A stretch of DNA of 64,000 nt from an uncultured Flavobacteriales bacterium (GTDB taxonomy: Bacteria > Bacteroidota > Bacteroidia > Flavobacteriales_E > Vicingaceae): positions 1-64,000 of the forward strand of contig CAJQON010000017.1 of the NCBI GenBank assembly GCA_905479995.1, written 5' to 3'. Each line of letters starts with the position of its first letter. Positions within the stretch are counted from its first letter, which is position 1. The translations under genes and the position numbers were made by a program. Below are positions 1-64,000 of the stretch, one piece after another. The notes under the pieces were generated by a model. The model searched no databases. It worked only from the letters and a program-made list of their open reading frames with translations, and was not told the DNA's origin.

Positions 1-1482
1 GCCAGGTTGAGTTTCATCATAATAATAAATAGAAGGCCAAGGGCTAGCTGCTGTAGGCCATGTTGGGTAAAGAGAACCAGTATACCCACTGGTAATAAAA
101 TCATCATTAAAATCGGCTAAAGTAGCACCAGAAACTGCTGGGGTTAAAAACCTCCAATCGGTTGCACCAGCATCTACATAGCGCTCCATGGTAATGTCTC
201 CGGTAATACACGCAGAGCCAGTTAGTGAAGCTATTCTAGCTGTTCGAGAAGCATCCGATATTAACGTAATATTGTTGTCAGTATCAAAACAACCTGAAAC
301 AATGTCTAATGTGTTTTGAATATTTGCATTACCGTTGGTTAATCGGACTCCATTCAAATTATTACTGGTTAAGTTGTAAAAAGTGGTACTTGAGGTTCCG
401 TCAATAAGTTGTTCTTCACTACCATTGAATCGAACTTCTCCAGCTCTTGAAAGAAGAGTTCCATTGTTTGTGAAATTTCTACTTAAAGATAGACGGTAAT
501 TGTTATTTGTTAAGTCTAAAGTCCCTCCTGTTTTTACAATTGTATTGGCAGCCGTTTCATTTTGAGTAAGCGAAACCACATGTGTATTATTTATAGTAAC
601 AAAAGAACTGTTGGGAGGATTGCAATTACAATCCCAAGTGTTTGGGTCATCCCAATCGCCTGTTGCAATTGAATTAATAGACAGAAGATCTCCGGAGATA
701 AGTGATACTGTGTCAGCAGACATTTTTTTATTGTAAAATATAGTGGTGCCAATTCTTCCATCCCAGCCAGATCCTCCAGTATCTTTTGGCCCCTTACCAA
801 TAATAATTTTTGTTACTCCGCTCATAGCAGAGTTAAGGAGATTGTTAGATGATTCGTTTAGCACTCCATCAATATACAAGTTGATTTTTTCGCCAATTTT
901 CCATGTTAACGTTAAAACCTGTAAGCTTTGAGTTTGGGTATTATTTGTAGATTCAATTTGATTGTTGGCAGTGTTTCCTTGCATACCACATTTTATAACA
1001 TTACCTCTTCCAGTGTTAGCTCCATTCCTGTCATACCTCATACAAAGTATTTCATCTGCTCCGTTAGGGTTTTGGGAAACCAAGAAGCCTTGGTCAGTGT
1101 TTAGGTCATCAGATTTTATCACCATATAGATGGAAAATTCACTTAAGCCATTTATTAAGCTGGCTATTGCAGTGTTTTCAAGAAAATCTGCGGAGCTGAA
1201 TTCAAGTGTATTTCGGCCTAAATAGTTGTCTCTATATCTCGGGCGGTCATTTCTAGTGTTTTGAACAAAATGATTGTTATTTCCACTTATATCATTCCAA
1301 ATCCGTACTCGATCACCAATTTCAGCTGTATTTCCCACAGCTTCATATACAGCTGTATCGGGGCTAAGCCATAGTATAATGTTGTTGCTAATGCCTGCAG
1401 GGGCTTGGATTTGAGCTTGGGTTCCATTAAGAATGCCAAGTGAAAAAATCACAAAGAATAGATATTTAGTAGCGTGTTTCAT
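1..1482 (-). CDS. Large secreted protein with LamG-like domain, N-terminal part only (runs off left edge)
   Basis: The reading frame is open from an ATG at 1482 to the window edge, 494 codons without a stop, so the C-terminus is missing. Residues 1 to about 23 form a clear signal peptide (Lys/His start, hydrophobic FFVIFSLGIL core, then TQA before the mature end). Residues about 25-220 (opening with NNIILWLSPDTAVYE, later WNDISGNNNHFVQ and LYIDGVLNES) look like a laminin G/concanavalin-like jelly-roll, as in many Bacteroidota cell-surface proteins. After that come short beta-rich segments with a WDDPNTWDCNCNPP motif typical of surface proteins that end in a T9SS sorting domain. The sorting domain itself would lie outside the window. 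The function is unknown; surface adhesion or glycan binding is an inference from the fold. Confidence 0.8.
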   Translation of the reverse strand, partial: MKHATKYLFFVIFSLGILNGTQAQIQAPAGISNNIILWLSPDTAVYEAVGNTAEIGDRVRIWNDISGNNNHFVQNTRNDRPRYRDNYLGRNTLEFSSADFLENTAIASLINGLSEFSIYMVIKSDDLNTDQGFLVSQNPNGADEILCMRYDRNGANTGRGNVIKCGMQGNTANNQIESTNNTQTQSLQVLTLTWKIGEKINLYIDGVLNESSNNLLNSAMSGVTKIIIGKGPKDTGGSGWDGRIGTTIFYNKKMSADTVSLISGDLLSINSIATGDWDDPNTWDCNCNPPNSSFVTINNTHVVSLTQNETAANTIVKTGGTLDLTNNNYRLSLSRNFTNNGTLLSRAGEVRFNGSEEQLIDGTSSTTFYNLTSNNLNGVRLTNGNANIQNTLDIVSGCFDTDNNITLISDASRTARIASLTGSACITGDITMERYVDAGATDWRFLTPAVSGATLADFNDDFITSGYTGSLYPTWPTAASPWPSIYYYDETQPG

Positions 1483-1639
1483 TTAGATGTACACGGAATA
1501 CGTAATGTACTAGGTATAGGTTGCAAAATTTACATAGTAATATAGTAAATATACTTACCTATATCTTGTGAAGTAAAATTTGACATTTTTAATAGGAATC
1601 TATTGAAAGAGTTTGAAGTGGAGGATATGTATTGTGTTA

Positions 1640-1981
1640 TTACATCATACCTAATTCAAGTAGGGCTTCCTCACTCATCATTTCTTTTCCCCAAGTTGGT
1701 TCCCAAACGAGTTCTATTTTTGCCGATTTAACGCACCAAAGTTCTTCTACTTTAGTTCGTGCTTCTTCTGGCAAACTCTCTGCTACTGGGCAAGATGGGG
1801 AAGTTAGCGTCATTTCTAATTCAACATTAAAATCATCGTCAATTTTAATTTCATAGATCAATCCCATTTCATAAATGTCTACAGGAATTTCAGGATCGAA
1901 AATAGTTTTAAGTGCTTCAATAATTTGAGCTTCTACGTCTTTTTTACTCAGTTGATCAATATGTTGGTTTTTTTCGCTCAT
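1640..1981 (-). CDS. sufT: SufT-like MIP18/DUF59 family Fe-S assembly protein
   Basis: 113 aa of the MIP18/DUF59 family (SufT/PaaD-like), whose members help mature Fe-S proteins. Hallmarks are the DPEIPVDIYEMGLIYEI block near residue 30 and the TSPSCP motif with the conserved Cys, followed by a helix (AESLPEEARTKVEELW). I chose the ATG at 1981, 10 nt after the sufE stop. An in-frame ATG at 2014 would add 11 residues and overlap sufE by 23 nt, which is less likely. It is the last gene of the eight-gene suf operon, matching its known position in Bacteroidota. The family assignment is firm; the exact client proteins are unknown. Confidence 0.9.
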   Translation of the reverse strand: MSEKNQHIDQLSKKDVEAQIIEALKTIFDPEIPVDIYEMGLIYEIKIDDDFNVELEMTLTSPSCPVAESLPEEARTKVEELWCVKSAKIELVWEPTWGKEMMSEEALLELGMM

Positions 1982-1991
1982 TTCTTTCAGA

Positions 1992-2411
1992 TTATACTTT
2001 TGCTTGGTAGGCAATTGAATACATTTTTATTTGTTTTAGCATGGACAATAATCCGTTGCTTCTTGTTGGAGACAAATGTTCTTTTAAACCAATTTCATCA
2101 ATAAAATCAACATTAGAACTGGCAATGTTTTTTGGTGTTTGGTTAGAGAAAACACGTATCATTAAGGCGACTATTCCTTTGGTAATAATGGCATCGCTTT
2201 CAGCTGTAAATTCTATTTTGCCATCGTTTAGGTTGGCGTGTAACCAAACTCTAGATTGACATCCTTTAATTAAGTTGTCTTCGGTTTTAAATTCTTCTGC
2301 AATAACGGGCAAGTCTTTTCCCAGTTCAATTAAGTGTTCGTACTTGTCCATCCACTCATCAAAGAGCGCAAACTCGTCAACTATTTCTGCTTGTATTTCT
2401 GCTATACTCAT
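1992..2411 (-). CDS. sufE: Cysteine desulfuration protein SufE
   Basis: 139 aa, the normal SufE length. SufE accepts the persulfide sulfur from SufS and passes it to the SufBCD scaffold. The acceptor Cys is at residue 51 in the motif IKGCQSRVW. The rest follows the family pattern: N-terminal helix, then ITKGIVALMIRVF and LSPTRSNGL blocks. Its ATG overlaps the sufS stop by one base (TAATG), so the two partner proteins are probably translationally coupled. Cytoplasmic. Confidence 0.96.
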   Translation of the reverse strand: MSIAEIQAEIVDEFALFDEWMDKYEHLIELGKDLPVIAEEFKTEDNLIKGCQSRVWLHANLNDGKIEFTAESDAIITKGIVALMIRVFSNQTPKNIASSNVDFIDEIGLKEHLSPTRSNGLLSMLKQIKMYSIAYQAKV

Positions 2412-3646
2412 TAAACTAACATTTTAATGGCCTTTTTTAAGGCTTCAATAAACACGTCTATTTCTTTTGTGGTGTTGTAAAAAGCAAAAGATGCTCTTGC
2501 TGTACCTGGTATGTTAAATCGGTTCATTAACGGCTCCGTACAATGGTGTCCTGTTCTAATGGCAATACCCAATTTATCTACTATCATTCCAATGTCTGAA
2601 GGATGCGTTCCATCAACAACAAAAGAGAGAACACTTGCCTTGTTTTGGGCTTCACCTATAATTCTTACACCCTCAATTGTTTTGATTTGTGCGGTAGCAT
2701 AAGTGAGTAATTCATCTTCGTAGCTTGCAATGTTGTCAATCCCTATTGCATTCATGTATTCTATGGCTGATGCCAAAGCAATTCCACCAACAATATTGGG
2801 TGTTCCTGCTTCAAATTTGTGCGGTAATTCGTTGTAAGTAGTTTTCTCAAAAGTTACCGTTTTAATCATGTCTCCACCACCTTGGTAAGGAGGTAGTTCA
2901 TTTAAAATGGTTTCTTTTCCATACAATATTCCAACGCCTGTTGGGCCTAACATTTTATGGCCAGAAAAAACATAAAAATCACAATCTAAGTCTCTTACAT
3001 CAACCTTTTTATGTGGAACAGCTTGGGCACCATCAATTAAAGTTAATGCTCCATGTTCTTGTGCTTTAGCAATTATTTCTTTTACAGGATTAATTGTTCC
3101 GAGCGTATTTGAAACATGTGTTACAGCCACCAATTTTGTTTTACTGGAAAGTAATTTTTCGTATTCGTCAAACAAAAATTCACCAGCATCATTAATCGGA
3201 ACAACTTTTAAGTTGGCTCCTTTTTCTTCACAAATCATTTGCCAAGGAACAATGTTTGAATGGTGTTCCATGGTAGAAATGATAATTTCATCTCCTTCTT
3301 TTAAGTGTGCTTTCCCGAAACTGGATGCGATTGTGTTAATGCTTCCTGTTGTTCCTGAAGTGAAAATTACTTCATGTTCGTGTTCCGCATTAATAAAAGC
3401 TTGCACTACTTTTCGTGCTTTTTCGTAAGCATCTGTAGCAACTTGACTTAAGGTGTGAATTCCCCTATGAATATTACTGTTTTCATTGGAGTAATACGTG
3501 TTAATAACATCAATAACCTGCTGAGGTTTTTGAGAAGTGGCGCCATTGTCAAAATAAACCAACGGTTTTCCATTTACCTCTTGAGCTAAAATAGGAAAGT
3601 CAGCTCTAATTTTTTTAAGGTCTAATATGTCTGTTTGTGTTGACAT
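2411..3646 (-). CDS. sufS: Cysteine desulfurase SufS
   Basis: 411 aa, class V aminotransferase fold, group II cysteine desulfurase. It converts cysteine to alanine and holds the sulfur as a persulfide. Visible residues are the PLP lysine K231 in SGHKMLGPTG, H129 in MEHHSN that stacks on PLP, D205 in IDGAQ, and the catalytic C369 in RTGHHCTEP, the short-loop arrangement typical of SufS rather than IscS. The start overlaps the sufD stop by one base (TAATG) and the end overlaps the sufE start. Cytoplasmic; works with SufE. Confidence 0.97.
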   Translation of the reverse strand: MSTQTDILDLKKIRADFPILAQEVNGKPLVYFDNGATSQKPQQVIDVINTYYSNENSNIHRGIHTLSQVATDAYEKARKVVQAFINAEHEHEVIFTSGTTGSINTIASSFGKAHLKEGDEIIISTMEHHSNIVPWQMICEEKGANLKVVPINDAGEFLFDEYEKLLSSKTKLVAVTHVSNTLGTINPVKEIIAKAQEHGALTLIDGAQAVPHKKVDVRDLDCDFYVFSGHKMLGPTGVGILYGKETILNELPPYQGGGDMIKTVTFEKTTYNELPHKFEAGTPNIVGGIALASAIEYMNAIGIDNIASYEDELLTYATAQIKTIEGVRIIGEAQNKASVLSFVVDGTHPSDIGMIVDKLGIAIRTGHHCTEPLMNRFNIPGTARASFAFYNTTKEIDVFIEALKKAIKMLV

Positions 3647-4926
3647 TATTTGGTAAATCGTTCTTCAATTTTTGTGTCAATAAAGTCAGCTAATGCTGTA
3701 ATTGAAATGTTGGCTAAGGCATCTTTTGCAAAAGCATTAATCATCAATTTCATCGCGTTCCTTTTGCTAATCCCTCTCGATTGTAAGTAAAAAATTGCTT
3801 CTTCATCAATTTGGCCAGTGGTAGAACCGTGACTACATTTTACATCGTCAGCATAAATTTCTAATTCTGGTTTAGAATTAACATTTGCAGTATCGGTTAA
3901 CAAAATATTGTTGTTTTGTTGAAATGCATTAGTAATTTGAGCATCTTGTCTCACAAAAACTTTTCCGTTAAACACACCTGTAGATTCATGGTCTAAAACA
4001 CCTTTGTAAACTTCGTTAGAGTTGCAATTTGGTTTCATATGATCTACCACTGTGTGGTTGTCGATATGGTCTTTGTTTTGACCTAAATACAATCCGCTTA
4101 AGTTGGTTTCGCAGTTGCTTGCATCTACCCAAATGTTAAGGTTGTTTCTAACGATAGCACCATTAAATGTTGCCGTATTTATAGTAAAATTACTGTTGGC
4201 CTCTTGGTAAACTTGTTCGGTAGAAATGTGGTAGTTGTCGTTGCTTTTATCTTGAATTTTATTGTATTCAACATTAGCGTTTTCACCAACAAAAATTTCA
4301 GAAACATTGTTCACGAAGTTTTCGTTTCCGTTTTCGTTAATGAAAGATTCAATTACTTTAACTTGACTACTTTTTCCACCAATGATAACATTTCGAGACA
4401 ATGCAATTACATTGTTTCCTGTGGTGATGTTTAAAATGTGGTAGGCTTTAGTTGCAATAGTATTGTTTGCTACTTCAATGTAAATACCATCGGTATGGTA
4501 TGCATTGTTTACAGCTAAAAATACTTCTTCTTTGTTGGTTGTTAAGCTACAAAATTTGGCGTTTAACTGCGCTAAGTTTTTAGCTTCCGATAATGGCAAT
4601 ACAGTTATACCATCTTGCGCATCAATTTTAGAGAGATTTGCCTTGTAAAATCCATTCACCAATACCAAAATATTAGCGTTTAAACCAGGAATTAAATAAG
4701 GAGTAATGTCAATGTCTTCAACTTTGGCTATGTTGTAGCTTTTGTTAACGATTTTACCAACTCTTGTATATTTCCAGTATTCTGTTTTAGAAGTAGGAAA
4801 TTCTAAGGTTTCCAATTCTGCTTTGGCTTTATTTCTTAAGTCAGCAAAATACTCGTTTTCGTCACTAAAATTAAGTGAAGAAAGTGAAGCCAATAAGCTG
4901 TCTTTTTTTGTTAAATCTGCAATCAT
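3646..4926 (-). CDS. sufD: Fe-S cluster assembly scaffold protein SufD
   Basis: 426 aa, SufB/SufD beta-helix family. SufD pairs with SufB and the SufC ATPase to form the SufBC2D scaffold on which the cluster is built. The N-terminal region (SKTEYWKYTRVGKI) is typical of SufD. The C-terminal core contains DNHTVVDHMKPNCNSNEVYKG, KVFVRQDA and the CSHGSTTGQIDEEAIFYLQSRGI block that is the family signature. The start lies 5 nt after sufC and the stop overlaps sufS. Length and gene order agree with other Bacteroidota suf operons. Confidence 0.96.
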   Translation of the reverse strand: MIADLTKKDSLLASLSSLNFSDENEYFADLRNKAKAELETLEFPTSKTEYWKYTRVGKIVNKSYNIAKVEDIDITPYLIPGLNANILVLVNGFYKANLSKIDAQDGITVLPLSEAKNLAQLNAKFCSLTTNKEEVFLAVNNAYHTDGIYIEVANNTIATKAYHILNITTGNNVIALSRNVIIGGKSSQVKVIESFINENGNENFVNNVSEIFVGENANVEYNKIQDKSNDNYHISTEQVYQEANSNFTINTATFNGAIVRNNLNIWVDASNCETNLSGLYLGQNKDHIDNHTVVDHMKPNCNSNEVYKGVLDHESTGVFNGKVFVRQDAQITNAFQQNNNILLTDTANVNSKPELEIYADDVKCSHGSTTGQIDEEAIFYLQSRGISKRNAMKLMINAFAKDALANISITALADFIDTKIEERFTK

Positions 4927-4931
4927 AATAA

Positions 4932-5684
4932 CTATGCGTTTACTTCTTCTTTAATCCAGTCGTAACCTTTTTCTTCTAATTCTAAAGCCAATTCTTTGGT
5001 TCCAGATTTTACAATTTTCCCGTTGTATAAAACGTGAACAAAATCAGGTACGATATAATCCAACAATCTTTGGTAGTGTGTAATTACCACAGTTGCATTG
5101 TTTTCAGATTTTAATTTGTTTACGCCATTGGCAACAATTCTTAATGCATCAATGTCTAAACCAGAATCAGTTTCATCTAAAATAGAAAGCTTTGGCTCTA
5201 ACATGGCCATTTGAAAAATTTCATTTCTCTTTTTCTCTCCACCAGAAAACCCTTCGTTTACCGATCGGCTCGCTAATTTAGAATCCAATTCTACTAAGGC
5301 CGATTTTTCTTTAACCATTCCTAAGAACTCTTTTGCAGTTGCAGGTTCTTGTTTGTGGTATTCGCGTTTTTCGTTAATGGCAGTTTTCAAAAAGTTAATG
5401 TTACTTACTCCAGGAATTTCTACAGGGTATTGAAAAGCTAAAAATAAGCCTTCTTTTGCTCTGTCTTCTGGAGCTAAATCTAATAAATCTGCCCCTTCAA
5501 AATCTACAGATCCTTCGGTTACTTCATATTCTTCTCTTCCTGCCAAAACGTTGGATAATGTACTTTTTCCTGAACCATTTGGTCCCATAATAGCATGAAC
5601 TTCTCCAGCTTTAACTTCTAAGTTAATTCCTTTTAAGATTTCTTTATCTTGTATGCTGGCGTGTAAATTTTTTATACTTAACAT
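4932..5684 (-). CDS. sufC: Fe-S cluster assembly ATPase SufC
   Basis: 250 aa ABC-type ATPase without membrane segments. Walker A is GPNGSGKST (residues about 34-42). The ABC signature is FSGGEKKRNEI, with the KKRNEI variant that marks SufC. Walker B is LSILDETDSGLDIDAL. It powers structural change in the SufBCD scaffold during cluster assembly. It lies 3 nt after the YHS-domain gene and 5 nt before sufD, so it is cotranscribed with both. Confidence 0.97.
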   Translation of the reverse strand: MLSIKNLHASIQDKEILKGINLEVKAGEVHAIMGPNGSGKSTLSNVLAGREEYEVTEGSVDFEGADLLDLAPEDRAKEGLFLAFQYPVEIPGVSNINFLKTAINEKREYHKQEPATAKEFLGMVKEKSALVELDSKLASRSVNEGFSGGEKKRNEIFQMAMLEPKLSILDETDSGLDIDALRIVANGVNKLKSENNATVVITHYQRLLDYIVPDFVHVLYNGKIVKSGTKELALELEEKGYDWIKEEVNA

Positions 5685-5687
5685 TTG

Positions 5688-6149
5688 TTATTCTTTAATG
5701 ATATCATTCCAATTTTTATCTGCTGTAACCTTAGATTTAGGTTCGTCTTTATTCCATTTTTTTACTGTATTTACCCCAAAACTGTTGTAAAATACATAGA
5801 GTCTTCCTTCTATAATTTTATAAGTTTCTGGATCGGCCTCCATTTTTTCAGGATCTTTTTTTGCTAAAGCATAAGCACACCAACCGCCATAAGCAGGTTC
5901 GTATTTATCGGGATTAGCCTTAAATATTTCTTTGCTCTTTTCAGTTAGAAAACGATACGTAATACTTTTGTAAGTAGAAGTAATCGACTCTTTACCCGGT
6001 ATTGGTTTGTTGGCATGATATGATACAGGATCATAACCTGATAGCGCAACATTGTCTTCAATGTTGTAATGCTTTACTCTAGTTGCTTCGCTTTGAGCAA
6101 AACTGCTAGTCGTAAAAAGTAGTATAAGAGAAAATAATAGCGTTTTCAT
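5688..6149 (-). CDS. Exported YHS-domain protein inside the suf operon
   Basis: 153 aa. Residues 1-19 are a signal peptide (LLFSLILLFTTSSFAQ), so the mature protein should be periplasmic. Residues about 30-110 form a YHS-like domain: LSGYDPVSYH near the start, then SITYRFLTEKSKEIFKANPDKYEPAYGGWCAYAL, with a single Cys in GGWC. YHS domains in other proteins are linked to metal binding or metal-enzyme partners. It sits 17 nt after sufB and 3 nt before sufC, so it is cotranscribed with cytoplasmic Fe-S assembly genes although it is exported. The role is unknown; a link to iron or copper handling is an inference from domain and position. Confidence 0.85.
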   Translation of the reverse strand: MKTLLFSLILLFTTSSFAQSEATRVKHYNIEDNVALSGYDPVSYHANKPIPGKESITSTYKSITYRFLTEKSKEIFKANPDKYEPAYGGWCAYALAKKDPEKMEADPETYKIIEGRLYVFYNSFGVNTVKKWNKDEPKSKVTADKNWNDIIKE

Positions 6150-6166
6150 AGTGTTCAGTTTAATGG

Positions 6167-7609
6167 TTATCCCACACTTCCTTCTAAGCTAATTTCTAAT
6201 AATTTTTGTGCCTCAACGGCAAATTCCATTGGCAATTTATTCAATACCTCTTTACAATAACCGTTTACAATTAAGTTAATCGCTTTTTCGGTATTAATAC
6301 CTCTTTGGTTACAGTAAAATATTTGGTCTTCACCAATTTTAGAAGTTGTTGCTTCATGTTCAATTTTTGCTGTACTATTCTTTGCTTCAATGTAAGGAAA
6401 AGTATGTGCTCCACATTGATCACCCATTAACAAAGAATCACACTGTGTAAAGTTTCTTGCGTTACTTGCATTTTTATTAATCTGTACCAATCCTCTGTAT
6501 GAATTGTTACTATATCCAGCAGAAATTCCTTTAGAAATAATAGTACTCTTGGTATTTTTTCCAAGATGTATCATTTTAGTTCCGGTATCTGCTTGTTGAT
6601 GGTTGTTGGTTACTGCAACAGAGTAAAATTCTCCAATAGAATTGTCTCCTTTTAAAATACAAGAAGGGTATTTCCAAGTTACAGCTGAACCAGTCTCAAC
6701 TTGTGTCCAAGATATTTTAGCGTTGTTGTGACAGATTCCTCTTTTGGTTACAAAATTGTAAATTCCACCTTTTCCATCCTCATCTCCAGGATACCAGTTT
6801 TGTACGGTAGAATATTTTATTTCTGCACCGTCCATAGCAATTAACTCAACTATGGCAGCGTGCAATTGGTTTTCATCTCTTGCTGGAGCAGTACAACCTT
6901 CTAGGTAACTTACGTAACTATCTTCGTCTGCAACAACTAAGGTTCTTTCAAACTGACCAGTGTTGGCCTCGTTTATTCTAAAATAAGTAGAGAGTTCCAT
7001 TGGACACCTAACTCCTTTTGGAATGTAACAGAAAGATCCGTCAGAAAATACTGCAGAATTAAGTGCAGCATAAAAGTTATCTGTAGTAGGAACAATTGTT
7101 CCCATGTATTTTTTTACTAATTCTGGGTGGTTTTGAACCGCTTCACTAAAAGAGCAAAAAATAATTCCTAAATCACCTAATTTATCTTGAAACGAAGTTT
7201 TTACAGAAACAGAATCAAAAACAAAATCGACAGCAACACCTGAAAGTGCTTTCTGTTCATCCATTGATATTCCTAACTTATCCATGGTAGCTTTCATTTC
7301 TGGATCAATGTCTTCCCATTTTTTCTCACCTTGAGCTTTTGGAGCAGAATAATAAGAAAGTTCTTGAAACTTTACTTTTGGATAGTTTACATGAGCCCAT
7401 TCTGGTTCCACCATATCTTTCCATACAGCAAAAGCTTTAAGTCGGTAATCCAACATCCATTGTGGTTCATTCTTTTTCGAAGAAATTAATCGAACCACAT
7501 CTTCATTTATTCCTACAGGAATTTTATCAGACTCAATGTCTGTAGTAAAACCATACTTGTATTCCTGGTTTTCTAATTCTTTTTCTAAATCGTCTTCAGT
7601 ATATGCCAT
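6167..7609 (-). CDS. sufB: Fe-S cluster assembly scaffold protein SufB
   Basis: 480 aa, the usual SufB length. It forms the SufBC2D scaffold with SufC and SufD. Conserved blocks include [10 protein letters not shown] and [12 protein letters not shown] in the N-terminal part, [18 protein letters not shown], the YLEGCTAPA motif, and the C-terminal [16 protein letters not shown] and [15 protein letters not shown] blocks with the catalytic-region cysteine C-E/C residues of the family. It lies 12 nt after sufA and is the second gene of the operon. Cytoplasmic. Confidence 0.97.
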
Positions 7610-7621
7610 CTAAATCTAAAA

Positions 7622-7948
7622 TTAAAGTGAGAAACTCTCACCACAACCACACGTTCTGTTTGCATTTGGGTTAATAAAAACAAACCCTTTACCATTTAAA
7701 CCGCCAGAAAAATCCAGTTCGGTTCCGGCTAAATAGAGAATGCTTTTTTTATCGCATACTATTTTAACTCCTTTATCTTCAAACTCTTTATCGTCATCAT
7801 TAATCTCATGATCAAAACTCATATCATAAGTTAATCCTGAACAACCACCTCCTTTTACACCAACTCGTATAAAGCTGCCTGCAGGAGCGTTGTCTTCAAG
7901 CATTAGTTTAATGGCTTGGTCTTTTGCGTTTTCTGAAACTGTTATCAT
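7622..7948 (-). CDS. sufA: A-type Fe-S carrier protein (HesB/IscA/SufA family)
   Basis: 108 aa, A-type carrier fold. The three cluster-binding cysteines are all present: C36 in KGGGCSGL, and C100 and C102 in the C-terminal CGCGESF motif. A-type carriers take clusters from the scaffold to target apoproteins. It is the first gene of the suf operon. The promoter lies at 7982-8012 on the same strand. The family is certain; whether to call it SufA or ErpA rests on operon position. Confidence 0.93.
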   Translation of the reverse strand: MITVSENAKDQAIKLMLEDNAPAGSFIRVGVKGGGCSGLTYDMSFDHEINDDDKEFEDKGVKIVCDKKSILYLAGTELDFSGGLNGKGFVFINPNANRTCGCGESFSL

Positions 7949-7981
7949 CTTATCTTTATTTAGATTAATTCTAAATTAGAG

Positions 7982-8012
7982 CAAAAGTACCTAAAAAGAG
8001 TTAGTCTGCCAA
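7982..8012 (-). promoter_or_regulatory. Promoter of the suf operon (Bacteroidota type)
   Basis: Reading the minus strand, TTG (8012-8010) is followed after 20 nt by TACTTTTG (7989-7982). This fits the Bacteroidota housekeeping consensus TTTG-N19-21-TAnnTTTG. Transcription would begin near 7976, giving a leader of about 28 nt before sufA. No operator site for an Fe-S regulator was recognised by eye. Confidence 0.7.
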
Positions 8013-8034
8013 GCAAAAAATCAAATAATGGAAG

Positions 8035-8068
8035 TTGTGTTTTTTAATCGATTGGATTTGTAAATTTG
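8035..8068 (+). promoter_or_regulatory. Promoter of thiL, divergent from the suf promoter
   Basis: TTG at 8035-8037 and a perfect TAAATTTG at 8061-8068 are separated by 23 nt, at the upper end of the accepted spacing. The expected transcription start is about 5 nt further on, at or next to the thiL ATG (8073), so the mRNA may be leaderless. The element lies only about 25 bp from the suf promoter on the opposite strand. Confidence 0.55.
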
Positions 8069-8072
8069 CAGG

Positions 8073-9128
8073 ATGTTAGAAGATAAAAACAAAGGAGAAG
8101 TAAACGAGTTAGGTGAATTAGGCGAATTTGGTTTAATTAAACATCTCACCCAAAATATAAAACTAGTAAATAAGTCAACAATTAAAGGTGTTGGAGACGA
8201 TGCTGCTGTACTTAATTATAAAGACAAACAGACCGTTGTTACTACTGATTTATTAGTGGAAGGAATTCATTTTGACATGTTGTATACACCATTAAAACAC
8301 TTAGGTTATAAAGCGGTAACAGTCAATATTTCTGATGTTTATGCGATGAATGCTACTCCAAAGCAGCTAACAGTGTCTTTAGCTGTGTCTAATAAAATGT
8401 CGGTAGAGGCTTTAGAAGATTTATACGAAGGAATACTATTGGCTTGTGAAGTTTATGGGGTAGATTTGGTTGGGGGAGATACTACGTCTTCTACTTCTGG
8501 ACTAGTTATAAGTATTACTGCACTTGGAGAAGCTGAAGAGAAAGATTTGGTTTATAGAGATGGAGCAAAAGAAAACGACTTAATTTGTGTTTCTGGCGAT
8601 TTAGGAGGAGCCTTTATGGGCTTACAATTACTAGAAAGAGAAAAACAAATATTTAATGAAAACCCAAAAGTACAGCCCGATTTTTCTGGTTATGACTACT
8701 TATTAGAGCGTCAATTAAAGCCAGAGCCAAGAAAAGATGTGGTAGACATGTTTAAAGAAATTGGCATCAAACCAACAGCTATGTTGGATGTTTCAGATGG
8801 TTTGTCATCTGATTTAATTCACATTTGCATGCAATCGGAAGTGGGTTGTACTATTTATGAAGATAAAATTCCTTTAGATCATTCTACCGTGACTGCAGCC
8901 GAAGAAATGAAGTTGGATCCAACGGTGTGTGCTTTAAACGGTGGTGAAGATTATGAATTATTATTTACTATTTCTTTAGATGACTATAACAAAATTAAAG
9001 ATCAACAGCGCGTTGCTGTAATTGGTCATGTAACTGCAGATAAAGGAAGTTATCAGTTCATATCCAAAGGAGAACAGGTGCATGAATTAACTGCGCAAGG
9101 ATGGAATTCAATTTTAAATAAAGATTAG
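8073..9128 (+). CDS. thiL: Thiamine-monophosphate kinase ThiL
   Basis: 351 aa, AIR synthase/PurM-like ATP-binding fold. It phosphorylates thiamine monophosphate to thiamine diphosphate, the active cofactor. Typical blocks are GVGDDAAVL (substrate/ATP Mg site), TTDLLVEGIHFD, GYKAVTVNISDVYAMNATP, LVGGDTTSS and the later LDVSDGLSSDL. The C-terminal ALNGGEDYELLFT is a family signature. The ATG at 8073 is the first start after the promoter. It is monocistronic on this strand until the module that begins at 9157. Confidence 0.96.
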   Translation: MLEDKNKGEVNELGELGEFGLIKHLTQNIKLVNKSTIKGVGDDAAVLNYKDKQTVVTTDLLVEGIHFDMLYTPLKHLGYKAVTVNISDVYAMNATPKQLTVSLAVSNKMSVEALEDLYEGILLACEVYGVDLVGGDTTSSTSGLVISITALGEAEEKDLVYRDGAKENDLICVSGDLGGAFMGLQLLEREKQIFNENPKVQPDFSGYDYLLERQLKPEPRKDVVDMFKEIGIKPTAMLDVSDGLSSDLIHICMQSEVGCTIYEDKIPLDHSTVTAAEEMKLDPTVCALNGGEDYELLFTISLDDYNKIKDQQRVAVIGHVTADKGSYQFISKGEQVHELTAQGWNSILNKD

Positions 9129-9156
9129 TTTAATATTAAATAACTAGTTTTGTAGC

Positions 9157-9489
9157 TTGAAAATTTTCAAAAACATAATTGCTATTGTTTTAGTTTTATC
9201 CATTTCTAATGTGATTTTGGGAAAAGCTATTCACGAATTTTTTGAGCACGATCATGTGGAGCATACTTGTGATGTTAAAGATATTACCCATTACCATGAG
9301 TTTGAGTTTTCTCACCTTGATTTTATCTGTGACTTTAATTTAAATGCAACAGATTCATTTGGGTTTCAGCATTCTTCTCAGGCATTTATAGCCTATTATC
9401 AAACTAAAATTGACATCATTTATTTGTGGTTAGTTAATAACCTTTGTCAAAATTTAAACCTCCAAAGAGGCCCACCTTCTAGTATTTAG
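9157..9489 (+). CDS. Small His-rich exported protein upstream of a TonB receptor
   Basis: 110 aa starting with TTG; there is no in-frame ATG. The N-terminus is hydrophobic (IIAIVLVLSISNVILGKA), either a signal peptide or anchor. It is followed by a His/Cys/Asp-rich stretch (HEFFEHDHVEHTCD, HYHEFEFSH, DFICDF), which could bind a divalent metal. The tail ends in QRGPPSSI, a short motif I associate with this kind of gene in related bacteria. A TAGTTTTG element at 9145-9152 just before the start suggests it leads the transcript with the TonB receptor 46 nt downstream. No named family was recognised; a metal-related role is inferred from composition and context. Confidence 0.75.
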   Translation: MKIFKNIIAIVLVLSISNVILGKAIHEFFEHDHVEHTCDVKDITHYHEFEFSHLDFICDFNLNATDSFGFQHSSQAFIAYYQTKIDIIYLWLVNNLCQNLNLQRGPPSSI

Positions 9490-9534
9490 TCTACTATTAA
9501 TTAATTTCAATCATTACTATCTGTTAAGCAGATA

Positions 9535-11889
9535 GTGAAATCTACTGTCAAATTAAAACGCATGCATTTTGCAAAGCTTGTTTTTGTTTGGTTACTGGTT
9601 CATATGGTTGTAGGTGGTTATTCACAAAATAATTGTAATTATACCTTAAAAGGTAAAATAATAGATGAGCACGATAAATCTGCACTTGAATATGCTACAT
9701 TGTATATAAAAGAGTTAGAGATAGGCGCTGTTTCAGATATTAGAGGTAATTACAAAATAACAGGATTGTGCAAGGGAACTTTCACAGTCGTGGTAAAACA
9801 TGTGGGTTGTTCTCCTATTACAGAATCAGTATCTATAAGCAAAAACACCATACATAACTTTTATCCAGAGCACCATTCTGAAGAACTCATCGAGTTTTCT
9901 ATTCAGGAGGAAGGCTATAAGGAGGAACGAACTGTTGCTAAAAAAGAACTTTCAGCAAAAGAGATGAACCAATCTAGAGGTAAGTCGCTTGGCGAAAGTT
10001 TAAAAAGCATAACAGGGGTTAACACTTTAAATACGGGTAATAGTATATCTAAACCGGTTATACATGGTTTACACAGCGATAGAGTTCTTGTTCTTAACAA
10101 TGGAATAAGACAAGAAGGACAACAATGGGGCAATGAACATGCTCCAGAAATTGATCCTTACATAGCTGATAAACTTAGTGTAATAAAAGGGGCAGATGGA
10201 ATTCGATATGGGGCAAATGCTATAGCTGGAGTTGTGCTTGTTGAACCGGCAAACTTAAGAGATTCTGCTGGAGTTAACGGAGCATTAAACTTTGGTGGAG
10301 CTTCTAATGGGAGGCTTGGTGTTACATCTGCAATTTTAAACGGTAATGTTGGTAAATTAAATGGATTAAGTTGGAGGCTTCAAGGAACTTTAAAACGATT
10401 GGGAAATGTTCGTACACCAGATTATTATTTAAAGAACACAGCCTTAAAAGAATACAATTTTTCTTGGGCTTTAGGGTACAATAAAGAGCGATTTGGTGTC
10501 GAGGTTTTTTACAGTCAATTTAATACAGATATCGGTATTTTTTCAGCCGCTCATATCGGAAACTTAACCGATTTGCAGCGAGCAATTGAAGCCGATGAAC
10601 CTTTGGAGTCTGCTGAATTTACCTATGAAATTAATAGACCTTTTCAGCACATAGAACATGAGCTGTTTAAAGCCAAAGCGTATTTAAAAACTTGGGATAT
10701 AGGTCAGCTAGATTTTGTTTATGCCAGACAATATAATCTGAGAGAAGAATACGATAAGCACTTGCCAAGAAACGATAGCATTGCAGCTTTAAACTTGCCG
10801 GAATTACAATTTGAAATTACTACACATATAGGTGAAGTAGCTTGGAAACAAAATAGAAACCATGCGTTCAATACCCAAATAGGCGTTTCAACCATTCAGC
10901 AGGCCAACACTTTAGAAGGGCGAGATTTTATTCCTGCTTTTGTAAAGTATAGCACAGGAGCTTATTTAATTGAAAAATGGAGAAGTAAAAACCTAAAGTT
11001 TGAATTAGAAACGGGGGTTCGTTACGATTACATTTTCCAAGAAGTTTACAAATGGAACAACTGGATTAGAGAATACGAAACCTACACTTATACTTACAAT
11101 AATGTTTCTGGAAGTGTTGGAGCTATTTATAAACCAACCAGCGAATTTTCTGCTAGAGTTAATTTTGGTATGGCTTGGAGACCACCAAATGTGAGTGAAT
11201 TATTTGCCGATGGGTTGCATCATGGCGCTGCAGCAGTAGAATATGGTGACACCAACTTGGTGGCCGAAAGAGCATATAATACTATTGCTGCAATTGATTT
11301 TGAGCACAACAAATTTTTGTTTCAGCTCGAAGGGTATTACAATAGAATAAATAATTTTATTTATTTAAGACCAACCTTGCCAGCAACCCTTACCATTAAA
11401 GGTGCTTTTCCAACATTTAATTATTCGCAGGTAGAAGCCGCATTAACAGGTTTTGATTTTAGCACTAAATATGAATTCGCTAAAAATGTTACTTGGACAG
11501 GTAAAACATCCTTTTTGTGGGCTTATAACTTAACCGAAAACGATTGGTTGGTAGGTATGCCGGCAAATCGGTTTAAAAATAGCTTAGCTTATAAATTTGC
11601 TGATTTACCCAAATTAAAAGAGCCATACATAGCGTTAGGTGTTGAATCGGTTTTTGAACAAAAATTGGTGCCTAACAATAGTGATTATGTAGACCCACCA
11701 AGTGCGTATAATTTAATGACTTTGGGTGTTGGATTTAGTATTCCAACCTATAAAAAACAACAATTAGTAGTAGACTTTGGAATAAACAATTTACTCAATA
11801 CAGTATATAGAGATTACCTCAATAGGTTCCGATATTATGCTGATGAGTTAGGAAGAAACTATACAATAAATCTAAAATTAACTTTTTAG
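9535..11889 (+). CDS. TonB-dependent outer-membrane receptor with carboxypeptidase-like domain
   Basis: 784 aa from a GTG at 9535; an ATG nine codons later (9562) is an alternative and still leaves a signal peptide (LVFVWLLVHMVVGGYSQ). Residues about 36-105 are a CarboxypepD_reg-like beta-sandwich common in Bacteroidota receptors. About 135-235 is the plug (GLHSDRVLVLNNGIRQEGQQWGNEHAPEID). The rest is a 22-strand barrel ending in NYTINLKLTF with the terminal aromatic residue. The plug motif with HAPEIDP resembles receptors for metal ions. The neighbours, a His-rich protein and a lipoprotein, support metal uptake. The substrate itself cannot be read from sequence. Confidence 0.93.
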   Translation: MKSTVKLKRMHFAKLVFVWLLVHMVVGGYSQNNCNYTLKGKIIDEHDKSALEYATLYIKELEIGAVSDIRGNYKITGLCKGTFTVVVKHVGCSPITESVSISKNTIHNFYPEHHSEELIEFSIQEEGYKEERTVAKKELSAKEMNQSRGKSLGESLKSITGVNTLNTGNSISKPVIHGLHSDRVLVLNNGIRQEGQQWGNEHAPEIDPYIADKLSVIKGADGIRYGANAIAGVVLVEPANLRDSAGVNGALNFGGASNGRLGVTSAILNGNVGKLNGLSWRLQGTLKRLGNVRTPDYYLKNTALKEYNFSWALGYNKERFGVEVFYSQFNTDIGIFSAAHIGNLTDLQRAIEADEPLESAEFTYEINRPFQHIEHELFKAKAYLKTWDIGQLDFVYARQYNLREEYDKHLPRNDSIAALNLPELQFEITTHIGEVAWKQNRNHAFNTQIGVSTIQQANTLEGRDFIPAFVKYSTGAYLIEKWRSKNLKFELETGVRYDYIFQEVYKWNNWIREYETYTYTYNNVSGSVGAIYKPTSEFSARVNFGMAWRPPNVSELFADGLHHGAAAVEYGDTNLVAERAYNTIAAIDFEHNKFLFQLEGYYNRINNFIYLRPTLPATLTIKGAFPTFNYSQVEAALTGFDFSTKYEFAKNVTWTGKTSFLWAYNLTENDWLVGMPANRFKNSLAYKFADLPKLKEPYIALGVESVFEQKLVPNNSDYVDPPSAYNLMTLGVGFSIPTYKKQQLVVDFGINNLLNTVYRDYLNRFRYYADELGRNYTINLKLTF

Positions 11890-11930
11890 AACATTAACAA
11901 TTAAGATCAATAACAATTACAAAAATAGAT

Positions 11931-12506
11931 ATGAAAACGATTAAAAATTTATCAATATTAGCAGTTGCTTTAGTAGTAACTTTTGCCGTAGGATGTAAAA
12001 AAGATGACGATACACCAACTCCTTCAACTGGAGGCGGAGGTACACCTCCGCAAGAAGAGGAAGTAATTACAACTTTAATTTTAACTTTTGTAGATACTGC
12101 TGGTGTTCAGCCAAACGTTCAATATGCTTTTAGAGATCCAGATGGAGACGGTGGAAATGCACCAACTCAGCACGATACAATCAGATTGGCAGCAAACACT
12201 TACTACAATGCATCTGTTCAATTGTTAAACGAGGCTGAATCACCTGCTGAAGACATCACCTTAGAAGTTCAGAATGAAGATGATGAGCATTTATTTTGTT
12301 ATGCACCATCTAATACAAACGTGTCAATTGCTAGAACAGATAGCGATGGTACTTACGAAGTAGGAATTACTTCTTTCTGGAGTACTGGAGCAATAGCGAA
12401 TGGTGAAACAACGGTTACCTTAAAACACCAGCCAGGAGTAAAAGATGGAACTTGTGCACCAGGGGATACTGATATTGAAGTAACTTTTCAAACAGAGATT
12501 CAATAA
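11931..12506 (+). CDS. Lipoprotein paired with the TonB receptor
   Basis: 191 aa. The lipobox cysteine is C22 after a hydrophobic stretch (AVALVVTFAVGC), followed by Lys/Asp-rich and Pro/Gly-rich linker residues. The mature part is beta-rich, with FRDPDGDGGNAP and HDTIRLAANTYY, resembling the small periplasmic or surface lipoproteins that commonly follow TonB receptors of this type. It lies 41 nt after the receptor gene and before a strong terminator, so the three genes from 9157 form one transcript. The ligand is unknown. Confidence 0.85.
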   Translation: MKTIKNLSILAVALVVTFAVGCKKDDDTPTPSTGGGGTPPQEEEVITTLILTFVDTAGVQPNVQYAFRDPDGDGGNAPTQHDTIRLAANTYYNASVQLLNEAESPAEDITLEVQNEDDEHLFCYAPSNTNVSIARTDSDGTYEVGITSFWSTGAIANGETTVTLKHQPGVKDGTCAPGDTDIEVTFQTEIQ

Positions 12507-12570
12507 CTCATTTGAATAATTTTTGCGTTAGATTAAGTAAGAAATAACTTACGTAATTATTCAAAATCAA

Positions 12571-12595
12571 GGGAGCAGAAATGCTCCCTTTTTTT
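12571..12595 (+). terminator. Rho-independent terminator of the TonB receptor module
   Basis: A 7-bp perfect stem GGGAGCA / TGCTCCC (12571-12577, 12582-12588) with a GAAA tetraloop is followed by seven T (12589-12595). It ends the transcript of 9157-12506 and lies right before the end of the convergent esterase gene. Confidence 0.9.
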
Positions 12596-12596
12596 G

Positions 12597-13472
12597 TTAG
12601 TTAGTCAACCCAAAAAACTGAGCGATCCAATACGTAGAATGGAAATTGATATCTTGGGTGTGATTGTTTATAAAGCCACCTTGATGTATTTCTTTGCCAG
12701 GTTTAATCAACAGTTTGTGTTTAATTCCTTCTGCTTTAATGGTAATAATTTTAACTTGCTTTTCTGCATTAAAAAAATATTGAGCTGTTAATAAAGGATT
12801 ATTGAGGTAGTCTTTCTTTAATTCAACGCTAGTTGTATCTAATTGGTGTTTTACTAGCCATTGGGCTAGAGTTTTGTCTGCATTTTTTTCTGGAACAATA
12901 CGGTCATCTGTACCTTGTATTATGGCAACTTTGGGCTGGTTGGTTTCTTTATTTGGATTAAATAAGTTGGAAGGAGCTGATATCATTACTCCGGCATTAA
13001 ACAAGTGTGGGTAAGCATTCAATACAGCATTACTTATTGCTCCTCCTGCCGACATGCCTGTTATAAATATTTTGGAGCTATCAATATCATAAGTGGAAGT
13101 ACAATAATTTAGCATTTGACGAATAGAAGCAACCTCACCCTTGTCTTTTTTTGCTTTAAAGCCAATGTAAAAATTAAAGCACTTTGCAGCATTGTTAATT
13201 TGCTTTTGTTCTGGATAAATTATCATGAAATTAAGGCTGTCTGCCAACTTATTCCAGCCAGTTTCTTTAGCAATTTCTTGTGCAGACTGAGTACATCCGT
13301 GTGCAACAATTACCAATGGAACACTTTTATTCATCGTTAAGTTTTGAGGAATATAAGTGTACATTTTTAGGTTGCCTTTATTCTCTCCAAAGTCTTTAAC
13401 CTCTATCAGCTCATTTTGAGCAAAAGAGTGAAGCGAAAAAAGAATAACAATAATTACTAAAAAAACTTTCAT
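12597..13472 (-). CDS. Secreted alpha/beta-hydrolase of the PHB-depolymerase/feruloyl-esterase type
   Basis: 291 aa with a signal peptide (residues 1-19, ending SFAQ). It is an esterase of the PHB depolymerase-like family. The nucleophile is S141 in GMSAGG; the oxyanion region HGCTQSAQ and the GW-N-LAD block near 72-78 are typical. The acid is D189 or D190 in QGTDDRIVP and the His is near 278 (FHSTYWIAQFF). The true substrate (a polyester, feruloyl or acetyl ester) cannot be told from sequence. Its start overlaps the chrA stop by 4 nt (ATGA), so the two are cotranscribed. Confidence 0.88.
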   Translation of the reverse strand: MKVFLVIIVILFSLHSFAQNELIEVKDFGENKGNLKMYTYIPQNLTMNKSVPLVIVAHGCTQSAQEIAKETGWNKLADSLNFMIIYPEQKQINNAAKCFNFYIGFKAKKDKGEVASIRQMLNYCTSTYDIDSSKIFITGMSAGGAISNAVLNAYPHLFNAGVMISAPSNLFNPNKETNQPKVAIIQGTDDRIVPEKNADKTLAQWLVKHQLDTTSVELKKDYLNNPLLTAQYFFNAEKQVKIITIKAEGIKHKLLIKPGKEIHQGGFINNHTQDINFHSTYWIAQFFGLTN

Positions 13473-14596
13473 AAATTAATAAATGACAACCCGAAACCTA
13501 AAACAGATCCGAGCAACACAATGTGCATTGCATTTACTTTTTTTACGGTAAACACTAAAACTACACTAATAATAAAAATGGCTGCATTTTTAATATCGAG
13601 CAACGAGGTTGTACCCATTTTTATAATTACAGCCAACATTAAAGCAACAGCTCCAACACTCATTAAATTTAAGAAATGTTTTAATACCGCAGACTTTCTC
13701 ATTTTAGGAATGAGCGGATTAAGCAATAAAACCAATAAAAATGAAGGTAAAAAGATGCCCGTTGTTGCAGCAATAGCTCCCCAAAATCCATTTAACTGAA
13801 AACCTACAAACGTTGCAGTAGATAAAACAGGTCCTGGTGTAAACTGTCCAACAGCTATTGCATCCATTAAAGCTGTACGAGTCATAATTCCAGTTTCAAC
13901 AAACTCAGCATCCAAATAAGCAAACAAAACATAGCCACTTCCATACAATATAGCTCCAACTTTAAAAAAGCTTAAAAACACACTAAGGGTAGAAATTTTA
14001 GTTGCTGCAATTCCAAAAGGTTGTAGCAATAATAAAATAGCTGGATGAATACCATTGGCTTGAGACTTGTTTTTAAGCATAAAATAAATGGTTCCTAATG
14101 TTGCAGTTAGTAAAAGGCTATAGATTTCGTTGAGCAAAAACAAGTTTAAGGCTAGTGCAACCCCTCCAAAAATGGCCAATTCAACATTTTTAACCGCTTT
14201 TTTGCCCAACTTAAAAACTGCTTGGATAATAATAGCAATTACTGCTGGCTGAATTCCTTGAATGAATGGTTTTACATTCGGTAGGTTTCCATATTGGACA
14301 TAGGCCCATGCCAATAATCCAGTAATAAAAATAGCCGGAAAAATAAAACAGATACCAGCCACAAACATGCCTTTCCAGCCTCCTCGTTCGTGCCCACAGT
14401 GCATAGTCATTTCGGTAGAATTTGGCCCCGGAATAAGATTGGTAGCACCTATTAGATCTAAAAAATGTTCATGACTCATCCACTTTCTTTTAGATACAAT
14501 TTCTTGTTCCATCATGGCAATGTGAGCTGCAGGTCCGCCAAAGGCAAAACAACCCATTTTAAAAAACACTAGTGCAATTTCTTTGAGATTTGACAT
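13469..14596 (-). CDS. chrA: Chromate transporter ChrA, two-domain form
   Basis: 375 aa, membrane protein of the CHR family with both halves fused. The N-terminal half begins FFKMGCFAFGGPAAHIAMME with the GGPxxH motif. The second half begins FFKVGAILYGSGYVLFAYL and contains GQFTPGPVLSTATFVGF. There are about ten hydrophobic segments. The family exports chromate in some bacteria, but many homologues have no proven substrate. The gene starts at an ATG at 14596 and is followed with a 4-nt overlap by the esterase. Confidence 0.92.
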   Translation of the reverse strand: MSNLKEIALVFFKMGCFAFGGPAAHIAMMEQEIVSKRKWMSHEHFLDLIGATNLIPGPNSTEMTMHCGHERGGWKGMFVAGICFIFPAIFITGLLAWAYVQYGNLPNVKPFIQGIQPAVIAIIIQAVFKLGKKAVKNVELAIFGGVALALNLFLLNEIYSLLLTATLGTIYFMLKNKSQANGIHPAILLLLQPFGIAATKISTLSVFLSFFKVGAILYGSGYVLFAYLDAEFVETGIMTRTALMDAIAVGQFTPGPVLSTATFVGFQLNGFWGAIAATTGIFLPSFLLVLLLNPLIPKMRKSAVLKHFLNLMSVGAVALMLAVIIKMGTTSLLDIKNAAIFIISVVLVFTVKKVNAMHIVLLGSVLGFGLSFINL

Positions 14597-14662
14597 CTTA
14601 CAAAAGTAAAAAACAAGTGAGTAATTGTTTGAAAAGAAATATTAAGTTAATGTTAAGAAGCT

Positions 14663-14923
14663 TCAGTTCTTTTCGCAATTTTCATACTTTTTTATACCAC
14701 TAAAAATCACAATAGATTGAATAAGGGTAATTATTGAAGCGGGGATTGCTATTCCAAAGGTCTGTTTCAGTCCAACGAAGATAAGTGCCAGCCCTCTTCC
14801 AGAAGGATTGTAAAAGTCAGTTGAATTTTCTGGAACAGTAACAATCATATACAAAAACCCTCCAAATATTATAGGTGAAATTATGAAATGAGAGATCAGT
14901 ATTTTGGACTTTTTTGAGAGCAT
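14663..14923 (-). CDS. Small membrane protein of unknown function
   Basis: 86 aa with two or three hydrophobic segments (residues about 8-28 and 50-75) and a charged C-terminal tail ending in KKYENCEKN. No family recognised. It starts 5 nt after the rsmI stop and is probably cotranscribed with it. A short loop between the membrane segments contains NPSGRGLAL. Coding status is supported by position and by the two-helix pattern only. Confidence 0.6.
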   Translation of the reverse strand: MLSKKSKILISHFIISPIIFGGFLYMIVTVPENSTDFYNPSGRGLALIFVGLKQTFGIAIPASIITLIQSIVIFSGIKKYENCEKN

Positions 14924-14928
14924 AATTA

Positions 14929-15603
14929 TTATTTCTCAACCCCATGCAGGATAATAACTATTTCTCCTTTAGTTACATTGTTATTATAGTATTCTAGTAC
15001 TTCTTTAACAGAACCTCTAACAGTTTCTTCATGAAGTTTAGTTAGTTCTCTGGATACTGATACTTTCCTATCTTCTCCATAAAACTCTAAAAATTGGGTT
15101 AAAGTTTTTAATAAACGATGTGTAGACTCATAAAAGATAATTGTACGGGTTTCTTCTTTTAAGAAATTTAAACGTGTTTGACGTCCTTTTTTGTGTGGTA
15201 AAAAACCTTCAAAAACAAACTTGTCACAAGGAAAACCAGAATTTACTAAAGCCGGTACAAAAGCAGTTGCTCCAGGTAAAGTTTCTACTTCTATTCCATG
15301 CTTAATGCATTCTCTAACCAATAAAAAACCAGGATCAGAGATAGCAGGAGTTCCTGCATCTGAAACTAAAGCAATCGTTTCTCCGTTCTTTAAAGAGTCG
15401 ATAACTCGCTCTAAGCTTTTGTGCTCGTTATGCTGATGATGCGCAATTAAGCGTTTTTCAATGTCGTAATGTTTTAACAACTTTAGGGTTTGGCGGGTGT
15501 CTTCAGCCAAAATAACGTCCGCTTCTTTAAGTGTTTCTATTGCCCTAAACGTAACATCTTTTAAGTTGCCAATAGGTGTAGGAACAAGGAAAAGTTTTGA
15601 CAT
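14929..15603 (-). CDS. rsmI: 16S rRNA (cytidine-1402-2'-O)-methyltransferase RsmI
   Basis: 224 aa, tetrapyrrole-methylase-like fold. RsmI methylates C1402 in the decoding centre of 16S rRNA. Hallmarks are the N-terminal LVPTPIGNLKDVTFRAI, the AEDTRQT motif, the SAM-region SDAGTPAISDPG and the C-terminal SVSRELTKLHEE. The length is slightly shorter than E. coli RsmI, as is common in this phylum. The next gene is a small membrane protein 5 nt downstream. Confidence 0.95.
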   Translation of the reverse strand: MSKLFLVPTPIGNLKDVTFRAIETLKEADVILAEDTRQTLKLLKHYDIEKRLIAHHQHNEHKSLERVIDSLKNGETIALVSDAGTPAISDPGFLLVRECIKHGIEVETLPGATAFVPALVNSGFPCDKFVFEGFLPHKKGRQTRLNFLKEETRTIIFYESTHRLLKTLTQFLEFYGEDRKVSVSRELTKLHEETVRGSVKEVLEYYNNNVTKGEIVIILHGVEK

Positions 15604-15715
15604 AATTGAATAATCTAAAAATCAAAGTTATAAATAAACCGTTACATTGAATTGTTTAACTTTATAATTGTTAATGCAACCTTTTTAAACAGCGGTACAT
15701 CTTAATATTGAATCA

Positions 15716-16264
15716 ATGAAAATGAATGAAGAGCAATTAGTTAAAAAGTGTCTTGCAAAAGATGCTGTTGCTCAAAAGCTTTTGTTCGATCATTATTCAA
15801 GGCGCATGATGGGTGTTTGCTTGAGGTATGCTCGAGACAATGATGAAGCTCAGGATGTGCTGCAAATGGGGTTTATCAAAGTCTTTGAGAAATTAGACAT
15901 GTTTAACTTCAAAGGTTCTTTAGAAGGTTGGATTAGAAGAATAGTTGTTAATACCGCATTAGATAACATTCGTAAAAACAAAAAGTTTATGAATGATGTT
16001 GAAATGGATAGGGTAGATTTTCAACTACAAAATTATAATGAAAACGCAGTTGATTACCTATCGGCAAAAGACTTATTGAAAATAATTCAAGGAATGCCAA
16101 AAGGTTTTAAAACTGTGTTTAACATGTTCGCTATTGAAGGCTATTCGCATAAAGAAATTGCTGAAGAGTTGAATATATCAGTTAATACGTCTAAATCTCA
16201 ATACTCAAGAGCAAGAGCTCATTTGCAAAAAATATTAATAGAAGAAAACATAATAGAACGGTGA
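15716..16264 (+). CDS. ECF-type RNA polymerase sigma factor
   Basis: 182 aa, sigma-70 family with regions 2 and 4 only. Region 2 contains HYSRRMMGVCLRYARDNDEAQDVLQMGFIKVF, split here by the DEAQD motif that binds core polymerase. Region 4 contains the helix-turn-helix YSHKEIAEELNISVNTSKSQYSRA. Its stop overlaps the start of the next gene (GTGA, 16261-16264), so the downstream membrane protein is translationally coupled and is the likely anti-sigma partner. The regulon cannot be inferred from this window. Confidence 0.93.
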   Translation: MKMNEEQLVKKCLAKDAVAQKLLFDHYSRRMMGVCLRYARDNDEAQDVLQMGFIKVFEKLDMFNFKGSLEGWIRRIVVNTALDNIRKNKKFMNDVEMDRVDFQLQNYNENAVDYLSAKDLLKIIQGMPKGFKTVFNMFAIEGYSHKEIAEELNISVNTSKSQYSRARAHLQKILIEENIIER

Positions 16265-17187
16265 AAGAAGGATTTGAAAATATAGATGAAGTTTTTAAGC
16301 AAGCTTTTGATGGTTTTGAAGGTAACGTAGATCCAAGTGTTTGGACCAATGTTCAGAATTCAATATCATCTAATGTTGGTTCGCCTCAGGCTGATCCTGT
16401 ATCTTCGGTTGCAGTGAACACCGTAGCAAAATCAATAGCATTAAAAATAGCAGCCGGAGTAATAGCTCTTGGTACAGTTGTAGGAGGAGTTTATTATGCG
16501 AATAGTTCTGATGTTGAAACAGAAGAGGTGTTGGTTCAAGAAGCAATCAATACACCAGTAATTGCTGAAGCTGTTGAATTAGAAGAATTTGTGGCAAACG
16601 TTGAATCAGCAACTGTTGAGGAGGCTAAGGAAATTGTTTCAGAAGAGACAGCAACGATAGGTGAAAGCGTTGAAAAAATAAAAGAAGAACCTGTAAGTGT
16701 TCCAAATAATGAGAATGTTGAAGAATCTTCAACTAAAGAAAGTTCTTCTACTGAAATAGCTACTACCCAAAAAGCAGAACGCACGAATGGAAAGACTTCA
16801 ACTGAAAAGGAAAAAACTCCTGTAACACAAAAAGAGAAGGTTGTTGAACCAGTTGTAACTGAATTGGAAGCTGCAGCAATTGAAAAGGAAGTACCTAAAG
16901 TTGCTGAGGTTGAATTAGATCTAATTCCAAATGTAATTTCCCCAAATGGAGATGGACAAAACGATGTAATAAAAGTTACAGGTAAAGACCTAGAACGTAT
17001 TGAAGTATTAATAATGGATAAAACAATGAAATTGGTTTACACTATTAATACCCTTGATGGAGAATGGAATGGAAGAGATCAGGCAGGAAATGACTTAGTT
17101 TCGGGATCTTATTTTATGACAGGATCAGTACTGGATGTTAACGGAAACAAAAAAACAATTAAGCAGATAATTAACTTATTTAAGTAA
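16261..17187 (+). CDS. Membrane-anchored protein with gliding/T9SS-type C-terminal domain, coupled to a sigma factor
   Basis: 308 aa from a GTG that overlaps the sigma-factor stop. Residues 1-57 are soluble (VFKQAFDGFEGNVDPSVWTN, a segment like those before the membrane helix in Bacteroidota anti-sigma-type proteins). Residues 58-80 are one transmembrane helix. Residues 81-220 are a long Glu/Val/Thr/Ser-rich disordered linker. Residues 221-308 match the gliding motility-associated C-terminal domain (NVISPNGDGQND, then GEWNGRDQAGN and GSYFMTGSV). The N-terminus is not a cleavable signal peptide, so the topology should be cytoplasmic N-terminus and periplasmic C-terminus. Anti-sigma function and sensing are inferred. 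Confidence 0.85.
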   Translation: MKEGFENIDEVFKQAFDGFEGNVDPSVWTNVQNSISSNVGSPQADPVSSVAVNTVAKSIALKIAAGVIALGTVVGGVYYANSSDVETEEVLVQEAINTPVIAEAVELEEFVANVESATVEEAKEIVSEETATIGESVEKIKEEPVSVPNNENVEESSTKESSSTEIATTQKAERTNGKTSTEKEKTPVTQKEKVVEPVVTELEAAAIEKEVPKVAEVELDLIPNVISPNGDGQNDVIKVTGKDLERIEVLIMDKTMKLVYTINTLDGEWNGRDQAGNDLVSGSYFMTGSVLDVNGNKKTIKQIINLFK

Positions 17188-17210
17188 AATAATAAGATTT
17201 ACGTTTATAA

Positions 17211-17240
17211 AAAAGCTCACCAATTTGGTGAGCTTTTTTA
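17211..17240 (+). terminator. Rho-independent terminator after the sigma-factor pair
   Basis: The stem AGCTCACC / GGTGAGCT (17214-17221, 17227-17234) has a five-base loop, followed by a T-run from 17234. Flanking A residues extend the stem. It closes the 15716-17187 transcript. Confidence 0.9.
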
Positions 17241-17330
17241 TTTGTAAGTAAATTAAACCCAAGTATATGATTTGGACTTTTTAAATAAAACGAATTAAGT
17301 ATCTTGCGAGCCTATTTAAAGGTGAAAATT

Positions 17331-19166
17331 ATGGAAGCAAGTAAAGTGGTAAATTATATAAAAGCTGTATTAGAAAGTATGCCAACAGGTTGGTTAAACC
17401 TAACTACCCACCGGCTAGATATTTATGATGAAAGCTTGGCTAAAACTCAATTCTTAGTACAGTTTGAAGATTTGTTTAACGCCAATAATTCAGAAACATC
17501 AGCGCTAAATGAGTTGCCAACAGCTTATGATTATATCCGATTGGGACATCCGCTGTCTTGCGTCATGGAATGGGTGGCTGCTAAATTGAACAATCAAAAG
17601 CCTGAAAATGTTATCAATTTTTCATCAAGAACAATTCCTGTATTAGCAGTTTTAAGAAAGAATTTATTACAAAATAAAAACACCCAAATAGTTTATACTG
17701 ACAATTTACCAGATTGCTTTGATGCGCCAACAATTAAAGCAATCTATGGCTATAATTTTGAATTGAAAAAAGTAAAGGAAATAGATGATGTTGCCGAATT
17801 TAATGGGAGCACAATTTTTATCTCACAACAAAATGACGTTTGTAGTTTTAGTGCAAACTCTAGTATTGACTTTTTTGTAAATTTTAATTCATTAGGAAGT
17901 ATGTTGTTTGTAAATGGAGAACAGAACGAAAGTTATGTCTCAGAAATTCAGCATGTAAGGAGAAGAGAGACCATAGCCATGACTCCGGCAAATTGTTTAC
18001 ATGTATTAAATCAATTGGTAGGTAATACTTCTGAAATAACGGGCAATAAAGAAAATAACAAAGCGAGTGTTTTAAATTCTATTGCTACTATTACTGGTTC
18101 TAATTCTAAAGCGGTGGTTGGTTCTAGTGGGCTATCTATACAGTATGCCATTGCAATGGGTTTAATTCATAGCGCACAAGAAAACCATAAAGGCAAAGCC
18201 ATTAAGTTTATTGTTCCACCAAATTGTTACGGAGGTACCAACGATCAGGCAAGACGAATTGCTGCTTGTTTAGAAAATGTAGAAGTGATGGATTTGCCAG
18301 TTGATGGCGATAATGATATGGTTCAAAGTGTCAATGCGGTTTTAGATCAAATTGCTAGCGAAGATGCTGTACCTTACATCATAGCAGAAATACCAACCAA
18401 CCCTAGGGTTGAGGTGCCAGATATGATAAAACTAAAAGAAGCTTTAAGCAAAGAGCGAAGAACACCAACTGGAGAAACAGCTGTTGATCCAGTATTTGTA
18501 TTAGACCAAACATTTTGTCCTAACACATCATTCTTAGGAGAAAACGATATACTCTCAGGAGTTAGAACGCTTTCATACGTTAGTGGATCTAAATTTCCAA
18601 GCGGTGGAAAATGTACTGCAGGTTATTGCGTACCCAATAAAAAAGCTGAAGCTTTGATGGACAACATAGCACTACACCTTAGCATTTGTGATAATGAAGC
18701 TACTGCTTTACAATATGAATTATTAGCACAGCAAATGCCTTCTATGAATCAAAGAATTCAGGATGCTTATACCAATACTAGAGCATTTGTCAACTTTATT
18801 GAAGAAACCTTGCCAGCGGCTAAAATCAACTTTGTTTCAGAAGAGTTAGCTGCACAAGGATTTACCCCTTCAGTGTTTTCATTGGACCTTCCTACAAAAG
18901 GAAATACCGATGAAGAAAGGGAAGTCTACAAAAGAGAATTAAACCTAAAATTGATAGACTTAATGATCACCCAAATTCCTAACGAAAGTAAATACTGTGT
19001 GAGCTATGGTCAGTTAAAAGGGTGTTATTGGACCATCCCTGCCACATCCACACAAGGAACTACCAAAGAAGGCGATAAGGATTATATTGCCCGTGTAGCG
19101 CTATCTGCTAACATGGACCTTGAAATGCACAAAAAAGTATTTGCAGATTTTGTTGAAAGTATTTAG
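17331..19166 (+). CDS. Large PLP-dependent enzyme of the Cys/Met-metabolism type, substrate unknown
   Basis: 611 aa from the ATG at 17331; a TTG at 17304 in frame would add nine residues but is a poorer start. The C-terminal 370 residues follow the fold of transsulfuration enzymes: CYGGTNDQARRIAACLENV, AEIPTNPRVEVPD, and the PLP lysine near K421 in VSGSKFPSGGKCTAGY. The N-terminal 230 residues are extra and not found in ordinary cystathionine enzymes (about 380-400 aa). A conventional cystathionine gamma-synthase/lyase exists at 29061, so this protein has a different job. The next gene begins directly after its stop. The reaction is unknown. Confidence 0.88.
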   Translation: MEASKVVNYIKAVLESMPTGWLNLTTHRLDIYDESLAKTQFLVQFEDLFNANNSETSALNELPTAYDYIRLGHPLSCVMEWVAAKLNNQKPENVINFSSRTIPVLAVLRKNLLQNKNTQIVYTDNLPDCFDAPTIKAIYGYNFELKKVKEIDDVAEFNGSTIFISQQNDVCSFSANSSIDFFVNFNSLGSMLFVNGEQNESYVSEIQHVRRRETIAMTPANCLHVLNQLVGNTSEITGNKENNKASVLNSIATITGSNSKAVVGSSGLSIQYAIAMGLIHSAQENHKGKAIKFIVPPNCYGGTNDQARRIAACLENVEVMDLPVDGDNDMVQSVNAVLDQIASEDAVPYIIAEIPTNPRVEVPDMIKLKEALSKERRTPTGETAVDPVFVLDQTFCPNTSFLGENDILSGVRTLSYVSGSKFPSGGKCTAGYCVPNKKAEALMDNIALHLSICDNEATALQYELLAQQMPSMNQRIQDAYTNTRAFVNFIEETLPAAKINFVSEELAAQGFTPSVFSLDLPTKGNTDEEREVYKRELNLKLIDLMITQIPNESKYCVSYGQLKGCYWTIPATSTQGTTKEGDKDYIARVALSANMDLEMHKKVFADFVESI

Positions 19167-20033
19167 ATGCAAACAACTAAACTTACCTCTAAAAGTACAT
19201 TGCCATTAACTTGCTCTCGAACAGGGACATGCTGTTTTGGTAAAGTTGTAAAGCTTAACCCGTGGGAATTATTTTGTCTCAGTAAAGAGAAAAATGTTAC
19301 TCCCAGAGAATTTCGGGATCTTTATTGTGTTTTTGGTGGTATTCAATTACGCTTTAATGGAGCCTCAGATAAAAAAGGGCAACAAGCATGTAGTCAATAT
19401 TTAGCTGGATTTGGATGTAGCGTCCATCTTGGTCGTCCACTAGCCTGTCGCCTATATCCATTAGGACGTCAAATACAAAACAATAAAGCACATTATATTT
19501 ACGAAGGTGATAAATTTCCTTGTTTAGCTGATTGTTCTGAAGTGTTAGAATTGCCTAAGTTGAGTATAGGTGAATACCTAGAAGGACAAGAAGCAAATCA
19601 ATTCGAAACAGCTCAAGATGAATATTTAATTGTAATGCAAAATATAGCCGATATTGCTTTTGAGTTATTGCTGGAATCAGGTTTGGCAGCAACTGGAGAA
19701 ACAAAAACACTAGCGATGTGGAGGGAAATGAGTAAGGAGTTGCCTGAATTATTAGCAGACAGAATAGGTCAAGAGTGGATAGATTGTTTGATGATACCAT
19801 CAATAACCGATGAGGTAGAAAATCCTATTGCTTTTGCACATCAACACAATGATATTTTACAATTGAAAGCGCAAGAAAAATTTGGAGGATTAAAAACAGT
19901 TCAAGAGTTTCATGAAGCTGCTACTCTAATAATGGGAGTAGCATTGCATTTGGCTCGAGGCTTGGGTGCAGATCAAGAAGCAATTGCAGAGCACTGGATC
20001 GCAACAGCAAAAAGTCATGGCGCTAAAGAATAG
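19167..20033 (+). CDS. YkgJ-type cysteine-cluster protein
   Basis: 288 aa. Its ATG directly follows the stop of the PLP enzyme (TAGATG), so the pair is cotranscribed and likely works together. It has ten Cys in the first 123 residues: C16, C22, C23, C37, C54, C75, C84, C94, C119 and C123. The CCFGKVVKLNPWEL and CSVHLGRPLACRLYPL motifs fit the YkgJ zinc/iron-chelating domain (PF03692). The domain is also found in flagellin lysine methylases. The C-terminal 150 residues are alpha-helical without a known domain. Metal binding is a strong inference; the reaction is not known. Confidence 0.88.
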   Translation: MQTTKLTSKSTLPLTCSRTGTCCFGKVVKLNPWELFCLSKEKNVTPREFRDLYCVFGGIQLRFNGASDKKGQQACSQYLAGFGCSVHLGRPLACRLYPLGRQIQNNKAHYIYEGDKFPCLADCSEVLELPKLSIGEYLEGQEANQFETAQDEYLIVMQNIADIAFELLLESGLAATGETKTLAMWREMSKELPELLADRIGQEWIDCLMIPSITDEVENPIAFAHQHNDILQLKAQEKFGGLKTVQEFHEAATLIMGVALHLARGLGADQEAIAEHWIATAKSHGAKE

Positions 20034-20074
20034 TATTTCAATGAATCTTTTAACTAATAATTTAGTCTTTCTAA

Positions 20075-20593
20075 ATGCAAATATTAAAAACACATTATCA
20101 TCCAGCAATAAAAAGTTTAAAAGATAAAACTGTTTTTACAAGACTAGCTACACGAAGTATAGCGATTAAAGACAATAACATTTTGCTGCTTTATACCGCA
20201 AGATATGAAGACTACAGTCTGCCTGGTGGAGGTTTAGATTTGAAAGAAGATAAAATGGAAGGGATGAAAAGAGAGCTTAGTGAAGAAACGGGCGCCCAAA
20301 ACATTAAAAACATAAAACCCTTAGGTGCTTACGAAGAGTATCGGCCTTGGTATAAACCAGATTATGACATTCAGCATATGATTTCTTATTGTTATACATG
20401 CGAGATTGATAAGGAACTAGGTAGCTCAAGTATGGAGGCTTATGAAATAAACAATGGAATGAAGGCGGTATGGATTAACATTAATGAAGCCATACAACAC
20501 AATGAAAATACTATGGCAACTAGTGCAAAAAAAGGAATGTCTATTGAGCGAGAAACTTTTTTATTAAAATTAATTGCTGAGCGTTTAAGGTAA
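20075..20593 (+). CDS. NUDIX hydrolase
   Basis: 172 aa. The NUDIX box is complete (GX5EX7REUXEEXGU pattern in GGLDLKEDKMEGMKRELSEETG, residues about 50-72, read as two shorter blocks GGLDLKE and RELSEETG). This family hydrolyses nucleoside diphosphates linked to another moiety; the exact substrate is not determined. It begins at an ATG 41 nt after the Cys-cluster gene and may belong to the same transcript. The gene ends just before the hairpin at 20603 that terminates the tRNA gene on the other strand. Confidence 0.9.
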   Translation: MQILKTHYHPAIKSLKDKTVFTRLATRSIAIKDNNILLLYTARYEDYSLPGGGLDLKEDKMEGMKRELSEETGAQNIKNIKPLGAYEEYRPWYKPDYDIQHMISYCYTCEIDKELGSSSMEAYEINNGMKAVWININEAIQHNENTMATSAKKGMSIERETFLLKLIAERLR

Positions 20594-20602
20594 AGTTAAA
20601 AG

Positions 20603-20633
20603 CAAAAAAAAACCATTCATTACTGAATGGTTT
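20603..20633 (-). terminator. Terminator of the initiator tRNA gene
   Basis: Stem ACCATTCA / TGAATGGT (20612-20619, 20624-20631) with a TTAC loop. On the minus strand it is followed by a run of nine T (A-run at 20604-20612), right after the tRNA 3' end. On the plus strand there is no T-run, so it probably does not stop the NUDIX transcript well. Confidence 0.8.
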
Positions 20634-20637
20634 CTAG

Positions 20638-20710
20638 TAGCGGGGGCCCGACTCGAACGGACGACCTTCGGGTTATGAGCCCGATGAGCTACCAACTGCT
20701 CTACCCCGCG
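20638..20710 (-). tRNA. Initiator tRNA-fMet (anticodon CAT)
   Basis: 73 nt without an encoded CCA. The cloverleaf is complete: acceptor stem CGCGGGG / CCCCGCT, D-stem GAGC/GCTC, anticodon stem-loop TCGGG-CTCATAA-CCCGA, T-stem GTCCG/CGGGC with loop TTCGAGT. Initiator features are the unpaired 1:72 position (C1 facing T72), three G:C pairs at the foot of the anticodon stem (GGG/CCC), and A11:T24 in the D-stem. It stands alone with its own promoter and terminator. Confidence 0.95.
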
Positions 20711-20748
20711 ATATATTTTTGAATGAACGTTTTCGTTTTAATCGGCTG

Positions 20749-20781
20749 CAAATATAGTGTTTTTTATTGCTTAACATCAAA
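20749..20781 (-). promoter_or_regulatory. Promoter of the initiator tRNA gene
   Basis: On the minus strand TTTG (20781-20778) is separated by 21 nt from a perfect TATATTTG (20756-20749). The predicted start lies about 30 nt before the tRNA 5' end. The match to the Bacteroidota consensus is very good. Confidence 0.75.
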
Positions 20782-20892
20782 AATTGCATATAATTTCTTT
20801 TAATCTTGAAATGTTAGTCTGATCAGACTTTTACTTAATTGTAGACCAGTATTATATTGTGTTTCTTTGCACTCTAAATTATTTCACATTTT

Positions 20893-21774
20893 ATGCATAA
20901 AGCTGGTTTTGTAAATATAATAGGTAGTCCAAATGTTGGTAAATCTACCTTAATGAATGAGTTAGTTGGCGAACGGTTGTCTATAATAACCTCTAAAGCA
21001 CAAACGACCCGACACCGTATTTTGGGTATAGTAAACGATGAAGAACATCAAATTGTGTTTTCTGATACGCCTGGTATTGTTGATCCTGCCTATAAAATGC
21101 ACGAAGGAATGATGAGCTTTGTGAAATCTGCCATTTCCGATGCCGATGTAATTTTACTTATGGTTGAGGTGAGAGAAAAAGAATTTAAAGACAAGGATAT
21201 TTTAGCGCGTTTACAAAAAACAAGTACGCCAATTATATTTTTGATCAATAAAATAGATGAAATACCCCAAGAAGAATTAGAACAAAAGGTTGATTTTTGG
21301 AAAGAACAATTGCCCAATGCAAAGGTTTTTCCAATAGCTGCTTTACATAATTTTAATGTAGATCAGGTAGTGTTAGAAATTAAAGCACTCCTACCAGAAT
21401 CTCCACCATTTTTTGACAAAGATGCGTTAACAGATCGGCCTGAAAAGTTTTTCATGTCGGAGATTATTAGAGAAAAAATACTCTTAAACTATAAAAAGGA
21501 AATTCCTTACTCGTGCGAAGTAGAAATTGAAGAATTTAAGGATGAAGAAAAAATAGTTCGCATTCGTGCAGTAATTATGGTAATTAGAGATTCTCAAAAA
21601 GGAATTATAATAGGTCACCAAGGAAAAGGTCTTAAAAGAGTGGGAACTCAAGCCCGAAAAGACATGGAAAAGTTCCTAGATAAGAAGGTGTTTTTAGAGA
21701 TTTTTGTAAAGGTAAATAAAGACTGGAGAAATAATGAAGCCCAATTAAAGCGATTTGGTTACTTAAATCGATAA
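20893..21774 (+). CDS. era: GTPase Era
   Basis: 293 aa. Era binds 16S rRNA near its 3' end and helps mature the 30S subunit. G1 is GSPNVGKST (residues about 11-19), G3 is DTPG in FSDTPGIVD, G4 is NKID. The C-terminal part has the KH RNA-binding domain with the family motif IIGHQGKGLKRVG. It starts at the ATG at 20893 and is followed 12 nt later by der; the two assembly GTPases are cotranscribed. Confidence 0.97.
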   Translation: MHKAGFVNIIGSPNVGKSTLMNELVGERLSIITSKAQTTRHRILGIVNDEEHQIVFSDTPGIVDPAYKMHEGMMSFVKSAISDADVILLMVEVREKEFKDKDILARLQKTSTPIIFLINKIDEIPQEELEQKVDFWKEQLPNAKVFPIAALHNFNVDQVVLEIKALLPESPPFFDKDALTDRPEKFFMSEIIREKILLNYKKEIPYSCEVEIEEFKDEEKIVRIRAVIMVIRDSQKGIIIGHQGKGLKRVGTQARKDMEKFLDKKVFLEIFVKVNKDWRNNEAQLKRFGYLNR

Positions 21775-21786
21775 TTTTACAGCCAA

Positions 21787-23097
21787 ATGGGAAATATAGT
21801 AGCAATAGTAGGAAGACCAAATGTAGGGAAATCAACCTTATTTAATCGATTAACAGAAACGCGTAGAGCCATTGTTGATGAGGCAAGTGGGGTAACTCGA
21901 GATCGTCATTATGGAAAAGCAGATTGGAACGGTAGAGAATTTACCGTTATCGATACTGGTGGATATGTGCAGGGTTCTGACGATATATTTGAAGAAGAAA
22001 TTAGAAAACAAGTAGTATTGGCCATAGAAGAATGTGATATTATTCTTTTTATGGTAGATGTTACATCGGGTATAACAGACTTAGATGAGGTAGTTGCTGC
22101 CTTATTAAGAAGGGCAAAAAAGAAAGTAATTGTTGTTGCCAATAAGGTTGACAATAGTGAGCGAATGATTGATTCGGCTGTGTTTTATAGTTTTGGTATT
22201 AAAGGAGAGGTATTTAATCTTTCTTCCATTAACGGAAGTGGAACAGGAGAACTCTTGGATGAAGTTGTTGAAAATTTTAGCGATGAACCTTTAATTGAAG
22301 AAGATGATGGAACACCTCGTTTAGCCATAGTAGGAAGACCGAATGTTGGGAAATCATCCTTACTAAATGCACTTATTGGTGTTGATAGAAACATTGTTAC
22401 AGATTTGGCAGGAACAACTAGAGATTCCATTACAACGCGTTACAATGCTTTTGGTTTTGATTTAAAGCTAATTGATACTGCAGGGATTAGAAAAAAAGGG
22501 AAAGTGAGTGAGGACATTGAGTTTTACTCGGTAATGCGAGCAGTAAGAACGATAGAAAACTCTGATGTTTGTTTGCTAATGATAGAAGCAACTGAAGGAG
22601 TAATGGCGCAAGATTTAAATATTTATAGCTTGGCCATTAAAAATAAAAAAGGTGTTGTTATTTTAGTAAATAAGTGGGATTTGGTAGATAAAGAAACCAA
22701 TACTGCTAAAGCATTTGAAGCAGAAATTAAACAACGTATTGCTCCCTTTACCGATGTGCCTATTATTTTTACATCAGTTTTAAATAAGCAACGAATTCAC
22801 CAAGCATTAGAAGAAGTGGTGAAAGTAAATGAAAACAGAAGAAGAAAAATTTCTACCTCAAAACTAAATGAAATAATGTTGGAGGTTATTAGTCATAATC
22901 CACCACCATCACTAAAAGGAAAATGGATTAAGATTAAGTTTATAACTCAACTACCTACCTACGCTCCGTCATTTGCATTCTTTTGCAACTTACCACAATA
23001 CGTTAAAGAACCTTACAAACGATTTTTAGAAAATAAATTAAGAGAACATTTTGATTTTACTGGAGTTCCGATACAAATCTTTATGAGAAAAAAATAA
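21787..23097 (+). CDS. der: Ribosome-assembly GTPase Der (EngA)
   Basis: 436 aa with two GTPase domains in tandem, unique to Der. The first has G1 GRPNVGKST at about residues 8-16 and NKVD; the second has GRPNVGKSS at about 182-190, DTAG and NKWD. The C-terminal KH-like domain ends QIFMRKK. It assists 50S subunit assembly. The length is normal. It is in an operon with era upstream and a coiled-coil membrane protein 5 nt downstream. Confidence 0.97.
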
Positions 23098-23102
23098 GCC
23101 TT

Positions 23103-23702
23103 ATGCAATTAAGAAAAATATATATTGTAGCGACTTTAATTTTAATGACCAATCTTATATTCGGTCAAAAGAAAAAAGTGGCACAGCCAGAATTAGAATC
23201 TGGTAGCATTGAAAGTCAATTTGATTACATCATTAATAAATCAACTTCATTTAAAGACTTTCAGCTCATTAGAAAAGCATCTATAAATAAAGTAAAGCAA
23301 AATACAATAGACTCTTTAAGAGCTGCTCAAACTGATGTTACAGCATTAAAAACTGCTGCTCAAAAACAACAAGAAACGGTTATAGCTTTACAGGCTGAAA
23401 TAAACGTGTTAAAAGAAGAAAATGCTACGATTTCTGAAAACGTTGAAAGCATTGCTGTACTTGGTAAAAATGTAAACAAAAGCGCATATCAAACCATTAC
23501 CTGGTTGGTGTTAGGTGTTTTATTAGTGTTTTTGGTTGTTTTAGTGTTGCGCTTTAAATCGAGTAATAGCAATACAAAACAAACAAAACATGATTTAGAT
23601 AAAATTGGTAATGAATTAGAAGAGGTTAGAAAAAAAGCATTAAAAAAAGAACAAGAGTTAATGCGTAAGCTACAAGATGAGTTGAATAAAAACTCTCATT
23701 AG
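23103..23702 (+). CDS. Coiled-coil, single-pass membrane protein downstream of der
   Basis: 199 aa. It has a cleavable-looking signal peptide (residues 1-21, ending IFGQ), an N-terminal region rich in Ser/Lys, a coiled coil at about 70-118 (DSLRAAQTDVTALKTAAQKQ onwards), a transmembrane helix at about 130-153, then a second charged helix to the end (EEVRKKALKKEQEL). The two helices flanking the membrane segment suggest a scaffold or tether. I know of no function. The gene begins 5 nt after der and ends at a terminator, so it is cotranscribed with the GTPases. Confidence 0.8.
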   Translation: MQLRKIYIVATLILMTNLIFGQKKKVAQPELESGSIESQFDYIINKSTSFKDFQLIRKASINKVKQNTIDSLRAAQTDVTALKTAAQKQQETVIALQAEINVLKEENATISENVESIAVLGKNVNKSAYQTITWLVLGVLLVFLVVLVLRFKSSNSNTKQTKHDLDKIGNELEEVRKKALKKEQELMRKLQDELNKNSH

Positions 23703-23721
23703 TTTTTTCGAAATATTACAA

Positions 23722-23760
23722 TAAAAAAAGCTCCCTTGCATTGTGCAACGGAGCTTTTTC
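23722..23760. terminator. Bidirectional terminator between the der operon and the M43 protease gene
   Basis: Stem AGCTCC / GGAGCT (23729-23734, 23750-23755) plus a second stem TTGCA/TGCAA (23736-23740, 23744-23748) with one mismatch between. A T-run follows on the plus strand and an A-run precedes it, so it can serve both converging transcripts. Confidence 0.85.
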
Positions 23761-23778
23761 GTTTAACTAAAAGGGTTG

Positions 23779-25905
23779 TTATTGAACTATTAATTTTTGT
23801 GTTTTAATTACACCGTCAGCATTAAATTCTACAAAGTATATTCCAGAAGATAAGCTTCTGTTGTCATCAATGCTTAATGTGTATTTGCCTTGCTCAAACG
23901 CTTGGTTTAAAATAACGTTTGTTGCAACCTGACCAACAGCATTTCTAACTACAACGTTAAGGTTCTTTACGTTTTGAAGTAGGTGGAAAGCTATTTTTGC
24001 ACTAGAGTTAGTTGGGTTTGGGTAAACATTAAAACTACCAATGTTAGCAAATTCATCTATGCCAACAGTTCCGTTTATGTTAATGTCATCAATGTAAATG
24101 TCGTTACCATCACCACTTGTAAAAGCAAACTTAATTCTTGCATTAGGAGCTGCTCCTAAAAAGGTTAAGTCCAATGTTCTTTGAACCCATTCAGATGAAG
24201 TTGGAACGAAAGGAACAGTATGGTCGGGAGCGGTAGCTAACGTTGCGGCAGTAATTGGCATTTTTAACGACCAAGTAGCCCCACAAGTTGTAGAAACATA
24301 AATTAATAACCTGTCGTTGTCTGTAGCACTTCGTTTTGCATAAGCCTGTTTAAAGGTAATTGACTTTGATGCAAAAGATGAAAGGTCATAAGAAGGAGAA
24401 ATTAACTCGTGAATTTCACCAGCATCATTAAAGTAGTTTCTAATTCTTACCGATCTACTTCCAGTAGTTGAAGCAATGTTATTGTTTGCCCATGTTTGAA
24501 CTCCGTTATTCACATTTTCTACTCTCCAATCTAAGGCATATTGAGAGGTGTTTTCAAAACCATCAACTATAGGTCCAACATAATCGGCAGTTAAAGAACT
24601 TACAGTAATAATATTAGTCTTGGTAGCATTTCCTGCACCTGCAGTAGTTGAAGGTTGGCTTGTAACGGTAAATGTTCCAGGGTTATTGTATGTAATTGTA
24701 GGGCTGCTAGCAGCTGAAGATGCTGGAGAACCTCCAGTAAATGTCCAGTTCCATGCCGTTGGAGTAGCGTTGTATGATTGATCTGTAAACGTTACGCTAT
24801 CACCTTCGCAAATAAAGTCTTTGTTGTAAGAAAAGTCTGCAATTGGAGAACAGATAACGGGCCCGTATGGATCTTCAGTTCCTGTAAAATTAAGATTTCC
24901 AGTTGGGCCAGTTGTAGTTAATTGGTATAGCCCTTGAGAAATGCTTGTTGAACTAAGGTAGGCATGCATTCTTATTTTTTGGTCATCAGAAAACATGTTT
25001 TGACAAGCATCATAACTCATGTAGTTTTCTATTTGATCCACCACGTTAGTCCCAAATGGGTCTGGACCATTAGCATCGTTTGTACATGTGTTTTGGTTGA
25101 GGTCACATCCTTGTGTAGAAGTTGATGCAGGTGGAGTATCGCAACATCTGTCTCCAGAATTAGAGCAATTGTTTCCACAACTACTTTGAAAAGTATGGTA
25201 TAATCCAAAGCAATGACCAACTTCGTGGGTTAGAGTTCGTTGATTTCTACCAATATAGCTGGATCTCATTACCACACCATAAGTACTGTTAATACCACTG
25301 GTTGGAAATTGAGCATACCCCAAAGTAATAGAAGGTGGATTGTCGCTAGCCATGGTAATGCATGTCCAAATATTAAAGTATTTTTTGCTGTCCCAATAAC
25401 TTAGTGCCTTTATGTCATCATCAGCATCTAATGCCAATGGAGATTCTAGTCGTACAATTCCTTCAGTACAATTTCCATTGGGATCTTTGTGAGCTAAACG
25501 GAATTGAACTTGTACGTCAACAGCGTAAGGAGCAAATAAGGCTCTTGTGCTTGAAGCGTCTGAATTTAGCCGTTGAAAATCTTCATTTAAACGCAACATT
25601 TGATCGTCAATGTCCGCTTTGTTTACATTTCCTGCGCCATTATAGGTAACAACGTGCCAAACAACAGGAATGGTATATATAATAGCTTTTTTATTGCCCA
25701 TACTCGCAATAATATCTTTACGATGGTCTTCAATATATTGATCCATTATGGCATTCTGCTGAATTAATGCAGGGTTTTTTGCGTATTGATCTTGTGTATG
25801 TTGGTCTGTTCCGCACCAATTTGTAGTAGTAGCGTTTTGAGCATTTAAGCTAAAAGCTGCAAAAATTATAGCGCAGCTTAAAAGTGATTGTTTTATTAGT
25901 TTCAT
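23779..25905 (-). CDS. Secreted M43 (pappalysin-type) zinc metalloprotease with PKD and T9SS sorting domains
   Basis: 708 aa. Residues 1-22 are a signal peptide. The zinc-binding motif HEVGHCFGLYH spans residues 227-237 (ligands H227, H231, H237; catalytic E228), and the Met-turn MSY is at about 296-298. This is the M43 cytophagalysin/pappalysin pattern. A Cys-rich loop (SSCGNNCSNSGDRCCDTPP) follows the motif. About 357-440 is a PKD domain, then a jelly-roll region, and about 630-708 is a type A T9SS sorting domain (SFNVYPNPTNSSAKI, ending KTQKLIVQ). It is secreted across the outer membrane. A paralogue lies directly upstream on the same strand. Confidence 0.94.
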   Translation of the reverse strand: MKLIKQSLLSCAIIFAAFSLNAQNATTTNWCGTDQHTQDQYAKNPALIQQNAIMDQYIEDHRKDIIASMGNKKAIIYTIPVVWHVVTYNGAGNVNKADIDDQMLRLNEDFQRLNSDASSTRALFAPYAVDVQVQFRLAHKDPNGNCTEGIVRLESPLALDADDDIKALSYWDSKKYFNIWTCITMASDNPPSITLGYAQFPTSGINSTYGVVMRSSYIGRNQRTLTHEVGHCFGLYHTFQSSCGNNCSNSGDRCCDTPPASTSTQGCDLNQNTCTNDANGPDPFGTNVVDQIENYMSYDACQNMFSDDQKIRMHAYLSSTSISQGLYQLTTTGPTGNLNFTGTEDPYGPVICSPIADFSYNKDFICEGDSVTFTDQSYNATPTAWNWTFTGGSPASSAASSPTITYNNPGTFTVTSQPSTTAGAGNATKTNIITVSSLTADYVGPIVDGFENTSQYALDWRVENVNNGVQTWANNNIASTTGSRSVRIRNYFNDAGEIHELISPSYDLSSFASKSITFKQAYAKRSATDNDRLLIYVSTTCGATWSLKMPITAATLATAPDHTVPFVPTSSEWVQRTLDLTFLGAAPNARIKFAFTSGDGNDIYIDDININGTVGIDEFANIGSFNVYPNPTNSSAKIAFHLLQNVKNLNVVVRNAVGQVATNVILNQAFEQGKYTLSIDDNRSLSSGIYFVEFNADGVIKTQKLIVQ

Positions 25906-26009
25906 TAAGATTTGTTAGTTTAGTGTAGCGTATCAAAAATACTAAAATAAAGTGAAGGTAAATTCTTGTTCAAGTAACGGTCGAAATTGTGTAAATAACT
26001 AGCAAAAAC

Positions 26010-26043
26010 AAAGCGGCTTCGGAAAATTTTCCGAAGCCGCTTT
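26010..26043. terminator. Long perfect-palindrome terminator between the two M43 protease genes
   Basis: AAGCGGCTTCGGAAAA and its exact inverse TTTTCCGAAGCCGCTT span 26011-26042, with flanking A/T extending by one base. A-rich and T-rich flanks allow termination in both directions. It ends the transcript of the upstream protease (26066-28189), so the paralogues are probably separate units. Confidence 0.85.
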
Positions 26044-26065
26044 TAGTGTTTTTTAGAATATAATT

Positions 26066-28189
26066 CTACTGAACAATTAATTTATGTGTTTTAATATGGT
26101 TGTCAGCGTTAAATTCAATAAAATAAATTCCAGGTGAAAGCGATTGATTTTCATCTATAGCTAAGGTATATTTTCCAGGTGTAAATGCTTTTCCGCCAAT
26201 TACATTAGTTACTACTTGTCCTAGCGAGTTTTTTAAATGAATGCTTAAGTTAGAAACCTGATCTAATACGCTAAAGGTTATTTTTGCACTTGAGTTTGTA
26301 GGGTTTGGGAAAACATTAAAACTTCCAATGTTTGCATGTTCTTCAACACCAACACCAATACCAATGTTTAAATTGTCTAAGTAAATATCGTTACCACCAT
26401 CTGATTCAAATTCAAATTTTAATCGAAGGTTGGTAGATAAACCAAGCGAAGTGAAGTCTAAAGAATGTTCAACCCATTCTGATGAAGTTGGAACAAATAA
26501 GCTCGGATGAACCGGTGCAGTAACCAAATTTAATGCAGCAAATAATGACTTTTTTAATACCCATGATGCTCCGCATGTTGTAGAATAGTATATTAATAGT
26601 TTATCGCTGTTAGATGAATTTCGTTGAGCGAAAGCTACCTTAATTCTAATTACTTTGTTGGATGAAGTTGATAGGTTGTATGATGGACTTATAAGGAAGT
26701 CTACATCAGTAGAGCTAGCTCCAGCAGTAAAATTTCGTAATCGAACTGATCGAGATCCAGAAGCCATTGCAGCAGTTGAACTTTCCCAGTCATAATTGTC
26801 AGTTCCACTACCAATAATCCAATCATTAGAAAATTGTGAAGAATTATCAAATCCATCAAGAATTGGGGCACTGTAATCTGCAGTTAAAGAACTTACGGTT
26901 ATAATAGCACTCTTATATAAAAAATCAGCACCAACAGAATTTGATGGGCGATGAGTTACGCCATAAATTCCTGCTGTATTGTAAGTAATAATTGGTGTCC
27001 CAGATGCAGAACTAGCAGGAGAACCTCCAGTAAATGTCCAGTTATAACCAGTTGGAGCTCCATTGTAAGAATCATCTGCAAAGAATACTGTAGCACCTTC
27101 ACAAATAAACTCTTTGTCATAAGTAAAGTCAGCAATTGGAGCGCAGTTTGGTATTGTGTAAGGATTGTTTACACCTGTAGCATTAAGGTTTGTAGTAGTG
27201 CTTAGTTGGGCTAATCCTATTAAGTTGTTTGTGTTGTTTAGCGTGCTTTCCATAGCGATCTTTTGCTCTAAGGTAAACATGTTTTGACAGTTATCGTAGC
27301 TCATGTAGTTTTCAATTTGGTCTACTACATTTGTTCCATAAGGGTCTGGTCCAGTTGCATCATTAACGCAAGTGTTTTGAGTTGTATTGCAGGTGTAAGT
27401 GTCTGTAGAAGCAGGAGGAGTATCACAGATTCTGTCACCAGAATTAGAACAATGATTTCCACAGCTACTTTGAAATGTATGTAAAAGACCAAAACAATGG
27501 CCAACTTCGTGGGTTAATGTTCTGTCGGTTGCATTAAAATAAGTGTCATCAACCACTACACCAAAAGTAGCATCAATTCCTGAATAAGGAAATTGAGCAT
27601 ATCCAAGTGTTAGACCTGATGATGAACCATCAATATGATCTACAACCCAAATGTTAAAATACTTTTTACTGTCCCAAAAACTTAAAGCTTTACCAGGGTC
27701 ATGGAAATTTGCACTCGAAGCATCTTCCATTCTTACAATTCCTTCAGTACAATCTCCGTTTGGATCTAAGTGTGCTAATCGAAACTCTATGTCCATACTC
27801 ATGGCAACAGATTTGAATAATGCTCGAGTATTAACGGTGTCTGCGTTTAAGCGTTGAAAATCTATATTTAACCGATTAATAGCAGCTTCAATTGTTGCTT
27901 TTGTTACATAGCCTACTCCTCCATCATGAGTAATGTTGTGTACTACAACAGGTATAATATAAGGAGATGCTTTTTTTGAACTGGATAGGTTTGTTTTGTT
28001 GTCAATGTTACTTCTTATTTGCTGCATCATTGCTTCTCTTTCTTGAAGCAATCCAGGGTTTTGTTTTACTTGTTCTTGAAAATTTTCTTCAGTATGACAC
28101 CAGTTTCCGATTCTCGTTGTTTGTGCTTGAGTATTTAGGAATATTAACGTTAAAGCAATTACCGTGAGGGTAGTCTTAAATAATTTCAT
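26066..28189 (-). CDS. Second secreted M43-type zinc metalloprotease with PKD and T9SS sorting domains
   Basis: 707 aa, a close paralogue of the 23779-25905 protease, with the same domain order. A signal peptide is at 1-22. The zinc motif HEVGHCFGLLH is at residues 227-237, the same positions as in the paralogue, with MSY following. A Cys-rich loop, a PKD domain and a C-terminal sorting domain (SFNVFPNPTNSSAKI, ending KTHKLIVQ) follow. The pair probably arose by tandem duplication. The differences (for example Y to L within the zinc motif and divergent jelly-roll sequence) suggest different substrates. Confidence 0.94.
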   Translation of the reverse strand: MKLFKTTLTVIALTLIFLNTQAQTTRIGNWCHTEENFQEQVKQNPGLLQEREAMMQQIRSNIDNKTNLSSSKKASPYIIPVVVHNITHDGGVGYVTKATIEAAINRLNIDFQRLNADTVNTRALFKSVAMSMDIEFRLAHLDPNGDCTEGIVRMEDASSANFHDPGKALSFWDSKKYFNIWVVDHIDGSSSGLTLGYAQFPYSGIDATFGVVVDDTYFNATDRTLTHEVGHCFGLLHTFQSSCGNHCSNSGDRICDTPPASTDTYTCNTTQNTCVNDATGPDPYGTNVVDQIENYMSYDNCQNMFTLEQKIAMESTLNNTNNLIGLAQLSTTTNLNATGVNNPYTIPNCAPIADFTYDKEFICEGATVFFADDSYNGAPTGYNWTFTGGSPASSASGTPIITYNTAGIYGVTHRPSNSVGADFLYKSAIITVSSLTADYSAPILDGFDNSSQFSNDWIIGSGTDNYDWESSTAAMASGSRSVRLRNFTAGASSTDVDFLISPSYNLSTSSNKVIRIKVAFAQRNSSNSDKLLIYYSTTCGASWVLKKSLFAALNLVTAPVHPSLFVPTSSEWVEHSLDFTSLGLSTNLRLKFEFESDGGNDIYLDNLNIGIGVGVEEHANIGSFNVFPNPTNSSAKITFSVLDQVSNLSIHLKNSLGQVVTNVIGGKAFTPGKYTLAIDENQSLSPGIYFIEFNADNHIKTHKLIVQ

Positions 28190-28336
28190 CGTTCTCGAAA
28201 GGTTTTTAGTTTGTCCTATTAAGCATTTAAGGCAATAAATAGGGTTTTAATGCGAACCAAATTTAATAAAAATTAATGACTTATAAATATGGCTTTAGCA
28301 TAGGTATCTATTGAGAATAAGCGGTAGGCAGATGTG

Positions 28337-29059
28337 TTATTCGGAAACATCTCTAACAGAGCATATTACATTTTGTTGAAGACCTTTTTCGAAAATAAAC
28401 CTTGCTACAATGGTTGCTGTATCTTCAGGTTGAGCTAAGTCACCATTTTCTTTGTATTCAATAAAACGTTCAATGTTTGAGAATCCTTCTTTACTAGATG
28501 TTCTAATGGTTTCTTGCATGCCAGTATCAATAATTCCTGGAGCAAGGCTTAAAATATTTAGATTTGAACCATTAATTAAAGCCTCTTCTTTAAGCACTTG
28601 GCTAAACATGTCTAAACCGGCTTTTGTTGCACAATATACATTCCATCCGTCAATTGCACTTCTTCCTGCACCAGAACTAATGTTTAAAATTAGTTTGTCT
28701 GAATTACTGCTTGTGTAGCTAGCAATAAAATTGTTGGTTAAAATAGATGGAGCTATGAGGTTAATAGAGTAGGATTTAATAATCTCATCATTGTTTACTT
28801 TTCCCACATAGTTTACATCGCCTACAATTCCGGCATTGTTAATTAGTACTATAGAATCGGTATTGGACAATACAGGAAATTGAAAAGTCTTCACTTTGTT
28901 TAAATCACCTAAATCTAATGTAGTGTGTTGGTAATTTTGGTGGCTAAAGTCATTGTTTCGTGAAAAGCCATAAACAAAGTTATTATTGTCTTTAAGTAGC
29001 AATTTGGTGAGAGATAGTCCAAGTCCTTGGCTCGATCCTGTTATAAAAAAGTAATTCAT
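28337..29059 (-). CDS. Short-chain dehydrogenase/reductase
   Basis: 240 aa, classical SDR fold. The cofactor motif TGSSQGLG is at residues 7-14, NNAG at about 74-77, and the catalytic Ser/Tyr/Lys are in NISSGAG and YCATKAG (YxxxK). The C-terminal LAPGIIDTGMQ block is typical of small SDRs such as sepiapterin or benzil reductase types; the substrate cannot be fixed. It starts 1 nt after the stop of the PLP gene at 29061, so it is cotranscribed with it. Confidence 0.9.
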   Translation of the reverse strand: MNYFFITGSSQGLGLSLTKLLLKDNNNFVYGFSRNNDFSHQNYQHTTLDLGDLNKVKTFQFPVLSNTDSIVLINNAGIVGDVNYVGKVNNDEIIKSYSINLIAPSILTNNFIASYTSSNSDKLILNISSGAGRSAIDGWNVYCATKAGLDMFSQVLKEEALINGSNLNILSLAPGIIDTGMQETIRTSSKEGFSNIERFIEYKENGDLAQPEDTATIVARFIFEKGLQQNVICSVRDVSE

Positions 29060-29060
29060 A

Positions 29061-30200
29061 TTAGTTTAATGCTTGTTTTAAATCATCAATTAAGTCAGTA
29101 ACATCTTCTACGCCAACACTTAGTCTTATCAGCGACTCTACTACTCCGCTTTTTTCTCTTTCTTCTTTTGGAATAGAGGCATGAGTCATGGTTGCAGGAT
29201 GGCCAATTAAAGACTCTACACCTCCCAATGATTCTGCTAAAGCAAATATTTTTACTTTTTTAACAATTCGTAAGGCATCTTCAAGGTTGTTTCCTTTAAG
29301 GTTAAAAGAAATCATTCCGCCAAATCCTCTCATCTGTTTTTTTGCAACTTCATGGTTGGGATGGCTTTCAAACCCTGGCCAATAAACCTTGTCTACCATG
29401 GGCTGTTCTGCTAAAAAGTGTGCAATAGCTTCACCGTTTTCACAGTGTCTTTGAACCCTAAGGTGTAGTGTTTTTATGCCTCTTAGCACTAAAAATGAAT
29501 CTTGAGGGCCACAAACTGCTCCACTGCTGTTTTGAATTCTATATATTTCTTTAGCTATTTTATCGTCATTACAAATTAAAGCACCCATTACAATGTCAGA
29601 ATGCCCACCCAAATATTTTGTTGCAGAATGCATTACAATATCAGCACCTAAATCTAAAGGGTTTTGCAAATAAGGAGTAGCAAAAGTATTGTCAACAGCC
29701 AACATAATGTTGTTGGTTTTTGTAATTTTTGAGATGGCTTCAATGTCCACAATATTCATCATTGGATTGGTTGGAGTTTCTACCCAAATTAATTTTGTAT
29801 TTGAATTTACATTGGCTTTAATTGCAATAGTATCGTACATGGATACAAAATTAAACTTGATGCCATACTTTTCGAAAATTGTTTTGAAAATTCGGTAAGA
29901 CCCACCGTATAAATCATTTGTAGAAATTACTTCATCGCCAGGATTAAGCATTTTTATAATGCAATCTATTGCGGCTAAACCAGAACCAAAACAAGCACCA
30001 TGCTTCCCATTTTCAATTGCGGCTAAATTTTTTTCTAACGCGTGTCTTGTAGGGTTTTGAGAACGAGAATATTCATATCCTTTATGATTTCCTATGCCAT
30101 CCTGAACGTAGGTTGATGTTTGGTAAATAGGAGTCATAATTGCTCCTGTTGCTGTATCAGGCTCTAAACCACCATGGATTGCCTTTGTTCCAAACTTCAT
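29061..30200 (-). CDS. Cystathionine gamma-synthase/gamma-lyase family PLP enzyme
   Basis: 379 aa, full-length transsulfuration enzyme. PLP-lysine is K195 in HSATKYLGGHSD; other blocks are YEYSRSQNPTRHALE, GSGLAAIDCI and ETPTNPMMNIVDIE. The C-terminal AESLGGVESLIGHPATMTHASIP is typical of both synthase and lyase, which sequence alone does not separate. The presence of cystathionine beta-synthase at 37089 makes a cystathionine gamma-lyase (cysteine from methionine) possible. It is upstream of the SDR gene with a one-base gap. Confidence 0.94.
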   Translation of the reverse strand: MKFGTKAIHGGLEPDTATGAIMTPIYQTSTYVQDGIGNHKGYEYSRSQNPTRHALEKNLAAIENGKHGACFGSGLAAIDCIIKMLNPGDEVISTNDLYGGSYRIFKTIFEKYGIKFNFVSMYDTIAIKANVNSNTKLIWVETPTNPMMNIVDIEAISKITKTNNIMLAVDNTFATPYLQNPLDLGADIVMHSATKYLGGHSDIVMGALICNDDKIAKEIYRIQNSSGAVCGPQDSFLVLRGIKTLHLRVQRHCENGEAIAHFLAEQPMVDKVYWPGFESHPNHEVAKKQMRGFGGMISFNLKGNNLEDALRIVKKVKIFALAESLGGVESLIGHPATMTHASIPKEEREKSGVVESLIRLSVGVEDVTDLIDDLKQALN

Positions 30201-30253
30201 ATTTTTAGTATCTGCGATATCTCTCTATTTTAGGATAACAAATATAGTTTATT

Positions 30254-31714
30254 CTATATGTTTTGTTGGAGATTGGAAAGGTTATTTTGGTTTAAAATAT
30301 TGTGGTAGTGTTCGTAGCGAGACATAATTTCGTTTACATATTTATAGGTAATGTGTCCCTTGCAATACCCATGTCTTACAACATCGTCTTTATAATATTT
30401 AAGTTCAGATTTGTGCAGTAGGTAGTATCCAACATCTTCCCATATGGCAGGATTATCACTGTATTTTTTTGCCAAACGTTGAGCATCTAAAACATGACCT
30501 GGCCCTACATTGTATGACGCTAACACAAATTTTATTCTTTCGGTTGTGTCTGGTACAGTACTTATCCACATTTTATCTAGGTATTTAATGTATTTAATTC
30601 CTGCAATAATGTTTGCTTCGGCTGAAGAAGAAGTATCTACACCAAACTTTTTTCCTGTAGCTGGCATAAATTGCATTAATCCAAACGAACCGCCCCAACC
30701 TATGGCTTTATTATTAAAATGAGATTCTTGATAGATTAAAGAAGCCAATAGTTCCCAGTCCCAATTAATTTTTGGGGCATGTTTTTTTAGAAGGTTGTCA
30801 TAGCCAGAAATAGATCCACTAGTTAAAGTGTAATACTGATTGGAAACCCTTTTGTTATGCCCGTTTTTATTGCTAAAATATTTGTAGTAGAGTTGTTTGA
30901 ATTTTTTGGATTTTTGAAATTTGATTAGCCATTCGTTTATGGAAGTGGTCAAACTATCGCTATTTGATCTGGTTGCCCAAGCAATTTTTTGATCTAGACT
31001 AATGGTCATGCTAACATCAATATTGGGATGGTCCCACTGCGTAACTAGTGCAATGTTTTTGTCAGCAATGGTGTAATCAATTTTCTTCTTGGCTACTTGT
31101 TCAATTAAAGCTTCCATAGTAGTCTCTCCTGGAACAGTTTTTATTTTTATTGCTGCACCAATTTCATTCGATAAGTTTTTTAACCGTGGAAAAAAAGAAG
31201 AGCCTTCCCTAACAATTACCTCTTTGTTGGCTAAATCTAAAGGTGATTGAAGTGTTGCGCTTTTTAGATCAGCTTTACTCAGCTTTCTCCAATTGTCGGG
31301 CTTACGTTGTATTAATACTTGCTTGGTAATAATGATAGGTTCTGTAAAATTAATGTGTTGTAACCTTTCTTTGGTAATGGTTAGGTTTGCAGCAACTATA
31401 TCTCCCTTGCCAGATTTTAAATTTACAAACACACTGTCCATGTTTTTTATCGGAATTATTTCTAATTCTAGATTAATGTGTTTGGCATATTTTTGGAGTA
31501 ATTCATATTCAAAGCCCATAGGGTTTCCTTTGTATAAGAAATAACTTGTTGCACTATAATTAATCAATGCGATTAGTTTCTTTTCTTTTTTAATGTGGGT
31601 TAAATCCTTATAAAGTAAAGGTGTTTTTGAGTCGTCAGCTCCATCAGAAGAACTACAGCAATTGAAAATCAATGCTATTAAAATGGGTAAAACGTATCGA
31701 AAACAATTGTTCAT
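30254..31714 (-). CDS. mltF: MltF-like membrane-bound lytic transglycosylase
   Basis: 486 aa lipoprotein (CC at residues 19-20 after a hydrophobic stretch). Residues about 40-280 are a family 3 solute-binding domain (MGFEYELLQKYAKHINLELEII, LTITKERLQHINFTEP). About 310-470 is an SLT lysozyme-like domain: catalytic E330 in SLIYQESHFN, then GSFGLMQFMP and the ASYNVGPGHVLDAQ block. MltF cleaves peptidoglycan between MurNAc and GlcNAc with formation of an anhydro ring. It probably sits in the periplasm, anchored to a membrane. Confidence 0.93.
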   Translation of the reverse strand: MNNCFRYVLPILIALIFNCCSSSDGADDSKTPLLYKDLTHIKKEKKLIALINYSATSYFLYKGNPMGFEYELLQKYAKHINLELEIIPIKNMDSVFVNLKSGKGDIVAANLTITKERLQHINFTEPIIITKQVLIQRKPDNWRKLSKADLKSATLQSPLDLANKEVIVREGSSFFPRLKNLSNEIGAAIKIKTVPGETTMEALIEQVAKKKIDYTIADKNIALVTQWDHPNIDVSMTISLDQKIAWATRSNSDSLTTSINEWLIKFQKSKKFKQLYYKYFSNKNGHNKRVSNQYYTLTSGSISGYDNLLKKHAPKINWDWELLASLIYQESHFNNKAIGWGGSFGLMQFMPATGKKFGVDTSSSAEANIIAGIKYIKYLDKMWISTVPDTTERIKFVLASYNVGPGHVLDAQRLAKKYSDNPAIWEDVGYYLLHKSELKYYKDDVVRHGYCKGHITYKYVNEIMSRYEHYHNILNQNNLSNLQQNI

Positions 31715-31809
31715 TTAAAAAGGTGTGATAAATATCTTTTGGAAGAAAAAAGGTATTGCTAATTTAGTCGTTTTATAATTTACGTGAAAAATAATAAATT
31801 GTTTGGTTA

Positions 31810-33921
31810 TTGAATAATCTTAGAAAAATATTAATAGTGTTAAGCTTTATAGTAGTCTCTAAAGTATCCTATGCTGGAGCATTAGAGTCAGGTTTTGAAG
31901 CGCTTCAAATTCACGATTATTTTAAAGCAAAAAAAATATTTTATAAAGCATTAAAAAAGTATCCTGCTTCGGCATCTTTTGGTTTAAGTCAAATTTATTC
32001 TCTTAATAATAATCCATTTTACAATTTAGATTCAGCTTTATTTTATGCTAAACTATCGGTAAACACTTATTACATCAAAACCAGCGATAAGCAAAAAATC
32101 AAGATTAAATTATTGGGAATAGATACTGTTTCGGTGTGTTTAAATAGAGATAAGATAGATGACTTGTGTTTTAATGCTGCTCGGCAAAAGAATACAATAG
32201 AGGGCTACAATCATTTTATAAAAATGAATGAAACAGCACTTCAATACCAAAAGGCTTTGGTTAGTAGAAATAAACTCGCTTTTGTTCAAGCTAAGAAAGA
32301 AAACACTTCTTTAGCTTATCAAAATTTTATTGAAACATATCCTTTTGCCAAAGAAATTAATGAGGCAAAAGCGCGTTACGACAAACAGCTTTTTAAAGAA
32401 TATACTGTAAATAATACTTTAGAGGGGAACTTACTTTTTATAACAGAACATCCTAAAAGTTATTTTGTAAAGGAAGCACAAGAAAATATATATAACCTGG
32501 CAACAATAGATAAATCATTGTCGGCATATTATAATTTTATTAAAACATATTCATCCAATATATTTGTTCCTAAGGCATGGAGAAATGTATATAATTTGTC
32601 AACTCAAATTCATACTTCCGAAAACATCAAACACTTTTTAAAACAATATCCTGAATATCCTTTTAAAGAAGAATTAGAACGGGATTACCTGTTAGCAAAT
32701 GCGAAGTATTTTACAATTAAAACGAACAATAAATGGGGGTTTGTAAACGACAAATTAGAGCTTGTCATTTCTCCCATGTATGATTGGGTTGATAATTTTT
32801 ATGAAGGAGTTGCTGCAGTAGAGCTCAATAATAAAGTAGGATTTATTAATAAAGAACAAGCAACAGTAATTGCATTTGAATATGATGAAGCAGAATCGTT
32901 TGTAGATGGTTTAGCCATAGTTAGTAAAAATGAAAAATATGGACTAATTAACAGGTCTGGAGAATTAATAGTGCCCATTATTTACGATGAGATTGGGTCA
33001 ACAAAAAATAAGTACATATCTATAGAGTTAAATGGTAAGTATGGCTTTATAGACCGTCAAGGAAAATTGAAGTTAGGGATGGAATACGAATCGGTAGGTG
33101 ATTTTAATAGCGGAGTAGCCTACGTAAAACAAAATGGATTGTATGGAATTATTGATACGAATTTATATTACGTTATTAAACCAAAATTTGAATGGATTGA
33201 CAACCTTGAAAACAGCTTTGTTCGGGTTAAAGAAAACGGGTTGTATGGTGTAATTGATGTTAAAGGGGAGTACATAATTGATCCAATTTATAACCAATTG
33301 ACAGAGGTAGAAAATGGATACATATTGGTAGTTAAAGGAGATAAATATGGCTATTTAGAGCCAAATGGAAATGCAATTGCACCAGTTAATTTTGATTTTG
33401 TTGAAGGGGTATTGAATTGGGGGTTATTTAATAGCTTAGGATTTGCACGAGTTGTATCAGAAGGGAATTATGGGTTGATTGATACTGCAGCAAATCGATT
33501 TGTACCTGCATTGTTTGAGGATGTTGGAGCAATGTCGGAAGATATGATTGCTATAAAAAGACATGGTAAATGGGGATATTGCGATTACGATACTAAACTT
33601 AAAATCCCCTACAATTATGATTATGCTTCGGGGTTTATTAAGGAGTTTGCTTTTGTTCAATTGGATGGGCTATTTGGTGTAATTGATAAAAAAGGAACTT
33701 ATACCATAACTCCTCAATATGAAATAATGGAATGGTTTTATAATGAGCTTTTGTTGGTAAAGAGAGATGGTTTTTATGGTTTAATTGATCAAGAGAATAC
33801 AGTTGTATTGCCAATTGAATTCGAAAAAATTGAATTGATGGAAACCGAAAATCTTCTTCGATTATTTAAAAATAATGGATTTATATATAAGCCTATCTCA
33901 ACTGTTTTAAATAATGGATAG
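31810..33921 (+). CDS. Exported WG-repeat protein
   Basis: 703 aa starting at TTG. Residues 1-22 are a signal peptide. Residues about 24-300 are helical and TPR/SEL-like in look (ALESGFEALQIHDYFKAKKIF). From about residue 300 there are eleven WG repeats, each with a (W/Y/F)G(F/I/L/V)(I/V)(D/N) core, such as WGFVND, VGFINKE, YGLINRS, YGFIDRQ, WGYCDYD and FGVIDKK. WG proteins are common in Bacteroidota; the function is unknown, perhaps a beta-propeller-like binding surface. It overlaps the next gene by 8 nt. Confidence 0.88.
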   Translation: MNNLRKILIVLSFIVVSKVSYAGALESGFEALQIHDYFKAKKIFYKALKKYPASASFGLSQIYSLNNNPFYNLDSALFYAKLSVNTYYIKTSDKQKIKIKLLGIDTVSVCLNRDKIDDLCFNAARQKNTIEGYNHFIKMNETALQYQKALVSRNKLAFVQAKKENTSLAYQNFIETYPFAKEINEAKARYDKQLFKEYTVNNTLEGNLLFITEHPKSYFVKEAQENIYNLATIDKSLSAYYNFIKTYSSNIFVPKAWRNVYNLSTQIHTSENIKHFLKQYPEYPFKEELERDYLLANAKYFTIKTNNKWGFVNDKLELVISPMYDWVDNFYEGVAAVELNNKVGFINKEQATVIAFEYDEAESFVDGLAIVSKNEKYGLINRSGELIVPIIYDEIGSTKNKYISIELNGKYGFIDRQGKLKLGMEYESVGDFNSGVAYVKQNGLYGIIDTNLYYVIKPKFEWIDNLENSFVRVKENGLYGVIDVKGEYIIDPIYNQLTEVENGYILVVKGDKYGYLEPNGNAIAPVNFDFVEGVLNWGLFNSLGFARVVSEGNYGLIDTAANRFVPALFEDVGAMSEDMIAIKRHGKWGYCDYDTKLKIPYNYDYASGFIKEFAFVQLDGLFGVIDKKGTYTITPQYEIMEWFYNELLLVKRDGFYGLIDQENTVVLPIEFEKIELMETENLLRLFKNNGFIYKPISTVLNNG

Positions 33922-34534
33922 GTTAAAAGAATATCTAGTTTCAGGATTGGGAAAAAAGCTTCCAGGAAAGGATGCTCATCAAGAAGCAGCACCTTATAGG
34001 AAAGTAAATTATGAGACTAAAGATTTGGGTGCCGCTCGCAAAAGTGCAGTGTTAATTTTGCTTTACTTCAAAAAAGATGAACCATACATCAATTTAATTC
34101 AACGACCTGTTTATGAGGGAACACATAGTGGTCAAATTGCATTTCCAGGAGGAAAAGAAGAAGATACTGATTCAGATATGGAGTTCACAGCATTGCGAGA
34201 AGCCAATGAAGAAGTAGGCGTAATAATTGAAGATGTTCAGGTTTTAGGACAGCTAACTGAAGTGTATATACCTGTTAGTAATTTTTTAGTCGCTCCATTT
34301 GTTGGGATAATCAATTATACCCCTAAATTTATTCCAGATGCTAGAGAAGTGGAAGAGGTGTTGGAATTGAAATTGGCTGACTTAATTAATTTTGAAACCT
34401 TAATACCACACAAAATTAAGCTTGGAAATGGATTGAATATGGAAGTGCCTACATTTCAGTTTAATGAGAAAGTTATTTGGGGAGCAACTGCATTAATGCT
34501 AAATGAATTGCGCTGGCTCATGGCCAACTATTGA
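33914..34534 (+). CDS. NUDIX hydrolase, CoA diphosphatase type
   Basis: 206 aa. The NUDIX region (FPGGKEEDTDSDMEFTALRE followed by ANEEVG) has the PGGK and TALRE/EEVG elements typical of CoA pyrophosphatases (NudL, NUDT7/8), which cleave CoA to phosphopantetheine and 3',5'-ADP. QIAFPGGK and ANEEVGV are conserved. It begins within the WG-repeat gene (8 nt overlap) and so may be translated from the same message. The substrate assignment is probable, not proven. Confidence 0.85.
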   Translation: MDRLKEYLVSGLGKKLPGKDAHQEAAPYRKVNYETKDLGAARKSAVLILLYFKKDEPYINLIQRPVYEGTHSGQIAFPGGKEEDTDSDMEFTALREANEEVGVIIEDVQVLGQLTEVYIPVSNFLVAPFVGIINYTPKFIPDAREVEEVLELKLADLINFETLIPHKIKLGNGLNMEVPTFQFNEKVIWGATALMLNELRWLMANY

Positions 34535-34536
34535 AA

Positions 34537-35766
34537 TTATTCAAAATCTGGGTACAACAAGTATTTCTTACGTGTTTCTTTAAATTTTTTGATGCCTGGC
34601 TTCCAACTGTTGTATATTTCTTTCTCGCTTATACCACTTTTTAATTGAGTTTGTAACTTGTCGGTTCCAGCCAATCGATTAAACGAACCGTTAAAAAAGT
34701 CTTCTTTGTTTGGGTAGTTTTTATAAATGTCTATTAGCCAAAACAGATTAATGTGACTGTTTTTTTTCATGTAGTCATTGCCAAACTCACTCAAGTTATA
34801 ACCCATACACTTTTTATTAACCAATTTAGGAGATTTAGCTCCTTCCATACTTGTTGGCGTAAAACTAAATCGATCAGATTTAATGGTTGGGTGTCCTAAT
34901 ACTTGGAAAGGACTTGCCGTTCCTCTTCCAACACTTATTGGTGTTCCTTCAAAAAGGCACAGTGATGGGTAAAGGTAAATAGATGACATGTTGGGAAGAT
35001 TGGGAGAAGGTTTAATTGGTAATTTATAGTAAGTAGAATGGGTATAGTTAAGCACTTTAATAACCGTTAAATTGCATTTTATACCATTGGCTAACCAGCC
35101 TTCGCTATTAATCATTTCACTATATTCACCTACGGTCATGCCATGTACAATAGGCACTTTGTGCATACCAACAAACGATTTAAATTCGTCTTCCAATACA
35201 GGTCCATCAACATAATGTCCATTTGGGTTCGGTCTATCCAAAACCAATAAAGGAATGTTTTTTTCTGCACAAGCCTCCATTACATAGTGTAATGTCGAAA
35301 TATAAGTATAGAATCTAGCTCCTACATCTTGTATGTCAAAAACCATTACATCAATGTCATTGAGTTGCTCTGGAGTAGGTTTTTTGTTTTTACCATACAA
35401 AGACACAATTGTAAGTCCTGTTTTTTTATCGATATCCGAACTAACCTTCTCTCCCGCATCTGCTTTACCTCTAAAACCGTGTTCTGGACTAAATACTTTT
35501 TCTACATTTATGCCAAGAGCAACAAGTGAATCAACCAAATGAGTTTGGTTAAGCATAGAGCTATGGTTAGCAACAATCCCAACCCTTTTTTCTGATAAGC
35601 TAGGTAAGTAAAGTTTGGTTCTTTCGGCAGCTACAACCAATGGTGGTTGTATTAGTGTTGGTTCAACCACAACTTTAGTTGCGTTTTTAGTTGGTTGATC
35701 CTGTGCAGAACACTGCAAACAAAGCAAGCCAATCAATAATACATTAAAAAAAACCTTTACAGACAT
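34537..35766 (-). CDS. namZ: Exo-beta-N-acetylmuramidase of the NamZ (DUF1343) family
   Basis: 409 aa. An N-terminal export signal (FFNVLLIGLLCLQCSAQ) could be a lipoprotein signal with Cys19 or an ordinary signal peptide. The rest matches the DUF1343/NamZ family: RVGIVANHSSML, VFSPEHGFRGKADAGEKV, DIQDVGARFYTYISTLHYVMEAC, DRPNPNGHYVDGPVL and LCLFEGTPISVGRGTASPFQ. NamZ releases terminal MurNAc from peptidoglycan fragments. It ends 2 nt from the convergent NUDIX gene. Together with MltF it suggests cell-wall recycling. Confidence 0.92.
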   Translation of the reverse strand: MSVKVFFNVLLIGLLCLQCSAQDQPTKNATKVVVEPTLIQPPLVVAAERTKLYLPSLSEKRVGIVANHSSMLNQTHLVDSLVALGINVEKVFSPEHGFRGKADAGEKVSSDIDKKTGLTIVSLYGKNKKPTPEQLNDIDVMVFDIQDVGARFYTYISTLHYVMEACAEKNIPLLVLDRPNPNGHYVDGPVLEDEFKSFVGMHKVPIVHGMTVGEYSEMINSEGWLANGIKCNLTVIKVLNYTHSTYYKLPIKPSPNLPNMSSIYLYPSLCLFEGTPISVGRGTASPFQVLGHPTIKSDRFSFTPTSMEGAKSPKLVNKKCMGYNLSEFGNDYMKKNSHINLFWLIDIYKNYPNKEDFFNGSFNRLAGTDKLQTQLKSGISEKEIYNSWKPGIKKFKETRKKYLLYPDFE

Positions 35767-35822
35767 ACTCTAATTCAAATTATTACTTTTGTTAAACAAC
35801 CATCAAATGTAAGCTCAAAAAG

Positions 35823-37052
35823 GTGAACCTCGAATATTTCATAGCAAAAAACATTATTAAGGGAGATAATCGGTCCAAAAAGTTTACCAAACCTATCATC
35901 AACATCTCTATTATTGCTATTGCGTTAGGTATTGTGGTAATGATTATTGCAATGTCTATAGTTGCAGGGTTTCAGCGTGAAATAAGGAATAAGGTAATCG
36001 GTTTTGGGAGCCATATACAAATAACAAGCTACGATTCACAAAACTCCTATGAAGCTAATCCAATAGATAAAAATCAAGACTTTTACCCAGATATAGATAG
36101 TATAGAAGGGATAAAACACATCCAAGTTTTTGCCAATAAACCAGGTATTATAAAAACCAAAGAAGAAATTTATGGTGTTGTGGTTAAGGGAGTTGGTAGT
36201 GATTTTGATTGGACTTTTTTCAATGAAAACTTGGTTGAGGGTAATGCTTTTATAGTTAGTGATTCGGCTAAACAAAACGATATTTTAATATCTAATGCCA
36301 TTGCTAAAAAACTAAAGTTACAGGTTGACGATAAGGTATTTGTTTATTTTATTCAACAAAATGGGCAGATGCGGCCTAAAAACTTTGTGGTAAAAGGTAT
36401 TTACCAAACCGATATGGAAGGGTTTGACAACCTATATGTAATTGCAGATATTGCTCATATTCAAAAAAGAAACAACTGGACAGCAAGTCAGGTAGGTGGT
36501 TTTGAAGTGCTAATTGATAATTATGATCAAATAGATGAAATGGGAGAGGTGGTTTATGAGAACATTGGATATGAATTACACTCATCTACCATTAAAGAGC
36601 AAAACCCAGATATTTTTAGTTGGTTGAGTTGGCAAGATTACAATGTTAATGTGATTATCATTTTAATGATAATAGTAGCCATAATCAATATCGTGTCGGC
36701 CTTGTTAATTCTTATTTTAGAAAGAACAAATATGATAGGGATTCTTAAAGCTTTAGGAATGCCCAACTGGAATGTGCGTATAATATTTTTGTATAACGCA
36801 GGTTACCTTATTTTAAAAGGGTTGTTTTGGGGTAATTTGTTAGGAATTTTAGCCTGTATTGTTCAGCAGCAATTTGGATTTTTAAAATTACCACAAGAAT
36901 CCTATTACGTTTCTCAAGTTCCAATAGAACTAAATTTTTATCTCATAGGACTTCTTAATTTAGGCACATTATTCATCTGTATGCTTATGCTAATTATACC
37001 ATCTTTGGTAATTACAAAAATTTCTCCTGTAAAAGCCATTCAATTCGATTAA
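35823..37052 (+). CDS. FtsX-like ABC transporter permease (LolC/E type)
   Basis: 409 aa starting at GTG. Four transmembrane helices: one near residue 35 (IISIIAIALGIVVMIIAMSIV), then a MacB-type periplasmic domain of about 230 residues, then three helices in the C-terminal 140 residues (VIIILMIIVAIINIVSALLI and later). The ILERTNMIGILKALGMPNW motif is typical of LolC/LolE and FtsX family permeases. No ATPase gene is next to it, so it must use one encoded elsewhere. Lipoprotein release is the likely role but is not certain. Confidence 0.88.
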   Translation: MNLEYFIAKNIIKGDNRSKKFTKPIINISIIAIALGIVVMIIAMSIVAGFQREIRNKVIGFGSHIQITSYDSQNSYEANPIDKNQDFYPDIDSIEGIKHIQVFANKPGIIKTKEEIYGVVVKGVGSDFDWTFFNENLVEGNAFIVSDSAKQNDILISNAIAKKLKLQVDDKVFVYFIQQNGQMRPKNFVVKGIYQTDMEGFDNLYVIADIAHIQKRNNWTASQVGGFEVLIDNYDQIDEMGEVVYENIGYELHSSTIKEQNPDIFSWLSWQDYNVNVIIILMIIVAIINIVSALLILILERTNMIGILKALGMPNWNVRIIFLYNAGYLILKGLFWGNLLGILACIVQQQFGFLKLPQESYYVSQVPIELNFYLIGLLNLGTLFICMLMLIIPSLVITKISPVKAIQFD

Positions 37053-37076
37053 ACTTAGTCGTAATTGTTACATTTG
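37044..37076 (+). promoter_or_regulatory. Promoter of the cystathionine beta-synthase gene
   Basis: TTCG at 37044-37047 and TACATTTG at 37069-37076 are separated by 21 nt, fitting the Bacteroidota consensus except for one base in the first box. The start would be near 37082, a few bases before the ATG (37089). The first box lies inside the end of the permease gene. Confidence 0.5.
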
Positions 37077-37088
37077 CACAAATAATAT

Positions 37089-38456
37089 ATGCAGATGAAA
37101 TACTACAACAACATACTTGAAACAATTGGTGATACACCTTTAGTGAAACTAAATAGCATTTGTAAAGATGTTAAAGCAACTGTTTTGGCTAAGGTTGAAA
37201 CGACTAATCCAGGAAACTCTGTAAAGGATAGAATGGCGGTTCAAATGATTGAAGACGCTGAGGCTGACGGACGTTTAAAGCCTGGAGGAACCATTATTGA
37301 AGGGACATCTGGAAATACAGGGATGGGATTAGCTTTAGTTGCTATTATTAAAGGATACAAATTAATTTGTGTGTTAAGTGATAAGCAGTCTAAAGAGAAA
37401 ATGGATATTTTAAGAGCTGTTGGTGCTGAGGTTTATGTTTGTCCTACAAATGTTGCTCCAGAAGATCCAAGATCTTACTACTCTGTTTCTAAAAGCTTGG
37501 CGAAAGACACACCAAATTCGTGGTATGTAAACCAATACGATAACCCTTCAAATGCCAAAGCACATTACTTAAGTACTGGGCCAGAAATTTGGGAACAAAC
37601 TCAAGGCAAAATAACGCATTTTGTTGTTGGAGTTGGAACTGGAGGAACGATATCTGGAGTTGGAAAATATTTAAAGGAACAAAATCCAAACATTAAATTG
37701 TGGGGAATAGATACATATGGTTCAGTGTTTAAAAAATACCATGAAACGGGAGTTTTTGATGAAAATGAAATTTATCCCTACATCACTGAAGGAATTGGAG
37801 AAGACATTTTACCAGAGAATGTGAACTTTGATATTATTGATAAGTTTGAAAAAGTAACCGATAAAGATGCAGCTGTTTGGCAAAGAAAAATAGCCAAAGA
37901 AGAAGGTATATTTGTTGGGAACTCAGCAGGGTCTGCAGTTAAAGGATTGTTGCAGTTAAAAGATGAATTGACAGAAGATGATGTGGTTGTAGTTTTGTTT
38001 CACGATCATGGAAGTCGTTACGTTGGTAAAATGTTTAATGATGACTGGATGCGAGACAGAGGTTTTTTAGAGGAAGAGAAAACCAATGCGTTGGATTTAA
38101 TTAAAGACCATGCAGGAAAACATTTGGTTACAGTAACTCAAGATGACCCAGTCTCTCAAGCAATTTTATTGATGAATCAATATGGCATATCGCAAATACC
38201 TGTAGCAGAAGGAAGTGGTTTTATTGGGTCTTTAACAGACAATCATTTGTTTGCTAAGCTTTGTGAAAATCCAGCGTTAAAAGAATTGCCAGTAAAAAAC
38301 ATTATGCAAGATGCGTTTCCAATAGTAGCCGAAGAAACGACAATAGAAAACATTTCTAAGCAATTCCAAAATGGAGCAAAAGCGGTAATGGTTAATTATG
38401 ATGGCGATAAACACCATATTATTACTCAGCAAGACATGATTAAGGCTATTGCCTAA
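37089..38456 (+). CDS. cbs: Cystathionine beta-synthase with C-terminal CBS pair
   Basis: 455 aa. Residues 1-330 are the PLP fold type II catalytic part: K46 in NPGNSVKDRMA, EGTSGNTGMGLAL, the phosphate-binding GVGTGGTISGVGKYL and GNSAGSAVKG. Residues about 335-455 are two CBS domains (HLVTVTQDDPVSQAILLMNQ and later), which in this family sense a ligand. It makes cystathionine from homocysteine and serine. The ATG two codons downstream (37095) is an alternative start. The stop overlaps the next start (TAATG). Confidence 0.95.
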   Translation: MQMKYYNNILETIGDTPLVKLNSICKDVKATVLAKVETTNPGNSVKDRMAVQMIEDAEADGRLKPGGTIIEGTSGNTGMGLALVAIIKGYKLICVLSDKQSKEKMDILRAVGAEVYVCPTNVAPEDPRSYYSVSKSLAKDTPNSWYVNQYDNPSNAKAHYLSTGPEIWEQTQGKITHFVVGVGTGGTISGVGKYLKEQNPNIKLWGIDTYGSVFKKYHETGVFDENEIYPYITEGIGEDILPENVNFDIIDKFEKVTDKDAAVWQRKIAKEEGIFVGNSAGSAVKGLLQLKDELTEDDVVVVLFHDHGSRYVGKMFNDDWMRDRGFLEEEKTNALDLIKDHAGKHLVTVTQDDPVSQAILLMNQYGISQIPVAEGSGFIGSLTDNHLFAKLCENPALKELPVKNIMQDAFPIVAEETTIENISKQFQNGAKAVMVNYDGDKHHIITQQDMIKAIA

Positions 38457-38767
38457 TGAACTCAGATTTTTTACCATATTACGCTGTAATATTTACGTCA
38501 ACCATAAAAAGTGATGATCCAGCATATGCGATAATGGCAAATAAAATGGAAGAACTAGCTAGGGTGCAGCCAGGCTTTATTGGCGTAGAAAGTGCTAGAG
38601 AAACCATAGGAATTACAATTTCTTATTGGAAAAATTTAGATGCAATACAGACGTGGAAAGAAAATTTGGATCACATTGAAGCTCAGCGATTAGGCATAGA
38701 AAAATGGTATAAAAGTTATACCATTAGAATTGCAAAAGTGGAACGAGAATATAGTCTGAACGACTAA
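38456..38767 (+). CDS. Small ABM-domain protein
   Basis: 103 aa, antibiotic-biosynthesis-monooxygenase (ABM) fold: YYAVIFTSTIK strand, then EELARVQPGFIGVESARE and ITISYWKNLDAIQTWKENLDHIEAQRLG. Many small proteins of this type are heme-degrading or quinol oxygenases, or have no known function. It overlaps the cystathionine beta-synthase stop (TAATG), so the two are coupled. No catalytic residues can be assigned. Confidence 0.85.
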   Translation: MNSDFLPYYAVIFTSTIKSDDPAYAIMANKMEELARVQPGFIGVESARETIGITISYWKNLDAIQTWKENLDHIEAQRLGIEKWYKSYTIRIAKVEREYSLND

Positions 38768-38831
38768 ATTTTGTAACCCAAATCCACTCATCTCCGTAAA
38801 ACTAGTCCGTCACCATTAAAACTTATATATT

Positions 38832-39131
38832 ATGAACGCATTAGCAACATCGACAACAAACCTAGTTGAAAAAGAAAATATTTCTGAATTAACATTTCCT
38901 AAAAACGATGTATTAACTGATGCAACAGAAATCCTTAATCGTGAAAAGAGAATTAAGAGGGCCATGACATTGGGGAACACAAGAAAATCGAAGGTAAGAA
39001 TTGTTTTTGAAGACAGTGAAGGGATGAAAACCGTTGAAACAACAGTTTGGGGGGTTACAGAAAAAAACATAATTCTTAAAAAAACAACAATAATTCCGAT
39101 TCGCAGAATCCATGAGATAAAATTCTACTAG
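38832..39131 (+). CDS. Small conserved-type protein of unknown function
   Basis: 99 aa, no signal peptide and no membrane segment. It has a disordered N-terminus, a helix-rich middle with ILNREKRIKRAMTLGN, and a beta-rich C-terminus (SKVRIVFEDSEGMKTVETTVWGVTEKNIIL) ending in IPIRRIHEIKFY. The Lys/Arg clusters suggest nucleic-acid or ribosome contact, which is inference. It has its own terminator at 39148 and no close neighbour on the strand. Confidence 0.75.
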   Translation: MNALATSTTNLVEKENISELTFPKNDVLTDATEILNREKRIKRAMTLGNTRKSKVRIVFEDSEGMKTVETTVWGVTEKNIILKKTTIIPIRRIHEIKFY

Positions 39132-39147
39132 TCAACAAAGTAGGGGG

Positions 39148-39179
39148 AAAGCCGAGGCAAAATTGCTTCGGCTTTTTTT
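39148..39179 (+). terminator. Rho-independent terminator
   Basis: Stem AGCCGAGGC / GCTTCGGCT (39150-39158, 39165-39173) with one G:T pair, followed by seven T. It ends the short gene 38832-39131. Confidence 0.9.
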
Positions 39180-39282
39180 ATGATGAAAAAGTTTAAGAAT
39201 ACAATTATGTCTTGAAGATTGCAAAAAATCTCAGTTTAAAATAACTACTTTTGGAATCCTATTAACAAATTACTACAGCTAA

Positions 39283-41385
39283 ATGAAATTGTTTAAAAAA
39301 TACATTCTACTGCCATTGTTATTAATAATGGCTTTTGTTTCTAGTGCAAATGCACAAATAGAATTTCCTGAAGATAAAGTAAGTTGGAAGTTTACAATAG
39401 AGCAAAATGGTTGTGAAGCTACCATAGTTGGTAAAATAACTATTGTAGATCATTGGCACATTTATGCGGGAAACCTTCCAGAAGGGTCATTTCTATTGGC
39501 AACTGAGATAGAACCAGATAAGTCTGACAACTATAAAGTAATCGGAAAAGTAACGGAGCCTAAACCAGAGTTTTTCCACGATGAAGCAGCTGACGAAGAC
39601 ATCTATCAGCATTCAGGTACAATTACCATGAAACGAAAAATTAAGATTACAAGTAAAGAAGACTTTACCTTAAAAGGACTTTTCGCTTTTCAAACGTGTG
39701 ATGAAACACATTGTTTGCAGCCGTTTGACACGAATTTTGAATTGAAAGTTAAAGGTTGTGGTAACGAAAAAGTAGAAGAGATTGAAGATAAAGTAGAAGA
39801 GATTGTTGTTGAAGATACAGCTGTTACTATAACAGATTCTAATGACGTAGTTGTTGCAGATGATATGACTAACGCTCCTGATGCTACTACTGAGACTGAA
39901 ACGGTAGTTAAATCAACTGACGAGTCTTCAAAAAAGCTTTCAGACATGTCTATTTGGACCATTTTCTTTCTGTCTTTTGGTGCAGGATTCATGGCGTTGT
40001 TAACGCCTTGTGTGTTTCCTATGATACCAATGACGGTAAGTTTCTTTACTAAGCAAAGTAAAACAAAAGCGGCAGGAATTAGAAATGCCACTTTATATGG
40101 AATTTGTATTATAGGAATATATGTAATCCTCGGAACATTGGTAACATGGATATTTGGAGCTTCAATATTAAACTGGTTGTCCACACAATGGTGGTTTAAC
40201 ATGGCTTTCTTTATCTTATTGGTAGTATTTGCAGTTTCTTTTATGGGAGCATTTGAAATAACATTGCCAAGCTCATGGGTAAACAAAGCAGACAAAGCCT
40301 CAGATAAAGGTGGTTTAATTGGTATCTTCTTTATGGCCTTAGTGTTAGCTTTAGTATCTTTTTCTTGTACAGGACCAATTGTAGGTACATTGCTAGTAGA
40401 AGCAGCTGATATTGGTGGTATTGCCCCAATTGTAGGTATGTTAGGCTTTTCATTGGCCTTAGCGTTACCGTTTGCATTGTTTGCAGCCTTCCCAGGATGG
40501 TTAAATACAATGCCTAAATCTGGTGGTTGGTTAACAAGTGTAAAAGTATTTTTAGGATTTTTAGAGTTAGCTCTTGCATTTAAATTTTTATCGAATGCCG
40601 ATTTGGCTGTACAAGCTCATTTATTGGAAAGAGAAATGTTCTTGGCCATCTGGATAGGAGTGTTTAGTGTGTTGGCCTTGTACTTGTTTGGTTTTATCAA
40701 ACTTCCTCATGATGGTCCGGTAGGGAACTTAACTGTTGGAAGAACTCTGTTGGGAACTACAACCGTTGTGTTTGTTATTTATATGATTCCTGGCTTGTGG
40801 GGAGCACCACTAAAATTAATTAGCGCATTTCCACCACCAATGCATTATAGTGAATCTCCAATGGGTGTAGGGAAGTCTGGTGGCGGTGGAGCTGCAGCAC
40901 ATGGTCCAGAAGGAACACATTTAGGACCACAAAACATTTGGGTTTTCCATGACATGGAAAAAGCTCAAGCTTATGCAAATAAGGTAGGTAAACCATTGTT
41001 TGTCGACTTTACAGGTCACAACTGTGTAAACTGTCGTGCTATGGAGCAAAGTGTTTGGGGCGAATCTGGAATTATTGATAAATTAAAGAATGATGTGGTC
41101 ATTACTTCGTTGTATGTTGATGAAGATGTAGATTTACCATTGGATGAACAAATTGAAGTAGAGTTGGTTCCCGGTAAAATGAAAACATTAAAAACGGTAG
41201 GAGATAAATGGGCATATACTCAAATTAAAAAGTATAAAATTACAGCTCAACCTTATTATAGAATGCTAGGACCTAGTGGTGAAGATTTAGATAATGGTTC
41301 TGCTGATTACAACAATCATAGCGATCCAAAAGTTTTCCAAAAATGGTTAGATGAAGGTTTGCAGTTATATAAAAAGGCGAAGTAA
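39283..41385 (+). CDS. DsbD-like thiol:disulfide interchange protein
   Basis: 700 aa, three-part DsbD architecture. Residues 1-25 are a signal peptide. About 30-175 is the DsbD N-domain with Cys pair C139 and C144. Residues about 180-225 are a Val/Asp/Thr-rich linker. About 235-510 is the eight-helix membrane core with LTPCVFPMIPM and SFSCTGPIVGTLL, each bearing one reactive Cys. The C-terminal thioredoxin domain has C581-V-N-C584 (HNCVNC). It carries electrons from the cytoplasm to the periplasm. It is monocistronic with a TACTTTTG element upstream at 39246-39253. Confidence 0.94.
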   Translation: MKLFKKYILLPLLLIMAFVSSANAQIEFPEDKVSWKFTIEQNGCEATIVGKITIVDHWHIYAGNLPEGSFLLATEIEPDKSDNYKVIGKVTEPKPEFFHDEAADEDIYQHSGTITMKRKIKITSKEDFTLKGLFAFQTCDETHCLQPFDTNFELKVKGCGNEKVEEIEDKVEEIVVEDTAVTITDSNDVVVADDMTNAPDATTETETVVKSTDESSKKLSDMSIWTIFFLSFGAGFMALLTPCVFPMIPMTVSFFTKQSKTKAAGIRNATLYGICIIGIYVILGTLVTWIFGASILNWLSTQWWFNMAFFILLVVFAVSFMGAFEITLPSSWVNKADKASDKGGLIGIFFMALVLALVSFSCTGPIVGTLLVEAADIGGIAPIVGMLGFSLALALPFALFAAFPGWLNTMPKSGGWLTSVKVFLGFLELALAFKFLSNADLAVQAHLLEREMFLAIWIGVFSVLALYLFGFIKLPHDGPVGNLTVGRTLLGTTTVVFVIYMIPGLWGAPLKLISAFPPPMHYSESPMGVGKSGGGGAAAHGPEGTHLGPQNIWVFHDMEKAQAYANKVGKPLFVDFTGHNCVNCRAMEQSVWGESGIIDKLKNDVVITSLYVDEDVDLPLDEQIEVELVPGKMKTLKTVGDKWAYTQIKKYKITAQPYYRMLGPSGEDLDNGSADYNNHSDPKVFQKWLDEGLQLYKKAK

Positions 41386-41387
41386 GC

Positions 41388-41573
41388 TTAGTTAATAAAC
41401 TTATTAAGTAGAACAAAACCAACCATTAGAGCAATTACGGCTATTAAAATCCAGTAAGTGCCTTTAAAAAAGGTTTTATTCTTCTTTCTGTCTTTGTAAA
41501 ATTGATAGCCTATAAGCGCTATAAAGCCAATAATAAAAACTAGTGCAAATATCTTTTGTCCTTCGCTAAACAT
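41388..41573 (-). CDS. Small two-helix membrane protein
   Basis: 61 aa with two hydrophobic segments (residues 7-24 and 38-58) separated by a basic loop (YKDRKKNKTFFKG). No family recognised. It ends 2 nt from the stop of the convergent DsbD gene and begins 2 nt after the Smr gene, with which it is cotranscribed. Confidence 0.65.
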   Translation of the reverse strand: MFSEGQKIFALVFIIGFIALIGYQFYKDRKKNKTFFKGTYWILIAVIALMVGFVLLNKFIN

Positions 41574-41575
41574 GG

Positions 41576-41830
41576 TTAAAACTTAAAGTGGACAAAAATA
41601 CGCCCAAAATTTTTACTGTCTTTATCTATTCTGTGGTATTTATTTTTTATGTGTGACTGTTGTAGAAAGCGAATAACCTTCTTTTTTAATTGTCCAGAAC
41701 CTTTGCCAGGAATAATTTCTACTAACTTTATTCTTTTATCCAAAGCTTCTTCAATAATGTCATTTAGGGCATCATCAATTTGTTTGGTTTTGTTGTAAAT
41801 GTCGTGAAGGTCGAGTTTTAATTTACTCAT
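41576..41830 (-). CDS. Short Smr-domain protein
   Basis: 84 aa, close to a minimal Smr domain. The start SKLKLDLHDIYNK has the DLH motif; ALDKRIKLVEIIPGKGSGQLKKKVIRFL has the GKGSG motif that marks Smr. Smr domains act as nucleases on branched DNA or on mRNA at stalled ribosomes. There is no MutS part, so it is a stand-alone protein. It is in a three-gene cluster on this strand with 41388 and 41842. Confidence 0.88.
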   Translation of the reverse strand: MSKLKLDLHDIYNKTKQIDDALNDIIEEALDKRIKLVEIIPGKGSGQLKKKVIRFLQQSHIKNKYHRIDKDSKNFGRIFVHFKF

Positions 41831-41841
41831 ACAAAAAAGTG

Positions 41842-42267
41842 TTATCCTGCCGAAGATTCAGTTATCGACCAGTTAGTTGCATCCTTTTTTAAGCTTAAAC
41901 TAATGGCAATAGGATCCATTTTTCTAAAACTAGCTTTAATGATTGCTTTATTGTCTTCAAATTTCATCAATTCAAAAACAAAATAACTGTCTAAGTTTCC
42001 GGTGTAAACCTGTTTAAATTTTGCAAGTTCCTCAGACGTTAAAATTTTTACGCGTTTATTAAATTTAAATATAATTAAATTGTTAGGGATGTTGTTGTTA
42101 TTGATAATGATAATAGGTGTTTCTCCAGATTTTTCAGCTTCACTAAAGTGCTCATCTAAAACATTTAAATCTAAAGTTTGTTGAATAATAGTGTTAATGT
42201 CTCTTGCGGTTTGTGCTCCAACAAGTATTGGGAAAATGATTGCAAGTAGCAATAGTGTTTTTTTCAT
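41842..42267 (-). CDS. Exported protein of unknown function
   Basis: 141 aa. A signal peptide is at residues 1-18 (LLLLAIIFPILVGAQ). The mature protein is a mixed alpha/beta fold with NNNIPNNLIIFKF and SLSLKKDATNWSITESSAG. No family recognised. It starts the minus-strand cluster with the Smr gene 11 nt downstream. Confidence 0.7.
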   Translation of the reverse strand: MKKTLLLLAIIFPILVGAQTARDINTIIQQTLDLNVLDEHFSEAEKSGETPIIIINNNNIPNNLIIFKFNKRVKILTSEELAKFKQVYTGNLDSYFVFELMKFEDNKAIIKASFRKMDPIAISLSLKKDATNWSITESSAG

Positions 42268-42420
42268 GGTGATAGGATTTGAAAACTATTTAGCGTTTAC
42301 GTAAAAATACAGTTTTTGTTGCTTAACACTGCACTGTCAATAATTTTTTAGACAAATACATCTAAAATAGGGCTGTGTTGTTTAGTTTTATAGGATAGAA
42401 ACAATTTTAATAACTATCAA

Positions 42421-43272
42421 ATGAAGAAATTTAGATTACTAACTATAGGAGCAATATTGGCTATTATTGTAGTTGTTGGATGTAGTAAAGAAACCATTAT
42501 TCTTAATGACAATTCTACAACGGCCTCTAGAGATAATAGTACAGGAGAAAACTTGTTTGGAGACATTCAGCGAGTAACAGAAGAGGCTGCTGAAGATGAA
42601 GGGCAAACTAGCAGAGCAGGCTATTCTTTTGGTACTTGTGCTTCTGTTAGCATTTCTCCAGCTTGGAGTAGTCCTACTTGGCCTAAAATAATGGAAATAG
42701 ATTTTGGGACAACAAACTGTACTGGTGTTTATGGGGTAAATAGAAGAGGTAAATTAATTGTTACTTTAACCGATCGCTACAAAAATGCAGGTAGTGTTTT
42801 AACCATTCAGCCTCAAGGGTATTATGTGAATGACATAAAAATAGAAGGAACCAAAACTATTACCAACAATGGCTTAAATGTTAATAATAACATGACCTTT
42901 TCTGTTGATGTTGTAAATGGAAAAATTACACATGTTGACAATACCATTGTTACATGGGCTTCTAATAGAACTAATGAGTGGATAGAAGGTGATACTTCAA
43001 GTCTTTTTACCCATGGATTTCCTGGTGTTTGTGATGATGTTTATTCTATAACAGGTTCGTCTAGCGGAGTAGATAGACAAGGAATAGCCTTTACCGTAGT
43101 AATAACAAATGCTTTAAGAAAAGAAGTGTGTTGTAGATGGTTAGTAAGTGGAGTTGTTGAGATTACACCTTTAAACTTAACTCCTCGAATATTAGATTTT
43201 GGTACAGGAACTTGCGACAATAAAGCAACAGTTACTTTAAATAACAATAGCTATGTTATCCCTATGATTTAA
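42421..43272 (+). CDS. Lipoprotein of unknown function
   Basis: 283 aa. The lipobox Cys is C21 (AIIVVVGCSKE). After an Asn/Thr/Ser-rich linker the mature part has four or more Cys and beta-rich sequence with VDRQGIAFTVVITNALRKEVCC, resembling the calycin- or lipid-binding folds of Bacteroidota lipoproteins. The fold is not certain. It is monocistronic and ends at the terminator 43296-43326. Confidence 0.75.
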   Translation: MKKFRLLTIGAILAIIVVVGCSKETIILNDNSTTASRDNSTGENLFGDIQRVTEEAAEDEGQTSRAGYSFGTCASVSISPAWSSPTWPKIMEIDFGTTNCTGVYGVNRRGKLIVTLTDRYKNAGSVLTIQPQGYYVNDIKIEGTKTITNNGLNVNNNMTFSVDVVNGKITHVDNTIVTWASNRTNEWIEGDTSSLFTHGFPGVCDDVYSITGSSSGVDRQGIAFTVVITNALRKEVCCRWLVSGVVEITPLNLTPRILDFGTGTCDNKATVTLNNNSYVIPMI

Positions 43273-43295
43273 AAGGGTATCTTAAATTGACATTG

Positions 43296-43326
43296 AAAAG
43301 CGTTGTTATTACAGCGCTTTTTTTTT
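43296..43326 (+). terminator. Rho-independent terminator
   Basis: Stem AAAAGCG / CGCTTTT (43296-43302, 43315-43321) with a 12-base loop, followed by a run of T through 43326. It ends the lipoprotein gene 42421-43272. Confidence 0.75.
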
Positions 43327-43439
43327 GATTCATCCGCAAATAAAAACCTTTGGTGTATTAAATTTGCCACTGATGTAATAAAACATTGAAAAAGCTTTAA
43401 ATATCACGAAGTTTGTTAATCAACATAAGAAATCCATTC

Positions 43440-45272
43440 ATGAAAAAAGTACTTCCAATTGTAATGTTAATCTTAGGATTAAATTTAACAGCACAAAACA
43501 CCAAATATCAATTTAGCTTAGATTTAAATCAAATTAATAGCGATTTAATTCAAATTGAATTAAAAACTCCATTGGTTTCGGCAGAAAAGATTGTATACAA
43601 TATGCCTAAAATTGTTCCAGGCACATATCATATTTATGATTTTGGACAATATGTTATGGATTTTGAAGCATTAGATAGTAATGATAGGCCATTAAGCGTT
43701 AGTCGTTTAGATAATAATAGGTGGGAAATAGATGGTGCAAATACTATGGCAAAAATTAGTTATTGGGTAGAAGATACTTGGGATGCTAAAGTTGAGGACT
43801 TGGTGTTTGAACCTGGAGGAACTAATCTTGAAAAAGACGAAAATGTAGTATTAAACAATCATGGTTTTTTTGGATATTTTGACGGGATGAAAAACCTCAG
43901 TTATGAGGTGTCGGTTACTCGACCAGCTGATTTTTACGGATCTACAGGATTAAGTGATATTAAAACAGAGGGGAATACTGATATGTTTACCACTAAAAAT
44001 TATATGGATTTAGTAGATGCACCAATAATGTATAATGTGCCAGATACTGTGGTAATTAAAGTTGGTGATGCTGATGTATTGATATCTGTTTATTCTAAAA
44101 ATAAGTCAACTTCGGCAAAAGAACTATCTAAAGACATTCAAGAAATTTTAGAATTGCAAAGACTATACTTAGGAGGCACTTTACCTGTAGATAAATATGC
44201 ATTTATTATTTACCTATATGCTGGAGCAAGTGGTTCGGGAGGAAGTGGTGCTTTAGAGCATTCTTACTCTTCATTTTATTACTTACCAGAAATGGAAGCA
44301 GATCAATTGTCTGAAATATTAGTAAGTGTTGCTGCACACGAGTTTTTTCATATCGTAACACCATTAAACATTCATGCACAAGAAATTGGTGATTTTGATT
44401 TTATCAATCCAAAAATGTCTAAGCATTTATGGATGTACGAAGGAGTTACTGAATATTTTGCTGGACACGTTCAGGTTTATGGTAAAATGCAAACGCCCGA
44501 AGAGTATTTAAAAGTTTTAACCGATAAAATGTCGGGAGCTAGTTCATATAAAGATGATTTACCTTTTACAGAGATGAGTTTAGGGTGTTTACATGAGCAC
44601 GAAAACCAATATGGGAATGTATATCAAAAAGGAGCATTAATAGGAATGTGTTTAGATATACTGCTACGCGATAGAACCAATGGAGAAATTGGAGTTAAAG
44701 ATATGATGGCAAAACTATCTGCTGCATACGGTAAAAACACATCGTTTGAAGATAGGAAGTTGTTTGATAAAATAGCAGAATTAACCGTTCCAGAAACAAG
44801 AACGTTTTTTACAAAATATGTTGAAGGTCCAAATGAATTACCATTTGAAGAGTTGTTTAGAAAAGTAGGTGTAATATATCAAAAAGATGTTGTTATTAAG
44901 GAAATAGGCCTTGGAGGAATTATGTTGGGTTATAATCCCGAAACACAACGTTTGATGGTGGCTGATGCTGGCAGTATGAATGCTTTTGGAGAAGCGCTTG
45001 GATATAAAAACAATGATGAGCTGGTTTCTATAAATGGGATAGTAATAGATCCAGAAAACGCACAAAAACAATTCGCTCAGTTTAAAGAAAAAACCAAGGA
45101 AGGAGATAAAGTTGAAGTGGAAGTTGCTAGAAATATGGGAGGAACATTTAAAACAAAAAAGTTAAAGGCAAAAGCAATACTGGTAGATAAGAAAATGAAA
45201 TATATGCTTAAACTTGATCCTAAAGCTACCGAAAAGGAATTGCACACAAGAAAATCATGGTTGGGTCAATAA
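43440..45272 (+). CDS. Exported M61-family metallopeptidase with PDZ domain
   Basis: 610 aa. The ATG at 43440 gives a signal peptide (VLPIVMLILGLNLTAQ); the upstream in-frame TTG at 43413 adds nine residues and is unlikely. The zinc motif HEFFH is at residues 300-304 (AAHEFFHIVTPLNIH), and the third ligand Glu lies in MYEGVTEYFAGH. A PDZ domain is at about 480-570 (GLGGIMLGYNPETQRLMVADAG). M61 aminopeptidases remove Gly/Ala-like N-terminal residues from peptides. It lies 12 nt before a sensor kinase gene and probably forms one unit with it. Confidence 0.93.
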   Translation: MKKVLPIVMLILGLNLTAQNTKYQFSLDLNQINSDLIQIELKTPLVSAEKIVYNMPKIVPGTYHIYDFGQYVMDFEALDSNDRPLSVSRLDNNRWEIDGANTMAKISYWVEDTWDAKVEDLVFEPGGTNLEKDENVVLNNHGFFGYFDGMKNLSYEVSVTRPADFYGSTGLSDIKTEGNTDMFTTKNYMDLVDAPIMYNVPDTVVIKVGDADVLISVYSKNKSTSAKELSKDIQEILELQRLYLGGTLPVDKYAFIIYLYAGASGSGGSGALEHSYSSFYYLPEMEADQLSEILVSVAAHEFFHIVTPLNIHAQEIGDFDFINPKMSKHLWMYEGVTEYFAGHVQVYGKMQTPEEYLKVLTDKMSGASSYKDDLPFTEMSLGCLHEHENQYGNVYQKGALIGMCLDILLRDRTNGEIGVKDMMAKLSAAYGKNTSFEDRKLFDKIAELTVPETRTFFTKYVEGPNELPFEELFRKVGVIYQKDVVIKEIGLGGIMLGYNPETQRLMVADAGSMNAFGEALGYKNNDELVSINGIVIDPENAQKQFAQFKEKTKEGDKVEVEVARNMGGTFKTKKLKAKAILVDKKMKYMLKLDPKATEKELHTRKSWLGQ

Positions 45273-45284
45273 ATAATTTGCTTA

Positions 45285-46331
45285 ATGCTTAGTAAAAATA
45301 AATTATATTGGATATTTCAGATAGGTGGCTGGTCTACCTATGCAGCAATAGTTGGAATCTTTAATGTTTTAGCCAATGGCAGTACTTTTACTTTAGAACT
45401 CGTTTTTAGTCTTTTGGCAATTTTATTAATTGTAATAATAGTTTCACATACCTATCGTAAAATTATTAATAAATTAAACTGGATGAACCTTAATGTTTTG
45501 CAGTTAATTCCACGGCTATTATTAGGAACTCTTTTGTCTGGGATAGCGGTTTATATCTTAAAATCGTTAATAATAGAACGACTAATTGTTCAAAATGCAT
45601 ATGAATTTACCTTTAAAGATGCTTTTCCATCAATAGTAAGCTCAGCATTACTTTTTTTAATATGGTCGCTTCTTTATTTTTTATTCCATTATGTAAGCAA
45701 CTACAAAAAAGAAGAAATAAAGAACTTGAAATGGCAAGCTGCTAAAAATGAAATTGAGTTAAATAAATTGAAATCTCAGCTAAATCCTCATTTCATATTT
45801 AATTCTATGAATAGCATTAGAGCTTTGGTAGACGAAAGTCCTGTAAATGCTAAAAACGCCATAACTCAGCTGTCTAACGTGTTAAGAAACTCTTTATTGA
45901 TGGGAAAGAAAAAGTTAATTCCTTTAGGAGACGAAATGAAGTTGGTAAATGATTATTTGGGTTTAGAGAAAACACGTTTTGAAGAACGACTTACTATAAT
46001 AAGAGAAATTAATAAAACATCCGAAAGTTTTCTTGTGCCACCCTTAATGATTCAAACACTTGTAGAAAATGGGATTAAGCATGGAACATCTAAATTACCC
46101 AAAGGCGGAATTTTAAAAATTGTGTCAGAAGTAAAGTCAGATACATTGACAGTTGTTATTTATAACTGTGGAGTTTATGATGAAAACTTGAAAACAGAAA
46201 CTGGCTTTGGAATTGTAAATACAAAGCAGCGGTTGCAGCTAATTTATGGAGATAAAGCACAGTTTTCTATCAAAAATATTGATGGAATGGTTGAAACACA
46301 ACTTACAATTCCCAATGAAACTATACTATAA
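45285..46331 (+). CDS. LytS-type sensor histidine kinase
   Basis: 348 aa. Residues 1-140 have four transmembrane helices. The His-kinase domain of the LytS/YehU type has the phospho-acceptor H169 in QLNPHFIFNSMNSIRALV, then a HATPase region with LVENGIKHGTS and TGFGIVNTKQRL. It is followed 10 nt later by its LytTR regulator, so it forms a two-component system. The sensed signal is unknown. Confidence 0.94.
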   Translation: MLSKNKLYWIFQIGGWSTYAAIVGIFNVLANGSTFTLELVFSLLAILLIVIIVSHTYRKIINKLNWMNLNVLQLIPRLLLGTLLSGIAVYILKSLIIERLIVQNAYEFTFKDAFPSIVSSALLFLIWSLLYFLFHYVSNYKKEEIKNLKWQAAKNEIELNKLKSQLNPHFIFNSMNSIRALVDESPVNAKNAITQLSNVLRNSLLMGKKKLIPLGDEMKLVNDYLGLEKTRFEERLTIIREINKTSESFLVPPLMIQTLVENGIKHGTSKLPKGGILKIVSEVKSDTLTVVIYNCGVYDENLKTETGFGIVNTKQRLQLIYGDKAQFSIKNIDGMVETQLTIPNETIL

Positions 46332-46341
46332 AATTTAAAAA

Positions 46342-47052
46342 ATGAGAGCGATAATAGTAGATGATGAGCGTTTGGCCCGACAGGAACTAAAAAGTTTGTT
46401 GGCAGAGTTTTCCGAAATAGAAATTATACAAGAATGTAATTCTGCTATGGATGCTATTGAGGAAGTAGATAGATTAAAACCAGATGTGGTTTTTTTAGAC
46501 ATACACATGCCTGGAAAAGATGGTTTTGGAGTGCTGGAAGAGTTGGACTATACTCCTCATGTAATATTTGTAACTGCTTATGATGAATATGCTATTAAAG
46601 CTTTTGAAGTAAATGCGTTGGATTATTTGTTAAAGCCCATTCAAACTGATCGGTTAAAAGAAGCCATTAATAAAGTGAACGCAGAGTTGTCACAACCCGT
46701 TATGAACAACGATAAACTTGGCGAAAACAGTCAGGTTTTTGTTAAAGATGGCGAAAAATGTTGGTTTGTAAAACTAGGAGATGTTCCTATGTTTGAGTCT
46801 GAAGGGAATTATGTAAGAGTGTATTTTGACAAGAATAAACCGTTAATATTAAAATCGCTAAACAATTTAGCCAATAGATTAGATGAAGATGTTTTTTTTC
46901 GAGCCAATCGAAAATTTATCATCAACCTAAAGTGGATAGAAAAAATTGAAAACTGGTTTAATGGTGGTTTAATGGTAGAGCTTAAAAATGGCGAAAAAAT
47001 AGAAATTTCTAGACGTCAGGCTAGTAAACTTAGAGAGTTGAAGAGTTTGTAG
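46342..47052 (+). CDS. LytTR-family response regulator
   Basis: 236 aa. The receiver domain has D7/D8 (VDDER), the phospho-acceptor D53 (FLDIHMPGKDGF), T-region FVTAYDE and K-region LKPI. The C-terminal LytTR DNA-binding domain begins near 130 (FVKDGEKCWFVKLGDVPMFE) with later FFRANRKFIINLKWIEKI. It is the partner of the kinase at 45285. Target promoters are not visible here. Confidence 0.95.
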   Translation: MRAIIVDDERLARQELKSLLAEFSEIEIIQECNSAMDAIEEVDRLKPDVVFLDIHMPGKDGFGVLEELDYTPHVIFVTAYDEYAIKAFEVNALDYLLKPIQTDRLKEAINKVNAELSQPVMNNDKLGENSQVFVKDGEKCWFVKLGDVPMFESEGNYVRVYFDKNKPLILKSLNNLANRLDEDVFFRANRKFIINLKWIEKIENWFNGGLMVELKNGEKIEISRRQASKLRELKSL

Positions 47053-47122
47053 CCCTAAAATGGCATTTGTCTATAATAATAATGCGTTAATCTTTAAATA
47101 CTTGCTGTCCGTATAAAATATT

Positions 47123-47161
47123 AAGGAGGGTGTCATTAAAATGCTGATATTTAAACATTAA
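47123..47161 (+). other. Shine-Dalgarno-like site and six-codon ORF before the SiaC-like gene
   Basis: AAGGAGGG (47123-47130) lies 11 nt before an ATG (47141) that opens a six-codon reading frame ending TAA at 47159-47161. The SiaC-like ATG follows 12 nt later. SD sequences are very rare in this genome, so this may be a leader peptide or chance. No expression data exist in the sequence. Confidence 0.35.
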
Positions 47162-47173
47162 GCAATTATAAAG

Positions 47174-47569
47174 ATGGAAATAATTAGAATTGAAGCCACT
47201 GAAGTTTCGCCAAGTGTAGTGTTTGATTTATCAACTAATAATTTTATTATTAAGGGGAAATCTGTTGTTAATGAGGTGGATACGTTTTATGCTCCATTAA
47301 TAGAATGGTTAGAATCTGCTCAGGATAAAATTAACAAAAGAGTAGATTTTGTTTTTGATTTAGAATATTTCAATATCTATTCTTCTAAAAGAATATTATT
47401 TATTCTTTATAAGTTAAGTGACTTAAGAAAAGAAGGCAATGACATTAATGTTATTTGGCACTTCTCTATGGATGATGATGACATGAAAGAAGTAGGTGAG
47501 GACTTTGCCTGTATGGTTAATTTACCTTTCGAATTCATTAGTCATTCTATGGAACCAGAATTAATTTAA
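47174..47569 (+). CDS. SiaC-like protein (DUF1987)
   Basis: 131 aa, matching SiaC-type regulatory phosphoproteins: VSPSVVFDLSTNNFIIKGKS, APLIEWLES and FVFDLEYFNIYSSKRILFILYKL. In Pseudomonas aeruginosa SiaC (from memory) T68 is phosphorylated and controls a diguanylate cyclase; the family motif is NTSS. Here the motif reads N67-I-Y-S-S, so the equivalent Thr is Ile. No SiaA, SiaB or SiaD gene is adjacent. The protein is cytoplasmic. Partners are unknown. Confidence 0.88.
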   Translation: MEIIRIEATEVSPSVVFDLSTNNFIIKGKSVVNEVDTFYAPLIEWLESAQDKINKRVDFVFDLEYFNIYSSKRILFILYKLSDLRKEGNDINVIWHFSMDDDDMKEVGEDFACMVNLPFEFISHSMEPELI

Positions 47570-47652
47570 AACCCAAGTATTTTTTTAAATTTTATTGCTC
47601 ACCTTTGCCGTTAATTAACTGTATTGGTTGTTCAATTATTTATAATTTATCT

Positions 47653-48312
47653 ATGAAAAAAGTTTCTTTAGCCTTAAATGTGGCATTAACTGTAGCTGTT
47701 ATTGTACTTTATATCCTTCATTTTTCTGGCGGAAATACAAGTACCGAAAATAATGATGCAATGCTTGCTGACTCAATAGCTGATTCTACTGAAACAGTAG
47801 ATGCAGTTGAACCTGTAAATTCTAAAATTGGGTACATTAATGTAGATTCTTTGCAAGCAGAATATAAGCTGTATACTGAATTGATGAATAAACTTAAAGG
47901 AAGAGAAAAAAGATATTCTTCAGAATTAAATAACAAAATGGCTGCGTTGGAGCAAAAAGCGAGATTGTTTCAAGAAAAAGCACCAACTATGAGTCAATTT
48001 GAAGGGCAAAGTAAGCAAAAGGAGTTGATGGAAGAAGAGCAGAGATTGTATAAAATGAGAGATGATTTTGCAGCTAAATTTCAGAACGAACAATTAAAAT
48101 TAGACAAACAATTTAGAGGTACTGTAACAGAGTATATTGAAAAGTATAACCTAAAAAGTGATTATAATATTATTATTGGAGCTTCAGAATTAGGCAATAA
48201 AGTGTTGTTTTTTAAAGAAGGAATTAACATTACTGATCAAATCGTAGAAGGGCTAAACGAACAATACGATGAGGAAAAGGCAGCTGAAAATAAGAATAAA
48301 GAAGCCAAGTAA
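47653..48312 (+). CDS. OmpH/Skp-like protein
   Basis: 219 aa from the ATG at 47653, which gives a hydrophobic N-terminal anchor (VSLALNVALTVAVIVLYILHF). A TTG at 47605 in frame would add 16 residues before it. The segment KIGYINVDSLQAEYKLYTELMNKL and the long helical stretch to about 170 match the Skp/OmpH family of periplasmic chaperones. It is probably membrane-tethered. Its stop overlaps the next start (TAATG). Confidence 0.88.
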   Translation: MKKVSLALNVALTVAVIVLYILHFSGGNTSTENNDAMLADSIADSTETVDAVEPVNSKIGYINVDSLQAEYKLYTELMNKLKGREKRYSSELNNKMAALEQKARLFQEKAPTMSQFEGQSKQKELMEEEQRLYKMRDDFAAKFQNEQLKLDKQFRGTVTEYIEKYNLKSDYNIIIGASELGNKVLFFKEGINITDQIVEGLNEQYDEEKAAENKNKEAK

Positions 48313-48872
48313 TGATTATTGCAGAAAAACTAAAAAGAGAAAACATAGCCGAGTACATTTTGTACATGTGGCAGGTTGAAGATATTATTCGGTCTAATAA
48401 TTTTGATTTAACTCAAATATCAGATCTGGTAATTACTAAATTTGAAGGATCTGAAGAAGGGCATTACAAAATGAAGTTTTGGTATCAGAACCTAATTGAG
48501 GAAATGATGAAAGAGGGAATTACTGATAAAGGACATCTAAAATTAACCTTGAAATTAATTGAAGAGTTAAATAACCTTCACAATTCATTGCTAACAACAC
48601 TTCAAGATAAGTTGTACCAAGAGCAATATTTAAAAGCAAAAGACCATTTAAATAAGTTTAGATTAAAAACTGGAGCAGATTCTCAAGGAGAAGTTTATAG
48701 CTGTTTTATTGGGCTTTACGGTTTGTTTTTGCTGCGCTTAAAACAAGCTGAAATTAGTGATTCTACTAAAGAATCTATGTCTACTTTTAGTGGCTTATTG
48801 GCCATTTTAACCGATCGGTACCACAAATTGTTAAATGGAGAGTTAAAATTACCTGTAGAAAAAAGCAACTAA
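48312..48872 (+). CDS. DUF4924-family protein
   Basis: 186 aa, all-helical, cytoplasmic. The sequence AEKLKRENIAEYILYMWQVED is typical of DUF4924 proteins found in Bacteroidota. No catalytic residues or function known. It overlaps the OmpH-like gene by the TAATG junction and so is cotranscribed with it. Confidence 0.85.
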   Translation: MIIAEKLKRENIAEYILYMWQVEDIIRSNNFDLTQISDLVITKFEGSEEGHYKMKFWYQNLIEEMMKEGITDKGHLKLTLKLIEELNNLHNSLLTTLQDKLYQEQYLKAKDHLNKFRLKTGADSQGEVYSCFIGLYGLFLLRLKQAEISDSTKESMSTFSGLLAILTDRYHKLLNGELKLPVEKSN

Positions 48873-48920
48873 TACAATAATTTTCAGTCTTATACGTAGT
48901 ATATTTGCTGTTAAACTGTT

Positions 48921-50450
48921 GTGAAAAAACTACTTTGTATCATATCATTTTTTTTTGCCGTATTTAATGCTCAATCTAATTGTGTAAGCGGAACTGTTGC
49001 TGCACCTGTGGTTGATAGTATTACCGTTGATATTGCTGGTAATGTAACCATTTGTTGGCAAGCTGTTCCCGATCCTGATGTAGTTTCTTACACCATTTTT
49101 ATGATTAACCCAATTACTAGTGCCAACGATAGTATAAATATTGTTGCTGCTCCAGGGAACTGTTTTACGCTGCCTTTTGGCTTAAATACATCTGATTTAG
49201 AAACGGTTGAATTGGGTGTTGTCGCTAAAGATGTCTGTAATAACTCTAGTCCAGTTGGTGTAAACTACCACAACACTATCCATTTGGAAAACACCCTTGA
49301 TATTTGTGCTGCAAGTATCTCTTTAACTTGGAATGCTTACGATGATTTTCCTACAGGAACAAATTTGGACTACAAGGTTTTTGTTAGTGTTAATGCTGGG
49401 CCATATAGTATTACTGGAAATACAACGGCATTAAACTATACTTATGCAGGAATTGTTCAGGGTTCTACTTACGATTTTTATGTAGTAGGTGTTGAAAATA
49501 ATGGTGTTGGACCCGCAAGTTCTTCTTCTAACGATATTCAAATAAATACGGTTAACTTTTTAAAAGACCCGGCTTATAATTATTTGTATACAGCAACGGT
49601 AGTAGATTCTCAGTTAGTTGACGTCCAGTTTTATGTTGATACCTCTGCAGATATTAGCCATTATAATATTCAAAGATCTGAGAGCATAACTGGACCTTTT
49701 GTTACGATAGGTTCCGTGTCTGCTAGTATTGGCATGAATCCTTTAGTGACATATTATGATTATGACGTAAACGCGATAGATCGTTACTACGTTTATCAAG
49801 TAGAAACGATTAACAGTTGTGGTGATTTAAAGTTAACCTCTAACATAGGAAAAACAATATGGCTTTATGTAGAATCTGATGGAGTTGGAGAGAAAAATAT
49901 CTTAACATTTACGAGTTACGAAAATTGGTTGGGTGGAGTTAATACTTACGAAATTCATCGATCTGTTGGTGGGATTTGGGAAAGCTCTCCCGTTGCAACC
50001 GTTTCAGCATTTGGCGATACTGCTGTTTATGAAGACAATATAATGCAAGTTGTTGAAGGGAATGGAGAGTTTTGTTATAAAGTAATTGCTCAAGAGGGTG
50101 TTATTGCTCATGTTGGTGGTATTCCCGCAGCATCAAGTACGTCAAATGAAAGTTGTGCATTGCATGAGCCGCTTTTGTATGTTCCAAATGCATTTTCACC
50201 ATTAAGCCCTTACAATTATGAGTTTAAACCAGTATTAACCTTTTCGGAGCCAGCAGGCTACTTAATGCAAATTTATAACCGTTGGGGACAAATTGTATTT
50301 GAAACTAAAGAGTTAGATGTAGGTTGGAATGGTCGACCAAACAATGTCGGCTTGATGAGTCCCATAGGTTCTTATGTATACTTAATTAAATTTCAGGGTG
50401 CCAATGGAGATGATTTCTCGAAAAGAGGACTGATTAATTTATTAAACTAA
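48921..50450 (+). CDS. Exported protein with fibronectin-type domains and gliding-associated C-terminus
   Basis: 509 aa starting at GTG. Residues 1-19 are a signal peptide (LLCIISFFFAVFNAQS). Four or so Fn3-like beta-sandwich segments follow (VSYTIFMINP, LDYKVFVSVN, ISHYNIQRSE, VNTYEIHRSV). The C-terminal 90 residues are a gliding motility-associated domain (VPNAFSPLSPYNYEFKP, IYNRWGQIVFE, and GWNGRPNN), which acts as a T9SS type B sorting signal. Its stop overlaps the convergent fdhD stop by 4 nt. A substrate for binding is not apparent. Confidence 0.88.
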   Translation: MKKLLCIISFFFAVFNAQSNCVSGTVAAPVVDSITVDIAGNVTICWQAVPDPDVVSYTIFMINPITSANDSINIVAAPGNCFTLPFGLNTSDLETVELGVVAKDVCNNSSPVGVNYHNTIHLENTLDICAASISLTWNAYDDFPTGTNLDYKVFVSVNAGPYSITGNTTALNYTYAGIVQGSTYDFYVVGVENNGVGPASSSSNDIQINTVNFLKDPAYNYLYTATVVDSQLVDVQFYVDTSADISHYNIQRSESITGPFVTIGSVSASIGMNPLVTYYDYDVNAIDRYYVYQVETINSCGDLKLTSNIGKTIWLYVESDGVGEKNILTFTSYENWLGGVNTYEIHRSVGGIWESSPVATVSAFGDTAVYEDNIMQVVEGNGEFCYKVIAQEGVIAHVGGIPAASSTSNESCALHEPLLYVPNAFSPLSPYNYEFKPVLTFSEPAGYLMQIYNRWGQIVFETKELDVGWNGRPNNVGLMSPIGSYVYLIKFQGANGDDFSKRGLINLLN

Positions 50451-51238
50451 TCATAAATTCTATTTGGGTGGGCGTAACATGTTGCTTTGGCATCTCTACA
50501 AAAGCCTAGTAAAGTAATGCCCAATTCCTTAGCAAAATCTACCGCTAATGATGAGGGTGCTGAAACGGCTGCTAAAATTGGGATTTTTGCAGCAAATACT
50601 TTAGATACAATTTCATAAGAAACTCTTCCACTAACAGTAATGCAGTTGGCTTTGTTTAGTAAATTATTAATTAACAAATACCCAATTACTTTGTCAACAG
50701 CATTATGCCTACCAATATCTTCCATGGTGCAAAGTAGTTGCCCCGAAGAACTAAATGCAGATGCAGCATGTGAACCTCCTGAAAGCTCAAAAGTATCTTG
50801 GTGTTGACGCATTAAATCGAACATTCCTTGTAGTTGGTCTATCTTTAATGGATAAGTACTTTTTAAATGTTTCGAAGTATCTAATTCTTCTAATTCTGTT
50901 TTGCCACAGATTCCGCAAGAGGAAGCCGAAAGAAAGCTTCTACTGTTCGAATAACCAGTTCTTAATAAATTGGCTGATATAGAAAGATTAGCATCTGTAA
51001 TCATCTTCTCGTCATTTTCTACAATGGTTATTTTAGGGTTTGTTTCGTGGCGATAAATGTCTTCTGAATAAAGCAACCCTCTAATCAATTCAATATCATT
51101 GCCCGGAGTGCGCATGGTAATGGTAAAAGGCTTGTTGTTAATGCTAATTTGTAAAGCCTGTTCAACAGTTAAAGCATCATTAACCAAAGAGCTACCTTTG
51201 ATACTAAATTTATTTCCTTGGTAATTGTTAACTGACAT
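50447..51238 (-). CDS. fdhD: Formate dehydrogenase accessory sulfurtransferase FdhD
   Basis: 263 aa. FdhD moves sulfur from a cysteine desulfurase to the molybdenum cofactor of formate dehydrogenase. The Cys pair is C108 and C111 in SASSCGICGKTE. Other conserved blocks are FTITMRTPGNDIELIRGLL and MEDIGRHNAVDKVIG. No formate dehydrogenase gene is in the window. It starts 4 nt after the methyltransferase gene. Confidence 0.94.
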   Translation of the reverse strand: MSVNNYQGNKFSIKGSSLVNDALTVEQALQISINNKPFTITMRTPGNDIELIRGLLYSEDIYRHETNPKITIVENDEKMITDANLSISANLLRTGYSNSRSFLSASSCGICGKTELEELDTSKHLKSTYPLKIDQLQGMFDLMRQHQDTFELSGGSHAASAFSSSGQLLCTMEDIGRHNAVDKVIGYLLINNLLNKANCITVSGRVSYEIVSKVFAAKIPILAAVSAPSSLAVDFAKELGITLLGFCRDAKATCYAHPNRIYD

Positions 51239-51242
51239 TGCT

Positions 51243-51947
51243 TTAAAGCTTCAAATAAAAATCTTTGGTTAAAGTTATATAATCTTTGGTATACACATGC
51301 CTTTTGTCGGTTTCAATCGTTAATTTTTCACTTCTAATTTCTTTCTTTTGGAAAGTAAATTCCATTATAATTCGTTTGACAGGTTTTGTTGTATTTGGTT
51401 TTACCTTACAAATTCGATTTAAAAACAATTCGTTTTGTTCAGCCAAATCAATAAATTGGTAGGCTTCAGTTTTGGGTAGAATTACAGAGAATGTTCCATC
51501 ATTTTTAAGTAATCTTTTACAGCTTTCTATTAATGTTTGATGCGGTAAATCGTCTGTGTGCCTTGCCATACTCCTAGTTTTTTCAGGAGCTTTATATGAA
51601 TTGATGAAAAAGGGAGGATTAGAAATAATGAGGTCGTACTTTTTGTTAGGACTAAAATTTTGAATGGATGAATGGATGGGGTTTAATCGATCTTTCCAAT
51701 TGGAATTTGTAAAGTTCTCTTTTGATTGATGATAAGCTGCCTCATCTAATTCTAAGGCATCTATAGTTGCTAAGCTTGAGCGTTGAGCCATCATTAATGC
51801 AATTAGTCCAGTTCCAGTTCCAATGTCTAAAACAGTATTATCTGAAGTTTTAGACCAAGCGCCTAATAATACGCCATCCGTTCCTACCTTCATAGCGGTG
51901 TTGGCTTGTTTTATGCAAAAATGTTTGAATTGGAAGGGAGTTTCCAT
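51243..51947 (-). CDS. trmN6: tRNA1(Val) adenine-37 N6-methyltransferase (TrmN6 type)
   Basis: 234 aa, SAM-dependent methyltransferase. Motif I is LDIGTGTGLIALMMAQRS (residues about 40-57). The catalytic NPPF motif is in DLIISNPPFFINSY, which marks N6-adenine enzymes. The start FQFKHFCIKQANTAMKVGTDGVLLGAW is typical of the YfiC/TrmN6 family. It is transcribed in the rimM direction with fdhD following. The exact tRNA target rests on family membership. Confidence 0.92.
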   Translation of the reverse strand: METPFQFKHFCIKQANTAMKVGTDGVLLGAWSKTSDNTVLDIGTGTGLIALMMAQRSSLATIDALELDEAAYHQSKENFTNSNWKDRLNPIHSSIQNFSPNKKYDLIISNPPFFINSYKAPEKTRSMARHTDDLPHQTLIESCKRLLKNDGTFSVILPKTEAYQFIDLAEQNELFLNRICKVKPNTTKPVKRIIMEFTFQKKEIRSEKLTIETDKRHVYTKDYITLTKDFYLKL

Positions 51948-51953
51948 TTCGAT

Positions 51954-52493
51954 TTATTCTAAATACAATTCAATGAGTCCTTCAGGTGAAGTTACCAAAA
52001 TTTTTTTGTTGGCTCGATCAACTTCTATTACGATATCATCAGTAATTGGTATTAAAATTTCCTTTCCATCACTGTTTACAATTTCAAAAATCGCTTGAGT
52101 AGGATATTCTAGAACTTGCTTTATTTTCCCAACATCACCTAGTCTAGTGTCAGTAATAGTAAAATCAATTATTTCGTGGAAGTAAAATTTGGTTCCGGTT
52201 AATTCTGGAAGACTGTTTAATGGTAGGTAAACCGATTTTCCTATGTAAGGTTTAGCCTCACCAACAGAGTCAATGTCTTCTATTTTAATGCGTAAAGTAC
52301 CATTGTTTAGTACTTGGGAATTGCTTAAAAAAAAAGGAATCAGTGTTTTATCCTGCTTACTTGCTTGGATTAACACTGATTCCAGATTTTTGTATTCTTC
52401 AGGATTGTCAACATCAGGTTTGATGATGATTTCTCCATCTTTACCATGAATTTTCGAAGTGTAACCTAAATAATAGCACGCTTCAATATTCAT
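51954..52493 (-). CDS. rimM: Ribosome maturation factor RimM
   Basis: 179 aa from the ATG at 52493. The reading frame upstream of it is only the Leu/Lys-rich shadow of the rpsP tail. RimM helps 16S rRNA 3'-domain folding with ribosomal protein S19. The N-terminal ACYYLGYTSKIHGKDGEIIIK and C-terminal IPITDDIVIEVDRANKKILV fit the family. It begins 10 nt after the rpsP stop, the usual rpsP-rimM order. A run of nine T on the coding strand (52327-52335) is a slippage-prone spot. Confidence 0.93.
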   Translation of the reverse strand: MNIEACYYLGYTSKIHGKDGEIIIKPDVDNPEEYKNLESVLIQASKQDKTLIPFFLSNSQVLNNGTLRIKIEDIDSVGEAKPYIGKSVYLPLNSLPELTGTKFYFHEIIDFTITDTRLGDVGKIKQVLEYPTQAIFEIVNSDGKEILIPITDDIVIEVDRANKKILVTSPEGLIELYLE

Positions 52494-52503
52494 AGTGTAT
52501 GTT

Positions 52504-53208
52504 TTACTCTTCTGCTTTTTTATCCTGCTCATTCGCAGTGTCTTCTGCAGGAGCTTCAGCAGCTGCAGGAGCTTCCTCAGTAGGAGCAGCTTCAACAGGA
52601 GCAGCTTCTTCAGTAGCAGGAGCTTCAACTTTTTCTTCTGCCGGAGCAGCTTCTTCAGTTGTTGCTTCAGCAGCAGGCGCTTCTTCCGTAGCAGGTGCTT
52701 CTTCAGTTGCATTTGCAGCTTCTTCAGCAGCAGCAGCTTCAGCAGCTAATGCCGATGTTTTTGCTAATACTTCAGCAGCTTTCTTTTCGTTAGCAGCTTT
52801 TTCAGCAGCCATTCTTGCGTTTTCAGCATCAGCACTTGCTTTTGCTAAACCGTCAACTTTTCCAGCTACTTTGCTTTCTTTTTCTTTCATCCAAGCTTCA
52901 AATTTCTTGTCAGCTTGAGCTTGAGTCATAGCACCTTTTAATACACCTCTATCAAGGTGGTCTTTGTGCATTATTCCTTTGTAAGACAATAACGCTCGGC
53001 AAGTATCAGTAGGTTGTGCACCTTCTTTTACCCAGTGTAAGCATCTGGCAAAGTCAATATCAATGGTTGCAGGGTTGTCGTTTGGATTATAAGAACCTAA
53101 TTTTTCTATAAACTTCCCATCACGTGGGGCACGAGCATCCGCTACAACTACATGGTAATAAGCATAGCTTTTTTTACCGTGTCTTTGTAATCTAATTTTT
53201 GTAGGCAT
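52504..53208 (-). CDS. rpsP: Ribosomal protein bS16 with long Ala/Glu-rich tail
   Basis: 234 aa. Residues 1 to about 82 are a normal bS16 ([37 protein letters not shown]). Residues about 83-140 are a Lys/Ala/Glu helix-forming segment. Residues about 140-234 are very low-complexity (repeats of [13 protein letters not shown] type). A usual bS16 is 80-90 aa, so this adds about 150 residues. Tails of this kind are seen in Bacteroidota bS16. A promoter is at 53245-53274; rimM follows. Confidence 0.95.
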
Positions 53209-53244
53209 TTCTTAAAATTGTTAATTATTAATTATTTCAGCCTG

Positions 53245-53274
53245 CAAATGTATAAAAAAGGTTTTATAAATCAA
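53245..53274 (-). promoter_or_regulatory. Promoter of rpsP
   Basis: TTG (53274-53272), 19 nt gap, TACATTTG (53252-53245) on the minus strand, an excellent match to the Bacteroidota consensus. The leader before rpsP is about 30 nt. The -33 box lies only about 33 nt from the stop codon of dnaX. Confidence 0.75.
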
Positions 53275-53306
53275 TCGATTACAAAGAAAAATCCTTAAGA
53301 ATTTTA

Positions 53307-55082
53307 TTAGGCATAGCCAATGTCCATGTTGAGTTTTTGAACAAGTGTCGATAAATGTGGGTTTTTCTCACTCATTTTCACAAACTTTTCCTGTGGTGTG
53401 TAAGCTTTTTTGGTTTTTTCATCCTTGTTAATTTTCATGGCAACCTGCAAGTTAAAGTTAGAAAGTCCTGTTCTAATAAACTCTAAGAAATCAGCTAGTT
53501 GGGAGGTAAATTCTTCTTCGAGAGCTCTGTTTTCTACCAAAATGTTTATCACATCGTTTTCTATTGTAGGAATAGATTCAAAGATAGAGGCAAGGTTACT
53601 TTTTTTGTTGTTTTGTAAAATGGCTTTGAATTCATTCCATTTTACAATAAAATCATCTGTAGTATATTGTTCAGTTGGTCTATTGGTGATGTCAATTTCA
53701 TTTTGTTCCTCAATAATCTGTTGTTCAGAAGGTTTTTTATTGATGGAAATGCTGCTGGCAAAGTTTAAATTAATGTTGGTATTTAAAGGGATGGACTCTA
53801 AGGCTGACTTTGCTTCGGGTTCACCTATTTTAGGAATGGCAATTGCCGGTGTTTCAGTTTTTTCTGCTGGTGCAGCTGGTGGTACATAGTCTGGTTTTGG
53901 TGAAGGAGTTGGTTTTATTATAGTGGCCTTTGCAGTTGGTTTGTTTTTAAAGACGAGGTTAATTATGGAGTTTTTTTTTTCATTCACCTCATTACTAAGT
54001 GCGCAAAGTTGCATAAGCATTACCTCTACCAAAAGGCGTTGGTTTTTACTGGCCTTATAATTGGTGTCAGCTGTGTTAGTTATGGATAGCGATTTAATTA
54101 AATCATCTACTTGTGTTGACTTAGCTTGAGCAATGTATTTTTCTTTGATATTGTTTCCCACCTCTAGGAGAGCAACTGTTTTTTCATCCAATGAAACCAG
54201 TAAGTTTCTAAAGTGTTCTGCCAACCCATTAATAAAATTATGGCCGTCAAAGCCATTATTTAAAATTTCGTTGAATGTTAATAGACTGTCTGGTACATTT
54301 TTGCCAATAATAGCATCTGTTACCTTAAAATAGTAGTCGTAATCTAAAATATTTAAATTTTCAATTACATCCTTATAATTAATCGTTCCTCCCGAAAAAC
54401 TTACAATTTGATCGAACATTGATAGCGCATCTCTTAATGCACCATCGGCTTTTTGAGCTATAATGTGTATTCCGTCTTCTTCAGTGGTAATTTTCTCGTT
54501 TTTAGCAATATTTGTTAAGTGACTCGCAATGTCTTCAATTTGTATTCTATTAAAGTCAAAAATTTGACACCTTGAAAGGATAGTTGGTATAATTTTATGT
54601 TTTTCTGTTGTTGCTAAAATAAATATGGCATGCTTTGGTGGTTCTTCTAGGGTTTTAAGAAATGCATTAAAAGCTTGCTGAGACAACATATGTACCTCAT
54701 CAATAATATAAACTTTATGTGTTCCAAGTTGTGGCGCAAATCGAACCTGGTCAATTAAACTTCTTATATCATCAACTGAGTTGTTGGATGCGCCATCGAG
54801 TTCACTAATGTTGAGTGATCTATTTTCGTCAAATGCTACACAAGATTCACATTCGTTGCAAGCTTCAATTTTATCGGTAACATTAAAACAGTTTATTGTT
54901 TTGGCTAGAATTCTAGCACATGTAGTTTTCCCAACACCTCTTGGTCCGCAAAACAAAAAAGCCTGTGCCAAATGACTGCTTTTAATCGCATTTTTTAAGG
55001 TAGATGTTATCGAAAGTTGTCCTACAACTGAGTCAAAAGTAGTTGGTCTGTATTTTCTGGCTGAAACAATAAAATTTTCCAT
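53307..55082 (-). CDS. dnaX: DNA polymerase III subunit gamma/tau
   Basis: 591 aa, tau-type. The N-terminal AAA+ region has Walker A GPRGVGKTTCARI (residues about 46-58), a zinc-binding Cys set near 70-90, Walker B YIIDEVHMLS and the SRCQIFDF sensor region. The clamp-loader core ends at about residue 365. The C-terminal part (about 375-591) is Pro/Lys-rich and then helical, linking to the polymerase and helicase. A run of ten A lies at residues 368-371, so a short gamma form may be made. It is upstream of rpsP on the strand. Confidence 0.96.
   Translation of the reverse strand: MENFIVSARKYRPTTFDSVVGQLSITSTLKNAIKSSHLAQAFLFCGPRGVGKTTCARILAKTINCFNVTDKIEACNECESCVAFDENRSLNISELDGASNNSVDDIRSLIDQVRFAPQLGTHKVYIIDEVHMLSQQAFNAFLKTLEEPPKHAIFILATTEKHKIIPTILSRCQIFDFNRIQIEDIASHLTNIAKNEKITTEEDGIHIIAQKADGALRDALSMFDQIVSFSGGTINYKDVIENLNILDYDYYFKVTDAIIGKNVPDSLLTFNEILNNGFDGHNFINGLAEHFRNLLVSLDEKTVALLEVGNNIKEKYIAQAKSTQVDDLIKSLSITNTADTNYKASKNQRLLVEVMLMQLCALSNEVNEKKNSIINLVFKNKPTAKATIIKPTPSPKPDYVPPAAPAEKTETPAIAIPKIGEPEAKSALESIPLNTNINLNFASSISINKKPSEQQIIEEQNEIDITNRPTEQYTTDDFIVKWNEFKAILQNNKKSNLASIFESIPTIENDVINILVENRALEEEFTSQLADFLEFIRTGLSNFNLQVAMKINKDEKTKKAYTPQEKFVKMSEKNPHLSTLVQKLNMDIGYA
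53971..53980 (-). other. Ten-A homopolymer inside dnaX, candidate slippage site for a gamma-like product
   Basis: On the coding strand GAA AAA AAA AAC (codons 368-371) includes ten A in a row. One extra A, or a -1 ribosomal shift, gives AAA CTC CAT AAT TAA and a 374-aa product. One missing A gives ACT CCA TAA and a 372-aa product. Both cut the protein right after the clamp-loader core. E. coli and Thermus make gamma from dnaX at comparable A-runs by -1 frameshifting and transcriptional slippage respectively. Confidence 0.6.
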
Positions 55083-55238
55083 GGCATAGATTGAGCTACA
55101 AATATAGCGTTAAAAAGAGGGTTTATTTAGGTGTTATTTGGAATTAATTTTTAAACAATTTAGTTCGTTTATTAACCGTAATTTTGGCTAAACAATAATA
55201 AATTAGGCTTAACTGTTTAATAATCAATTAAATTTTTA

Positions 55239-55246
55239 TAAATTTG
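55239..55246 (+). promoter_or_regulatory. Possible -7 element of rpsF operon
   Basis: A perfect TAAATTTG (55239-55246) lies 44 nt before the rpsF ATG. No TTG box is seen at the right distance upstream; the best is TGTTTA near 55214. The call is weak but fits the only plausible promoter position. Confidence 0.4.
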
Positions 55247-55290
55247 CCGACCCTAAAAAAGGGATTAATACTAATTAAAATAAATTGGAA

Positions 55291-55626
55291 ATGACAAGAC
55301 GTTATGAAACTGTTTTCATCTTAACTCCCGTTTTATCTGCTGAGCAGGTAAAGGAAGCAGTTGTAAAATTTAAAGAATCTTTGAAGGCTGCAGGCGCAAA
55401 GCTTAAGCATGAAGAAGATTGGGGATTAAAAAAATTGGCTTACCCAATTCAGAAAAAATCAACTGGTTTTTACCATTTGTTTGAGTATGAAGCAGAGGGT
55501 GAATTGATTGCTAAACTAGAGGTTGACATGAAAAGAGACGAGAAAGTAATGCGTTTCTTAACTGTATCTTTAGATAAGCATGCAATTGCTTTTGTTGAAT
55601 CTAGAAAACAGAGAAAACAAGCGTAA
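55291..55626 (+). CDS. rpsF: Ribosomal protein bS6
   Basis: 111 aa from the ATG at 55291 ([12 protein letters not shown]); an in-frame TTG at 55285 would add two residues. The bS6 pattern is clear: [19 protein letters not shown], then [30 protein letters not shown] and the end region [13 protein letters not shown]. It binds the 30S platform as a pair with bS18. It is the first gene of rpsF-rpsR-rplI. Confidence 0.96.
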
Positions 55627-55656
55627 GCTTAAGTTTAACTTTTAAAACCAAATACC

Positions 55657-55926
55657 ATGGCAGAAAATACTTCAGAAATTAGATATTTAACTCCTCCTAA
55701 TATTGAATTAACGAGAGAGAAATACTGTAGATTTCAAAAGAATAGAATTAAATATATTGATTATAAAGACGAAAAGTTTTTATTACAATTTGTAAACGAG
55801 CAAGGTAAATTACTTCCTAGAAGACTTACTGGAACTTCTTTGAAATACCAAAGAAAAGTAGCTCAAGCAATAAAAAGAGCTAGACACTTAGCTTTAATGC
55901 CTTACGTGGCAGATATGTTAAAATAA
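55657..55926 (+). CDS. rpsR: Ribosomal protein bS18
   Basis: 89 aa, normal for bS18. The blocks [35 protein letters not shown] and [16 protein letters not shown] are the family signature. It binds next to bS6 on the 30S platform. It lies 30 nt after rpsF and 16 nt before the rplI start. No SD is seen at its own start. Confidence 0.96.
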
Positions 55927-55929
55927 TTT

Positions 55930-55935
55930 AGGAGG
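55930..55935 (+). promoter_or_regulatory. Perfect AGGAGG ribosome-binding site of rplI
   Basis: AGGAGG (55930-55935) lies 7 nt before the rplI ATG (55943). Almost no other start in the window has an SD, which fits Bacteroidota, where the anti-SD of 16S rRNA is held by the ribosomal proteins bS21, bS18 and bS6. The exception here, downstream of rpsR, may report on free anti-SD. Confidence 0.8.
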
Positions 55936-55942
55936 CAAAATC

Positions 55943-56390
55943 ATGAAGATTATATTAAAAGAAAATATAGAGAACCTAGGGTTTAAAGATGAAGTTGTTA
56001 CCGTTAAAAACGGTTTCGGTAGAAACTATTTAATTCCTAAAGGTGTAGCAACATTAGCTACAGACTCAGCGCTTAAAGTTTTAGCAGAAAACTTAGCAAA
56101 GAGCAGTAAAAGATAAAAAAGTAAGAGACGAAGCTCAAAAAACGGCTGATGCCTTAAAAGAGTTGGTGGTAAAAGTTGGTGCTAAAGCTGGTGACAAAGG
56201 AAAAATATTTGGATCAGTAAACACTATTCAATTGGCTGAAGCTATTGAAAAACTTGGACACACTGTTGATAGAAAATACATCAAAATTAAAGGTGAATCT
56301 ATCAAGTCTTTAGGTGCTTATGAAGCTTCAATTAGATTACATAAAGATGTAGCTACTGATGTGAAGTTTGAAGTGGTTGCTGACAAATAA
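55943..56390 (+). pseudogene. rplI: Ribosomal protein bL9 gene split by a frameshift
   Basis: The start ATG 55943 gives a normal bL9 N-domain ([31 protein letters not shown]) but the frame ends at a TAA at 56114-56116 after 57 codons. The C-domain continues in the +1 frame from about 56100 ([13 protein letters not shown] onwards, to the stop at 56388-56390). Joining residues 1-53 with the 96 codons from 56100 gives 149 aa, the normal bL9 length. The simplest cause is loss of an AG in an AGAG repeat (55943 frame ...GCA AAG AGC). It could be a true mutation or an assembly error; bL9 is dispensable in E. coli. No recoding signal is seen. Confidence 0.85.
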
Positions 56391-56410
56391 GATCTTACTT
56401 TATTGATATA

Positions 56411-56443
56411 AAAAAAGCCTTGCAATTTGCAAGGCTTTTTTTT
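56411..56443. terminator. Bidirectional terminator after rplI
   Basis: Stem AGCCTTGCA / TGCAAGGCT (56416-56424, 56428-56436) with a three-base loop, flanked by an A-run and a T-run. It serves the rpsF-rpsR-rplI transcript and the convergent lipoprotein gene. Confidence 0.9.
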
Positions 56444-56458
56444 ATGCTTGATTTATTC

Positions 56459-57226
56459 TTAATTAAAGTATTCAATTTCTCTAACTAGTATTCCGCTTGG
56501 GTTTTTGTTTTCAAAGACAATCTTTTTCGTCCAATTTCCTTTAGAGTCATAATTGTACATGTAAGTATGGTTTGATTCATCACCACCATAGTTCATCTCA
56601 ATTTGACTGCCATGTGTATCATTTTTATAGTTATTTTTTGCAAACAGTTGCTCTTCCTTATAAAGTTCAGATTTTAAGAGCAGTCCGCTCTCGTCATACT
56701 CAAACACCTGTTTAAATTCAATAACATTATCTCCTTTAATATGACTCAATTCAGTCATGTTTCCATTCTCATCGTAAGTAAATTTTTCTGACCAGTTGAA
56801 ACGGCCATCATTTGTACGGTAATTTAGCTCTTTTGGGGAGCCATTTTCGCCCAATTCATACTTTCCAGTTCCAAATAGAAGTCCTTGAGAATCATACTCA
56901 TTGTATTCAATTAATTTGTTGTCTTGGTACAAGTACATTATTCGATTAGCTAAAGTTCCATCAGGAATGTAGTCATTTTGTTCAATGCTAAAACCATCTA
57001 AATTAAAAAGAAACTCTTTGTTGTAAATGTGTTTCACCTTTTCACCATTTACAATTTCGCTAAAGTCATCAACAGCTAAAAATTTAATTTCTTTAATTGC
57101 TTTAACTTTTCCTTTAAGCTGAAGTCTATTCCAGTCATTGTCTTCATGTTCAGATAGTGTGATGCTTTTTTCGCTGCACGAGAAAAAAATTAAAACACTG
57201 AAACAAATAAAAATAGCCCTTTTCAT
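56459..57226 (-). CDS. Lipoprotein with YD/RHS-like repeats
   Basis: 255 aa. The lipobox Cys is C17 (IFFSCSEK). The mature protein repeats a motif close to (F/Y)(T/E)YDENGN or YDSQGL (FTYDENGNMTELSHIKG, FEYDESGLLLKSE, YNYDSKGNWTKKIV), as in YD repeats of RHS proteins. It is short and has no toxin end, so it is probably a surface or periplasmic beta-repeat protein. Its role is unknown. Confidence 0.8.
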   Translation of the reverse strand: MKRAIFICFSVLIFFSCSEKSITLSEHEDNDWNRLQLKGKVKAIKEIKFLAVDDFSEIVNGEKVKHIYNKEFLFNLDGFSIEQNDYIPDGTLANRIMYLYQDNKLIEYNEYDSQGLLFGTGKYELGENGSPKELNYRTNDGRFNWSEKFTYDENGNMTELSHIKGDNVIEFKQVFEYDESGLLLKSELYKEEQLFAKNNYKNDTHGSQIEMNYGGDESNHTYMYNYDSKGNWTKKIVFENKNPSGILVREIEYFN

Positions 57227-57361
57227 AATCGATAGTTAGTTTGTAAGGTCTAAATGTAATTATTTTAACAAATAATTAAAAAATTATTAGACTAACCTTC
57301 TTATTTAATTTATGAACCATTGTTTTTAATATTTTAATTTTGGGGCCTAAAACAAATTGGA

Positions 57362-58657
57362 TTGAATAAGGAGATTTTTAAATTGGCGGGCCCTAATGTT
57401 TTGGCAAATTTATCTGTACCATTTTTAAGTGCTATTGATGTTGCTTTAATGGGGCATTTAAACGGGGTATCCTATATTTTGTCCATTGGGTTTGGAGTAA
57501 TGATCTTTAACTTTATTTATTGGGCTTTTGGATTTTTAAGAATGGGAATTACTGGGATGACAGCTCAAGAGGTGGGTAAAGGAAATGAGGAAGAGGCTTA
57601 TCGTTTGTTGTTTAGAGGGCTTTTAATTGCTGGGGTTGGGGCTTTATTGCTTTTTTTATTTAGAGGTGTTTTGCTGCAACTTGCACTTTATTTAATTGAT
57701 TCTACCGAGTTGGTCAATTTCCACACATCGTCTTACTTTAACATTAGAATTTATGCTGCTCCGGCAACCTTGGGGCTGTATGCTTTTATTGGTTGGTTTT
57801 TAGGAAAACAAAATGCCATTATACCTATGGTAGTTACCATTTCGGTTAATATTTTAAACGCAAGCATTAGCTATATTTTGGTAAGCTATTTTAACATGAA
57901 AACCGAAGGAGTTGCTTTGGGTACAGTTGCAGCACAGTATTTAGGGCTTATGCTGTCTGTTACTTCCTTTTACTTTTATTATAAAAAAGGCTTATCTAAA
58001 GCTTCGTTTAAAGGTGTGCTAGAGCTTAAAGCCTTAAAAACATTTGTAATGGTTAATGTTGATATTTTAGTGCGAACGCTTTGTTTAATATTCTCCTTGT
58101 CCTTTTTTAAAGTAATGTCGGCCAAAGAAAACGAACTGGTTGGAGCTGCTAATATTTTATTGTTAGAGTTTATTACCATTGCTGCTTATGGTATTGATGG
58201 TTTTGCTTTTGCAGCAGAATCTATTAGTGGAAAATATTTTGGCGCGAAAAATAGCGTTAAGTTTAAAAAAGCTGTTCGTTACTGTTTTTATTGGGGGGTT
58301 GGTTTTGGGTTTCTTTACGCGATAGTGTATTGGCTATTTGGACATAGTATTTTACAGTTTTTAACCGACCAACAAGAAGTGATAGACATTGCTATGGAAT
58401 ATTTGGGGTGGTTGGTGTTGTTTCCTGTTTTAAGTGTTGTTCCGTTTGTTTGGGATGGAATTTATATTGGATTAACTGCTTCAAAAGCGATGAGGAACAC
58501 CATGTTATTTTCTACTTTTTTGATTTTTGTTCCAGCTTATTACTTTTTCCTTCCTATGGGTAATCACGGCTTATGGCTGGCTATGATTTTGTTTGTTTTA
58601 GCCCGAGGAATAAGTCAAACCATATTGGCTAAAAAAGTAGTTTTTGGTAAATTATAA
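57362..58657 (+). CDS. MATE-family efflux pump (DinF-like)
   Basis: 431 aa starting at TTG. There are twelve hydrophobic segments in two repeats. The start FKLAGPNVLANLSVPFLSAIDVALMG is the MATE signature, and a TAATTTTG element lies at 57335-57342, 20 nt before. The DinF subgroup is suggested by the AIDVALMG and GMTAQEVGKGN blocks. MATE proteins export drugs or organic cations in exchange for sodium or protons. It is a single gene. Confidence 0.92.
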   Translation: MNKEIFKLAGPNVLANLSVPFLSAIDVALMGHLNGVSYILSIGFGVMIFNFIYWAFGFLRMGITGMTAQEVGKGNEEEAYRLLFRGLLIAGVGALLLFLFRGVLLQLALYLIDSTELVNFHTSSYFNIRIYAAPATLGLYAFIGWFLGKQNAIIPMVVTISVNILNASISYILVSYFNMKTEGVALGTVAAQYLGLMLSVTSFYFYYKKGLSKASFKGVLELKALKTFVMVNVDILVRTLCLIFSLSFFKVMSAKENELVGAANILLLEFITIAAYGIDGFAFAAESISGKYFGAKNSVKFKKAVRYCFYWGVGFGFLYAIVYWLFGHSILQFLTDQQEVIDIAMEYLGWLVLFPVLSVVPFVWDGIYIGLTASKAMRNTMLFSTFLIFVPAYYFFLPMGNHGLWLAMILFVLARGISQTILAKKVVFGKL

Positions 58658-58732
58658 ACTATTAAGAGCAACCGAGACAATAATTATTCGTCTATAAGGT
58701 TATATTTGCTATAAACAGCTAAAATCTATCTT

Positions 58733-59014
58733 ATGAAACTAATCAGCAGAATACTTTTCGTTTGCCTATTGTCAATCACTTTTTCATTGTCAAGTTATGG
58801 TCAAAATAAAACAAGTACAACAACGCCTCAAACCCCAGTAGTAGAAGTTGTTTATGAATTACCTAAAAAAGTAGACTATAAAGTTTTTGGTCCAACTGGT
58901 GAATTGGTAGTTGAAGGGAAAGGAAAGTCTATAAAAATGACTGGTTTTGCCGAAGGAACTTACTTTATTGAGTATGATGGTAAAAATGTAAAGTACCTTT
59001 TGAAAAAGAAGTAA
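58733..59014 (+). CDS. Small exported protein
   Basis: 93 aa. A signal peptide is at residues 1-23 (ILFVCLLSITFSLSSYGQ). The rest is a short beta-rich stretch (VDYKVFGPTGELVVEGKGKS and KMTGFAEGTYFIEYD), which looks like the half of a T9SS sorting domain or a small Ig-like unit. It has no further domain. The stop is directly adjacent to the convergent acyltransferase stop. Confidence 0.75.
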   Translation: MKLISRILFVCLLSITFSLSSYGQNKTSTTTPQTPVVEVVYELPKKVDYKVFGPTGELVVEGKGKSIKMTGFAEGTYFIEYDGKNVKYLLKKK

Positions 59015-60175
59015 TTACTTTTTCGATTTATTGGAAGTTATTTTTTCACGTAAGTGTAAAAAGGGTTGTTCAAAAAAATGGAACGATAGGCTTGAAAGTA
59101 CTACTGAAGCCGAAAACGAAATTAGCAGGAACGAACCAACAGTGATCCAATTATCTAATACAATATTTTTGTAAATAAAGTACTCTCTTAATCCGTGTAC
59201 AATAAAAATGTGGTATACATATAGGCCATAGCTAATTTTGCCTAAATAGCTCAGCGGATTTTTACGACCAAATTTTATCTTTGAATTTGGAGGTAGAAAC
59301 ATGGCGATAAGTGCAGCAAATAAAATGGCAATTACTGTAGATCTAAATAGGTTGGTAAAACTTCCAGCTTCATAAGGATAAAGTATTTTTTGGAAAACCA
59401 CAAATAGAACTACCATCGCTATAATTCCTAATCTTGCCCATGATGGAATTTTTTGAATGTTTGCAATTAGTTTGTCGTAGCTTGTAACTACGTAATACCC
59501 GAGAATTCCCCCTATAGCAAAAAAATCTAAATTGGTAAACAAATCATTCGTTTCAATTTTTGAGTTGTGTGTTATAAAAGGTTCAAAATACCTTGCGGTT
59601 ATTGCTAAAAATATGGAGCTTATTAAAAAGGGTAAGATTCTTTTTTTCGGAATAAAAAATAACACTATCACCCATAAAATGTAAAAGTGTTCTTCTATAC
59701 AAAGTGTCCAAAACATTCGTATTGTATTTGTATTGGAGTGCGAGTCCATGATGTACATTTTGTAGTTTTCTAAAAAGGTAAATGAAAACCTCCAATCTAA
59801 ATCATATCCTTGGCTATAGGAATTATAACCCAAATACATAGTTTTAAAGTCGAGCGGTAAAAAATAAATGAGCGATATTATTAGAAAGTATAAAGGCCAT
59901 ATTCGAAGCGACCGCCTAATAAAAAATCGTTTTAAACTTATTTTTTCGGTATTCATTTTTTCATTTACCAATAAGTAGGTAATTAAAAAACCACTAAGCA
60001 CAAAAAAGAAAGAAACTCCAATACCTCCACCAGCTTTTAAAAAAGCGAAAATGGGAAGTGCTCCAGCAACAAGTGGGATGTGAAGAAGATATACTTTGAG
60101 AAAAGCAAAAAATCGGAGTCCGTCTAACGATTCAAAATGCAAGCGCTTTGTATTGTTTTTTGCACTTGCTTGCAT
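59015..60175 (-). CDS. Membrane acyltransferase, OafA/YrhL type (acyltransferase 3)
   Basis: 386 aa with about ten transmembrane helices. The N-terminus FESLDGLRFFAFLKVYLLHIPL carries the conserved R and His; FFFVLSGFLITYLL and RFFIRRSLRIWPLYFLII are further family marks. These enzymes acylate surface sugars, lipids or peptidoglycan. The start follows the hemN stop without a gap. The acceptor is unknown. Confidence 0.92.
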   Translation of the reverse strand: MQASAKNNTKRLHFESLDGLRFFAFLKVYLLHIPLVAGALPIFAFLKAGGGIGVSFFFVLSGFLITYLLVNEKMNTEKISLKRFFIRRSLRIWPLYFLIISLIYFLPLDFKTMYLGYNSYSQGYDLDWRFSFTFLENYKMYIMDSHSNTNTIRMFWTLCIEEHFYILWVIVLFFIPKKRILPFLISSIFLAITARYFEPFITHNSKIETNDLFTNLDFFAIGGILGYYVVTSYDKLIANIQKIPSWARLGIIAMVVLFVVFQKILYPYEAGSFTNLFRSTVIAILFAALIAMFLPPNSKIKFGRKNPLSYLGKISYGLYVYHIFIVHGLREYFIYKNIVLDNWITVGSFLLISFSASVVLSSLSFHFFEQPFLHLREKITSNKSKK

Positions 60176-61540
60176 TTAAATGGTCATTGAAAATACTCTT
60201 GTGGTAGGCTTGTTTCTGAGTAAGTGTAAGTCGAATGCCATGCAAACATTTCTAACAAAAGGACGTGCATTCTCAGGAAGAGACAATCCATTTTCTGTTA
60301 GAATTACTAAGCCGTCTTGTTCCATTTCTTTTAATCGAGCAATACATTCTTGTAGTTCAGGAAATTGAAGTGCTTCATCTTCCCAATTGGTTTCAAAATG
60401 ACACATAATGTTTAAGATGTGCTTTCTAATTACAAGATCTTCAGCATTTAAATCGTGTCCTCTAAAAATTGGGATTACACCTTTGTTTACAATTTCTGTG
60501 TATTCTTCAACGGTTTTTACGTTTTGTGCAAAACTGTACCAGCTATCGCTAATAGAGCTCATTCCTAGGCCAACCATCAACTTGGTTTTTCCTGCAGTAT
60601 AACCCATAAAGTTTCTGTGTAAACTTTTTTGGGTCATCGCCTTGTGTAAAGAATCTGTTTTTAAGGCAAAATGATCCATTCCAATTTCTTCGTAGCCTAA
60701 ATCATGAAGCAACTGCTTGCCGCTTTCGTAAAGCGTTCTTTTTAATTCAGCACTAGGCAAATCGTTTTCATCATAACCTCGCTGTCCAACACCTTTAATC
60801 CATGGTACATGTGCATAGCTGTAAAAAGCAATTCTGTCGGGTTTTAACTCTTTGGTAAGGTTAATTGTATCAATAATACTTTCTTCAGTTTGGTGAGGTA
60901 AACCAAATACTAAGTCATGGCTTACAGAAGTATAGCCAATTTTTCGAGAATTATCTGTTGCCTCTTTAACCTTATTAAAAGGCTGTATTCTGTTAATGGT
61001 TTTCTGGACTTTATCATTGTAATCTTGAACACCAAAGCTGTTTCTTCTAAAGCCTAAATCATACAATTGTTGTAAGTGTTCTGTTGTGGTATTGTTTGGG
61101 TGAGCTTCAAAACTAAACTCATAATCAGCGCATTTTTCGGCTTTAGCCATAATGCCATTAATTAGCTTTGCTAAGTTTTCGGCACTAAAAAAAGTTGGCG
61201 TTCCTCCTCCTAAATGTAATTCTTTAATTCGTGGTTTGCCTTCAAATAGGTCGCAGTATAAATCCCATTCTTTTAGCACAACATCAATGTAGGGTTCTTC
61301 AACGCCATGTTGTTTAGTAATGCGTTTGTGGCATCCACAAAAAGTGCATAAGTTTTCGCAAAATGGTAAATGAATGTAAATGCTTATTCCTTCCGAATCG
61401 TTAGATTCTATAAAAGATTTTTTTACCGAATTAACCCATGTTACATAATCTATTCCTTCTTTATTCCAATAGGGAACTGTAGGGTAGCTGGTGTATCTCG
61501 GGCCAGCAATGTTGTATTTTTGAATGAGATTATCGTTCAT
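60176..61540 (-). CDS. hemN: Oxygen-independent coproporphyrinogen III oxidase HemN
   Basis: 454 aa radical-SAM enzyme. The cluster Cys are C61, C65 and C68 in IHLPFCENLCTFCGC, with a fourth C70. ELHLGGGTPTF and the FGVQDYNDKVQKTINR block support HemN, and the length with the C-terminal HemN domain is complete. It turns coproporphyrinogen III into protoporphyrinogen IX without oxygen. Its Fe-S cluster depends on assembly systems such as the suf operon here. The start directly follows a stop and the stop directly precedes the next start. Confidence 0.96.
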   Translation of the reverse strand: MNDNLIQKYNIAGPRYTSYPTVPYWNKEGIDYVTWVNSVKKSFIESNDSEGISIYIHLPFCENLCTFCGCHKRITKQHGVEEPYIDVVLKEWDLYCDLFEGKPRIKELHLGGGTPTFFSAENLAKLINGIMAKAEKCADYEFSFEAHPNNTTTEHLQQLYDLGFRRNSFGVQDYNDKVQKTINRIQPFNKVKEATDNSRKIGYTSVSHDLVFGLPHQTEESIIDTINLTKELKPDRIAFYSYAHVPWIKGVGQRGYDENDLPSAELKRTLYESGKQLLHDLGYEEIGMDHFALKTDSLHKAMTQKSLHRNFMGYTAGKTKLMVGLGMSSISDSWYSFAQNVKTVEEYTEIVNKGVIPIFRGHDLNAEDLVIRKHILNIMCHFETNWEDEALQFPELQECIARLKEMEQDGLVILTENGLSLPENARPFVRNVCMAFDLHLLRNKPTTRVFSMTI

Positions 61541-62008
61541 TTATCGTACGTTGTTTTTAATGTAATATCCTAGTACAAAAGAAACGCAACCAGGTTTGGT
61601 GTCATTTAATACTTCGTACTTTACCATCATTTTTCGTTGAGGAAATTCCATGGTTACCTCGTAAGTTTTGTTTTTGGTTAATTTAGAAGTCTCGCTGCTA
61701 AACACTTTTTCGTACCTACCTGCACCTCTTTTTTTTCCTAAATCATACAAGCTTATGGTGGTGCCTTCTGGTAATGCTGAAGCATCAAAAATAAGTTTGT
61801 AAACCACTCCTTTGTAAAGGTTTATTTGGTATTCCTCTATTAGAGTATTGTCGGCTGTTTGAATCTCTGTGCTTCTGTGGTTATCGTAAACTGCAGCACC
61901 AAGCATTTGGTGAATTTGTTTTTTCTTGAGTTTTTCGCATTGCGCAAAAGACTGTGATAATCCAAATGCTATTAATGCAATAAGTAAAATAGAAGCTTTT
62001 GAATTCAT
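61541..62008 (-). CDS. Exported protein of unknown function in the gld-hemN operon
   Basis: 155 aa. A signal peptide is at residues 1-22 (ILLIALIAFGLSQSFAQ). The mature region is beta-rich with TTISLYDLGKKRGAGRYEKVF and ends in SFVLGYYIKNNVR. It is located 2 nt after gldC and directly before hemN, so it is part of one transcript. No family recognised. Confidence 0.75.
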   Translation of the reverse strand: MNSKASILLIALIAFGLSQSFAQCEKLKKKQIHQMLGAAVYDNHRSTEIQTADNTLIEEYQINLYKGVVYKLIFDASALPEGTTISLYDLGKKRGAGRYEKVFSSETSKLTKNKTYEVTMEFPQRKMMVKYEVLNDTKPGCVSFVLGYYIKNNVR

Positions 62009-62010
62009 AT

Positions 62011-62346
62011 TTATTTGTTTGTGTTAGCTATTTTTTCTCCAAGCATTTTACCAAACTCTCTCATTTCTGTTGCTACAGTTTTGTCGTTGGTTGCTCTTTC
62101 GTAAGTATCGCTCATTGTAATAATAGATTGATAAAAGAAATGTTTCATTTCATCTACCATCATTTCTTTGGTCCACAAATCAATACGCAAGGTGTTGTTC
62201 TCTTTTGGATCCCATAAACTAATCATAATTGCTTTTGCTTCGTTAGAGATGTCTTCGCCAACATCAGATGCGGTCCAGTTTATTTTTTCTGGTACGTTAT
62301 TTTCGTCTAAAGAAACTTTAAAATTTATGTCTGATTTTTTACTCAT
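62011..62346 (-). CDS. gldC: Gliding motility protein GldC
   Basis: 111 aa, near the usual GldC length. The pattern KINWTASD and EAKAIMISLWDPKENNTLRIDLWTKEMMVDEMKHFFYQSIITM fits GldC. The protein is soluble and accessory to gliding. Its ATG overlaps the gldB stop by 4 nt (ATGA), matching the known gldB-gldC neighbour order. Confidence 0.93.
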   Translation of the reverse strand: MSKKSDINFKVSLDENNVPEKINWTASDVGEDISNEAKAIMISLWDPKENNTLRIDLWTKEMMVDEMKHFFYQSIITMSDTYERATNDKTVATEMREFGKMLGEKIANTNK

Positions 62347-63362
62347 GGTTTGTACTTTGATTTTTGTAATATGTTTTGGGCATTATCCTCTGTCATTAAT
62401 TGACTTATGCTCACCTCAGGGTTTTTCTTCATATAGGCTTTTACAATTTGCCAGCCTACCCAGTGTCCAATTCTTCCTGGAGATCCTTCTGGAAATCCTT
62501 GAATAAAAGGAGATTCTCCCATAAACTTAATAATAGTAGAAGTTTTTTTAGTGTATAATAAATCGTTGTCAATTAAGTAAAACCAAATGGGCTCGCTGTT
62601 AGCATTGCACCAATTTAATTCTTCGGCTGCATAATTTATTTTTAATGTTCCCGGAGTGTTGGGCATTAATGCATCTAAAAGGTATAAAATTTTTCCTTGA
62701 TGTACCATTTCCGTTAATAAGTCGGCATTGGCTTTAGGTGCTTCAAACTCGGTAGACACCCAGCCTAAAACTGCGCCAGGAACCAAATTTTCTTTGTTCA
62801 TGAAGTCACTTTTGTATGCCGGAAGTCCGAGCCTGGTATAAGCTTCGTGTTTGCTTCCTAAAAACATATCTAAACCTATTCCTAAATAGTTGTCGCTGGT
62901 AACAATAGCGTAGTTATACCCCGAAATATAAGTGATGATTTTTGGAATATTTTTTTTAGGAAAATAGTATTGATAATATTTAAACGTTGTTTCTAGTTCT
63001 TTTTGGTAAGTAGAAAAATCGAGGTATAAGCTGTCTGATTTTTTTTTCGTTTCAAGAATGAAAGGATCGGAAGTAAAAGCGTTTAAATGAAATTGAGCTT
63101 CTTCGCTCTCAATATTACCTATGCTAATTATGTTATTGGTAAAATCGTTAAAAAAAACAGGATAACTGGATTTTAAAAATTGGGTTCCATTTGATTTGGT
63201 GTTTGCTGTAAAAATAGCTTGATCAAAACGCTTAACCTCTAAGGGAATAGATATGTCGCTAACATCTACTTCTAGCGGGTTATTTCCACAAGAAAATAGG
63301 CTTACAAAAAATGCAAATGTTATTAAGGTTTTAAATGTTGAAAAATTGAATTTCATAAACAC
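62343..63362 (-). CDS. gldB: Gliding motility lipoprotein GldB
   Basis: 339 aa lipoprotein. The lipobox Cys is C25 (FFVSLFSCGNN). SIPLEVKRFDQAIF and YAIVTSDNYLGIGLDMFLGSKHEAY are family-typical. GldB is needed for gliding and T9SS function in Flavobacterium. The ATG two codons downstream (63356) is an alternative start. It is the first gene of the five-gene operon to 59015. Confidence 0.93.
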   Translation of the reverse strand: MFMKFNFSTFKTLITFAFFVSLFSCGNNPLEVDVSDISIPLEVKRFDQAIFTANTKSNGTQFLKSSYPVFFNDFTNNIISIGNIESEEAQFHLNAFTSDPFILETKKKSDSLYLDFSTYQKELETTFKYYQYYFPKKNIPKIITYISGYNYAIVTSDNYLGIGLDMFLGSKHEAYTRLGLPAYKSDFMNKENLVPGAVLGWVSTEFEAPKANADLLTEMVHQGKILYLLDALMPNTPGTLKINYAAEELNWCNANSEPIWFYLIDNDLLYTKKTSTIIKFMGESPFIQGFPEGSPGRIGHWVGWQIVKAYMKKNPEVSISQLMTEDNAQNILQKSKYKP

Positions 63363-63409
63363 CTTTAGGGGTTAATAATGGCTAATTTTGTATCAATAAT
63401 ACTTATTTT

Positions 63410-64000
63410 ATGATACATAAAACAAAGGTACTTACTTTAATAGTATTTGGCTTATTATTTTTAAACCTTTCTGCACAAGATGGAGATTTTGTAAATGACA
63501 AGGAAGCGAAGGTTCAGGATGAAAATAGAGCTTTTCGATTGGGTTTACATGTTACGCCAAACATTTCTTGGTTTAAGGCTAATTCTACTGGTTATGAAGG
63601 CGAAGGGACTAAAATTGGATTTAGTTATGGCTTGTCTTTTGAACGTTTTTTATCTAAAAATTACTTGATTTCTACAGGAATTGATTTGTTATATGCTGGA
63701 GGAGATTTAAAATACAAAGGAGTTACCGAAGGGCTGGCTCAAAATTATACTGCAGATGTAAATCAATCGCTAAACTTACGTTATATTGAATTGCCAATTA
63801 TATTAAAGTTAAGAACCAACGAAATTGGTTATCTCACCTACTTTGGTCAGTTTGGTTTAAAAGCTGGGTTTAACTTTAAGTCAAATGCCAACTATACTTA
63901 TTCTTACAATGATCCATTTATTCCAGTAACACAAACACATAATGAATCGGTAAAAGGAGTTGGAGATCAAATAGGGTTAATTAACTTATCTTTGGTAGTA
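63410..64000 (+). CDS. Outer-membrane beta-barrel protein (PorT-like), N-terminal part
   Basis: 197 codons without a stop to the window edge; the C-terminus is missing. A signal peptide is at residues 1-21 (LTLIVFGLLFLNLSAQ). The sequence then shows alternating strands with GLHVTPNISWFKANS, YGLSFERFLSKNYLISTGIDLLY and LRYIELPIILKLRTNEIGYLTYFGQFG, typical of small OmpA-like or PorT-type barrels. The -7-like TAATTTTG at 63383-63390 lies 19 nt upstream. PorT is linked to type IX secretion; the sequence does not prove that identity. Confidence 0.82.
   Translation, partial: MIHKTKVLTLIVFGLLFLNLSAQDGDFVNDKEAKVQDENRAFRLGLHVTPNISWFKANSTGYEGEGTKIGFSYGLSFERFLSKNYLISTGIDLLYAGGDLKYKGVTEGLAQNYTADVNQSLNLRYIELPIILKLRTNEIGYLTYFGQFGLKAGFNFKSNANYTYSYNDPFIPVTQTHNESVKGVGDQIGLINLSLVV

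Follow-up and report, generated by a model that had tools for sequence, protein, structure and literature searches.

Regulation by an ECF sigma factor and a membrane-anchored anti-sigma factor that reports outer-membrane events is well known from the FecR-FecA system. In Bacteroides thetaiotaomicron, the ECF21 sigma factors Das1 and Das2 are the partners of Dma1 and Dma2, and the Dma plan consists of an anti-sigma domain, a transmembrane helix, a tether and a beta-barrel, so that the protein spans both membranes (PMC13088901). A link between the T9SS and an ECF sigma factor has been described in Porphyromonas gingivalis, where the CTD-bearing protein PorA acts through PorXY on SigP, which controls T9SS genes (PMC7712824). 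T9SS cargo of type B is recognised by a C-terminal signal that, in F. johnsoniae, contains five conserved motifs, two in loops and three on strands, each of them required for the secretion of SprB (PMC12618676). Such cargo also needs PorP/SprF-type shuttles, which are scarce and seemingly used stoichiometrically (PMC12618676) and which keep the cargo at the cell surface (PMC9143113). Our search of the literature found no anti-sigma factor that ends in a domain of the T9SS or gliding type, a result that does not by itself prove that none has been described. Here we analyze a locus in which the two themes appear to be combined in a single protein.

Architecture and conservation of the sigma/anti-sigma pair

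The pair was found in a stretch of 64,000 nucleotides, the whole of which is called the window below. Its features, all on the + strand, are as follows:

15675-15704, +: putative ECF-type promoter of the sigma gene, TGCAACCTTT-N13-CATCTTA, conserved across upstream regions, with the start codon 11 nt downstream
15716-16264, +: ECF sigma factor of 182 aa, an ORF with Pfam matches to Sigma70_r2 (3e-15) and Sigma70_r4_2 (6e-15)
16261-17187, +: predicted anti-sigma factor of 308 aa with a GTG start, membrane-anchored and with a C-terminal CHU_C domain
16261-16428, +: residues 1-56, cytoplasmic helical domain proposed to bind the sigma factor (AlphaFold helices, conservation, phylum-wide occurrence beside sigma genes)
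16429-16500, +: residues 57-80, transmembrane helix (hydropathy 2.05; predicted helix 57-80)
16501-16905, +: residues 81-215, disordered acidic linker of about 135 residues (pLDDT <50; 13 K/R vs 34 D/E)
16906-17184, +: residues 216-308, Ig-like domain that stems from a type B CTD of the T9SS and is predicted to lie in the periplasm (Pfam CHU_C, fold matches, motif census)
17210-17238, +: intrinsic-terminator-like hairpin, AAAAAGCTCACC-AATTT-GGTGAGCTTTTT, read directly from the letters and unlisted by the terminator scanner

The GTG start of the anti-sigma gene shares letters with the TGA stop of the sigma ORF in a GTGA overlap. The hairpin is accompanied by a T-run and is predicted to end a two-gene operon, flanked in the window ORF list by an RsmI-like gene and by a gene at 17304. 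Among the window ORFs no PorP/SprF-like gene adjoins the pair, and no TonB-dependent receptor gene adjoins it either. Pfam detected no FecR domain in the anti-sigma protein, and its N-terminal domain matched none of the anti-sigma families in Pfam and NCBIfam. In nearly all of the same-genus genomes (L001-L016) the anti-sigma start codon is GTG or TTG and abuts or overlaps the sigma stop, which suggests that translation is weak and coupled to that of the sigma gene.

The AlphaFold model of the anti-sigma protein contains helices at residues 8-21, 25-36 and 57-80, has pLDDT values essentially below 50 for residues 39-206, and exceeds 90 in the C-terminal domain from about residue 222. The best 19-residue hydropathy value (2.05) is at residue 59, and there is no second hydrophobic segment. 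A cleavable N-terminal Sec signal peptide is absent, the sole hydrophobic segment beginning at about residues 57-59, after the soluble helical domain. Acidic residues are more numerous after the transmembrane helix than before it.

We then determined how widely this arrangement is conserved. The window's Bacteroidota order is represented in our collection by 46 genomes of one family, several of the relatives being draft assemblies. The N-terminal domain is present in 45 of these, and a CHU_C-bearing anti-sigma protein was verified in 44, including one that is split by an apparent frameshift; the exceptions are G022, in which the anti-sigma gene is cut by a contig end, and G449, which yielded a barrel-length relative alone. 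The split protein, in the genus genome G013 (L007/L267), is encoded in two ORFs, an N-terminal part and a CHU_C part, through an apparent frameshift that is either real or an assembly error. A sigma gene is visible beside the anti-sigma gene at 43 of the 44 CHU_C-bearing order loci, and all 19 aligned homologues have kept the architecture, 9 of them with a PKD domain inserted ahead of CHU_C. The combination of sigma factor and CHU_C anti-sigma protein is thus maintained well beyond chance. Within the genus, residues 1-40 are 65-82% identical and the C-terminal domain 27-65%, and the linker shares 9-26% identity with its orthologues. In the four closest orthologues the C-terminal domain is 54-65% identical compared with 11-26% for the linker, indicating that the proposed sensor is under constraint.

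Beyond these 46 genomes, identical gene order occurs at named loci in one Bacteroidales and one Crocinitomicaceae genome, and also in G039 and G081, which belong to other families of the class. A contig scan with the full alignment, for which the CHU_C loop alone served as the pattern, returned mostly cargo proteins, and three of its loci were real sigma/anti-sigma pairs. Co-occurrence with the T9SS was discarded as a test of dependence because it has no power, SprA being present in 41/41 relatives.

A first-pass annotation made from the letters of this DNA had described the GTGA overlap with the sigma stop, a possible pairing of the two genes as sigma and anti-sigma factor, a membrane anchor without a cleavable signal, and an acidic disordered linker of about 140 residues. 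All four descriptions agree with the present data, with the linker now put at about 135 residues. The domain order was also found beside sigma genes elsewhere in Bacteroidota, where that annotation had proposed to look, namely at the Bacteroidales and Crocinitomicaceae loci and in G039 and G081.

Promoter of the sigma gene and candidate target genes

In 14 genomes, 13 of which belong to the window's own genus and one to a different genus, the region upstream of the sigma gene has invariant ATGCAACCTTT and CATCT elements at fixed spacing, and TGCAACCTTT-N13-CATCT ends about 11 nt ahead of the start codon. The wider pattern TGCAAC-N17-CATC, with GTC in one case, is present at 40/40 order loci for which upstream sequence was included. 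Self-conserved upstream elements of this kind are the usual mark of ECF autoregulation.

We searched the 14 genus genomes for this motif with at most one mismatch and used the reversed pattern as the control, resulting in 43 matches, compared with 3 for the control. Thirteen of the matches are the sigma gene's own promoter and 30 are non-self. A filter that was picked after the hits had been inspected, which required that CATCT be intact and that an ATG lie no more than 100 nt away, retained 13 complete non-self target genes. Ten of these encode proteins with type B ends and two with type A ends (L218 and L229; TIGR04183), while the remaining one encodes a small secreted protein with neither signal. 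Three further filtered targets run off their contigs, and two of them are of the same cargo family. For comparison, about 1.6% of the genes in the genome are of type B (43 hits among an assumed total of some 2,700 genes, estimated from genome size), and type A and type B genes together account for about 6%. Even without the filter, finding 10 of the 30 non-self matches ahead of type B genes is far above expectation. The genus genomes are related and the counts of promoter targets are not independent; with orthologues collapsed, 4/7 targets are of type B (binomial P about 2e-6).

Both intergenic non-self matches in the window's own genome precede one cargo family, one target being complete with a CHU_C domain (C4:879) and the other cut by a contig end (C28:66211). 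In G039, which belongs to another family, two non-self matches stand ahead of type B cargo genes (1,396 and 1,148 residues), and two more stand ahead of operons in which the second gene looks secreted and runs off the contig. None of the matches could be recognised as belonging to a T9SS machinery gene, and this included those in the own genome with up to 2 mismatches; the 2-mismatch matches there were discarded as noise (15 vs 10 for the control). The single best candidate for a reporter gene comes from a cargo family whose proteins start with MKK...SHVVGGD..WVSQNNY (L214:246-2219, L215). Its gene lies upstream of pyrG in the window's genome, and in many genus genomes the family is preceded by the sigma-type promoter.

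Beta-barrel-type sigma/anti-sigma pairs of the same genus have related promoters, and the promoter could also be used by further sigma factors of the ECF type. A variant with CGTCT for CATCT, GCAACCTTTTT-N-CCGTCTTA or nearly so, was seen in five genus genomes (L217, L219, L221, L232 and L237) at about base 200 of the motif-oriented region. Its position is immediately 3' of a glcD-like gene, toward which it is directed, and it falls outside the cargo set. A related ECF sigma factor possibly uses the variant as a promoter for an antisense transcript or a small RNA.

The C-terminal domain and its proposed role

The C-terminal domain belongs to the Pfam family CHU_C (PF13585; residues 222-302, E 4e-13, 49.7 bits vs a cut-off of 27). 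Its match to TIGR04131 is borderline at the cut-off of 35, with 33.4 bits for the protein and 36.3 bits in the genome scan, where the anti-sigma protein ranks 39 among 43 hits. Fold comparison returned the CTDs of PorU (Z 8.6) and PorZ (Z 7.5) and 8glk_D, a chain of a T9SS substrate-bound entry (Z 7.8). Unrelated Ig-like domains score Z values similar to or higher than these, and hence the assignment rests on the sequence family and not on the fold. A sequence search of solved structures gave no significant match. In a tree of C-terminal domains the anti-sigma domains group apart from cargo with weak support; the tree, too short to resolve branching firmly, was used for the clustering of labels alone.

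A motif census separated conserved from missing parts of the signal. In 40 anti-sigma domains the PNxDxxND loop is present in 39 and W-x-G and G-x-Y in all 40. The RWG-type motif, scored with a loose aromatic-G pattern, occurs in 89 of 103 cargo domains vs 4 of 40 anti-sigma domains, and one of these four (DRFG) is correctly placed. The terminal glycine motif is present in 81/103 cargo domains vs 10/40 anti-sigma domains. Fisher P values are 6e-18 for RWG and 4e-9 for the terminal glycine motif, ignoring kinship among the sequences. The anti-sigma protein of the window has neither motif. We infer from their shared order that the census motifs correspond to the five published ones, of which the published text prints no letters; three of the five conserved type B regions are kept in the anti-sigma domain. 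With two cargo motifs missing, the domain is more likely a sensor derived from a type B signal than an export signal, and as such it probably stays in the periplasm.

The first-pass annotation had recognised the T9SS type B-type C-terminal domain, as is now supported by the PF13585 score and the borderline TIGR04131 match. Its link to the T9SS has been strengthened by promoters like the sigma gene's own ahead of T9SS cargo genes (10/13 type B and 2/13 type A). Its suggestion that the protein displays a cargo-like signal is not supported if an intact signal was meant, since the RWG and terminal glycine motifs of genuine type B cargo are missing.

Other T9SS-related genes are present in the window. 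The ORF at 48921-50450 (+) encodes a second CHU_C protein, which is 509 aa long, has an N-terminus resembling a signal peptide and keeps NRWG intact; by its sequence it is an ordinary type B cargo and contrasts with the anti-sigma domain. Two ORFs of 711 aa and 726 aa on the minus strand end in T9SS type A signal domains, at 23782-24027 and 26069-26314.

We consider it somewhat more probable than the other explanations combined that the pair is an autoregulated ECF sigma factor with a Dma-like anti-sigma factor, acting as a feedback regulator of T9SS cargo. Residues 1-56 would keep the sigma factor at the inner membrane. From there, helix 57-80 would cross the membrane and the disordered linker of about 135 residues would extend into the periplasm, carrying at its end the sensor, an Ig-like domain that stems from a type B sorting domain of the T9SS. 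The probable binding partner of this sensor would be a T9SS component, in the periplasm or the outer membrane, whose normal role is to handle type B cargo; a shuttle of the PorP/SprF type or the translocon loaded with cargo is the most plausible candidate. Because type B cargo depends on shuttles that are scarce, stoichiometric and cargo-holding, a tethered type B-like domain could read the availability of shuttles or of the loaded translocon. A change in the occupancy of the partner would open the anti-sigma factor to regulated proteolysis or to conformational release, and the released sigma factor would transcribe its own operon and T9SS cargo genes. The activating state could be the free or the occupied shuttle, and the sequence favours neither. 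Sensing of this kind, together with the promoters of cargo genes, would match cargo synthesis to export capacity.

Alternatively, the domain might be an ordinary periplasmic Ig-like or PKD-like sensor of a signal unrelated to the T9SS, such as calcium, peptidoglycan or envelope stress, that was recruited from the abundant CHU_C pool and has lost its link to secretion. With the RWG motif rare (a single true R-aromatic-G, correctly placed) and the terminal glycine motif kept in a minority of the domains, the anti-sigma domain may no longer contact the T9SS. The kept PNxDxxND loop would resemble calcium-binding loops, PKD domains precede CHU_C in about half of the aligned homologues, and many Ig-like domains from outside the T9SS are among the fold matches. 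We nevertheless regard this explanation as unlikely, because the sigma-type promoters of two families stand mostly ahead of genes for T9SS cargo, a link between the switch and the output of the T9SS.

It is also conceivable that the domain works as a sorting signal, so that the anti-sigma protein, its anchor still in the inner membrane, is threaded as far as the translocon of the outer membrane and, spanning the envelope, reports pulling or blockage by force. The three kept type B regions and the precedent of Dma, which spans both membranes (PMC13088901), are consistent with this, and the linker would be long enough to cross the periplasm. Positions that apparently match two of the type B motifs are missing, and all five are needed for SprB secretion in F. 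johnsoniae (PMC12618676), although the mapping of letters to motifs is our own; nor is a PorP/SprF-like gene found next to the pair. A working signal is improbable.

Relation to Dma and other known systems

A profile of the N-terminal domain and transmembrane helix matched proteins in 79 of 395 genomes across the phylum. An ECF sigma gene always adjoins at the best 30 loci of that profile, and their C-termini differ from that of the window protein except in the window's genome and L145, being mostly barrel-like ends or short tails. Pfam detected OMP_b-brl in 2 of the 5 barrel-length proteins scanned, and the other barrel-type calls were made from length and strand-like ends. L306, L307 and L311, from genomes of the same genus and family, represent a second sigma/anti-sigma pair of barrel-like length, L306 and L307 coming from the window's own genus; some of these have two successive matches to the N-terminal domain, and Pfam finds no domain in any of the three.

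Lacking a Pfam or NCBIfam anti-sigma match, the second gene could encode an envelope protein that merely shares the sigma operon, but this is very improbable given the translational overlap and the occurrence of the N-terminal domain beside ECF sigma genes phylum-wide with quite different C-termini, which is the pattern of the Dma anti-sigma factors.

Returning to our preferred reading of a feedback regulator, every Dma feature that could be tested was found in the window protein except the barrel. Like Dma, it has an adjacent ECF sigma gene (overlapping here, and adjoining at nearly all order loci), an N-terminal domain that is here proposed to bind sigma, one transmembrane helix, a long disordered tether and a folded C-terminal domain, and its N-terminal domain has detectably similar counterparts in barrel-type proteins of the phylum and of its own genus. 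Unlike Dma, it ends in a T9SS type B-derived CHU_C Ig-like domain instead of a beta-barrel, and its candidate regulon is T9SS cargo. It may be seen as a Dma-like anti-sigma factor with a swapped sensor, likened to Dma1 and Dma2 by the published plan and not by sequence, which would work like a Dma protein without being classed as Dma. This suggests a modular design in which envelope sensors are exchangeable and of which the Dma anti-sigma factors represent one version.

More tentatively, and with the balance of probability against it, these proteins might form a family of client-mimic anti-sigma factors in Bacteroidota, in which an inner-membrane chassis carries a tethered domain resembling a client of an outer-membrane export machine. 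The sigma factor would then report whether the machine or its shuttle is busy, and the T9SS version would control cargo supply. If this is true, the client mimics would be a beta-barrel for outer-membrane assembly and a type B signal for the T9SS. The CHU_C anti-sigma family is near-universal in one order and present in others.

Compared with T9SS type B cargo signals (CHU_C PF13585, TIGR04131), the anti-sigma domain has the same Pfam family, fold, PNxDxxND loop, W-x-G and G-x-Y; it differs in that the protein has no signal peptide, is anchored in the inner membrane, and is without RWG and usually without the C-terminal glycine motif. As in FecR-FecA, an ECF sigma factor is paired with a membrane-anchored anti-sigma factor, here without a FecR domain or an adjoining TonB-dependent receptor. 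How T9SS bacteria adjust cargo supply to export capacity is known only in outline, from PorXY-SigP of one species. Both in PorA-PorXY-SigP and here, a CTD-bearing protein feeds an ECF sigma factor, but PorA is a surface protein that acts via a two-component system and SigP targets T9SS machinery, whereas here the CTD lies within the anti-sigma factor itself and the candidate targets are cargo. The anti-sigma family would provide a one-protein route from a periplasmic T9SS-like domain to an ECF sigma factor, with concrete candidate targets.
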